A DNA stretch of 6,943 nucleotides from Anaerolineales bacterium (GTDB lineage Bacteria; Chloroflexota; Anaerolineae; Anaerolineales; UBA4823). This document shows positions 1-6,943 of the stretch, one piece after another (positions within the stretch are counted from its first letter, which is position 1; each line of letters begins with the position of its first letter). The stretch spans positions 1 through 6,943 of the forward strand of contig JAOAHK010000136.1 of NCBI GenBank assembly GCA_026415275.1, given 5' to 3'. The notes under the pieces are model-generated. The model saw only the letters and a list, made by a program, of their open reading frames with translations, did no database searches and was not told the origin of the DNA. The translations under genes were made by a program, and so were the position numbers.

Positions 1-847
1 CCTTCGTCCTGTATACTGCCCAGCCGACAAAACCGCCCATTGGGGTGCTCTGTCCACGCCTCGAGGAAGGTCCCCATAGGTCTACCCACCGCGTCGATTG
101 GTCAACCAGGCGCACTTGATCAGCCAATGCATAAAGGGAAGCAAGTTCTTCAGCCGACCTACGTTCGGCACCGTTATGTTGGCGAGCAAGGTCATCCATG
201 CGTTCCAATAAGCGGCGGAAGATCACCGAAAAATCGGGAGCCTTTACCAGCGACTCCGCATCGATCAGCCGCGTGGGGGATAGAAAGTGTACAGTAATTT
301 CTCCATCTAACACCAAGCGAGCTGCGAAGTTCTGGGCATCCTCCCAGCGGATCGGCAAGTGCTGCGGGTGAACTACGCGCTCATTCTCGGCTAAGATGAC
401 CGCAGTTTCCCCTCTCAACGGGTGAAGCGCTTGAATCGAACGGATTTCAAACTTCCCCCTCCCAGGCCCGACACCCACCTCGCCCATCGCCTCGGCAGCT
501 AAGACAAAATAGGGCAAAAAGCGGTAGCCTTCACCGAAGAGAGTGAGGGTGAAGTGAAATTCTTGGTCGGGTTCCATAGTATCCACAGGGGGTTGCGGGC
601 CGACCAAACTATAGACGCGGCGCACAGTGCCCGGGGAGGATTCGGCGGCCAACAACCAGCATGCCGGACACACAGCGGCATGTTCGGGGCTGGGCTTTTG
701 TGTGCGGTAGGTTTCGGGGCAAACGGCGCGCAGCATCACTTGGGCAAGGGCATCGCGCAGGCGTTCAGCGCCTTGGTATCTGCCTAACCGAATGGGTTGT
801 TTCGCCCGAGCGGTAAAACGGAGATGAGTAAAGGTTAATGAAGTCAT
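1..847 (-). CDS. cas6: CRISPR pre-crRNA processing endoribonuclease Cas6 (3' end beyond the window)
   Basis: The frame is open from the ATG at 847 to the left edge: 282 residues, no stop, so the C-terminus is missing. Cas6 cuts the CRISPR transcript in its repeats and usually stays bound to the 3' handle of the crRNA. Visible family features are an N-terminal ferredoxin-like start (TFTHLRFTARA, residues 5-15), a cysteine group (C43, then CPAC at 60-63), the stretch LFGEGYRFLPYFVLAAEAMG (103-122) followed by a glycine-rich loop GVGPGRGKF (125-133), and PTRLIDAESLVKAPDF (191-206). The C-terminal glycine-rich motif MGGFVGWAVY (270-279) is typical of PF10040-type Cas6. The catalytic histidine cannot be assigned by eye. 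An in-frame ATG at 943 was rejected because the family N-terminus begins at 847, where GAGGA (862-858) lies 10 bases upstream. GC is about 58%, above the neighbouring cas genes. The gene follows cas3 after a gap, not at the operon head. Confidence 0.9.
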   Translation of the reverse strand, partial: MTSLTFTHLRFTARAKQPIRLGRYQGAERLRDALAQVMLRAVCPETYRTQKPSPEHAAVCPACWLLAAESSPGTVRRVYSLVGPQPPVDTMEPDQEFHFTLTLFGEGYRFLPYFVLAAEAMGEVGVGPGRGKFEIRSIQALHPLRGETAVILAENERVVHPQHLPIRWEDAQNFAARLVLDGEITVHFLSPTRLIDAESLVKAPDFSVIFRRLLERMDDLARQHNGAERRSAEELASLYALADQVRLVDQSTRWVDLWGPSSRRGQSTPMGGFVGWAVYRTK

Positions 848-1084
848 AATTCGTTCATCCTCATCGTGATCTATCCGCTTCGGTATTCCATTGCTCTGGA
901 TCGGCGCATATGGATTGCCGAATGCGGTGCACTTCGGTTTCATTGCAGACAATCTGATCAAAGAAACAGGGTTGCCAAGCAAAATACGCCATTTTCGCTT
1001 TCTTTTAGGCAAGCCGAGTCGTTGTGATCATTATTCTGGAATAAATCTTGCCGTCCTGTCATTAACCTGTTTTACTCCCAATCC
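848..1084. other. Intergenic gap between cas3 and cas6 containing a decayed coding remnant
   Basis: This is the only sizeable gap in an otherwise tightly packed operon. Its cas6-proximal half carries a short transposase-like reading frame, described separately. The cas3-proximal half (about 1005-1084) is AT-richer and shows nothing I can name. I see no hairpin followed by a T-run that would end transcription after cas3, and no convincing -35/-10 pair before cas6, so read-through from cas3 into cas6 is the simplest reading. A weak imperfect hairpin at 918-937 lies within the remnant. Confidence 0.6.
861..1004 (-). pseudogene. C-terminal remnant of a REP-associated / IS200-like tyrosine transposase
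   Basis: A short open stretch runs between an in-frame TAA (1007-1005) and a TGA (863-861). From its only ATG (992) it would encode 43 residues. The middle reads WQPCFFDQIVCNETEVHRIR, then QSICADPEQWNTEAD. This follows closely the C-terminal signature I know from REP-associated tyrosine transposases (PF01797, Y1_Tnp): WQ-x-x-(F/Y)(F/Y)D-x-I(I/V)-x-NE-x-E(L/V)-x-RIR-x-Y-I-x-x-NP-x-x-W. Seen here, the usual Y-I is S-I and the usual N-P is D-P, both signs of drift. No HUH catalytic motif or N-terminal part remains, and the frame upstream is closed by stops, so it cannot be active. Its stop lies 13 bases before the cas6 start, and GAGGA of the cas6 ribosome site overlaps that stop. The alternative is a genuine small gene or leader peptide coupled to cas6; its weak ribosome site argues against this. 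The family call rests on memory of the motif, not on a search. Confidence 0.55.
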
Positions 1085-3466
1085 TTAGTCCCAATCTTCA
1101 TTATACTCAGGATTTTCGAAAGACAATCCTAATTCAGACGTGTAGGGAGTCATCACAACGGGCGGAAGACGCTGGTCTCCCGCTTTGATCAAACCCTGAT
1201 TCGCTAGCATGTGATATTGTCCCCACCTTAGGGGAACCAAAAGCTCCTCAGCCGTAATCGGCTCGCTTTCTAGGTTTTGAACATATTCCTCAAAAAGGCA
1301 AGCGGGCAGCACCTCGATGCCATCAAAAAGACGATGGAATTGGTTTTCGATGCGGTTGACCGTATGAAATGGACGCAACGTATCGAGACAAGCCGCTTCG
1401 AATTCCCTTACAGATTTCCGGTATTCCTTCTCCCATTGCTCGGCAACCCGGTCAGCATACACCTCATCCAACCAATGGTTAATTTGGTCTTCATCCAAGA
1501 CTTTCCCATCGTGGGAACGGAGGATGCATAAGGCCCTTTGAATTAGCTCCGAGCTGTAAATCCGTTGCCCGTCTGAGGGCTCGCTGTAAACATTGACTTC
1601 AGCTTGCGTTCCTCTCCGTCCAGAACGATTTACCCGCCCAAAGCGTTGGACGAGCGCTTCTAAGGGCGCTGGATCGCTAAATAGGACATCCAAATCGATA
1701 TCTAGACTGACTTCTACAACCTGCGTAGAAACCAACACAACCGATTTCCGATTTGAACTCCCTTTGCCAAACAGGTCTTGGATCATTTTCTCCTTATTCA
1801 TCCGGTCGCGTTGGTGAAAGCGGCCGTGGATGAGGAGAACTTGTGTAGATAGGGGAAGATGAGTGGATAAAATTTGATAGGCTTGTTGAGCGCGAGCTAC
1901 GGTATTGCAGACAACCAATACGGATTTTCCAGCTTCTGCCTCGTTAATAACGATCGGAAGATTGTCTAGGAGGTCTCCCTCACGACAGCGCACGAGATGG
2001 CGTTGAAACTGTCGATAAAGAGCTGGCTCTGCGGTGATGACGCTGATATCCCCTAGCGCTTCGCAAATCCATTGACGGATCAGGGTCGGAAAGGTAGCAG
2101 ACATGACAAAAAAGCGCGCCTGGTAATTCTCCCGCAGGTACTGAATCATTCTAAGAATCATCGCCAAGCGGTTGACTTCGTAAGCATGAATTTCGTCCAT
2201 GATGAATAAAGCCTGATAGTAGTCAACAAGTTGGGCTTCATACCCCTTTAGGCGATAGATAGCCTTGAGCATCTGGTAGGGGCTAAAGACTCGAATGGGT
2301 GGATAATTCAATTCAGCCAAGTTTCTCATCCAGCGTGCGGTAGAGGCCGCCCGTTCGGGGTCATACTCTCTTTCCATTAAGTTGCGATATAGCGCTAACA
2401 AACCCCGACCATGCTGAAGTCCCACGGTAAACTCCCCAAAGAGGTAGCTCAGCCGCCGCTTCATGGCATTCATACTAGCTTGGTATGGCAAGGTATAAAA
2501 CAAACGCGCAGCCTTCGGTTGATTTGCTGCCCAGAGCAAGGCAGCTTCGGTTTTTCCGCTCCCCGTCGGGGCGATTAACATCGCAGAACCTTTCACTTGG
2601 GCCGCTTTGTCTTGATGAGCATATAGCTTCTGAGGCTCTAATTGACATCGTTGTAGAATCGCTTCTGGGTGAATCTGCAACGTCTGCAATTCGTTCACAT
2701 GAGCAGAGGCGCTGTGATCCGACTGAATGACAGAACCACGCAAAATTGTGAGGGCAGTCAAAAGGACGGATGGTTCTTTTTCATTGCCAAGAGCTTTTGC
2801 CCATCCTTGATAGCGAGAGAGACAGTTTCGGACAAACGATGCACCATCATTCAGAAACTGGCTAACAGCTTGGTCTTGACTCACCAATTGAAGCGGGCGA
2901 ACCCCCACGGATTCCAAATGGAGTTGCCCGAGCCACATTGAGCCACAAACATCCAGCCATCTCCACAAAGAGCGCAAGGTTTGTTCAGGAAATTGGCGTA
3001 TCAGCTCATCCAGATCATCTTCCTCATTCTCATCAAAAGTGGGGTAGAGTTCCTTCAGCTCCTTTGGTTCTCGATGATGAGAGACAATGGCGGCAACTAG
3101 CCACAACTTCTGGTCTTCCCGAAATCCATCGACAAACCAAGATAGAAATGGCAGAGAAAAAACCTCGTGGCGATGAGCACCCCAAATCGCTTTAGCATTT
3201 TTATCCTTCCGTAAGATTCCTTGAAAAGCTGGATGAGCTTTGCCGAAGTCATGCAAAAAGAGCGACCAATAAAGCAGATGCCACAGATCCTCTCTGCCTA
3301 ACTCAGTCGGCAAGGTAGGGCGAAGGCGGACAAGCTCCGCAAAGCGCAGTAAGACCAGCCAAGTATGAGCAGCTAGGCTTTCCGGCTCGCCGCCTGCCCC
3401 TTTCTCAGTACTTTTTGCCCACAAATGTTCTAACCAATCCGGATATAGACTTGGACGCTCAATCAT
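1085..3466 (-). CDS. cas3: CRISPR-associated HD nuclease-helicase Cas3
   Basis: Cas3 is recruited by the target-bound Cascade, nicks the displaced strand with its HD domain and unwinds and degrades DNA using ATP. Numbering is from the ATG at 3466 (793 residues). The HD nuclease comes first: H34, H72-D73 (in LHDFGKAHPAFQ), H98/H100 and H130-H131 (SHHRE). A linker with QSDHSAS at about 248-254 follows. The superfamily 2 helicase shows Walker A APTGSGKT (299-306), DEIH (424-427), MSAT (455-458), then STQVVEVSLDID (580-591) and QRFGRVNR (607-614). All key residues are intact, so it should be active, and the size is normal for a fused Cas3. The start is uncertain: TTG 3475, GTG 3469 and ATG 3466 are in frame. 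ATG is chosen; it overlaps the cas5 stop by 8 bases and has no strong ribosome site, which suggests translational coupling. Confidence 0.97.
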   Translation of the reverse strand: MIERPSLYPDWLEHLWAKSTEKGAGGEPESLAAHTWLVLLRFAELVRLRPTLPTELGREDLWHLLYWSLFLHDFGKAHPAFQGILRKDKNAKAIWGAHRHEVFSLPFLSWFVDGFREDQKLWLVAAIVSHHREPKELKELYPTFDENEEDDLDELIRQFPEQTLRSLWRWLDVCGSMWLGQLHLESVGVRPLQLVSQDQAVSQFLNDGASFVRNCLSRYQGWAKALGNEKEPSVLLTALTILRGSVIQSDHSASAHVNELQTLQIHPEAILQRCQLEPQKLYAHQDKAAQVKGSAMLIAPTGSGKTEAALLWAANQPKAARLFYTLPYQASMNAMKRRLSYLFGEFTVGLQHGRGLLALYRNLMEREYDPERAASTARWMRNLAELNYPPIRVFSPYQMLKAIYRLKGYEAQLVDYYQALFIMDEIHAYEVNRLAMILRMIQYLRENYQARFFVMSATFPTLIRQWICEALGDISVITAEPALYRQFQRHLVRCREGDLLDNLPIVINEAEAGKSVLVVCNTVARAQQAYQILSTHLPLSTQVLLIHGRFHQRDRMNKEKMIQDLFGKGSSNRKSVVLVSTQVVEVSLDIDLDVLFSDPAPLEALVQRFGRVNRSGRRGTQAEVNVYSEPSDGQRIYSSELIQRALCILRSHDGKVLDEDQINHWLDEVYADRVAEQWEKEYRKSVREFEAACLDTLRPFHTVNRIENQFHRLFDGIEVLPACLFEEYVQNLESEPITAEELLVPLRWGQYHMLANQGLIKAGDQRLPPVVMTPYTSELGLSFENPEYNEDWD

Positions 3467-4184
3467 CACCCGCAAAAGAATGAAAGACCAATCCTAAATG
3501 CTTACCTTTCACCTCTGGCGATTGCGGATCGACCCAAAAGCTTGGCGGCTGAACATTCCCAAATAAGAGCAACTTTTCTGGAAAATGGATGCGATCGTGA
3601 ACAATAAAGTAGCGTTCGAACGTCGGCCGTCTGCCTTGAGTGTAATCAATCCAACGTGGCATTAGCACGGCATAGCCTCGATTGGTAAAACTGTTGGAGC
3701 TGTAAGGCAAAAGCGTATGTTCGATATAGGCATAATCTGACTTCTGAAGCTCCACGACAGAAACATCGCTGTAGGTGAACAAATCTTGGGAGCGCCCAAG
3801 TATGACCGGGTATTTGGGACTGCGAAAAGCATCAATCCAATCCGGACGATCAAGATAAAGGATAAGGCGCGGTTGGAAGAGGAGGGTGCGCTGAAAAGGA
3901 TTTATGTTACCCTCAAGCTCCTTTGGGTAAGAAGAACCGGGGATCTTCCCAGAAGTAGGTACTAAGAGGATAATATGTTCTAAATCATCCACTTTGGCTG
4001 TGTAGCTAAAGTGATAGGCAAAATGCACCTCACGGGGATCAAACCATTCTCCCAATGCCGAGGCGATATGCCCGTAAATGGTCGCCGGAGGAGGCATCTC
4101 GTAGGTAGGGTGAATCTGATACATAAAGTGCGGATAGCGGAAGGATGTGGTGATTCCCTCCGCAATCACCTTTAGAACCTGCAT
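3459..4184 (-). CDS. cas5: Type I-B Cascade subunit Cas5
   Basis: The 241-residue protein has the Cas5 hallmark near its N-terminus: after MQVLKVIAEGITTSFRYPHF comes PTYEMPPPATIYGHIASALG (26-45), the proline-rich turn and helix of the RAMP-fold Cas5 family. In type I complexes Cas5 caps the 5' handle of the crRNA and joins Cas7 to Cas8. As a separate Cas6 is present, Cas5 is expected to be structural rather than a processing nuclease. The start is firm: AGGAGG (4195-4190) lies 5 bases before the ATG and overlaps the stop codon of cas7. The gene ends within the start region of cas3. The subtype label Cas5t (Tneap type) fits the neighbours but is inferred from context. Confidence 0.93.
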   Translation of the reverse strand: MQVLKVIAEGITTSFRYPHFMYQIHPTYEMPPPATIYGHIASALGEWFDPREVHFAYHFSYTAKVDDLEHIILLVPTSGKIPGSSYPKELEGNINPFQRTLLFQPRLILYLDRPDWIDAFRSPKYPVILGRSQDLFTYSDVSVVELQKSDYAYIEHTLLPYSSNSFTNRGYAVLMPRWIDYTQGRRPTFERYFIVHDRIHFPEKLLLFGNVQPPSFWVDPQSPEVKGKHLGLVFHSFAGDD

Positions 4185-4193
4185 CGCTTCCTC

Positions 4194-5252
4194 CTAATCC
4201 AACCAACTCTCCTGTTGGCGCAAATCTTGGATGAACTCCCGGAATGCTAGACGAGGATGGTTGACCTTCACATTGTATACTTGACTAAATTCCTCAAAGC
4301 GAGCGCGCTCCTCATCAAGATAACCCTTCGTCCATCCCACATAAACGGGAGAGAGAATTTCGTCTTTGAAAACATTCATTACTTGTTCAAATGCCTCATG
4401 GTTGACCCGTGGCTGCCCTTTTGCATCGGCACTAACAATGTGGTTGAAGATATGGTTGCCGCCTTTAGTGACCGCCATGAAGACAATCACCGGTGAAACG
4501 TCAGTATAGTGCAATGCCAATTTTGCGCCCCCTTCTAAGAGAGTCAAACCCTCAAACAATGCACTAATGCGCTGAATGCGCTCCTCCTTGGAAAGGCGGT
4601 AGCACTTTTGGTCCTCAAGATGTTCTAGCCCAGCCTCTGCTGCCTGCTTCTTACGCTCCTCATCCAAATTGCGATAACCGGTCTTCTGGACATAGGTGAA
4701 AGTGCCGCAAGCAGCTAGATTTAGGGAGAACAATCCCTTTAGGGTCGTACGGTAGAACTGGTGTTCAAAGGGAACAGGATCCCCCTCTTGGCGTGCCATA
4801 ACGCCGAAGTCCTGCGTCAAGGATACCGGACTGAGGGAAACCAGCGTACTAACACGAAACGGTGATACTCTTGTGACTGTATCCGTCGTAGGAGTCTCGG
4901 CCGCCCGACTGGTATCCGCTTCGCGAGCAGCTCTGGCAGAGGCTCGGGTGGATTGGGCACGCATATAGCCAAAAAGGTCGTCGTCCCAGTACTTTATCGG
5001 ATTGCTGTCCGTGTAAGCGACTTTCTCCTCACGATAAACTGGGGCAGCTTTCCAACCAATGCCTGCCTTTTCTAGGGTTGTTCTCAACCAGTAGCGAAAG
5101 GCTTGGGCGGAAACATAAGGGTAGTAACCATCTTTGGTCTTGATCACCTTCACCCCACTGGTGTTGTCAGTGCGTTCGCCAGGGATACTGCCCAAGTTGT
5201 TAAGCGCCGAGGCAGGGGCATCAATGAGAAATAAGCCAGTTACAAAAGCCAT
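4194..5252 (-). CDS. cas7: Type I-B Cascade backbone subunit Cas7 (Cst2/DevR family)
   Basis: The protein has 352 residues from the ATG at 5252. The opening (FVTGLFLIDAPASALNNLG, residues 3-21), then YYPYVSAQAFRYWLRTTL (43-60) and SPFRVSTLVSL (130-140) are characteristic of the Cst2/DevR branch of Cas7. Several copies would polymerise along the crRNA spacer and form the Cascade backbone. Residues 98-128 form a loop rich in Ala, Arg, Thr and Ser, of low complexity, probably a flexible arm. An upstream in-frame ATG (5348) would add 32 residues that lie inside the end of cas8; it is rejected because AAGGAG (5267-5262) sits 9 bases before 5252 and the family begins at MAFVTGLF. Cas7 follows cas8 after 28 bases and is followed by cas5 after 9. 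Confidence 0.96.
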   Translation of the reverse strand: MAFVTGLFLIDAPASALNNLGSIPGERTDNTSGVKVIKTKDGYYPYVSAQAFRYWLRTTLEKAGIGWKAAPVYREEKVAYTDSNPIKYWDDDLFGYMRAQSTRASARAAREADTSRAAETPTTDTVTRVSPFRVSTLVSLSPVSLTQDFGVMARQEGDPVPFEHQFYRTTLKGLFSLNLAACGTFTYVQKTGYRNLDEERKKQAAEAGLEHLEDQKCYRLSKEERIQRISALFEGLTLLEGGAKLALHYTDVSPVIVFMAVTKGGNHIFNHIVSADAKGQPRVNHEAFEQVMNVFKDEILSPVYVGWTKGYLDEERARFEEFSQVYNVKVNHPRLAFREFIQDLRQQESWLD

Positions 5253-5280
5253 TTTATATTTCTCCTTTCCTTGTGTGTAG

Positions 5281-5643
5281 TTACATAGCGGTTTCTTGTT
5301 CCAGAGGAATCTCGGTGAGAATTTCCTCATGTGTACCAAACCATCCAAGTTGATAAAGACGCTCGATCATGCGGATGAGCACCAGGTCGCGCGCCAACCG
5401 CCAATCGCCTGTGGGAATTTCCAAACCTTCCTCAAAGACTTGGACATAGGAGTCGAAGGACAAGATTGGCGATTTTCCCCGTCTTACTGCGGCAAGATTG
5501 GCTTTCAGCAGTATGTTGCGAAAGAAGTCATAGCGGTTTTGGGTGAAAAACTCGCGGAAGAAACGCGTGTCGTTCTCTGCATTGACGTATTCGGCGAGAG
5601 TATCACCTAAATTGCGGATTTTTTCTATTCTTTCTTTATCCAT
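5281..5643 (-). CDS. cas11: Probable Cas11 small subunit, made from an internal start in cas8
   Basis: Inside cas8, codon 370 is an ATG (5643) preceded by the consensus ribosome site AGGAGGA, with 9 bases between AGGAGG and the ATG. It lies in frame and would give a 120-residue product identical to the C-terminus of Cas8. The product looks almost wholly helical, starting MDKERIEKIRNLGDTLAEYV, which is the expected size and fold for the Cascade small subunit that lines the belly of the complex and contacts the target strands. No separate cas11 gene is visible in the window. For type I-B, I-C and I-D systems it is known that the small subunit is translated from within the large-subunit gene. 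The ribosome site and spacing are seen directly; the function is inferred from that precedent. Confidence 0.72.
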   Translation of the reverse strand: MDKERIEKIRNLGDTLAEYVNAENDTRFFREFFTQNRYDFFRNILLKANLAAVRRGKSPILSFDSYVQVFEEGLEIPTGDWRLARDLVLIRMIERLYQLGWFGTHEEILTEIPLEQETAM

Positions 5644-6750
5644 GTTCAGTATCCTCCTCAAGAATTCATTGGGTATTTTCCAATTCACAATCTCAATTTC
5701 ATCTCGAAATGAATATTCGCTTCTGGGATCTTGGGTATCCTTGGTCCTAACCGGTATCCTCAAAAAGTACGTGCGGATGAAGCGGTTAACATTCTCAGGA
5801 AGAGAGAATAAATCTTCAAAAAGATAATTTTTCTTCGGGATAAATGTCTCTGAGACTACTCCTTTCTTTATAGAGGGTTTTTGCCATGCCCGCTGCACAA
5901 TTTTTGCCCACTCAGTGCGATAACCGGCCGATTGCATGACGCGTAAAAAGGCAACCGTCTGCATTGGAAGATGATAAATATCGAGCGCAGGACCCTGACC
6001 ACTATTGCTGAAATGGTAAGCGGTTATTGAGAATGGGCTCTCTTGCTCTACTGCCTCTTTTTGGGATTGCGTAGCCTCAAGAAGCACTTCGATCAGGAGG
6101 GTGCGCTCCAATCGAGGCATATCTAAGGTGAATTTTTCACTTTTCTGGCGTGCCAATTGGATTGCCATGCGGTTTTGTTCTAGAAATTTTCGGGCGAAAT
6201 AAATCATGATCTCTGGATTATCGGAATGAACCGCTAACAACTTGCCCGCAATTTTGACACAACCAAGAGGGAGAGCTTGAATAGCTAATAAAACTTCACC
6301 TGAGACCGGCAGTCCTGCGTCGCCGTAGGGGAAAAAGTTGATTACATCCTCGCCAGTCAAAAGAGGAATGTGTTGGCGATAGGCACGACCAGGCGATAGT
6401 TTCCCTGTTTCATCGACGTTCAAGGATTGATCAGCAATGGGCAGACCCAGATAAACATCTACCTCATCCCGCTTGGGAACCTCGGAGGAGAAGGCTTTCA
6501 GAACTTTTTGGGCATAGATTGCCTTCTTCTCCGGGGTTTTACTATATCCTGGTTGGGTATATCCAGCGTTCATCGTGAAAACGATCGACCGGTAGCCAGT
6601 CATACAAGGATCAGTGTAAATCTCCGCCAGATAATCTGCGATCGTGTGCAAATCCGAAATTTCTAATTCCTCAGGAGCATTCTTACCACAGAAAGCCGTT
6701 ATTGTAGCGAGCCCGACATCCACAAAAGGATGTCCACAAAACCTAATCAT
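5281..6750 (-). CDS. cas8b1: Type I-B Cascade large subunit Cas8b1 (Cst1-like)
   Basis: The 489-residue protein sits directly before cas7/cst2, the place of the large subunit, which recognises the PAM and helps recruit Cas3. The N-terminus GHPFVDVGLATITAFCG (6-22) and the helical C-terminus with GDWRLARDLVLIRMIERLYQ (448-467) resemble the Cst1/Cas8 family of Tneap-type systems. Large subunits diverge fast, so the call rests partly on the neighbours. Only four cysteines occur (C5, C21, C49, C164) and no CxxC pair, although some Cas8a1/Cst1 relatives have a CxxC-CxxC region. The start at 6750 is preceded by AAGGAGGTGAT (6762-6752), nearly a full match to the 16S tail. A longer frame starting at 6834 lies inside the regulator gene and is rejected. 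The last 120 codons probably also encode a separately translated small subunit. Sampled lines average only about 41-45% GC. Confidence 0.9.
   Translation of the reverse strand: MIRFCGHPFVDVGLATITAFCGKNAPEELEISDLHTIADYLAEIYTDPCMTGYRSIVFTMNAGYTQPGYSKTPEKKAIYAQKVLKAFSSEVPKRDEVDVYLGLPIADQSLNVDETGKLSPGRAYRQHIPLLTGEDVINFFPYGDAGLPVSGEVLLAIQALPLGCVKIAGKLLAVHSDNPEIMIYFARKFLEQNRMAIQLARQKSEKFTLDMPRLERTLLIEVLLEATQSQKEAVEQESPFSITAYHFSNSGQGPALDIYHLPMQTVAFLRVMQSAGYRTEWAKIVQRAWQKPSIKKGVVSETFIPKKNYLFEDLFSLPENVNRFIRTYFLRIPVRTKDTQDPRSEYSFRDEIEIVNWKIPNEFLRRILNMDKERIEKIRNLGDTLAEYVNAENDTRFFREFFTQNRYDFFRNILLKANLAAVRRGKSPILSFDSYVQVFEEGLEIPTGDWRLARDLVLIRMIERLYQLGWFGTHEEILTEIPLEQETAM
5653..5658 (-). promoter_or_regulatory. 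Internal Shine-Dalgarno site for Cas11
   Basis: AGGAGG reads as two consecutive AGG arginine codons (R365-R366 of Cas8), 9 bases before ATG 5643. It is as good as the sites in front of cas5 and cas7. Two adjacent AGG codons placed exactly at ribosome-site distance from an in-frame ATG are unlikely to be chance. Confidence 0.72.
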
Positions 6751-6943
6751 AATCACCTCCTTGTCCCTGATGATACAACTTGTACGTCCTCTCGGCCTCT
6801 TCTCGCATCCTCTCCCGCAGCCAGTCAGGGGCAAGCACCTCCACGTCGGCTCCCCAACCGCGGATCCAGGGCAGCATTTCGGTCGGTTCGGCGATCTGCG
6901 CCCGCCAGAGCAGGCTTCCGTCCTCTAAGACGGAAACCTGCTC
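6743..6943 (-). CDS. WYL-type transcriptional regulator, C-terminal end (5' part beyond the window)
   Basis: The frame is open from the right edge to a TAG at 6745-6743 and gives the last 66 residues. The pattern W-R-A-Q-I, then EMLPWIRGWGADVEVLAPDW (residues 23-42), LRERMREEAER and a final tyrosine-containing tail matches the end (WCX region) of helix-turn-helix/WYL regulators. Such proteins often sit beside CRISPR-Cas operons, where they are thought to sense a ligand and control cas expression. The DNA-binding and WYL domains lie outside the window. The stop overlaps the cas8 start by 8 bases, so regulator and cas genes are surely co-transcribed, and self-regulation of the operon is likely. 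GC is about 64% over 6781-6943, well above cas8 next door. Confidence 0.82.
   Translation of the reverse strand, partial: EQVSVLEDGSLLWRAQIAEPTEMLPWIRGWGADVEVLAPDWLRERMREEAERTYKLYHQGQGGDYD
6752..6762 (-). promoter_or_regulatory. Extended Shine-Dalgarno site of cas8, inside the regulator gene
   Basis: AAGGAGGTGAT is close to the complete complement of the 16S rRNA 3' tail. AGGAGG ends 5 bases before the cas8 ATG. It decides the cas8 start at 6750 and lies within the last codons of the WYL gene, encoding its terminal Gln-Gly-Gly-Asp residues. Confidence 0.85.

What the first reader, a model, noticed from the sequence alone, without database searches (positions are those of the whole stretch)
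5281..5658. Hidden Cas11 small subunit encoded by an internal start in cas8
The sequence shows AGGAGG, 9 bases of spacing and an in-frame ATG at codon 370 of cas8, giving a helical 120-residue C-terminal product. No separate small-subunit gene is visible. Internal translation of Cas11 from the large-subunit gene is established for types I-B, I-C and I-D, but annotation pipelines miss it. Here the signal is as strong as the main gene starts.
Basis: partly seen in the sequence, partly recalled or inferred. Interest (0 to 1): 0.7.

Follow-up and report, generated by a model that had tools for sequence, protein, structure and literature searches.

The report
Hidden Cas11 start inside cas8b1
Inside this bacterium's large CRISPR gene cas8 lies a second ribosome-binding site and start codon, kept in most of 93 related genes, which would likely let the one gene also make the small subunit Cas11; the same device is already known from related CRISPR systems.

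Summary
In detail: AGGAGG (5658-5653, minus strand), 9 bases, then an in-frame ATG (5643-5641) at codon 370 of a 489-codon type I-B cas8b1 (Cst1) gene, giving 120 residues. Codon 370 is ATG in 80, GTG in 11, TTG in 1, ATT in 1. The site is the strongest ribosome-binding stretch of 474 columns, far beyond synonymous shuffles, and the least structured of 451. Residue 366 changes at least 19 times on the tree but the third base of its codon only twice; the median for equally variable columns is 40. So an RNA signal, not only the peptide, is conserved. The product is a helical domain that starts at a domain boundary. No second cas11-like copy was found in 31 cas8b1-bearing genomes. This is a well-supported new member of a known kind: internal translation of Cas11 is reported for other I-B, I-C and I-D systems, and was proposed, but not shown in the native host, for Thermotoga maritima cas8b1. 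Expression and entry into the complex are untested; the Cas11 fold match is suggestive only; 15 of 93 relatives have a weak ribosome site.

The parts
5653..5658 (-). internal ribosome-binding site AGGAGG (codons 365-366 of cas8, Arg-Arg)
   Evidence: sequence; conserved over 93 genes
5644..5652 (-). 9-base spacer
   Evidence: sequence
5641..5643 (-). internal start codon ATG, codon 370 of cas8
   Evidence: ATG 80, GTG 11, TTG 1, ATT 1 of 93 genes
5281..5643 (-). predicted cas11b frame, 120 residues plus stop, nested in cas8
   Evidence: translation; helical model pLDDT 86.4; only PADLOC's Cas8b C-terminus matches it, no NCBIfam or Pfam model
5281..6750 (-). cas8b1/cst1, Cascade large subunit, 489 residues
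   Evidence: TIGR01908 59.4 bits, cut-off 19.4; PADLOC Cas8b E 1.7e-181
4194..5252 (-). cas7 (Cst2/DevR)
   Evidence: TIGR02585 E 1.2e-55
3459..4184 (-). cas5b
   Evidence: TIGR01895 E 8e-28, just over its cut-off; PADLOC Cas5b E 4.3e-57
1085..3475 (-). cas3 (HD and helicase)
   Evidence: TIGR01587 E 8.6e-77, TIGR01596 E 9.3e-21
2..847 (-). cas6, cut by the contig end
   Evidence: PF10040 E 9.4e-9; PADLOC Cas6 E 2.1e-50
6743..6943 (-). C-terminal end of a WYL/WCX regulator, cut by the contig end
   Evidence: PF25583 WCX E 1.3e-15

Best explanation
The 3' end of this cas8b1 gene carries a conserved ribosome-binding site and start codon at codon 370, from which ribosomes likely make the Cascade small subunit Cas11b separately from full-length Cas8. 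Steps: (1) one cas8-cas7-cas5-cas3-cas6 message is made (inferred from gene order). (2) Ribosomes start at codon 1 for Cas8 (489 residues) and independently at codon 370 for Cas11b (120 residues) (predicted; the signal and its conservation are shown). (3) Cas11b folds as the same helical bundle that ends Cas8 (predicted model). (4) Several Cas11b copies line up with the Cas8 C-terminal domain as the inner belly of Cascade and hold the displaced non-target strand while the R-loop forms (inferred from solved I-B and I-C complexes).
For: 93 genes, <=92% identical to one another: codon 370 is ATG 80, GTG 11, TTG 1, ATT 1; 11 of 11 valines there are GTG, joint log10 P -5.0. Anti-SD pairing peaks at columns 371, 370, 372 of 474; mean at 370 is -10.8 against -5.7 (SD 0.33, lowest of 500 -6.6) for synonymous shuffles. 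Among start-type codons, pairing <= -10 is found at 56 of 92 codons 370 and at 23 of 568 other internal ATGs. Codon 366: Arg is AGG in 35 of 36 (9.9% elsewhere), Lys AAG in 33 of 34, Glu GAG in 23 of 23; at least 19 residue changes but 2 third-base changes on the tree. Least structured RNA of 451 columns at 372, 371, 370. 89 of 120 listed short homologues in protein databases begin exactly here. Residue 370 lies in the loop before the C-terminal helical bundle. No second cas11-like copy in 31 of 31 genomes tested.
Against: No expression data. 15 of 93 genes have weak predicted pairing (above -8), one of them (L058) hardly any site, and one gene (L038) has ATT, a poor start. Taken singly, only 34 of 93 genes beat their shuffles at p<0.05. 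In the set thinned to <=50% identity (19 genes) column 370 is third, behind 371 and 372. The internal start of T. maritima cas8b1 gave no Cas11 in E. coli (PMC13199841). Foldseek found no significant match for the bundle.
Confidence: 0.9

Rival explanations
1. The Arg-Arg and Met are kept only because the Cas8 protein needs them; the ribosome-site look is a by-product and nothing is translated from it.
For: Peptides can mimic such sites: column 446, after a conserved FEEG motif, has the next strongest pairing outside the 369-372 peak (-8.5). In the window's gene alone p is only 0.018.
Against: The residues over the site vary (20 different triplets) while the third base of codon 366 hardly changes (2 changes against a median of 40); non-Met codons at 370 are GTG or TTG in 12 of 13; Met461, also mostly Met, shows neither pattern.
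Confidence: 0.03
2. The site is a ribosome pause or an RNA-processing element that helps Cas8 fold at its domain boundary, not a start.
For: It lies exactly at the boundary of the C-terminal bundle in the model, where a pause could help folding.
Against: A pause needs no start codon 8-9 bases downstream, yet 92 of 93 genes keep ATG, GTG or TTG, and RNA structure is weakest at that codon.
Confidence: 0.03
3. The small subunit is made by proteolytic clipping of Cas8 rather than by internal translation.
For: Short Cas8b fragments of Clostridium thermocellum and Methanococcus maripaludis were once read as fragmentation (as told in PMC11899642, passage).
Against: Clipping predicts no selection on third bases or on start codons.
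Confidence: 0.02
4. The internal product is made but is not a Cascade subunit: it acts alone, for example as a regulator of Cas8.
For: The structural match to Cas11 is suggestive only. Gene-within-gene products that block the full-length protein exist elsewhere (Rpn, PMC10327210; start of the abstract seen in a search listing).
Against: In the I-B and I-C complexes I read about the product is the Cascade small subunit (PMC11096372, PMC7684278; passages). In T. maritima I-B1, Cas8b1 did not co-purify without Cas11 (PMC13199841).
Confidence: 0.02

Closest known systems
Thermotoga maritima type I-B1 cas8b1 / Cas11 (PMC13199841; abstract and passages seen)
   Same: Same Cas8b1 class by name; gene set cas8b1, cas7, cas5, cas3, cas6; Cas11 placed at an internal start of cas8b1; no separate cas11 gene.
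   Different: There the internal start was silent in E. coli, blamed on a poor ribosome site or start codon, and native use is said to be unproven. Here the site is strong and conserved in its own branch. I could not compare the two sequences.
Synechocystis PCC 6714 type I-B Cas8b / Cas11b (PMC11096372, PDB 8H67, 8IP0; passages seen)
   Same: Small subunit encoded at the 3' end of cas8b by an internal ribosome-binding site; helical bundle identical to the Cas8b C-terminus; three copies in the complex.
Haloferax volcanii Cas8b / Cas11b (PMC11899642; passages seen)
   Same: In-frame start inside cas8b; changing Met545 removed the small product.
   Different: Archaeal; its ribosome site (GGATG) is weak; product about 29 kDa, twice as large.
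Desulfovibrio vulgaris type I-C Cas8c / Cas11c (PMC7684278, PDB 7KHA; passages seen)

Membership tests
Type I-B1 (Cas8b1/Cst1) CRISPR-Cas | Cas8b1/Cst1 large subunit | tested here: met
   TIGR01908 59.4 bits against cut-off 19.4, over profile positions 22-192 of 308; PADLOC Cas8b E 1.7e-181
Type I-B1 (Cas8b1/Cst1) CRISPR-Cas | Cst2/DevR Cas7, Cas5t and Cas3 in one operon | tested here: met
   TIGR02585, TIGR01895, TIGR01587 over their cut-offs
Type I-B1 (Cas8b1/Cst1) CRISPR-Cas | adaptation genes and CRISPR array | not tested
   the contig ends inside cas6; cas1, cas2 and cas4 follow in the relative on plasmid pHAU01
Cas11 made by internal translation of cas8 | in-frame internal start codon with ribosome site, conserved at nucleotide level | tested here: met
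Cas11 made by internal translation of cas8 | product equals the C-terminal helical domain of Cas8, about 110-135 residues | tested here: met
   120 residues; 111-134 in relatives; helical model; starts at a helix boundary
Cas11 made by internal translation of cas8 | no separate cas11 gene | tested here: inconclusive
   one cas11-like match, in cas8, in 31 of 31 genomes tested; Cse2 in 0 of 3; but the own assembly is 67% complete and a diverged cas11 could be missed
Cas11 made by internal translation of cas8 | Cas11 fold | tested here: inconclusive
Cas11 made by internal translation of cas8 | small product made in the cell and bound in Cascade | not testable with these tools
   needs expression, ribosome profiling or mass spectrometry

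The most novel reading that the evidence does not exclude
Across this whole cas8b1 branch, whose record titles name several phyla, the internal ribosome site is itself the element under selection and the Cas8 protein bends to it: residues 365-367 swap between Arg-Arg-Ile, Arg-Lys-Val, Gln-Glu-Val and others chiefly in ways that keep a purine run and a GG core 8-9 bases before codon 370. The supply of Cas11, not the peptide, would then set this part of the large subunit.
Probability: 0.5. Interest if true: 0.5.

Novelty: new member of a known kind. Interest (0 to 1): 0.42.

Why it matters
Type I-B is described as the most abundant CRISPR subtype, and its Cas8b1 branch had a proposed but natively undemonstrated internal Cas11 (PMC13199841). 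The codon-level conservation here is strong evolutionary evidence that the internal start is used, and it names the likely start in 92 further genes. The 120-residue product is not named as Cas11 by the family libraries tried. Anyone rebuilding such a complex in another host should supply Cas11 or keep codons 365-370 as they are; silent recoding of cas8 would likely abolish the small subunit.

Tried and rejected
Amino-acid covariation as proof: Arg366 with Ile367, or Lys/Glu366 with Val367, in 83 of 93 genes (28 + 55), Fisher p 2e-15. On a tree the independent-pairs sign test gave a median p of 0.25, so relatedness alone could explain it. I do not rely on it; the third-base result stands without it. 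That tree is a quick one (simple model, quick search).

Sequence search of the PDB found no relative of Cas8: none at E<=1 for the single protein, one chance-like row at E 0.51 for the profile. The long 16S-tail pattern was in 0 of 5 genomes; the short one, GGATCACCTCCTTTC, in 20 of 61, among them G005 of the same genus but not the own genome. A normal anti-SD in this organism is thus inferred. TIGR01908 over 400 Chloroflexota genomes matched 23, all already positive, so no new Cas8b1 branch came in. In the plasmid collection only one record matched. McBride et al. 2020 is not held; what I say of it comes through other papers.

Data dropped: of 110 sequences (109 loci and the window) 5 lacked the needed part of cas8 (L007, L079, L105, L106, L109), leaving 105; 12 rows over 92% identical were dropped, leaving 93. 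The loci were found with two peptide patterns from the C-terminal domain, so cas8 genes lacking that domain could not be found there. Alignment A2 used the window and 60 of the 92 other genes, all with ATG at 370. 31 of 38 cas8-positive genomes were searched for a second cas11; G015, G152, G183, G274, G287, G297 and G416 were left out.

Full report
WHAT IS THERE. The window is one whole contig, G000:C39, of a fragmented assembly (2.7 Mb in 480 contigs, 67% complete). Its closest named relative by Cas8 is an Anaerolineales MAG (L008, 84% identical). On the minus strand lies a type I-B effector operon: the end of a WYL/WCX regulator, cas8b1, cas7 (Cst2/DevR), cas5b, cas3 and a cut cas6. Within cas8, AGGAGG at 5658-5653 is followed after 9 bases by ATG 5643-5641, codon 370 of 489; the remaining frame of 120 residues ends with the stop at 5283-5281. 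Coordinates and description of the finding are right.

IS IT MORE THAN CHANCE IN THIS GENE. Pairing with a standard anti-SD tail is -12.2 kcal/mol, about equal to cas8's own start (-12.3) and stronger than cas7, cas5 and cas6 in the same scoring window. It is the best position inside this gene, tied with its neighbour codon 369. Shuffling synonymous codons within the gene reaches it with p = 0.018. That alone is only suggestive.

THE COMPARATIVE TEST. Relatives came from genomes near the window's (7 of 61 positive), the species-genome collection (72 loci) and 400 Chloroflexota genomes (32 positive). Of 110 sequences, 5 lacked the needed part and 12 were near-identical, leaving 93 genes; the 92 others are 36-83% identical to the window's. 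Record titles name Chloroflexi, Deltaproteobacteria, Bacillota-type bacteria, Armatimonadetes, Nitrospirae, an archaeon and others; nearly all are metagenome assemblies. Codon 370 is ATG in 80, GTG in 11, TTG in 1 and ATT in 1. Where the residue is Val the codon is GTG in 11 of 11, although GTG makes up only 22-57% of the other Val codons in those genes (joint log10 P -5.0). Met461 is a built-in control: ATG in 77 of 93, but its other 16 codons are a mixture (CTG 4, GTT 2, TTG 2, GTG 1 and seven others) and pairing upstream is weak (mean -5.3).

The ribosome site. Averaged over the genes, pairing is strongest at columns 371, 370 and 372 of 474 (-11.3, -10.8, -10.4; mean of columns -3.5, SD 1.5). 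Shuffles that keep the protein and the gene's codon usage average -5.7 at 370 (SD 0.33; lowest of 500, -6.6). 89 of 93 genes lie below their own shuffle mean, 34 of 93 singly at p<0.05. In 41 genes at <=60% identity the same three columns lead; in 19 genes at <=50%, 371 and 372 lead and 370 is third. Of start-type codons, pairing <= -10 occurs at 56 of 92 codons 370, 23 of 568 other internal ATGs and 48 of 1779 GTG/TTG codons, codons within two of 370 counted apart. The next region, column 446 (-8.5), follows a conserved FEEG motif and is probably a peptide by-product, a warning that peptide alone can mimic a site (the motif is read). 15 of 93 genes have weak pairing (above -8); most still show a purine run such as GAAAGG.

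Separating RNA from protein. The residues over the site vary: RKV 27, RRI 20, QEV 10, KEV 7 and 16 other triplets. Codon choice does not: at codon 366 Arg is AGG in 35 of 36 (9.9% elsewhere in these genes), Lys AAG in 33 of 34 (49%), Glu GAG in 23 of 23 (47%). On a quick tree built without these columns, residue 366 changes at least 19 times while its third base changes twice. Among 291 columns with at least 15 residue changes the median is 40 third-base changes; the next lowest, 20, is codon 365, also in the site. The only columns with as few or fewer changes than 366 are codon 370 and columns 281, 357, 450 and 470, which are Trp in the window's protein, a one-codon residue. An Arg-Ile / Lys-Val pairing of residues 366-367 is strong in raw counts but not significant once relatedness is allowed for.

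Accessibility. In 42-base windows, columns 372, 371 and 370 have the weakest predicted RNA structure of 451, as expected of a start site. This is not independent of base composition.

Gene finders. A profile search with the 120-residue piece found 148 proteins of suitable length, of which 120 were listed; 89 of the 120 begin exactly at residue 370. Many come from short contigs where the cas8 frame may be cut. This shows that start-scoring gene finders tend to choose this codon, not that it is used. Whether some are true stand-alone cas11 genes could not be read.

SEPARATE CAS11. In 31 of 31 genomes tested, of 38 positive, there is exactly one match to the 120-residue profile, and it lies in cas8 (in two of them, G110 and G330, in a broken cas8). 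No stand-alone homologue was found among open frames of 60 residues or more in the 110 sequences then held; the short hits were pieces of cas8. Cse2 matched 0 of 3 genomes, the own one and two of its genus. The gene table of plasmid pHAU01 lists one cst1 gene and no cas11 between a DeoR-type regulator and cas4; that table is stated to be incomplete.

HOW IT WORKS. Shown: the signal, its conservation at nucleotide level, no second copy in the genomes tested. Predicted: separate translation, the fold and the domain boundary. Inferred from relatives: Cas11b copies line the belly of Cascade with the Cas8 C-terminal domain and steady the non-target strand. Synechocystis I-B has three copies (PMC11096372), I-C two (PMC7684278). 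A need for more Cas11 than Cas8 would explain an internal site as strong as the main start; that last step is my inference, also made for Haloferax (PMC11899642).

WHAT IS KNOWN. Makarova et al. 2011 already suggested a small-subunit-like region at the C-terminus of Cas8 (PMC3150331, passages). Internal initiation is reported for I-D, I-C and I-B (PMC10212523, PMC7684278, PMC11096372, PMC11899642; passages). For Cas8b1 the closest report is T. maritima (PMC13199841, abstract and passages): there the internal start gave no Cas11 in E. coli and native proof was said to be still required. Searches for Cas8b1 with Cas11 (4 papers), Shine-Dalgarno with Cas11, Cas8 and start codon (1 paper) and Chloroflexi with Cas11 and type I-B (0 papers) showed no codon-level conservation test of the Cas8b1 branch in the titles, abstract starts and passages that I saw. 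The library lacks most subscription papers, McBride et al. 2020 among them, which may hold one.

VERDICT. Ordinary in kind, very well supported in this case: a new member of a known kind. Confidence 0.9 that codon 370 is a used start that makes Cas11b.

Noticed in passing
L098 (G110:C149), cas8b1: One TAG and one TAA interrupt the cas8b1 frame upstream, while the nested cas11 part, with its ribosome site and ATG, is open.
   Followed up: partly
L106 (G330:C367), within 2480-2760: The cas8b1 frame breaks shortly after codon 370, so both Cas8 and the nested Cas11 would be damaged; real decay or assembly error cannot be told apart.
   Followed up: partly
L038, codon 370: The only one of 93 genes with ATT at the internal start; two GTG codons lie just upstream after the purine run.
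   Followed up: no
5281-6750 (-): This Cas8b1 matches the family named CXXC_CXXC (TIGR01908) but, as read from its sequence, has no CXXC motif.
   Followed up: no
3459-3475 (-): cas5 and cas3 overlap by 17 bases if cas3 starts at TTG 3475; its predicted ribosome site is weak in one scoring window, so coupling or a later start is possible.
   Followed up: no
L008:13675-14658: After cas6 in the 84% relative lies a CARF-family (Csx1-like) gene that reads in two separate frames, perhaps broken.
   Followed up: no
proteins P0201, P0203, P0213, P0234: Proteins of 120-126 residues that start at residue 370, on contigs of about 8-21 kb: possible stand-alone cas11 genes, or broken cas8; the contigs could not be read here.
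   Followed up: no
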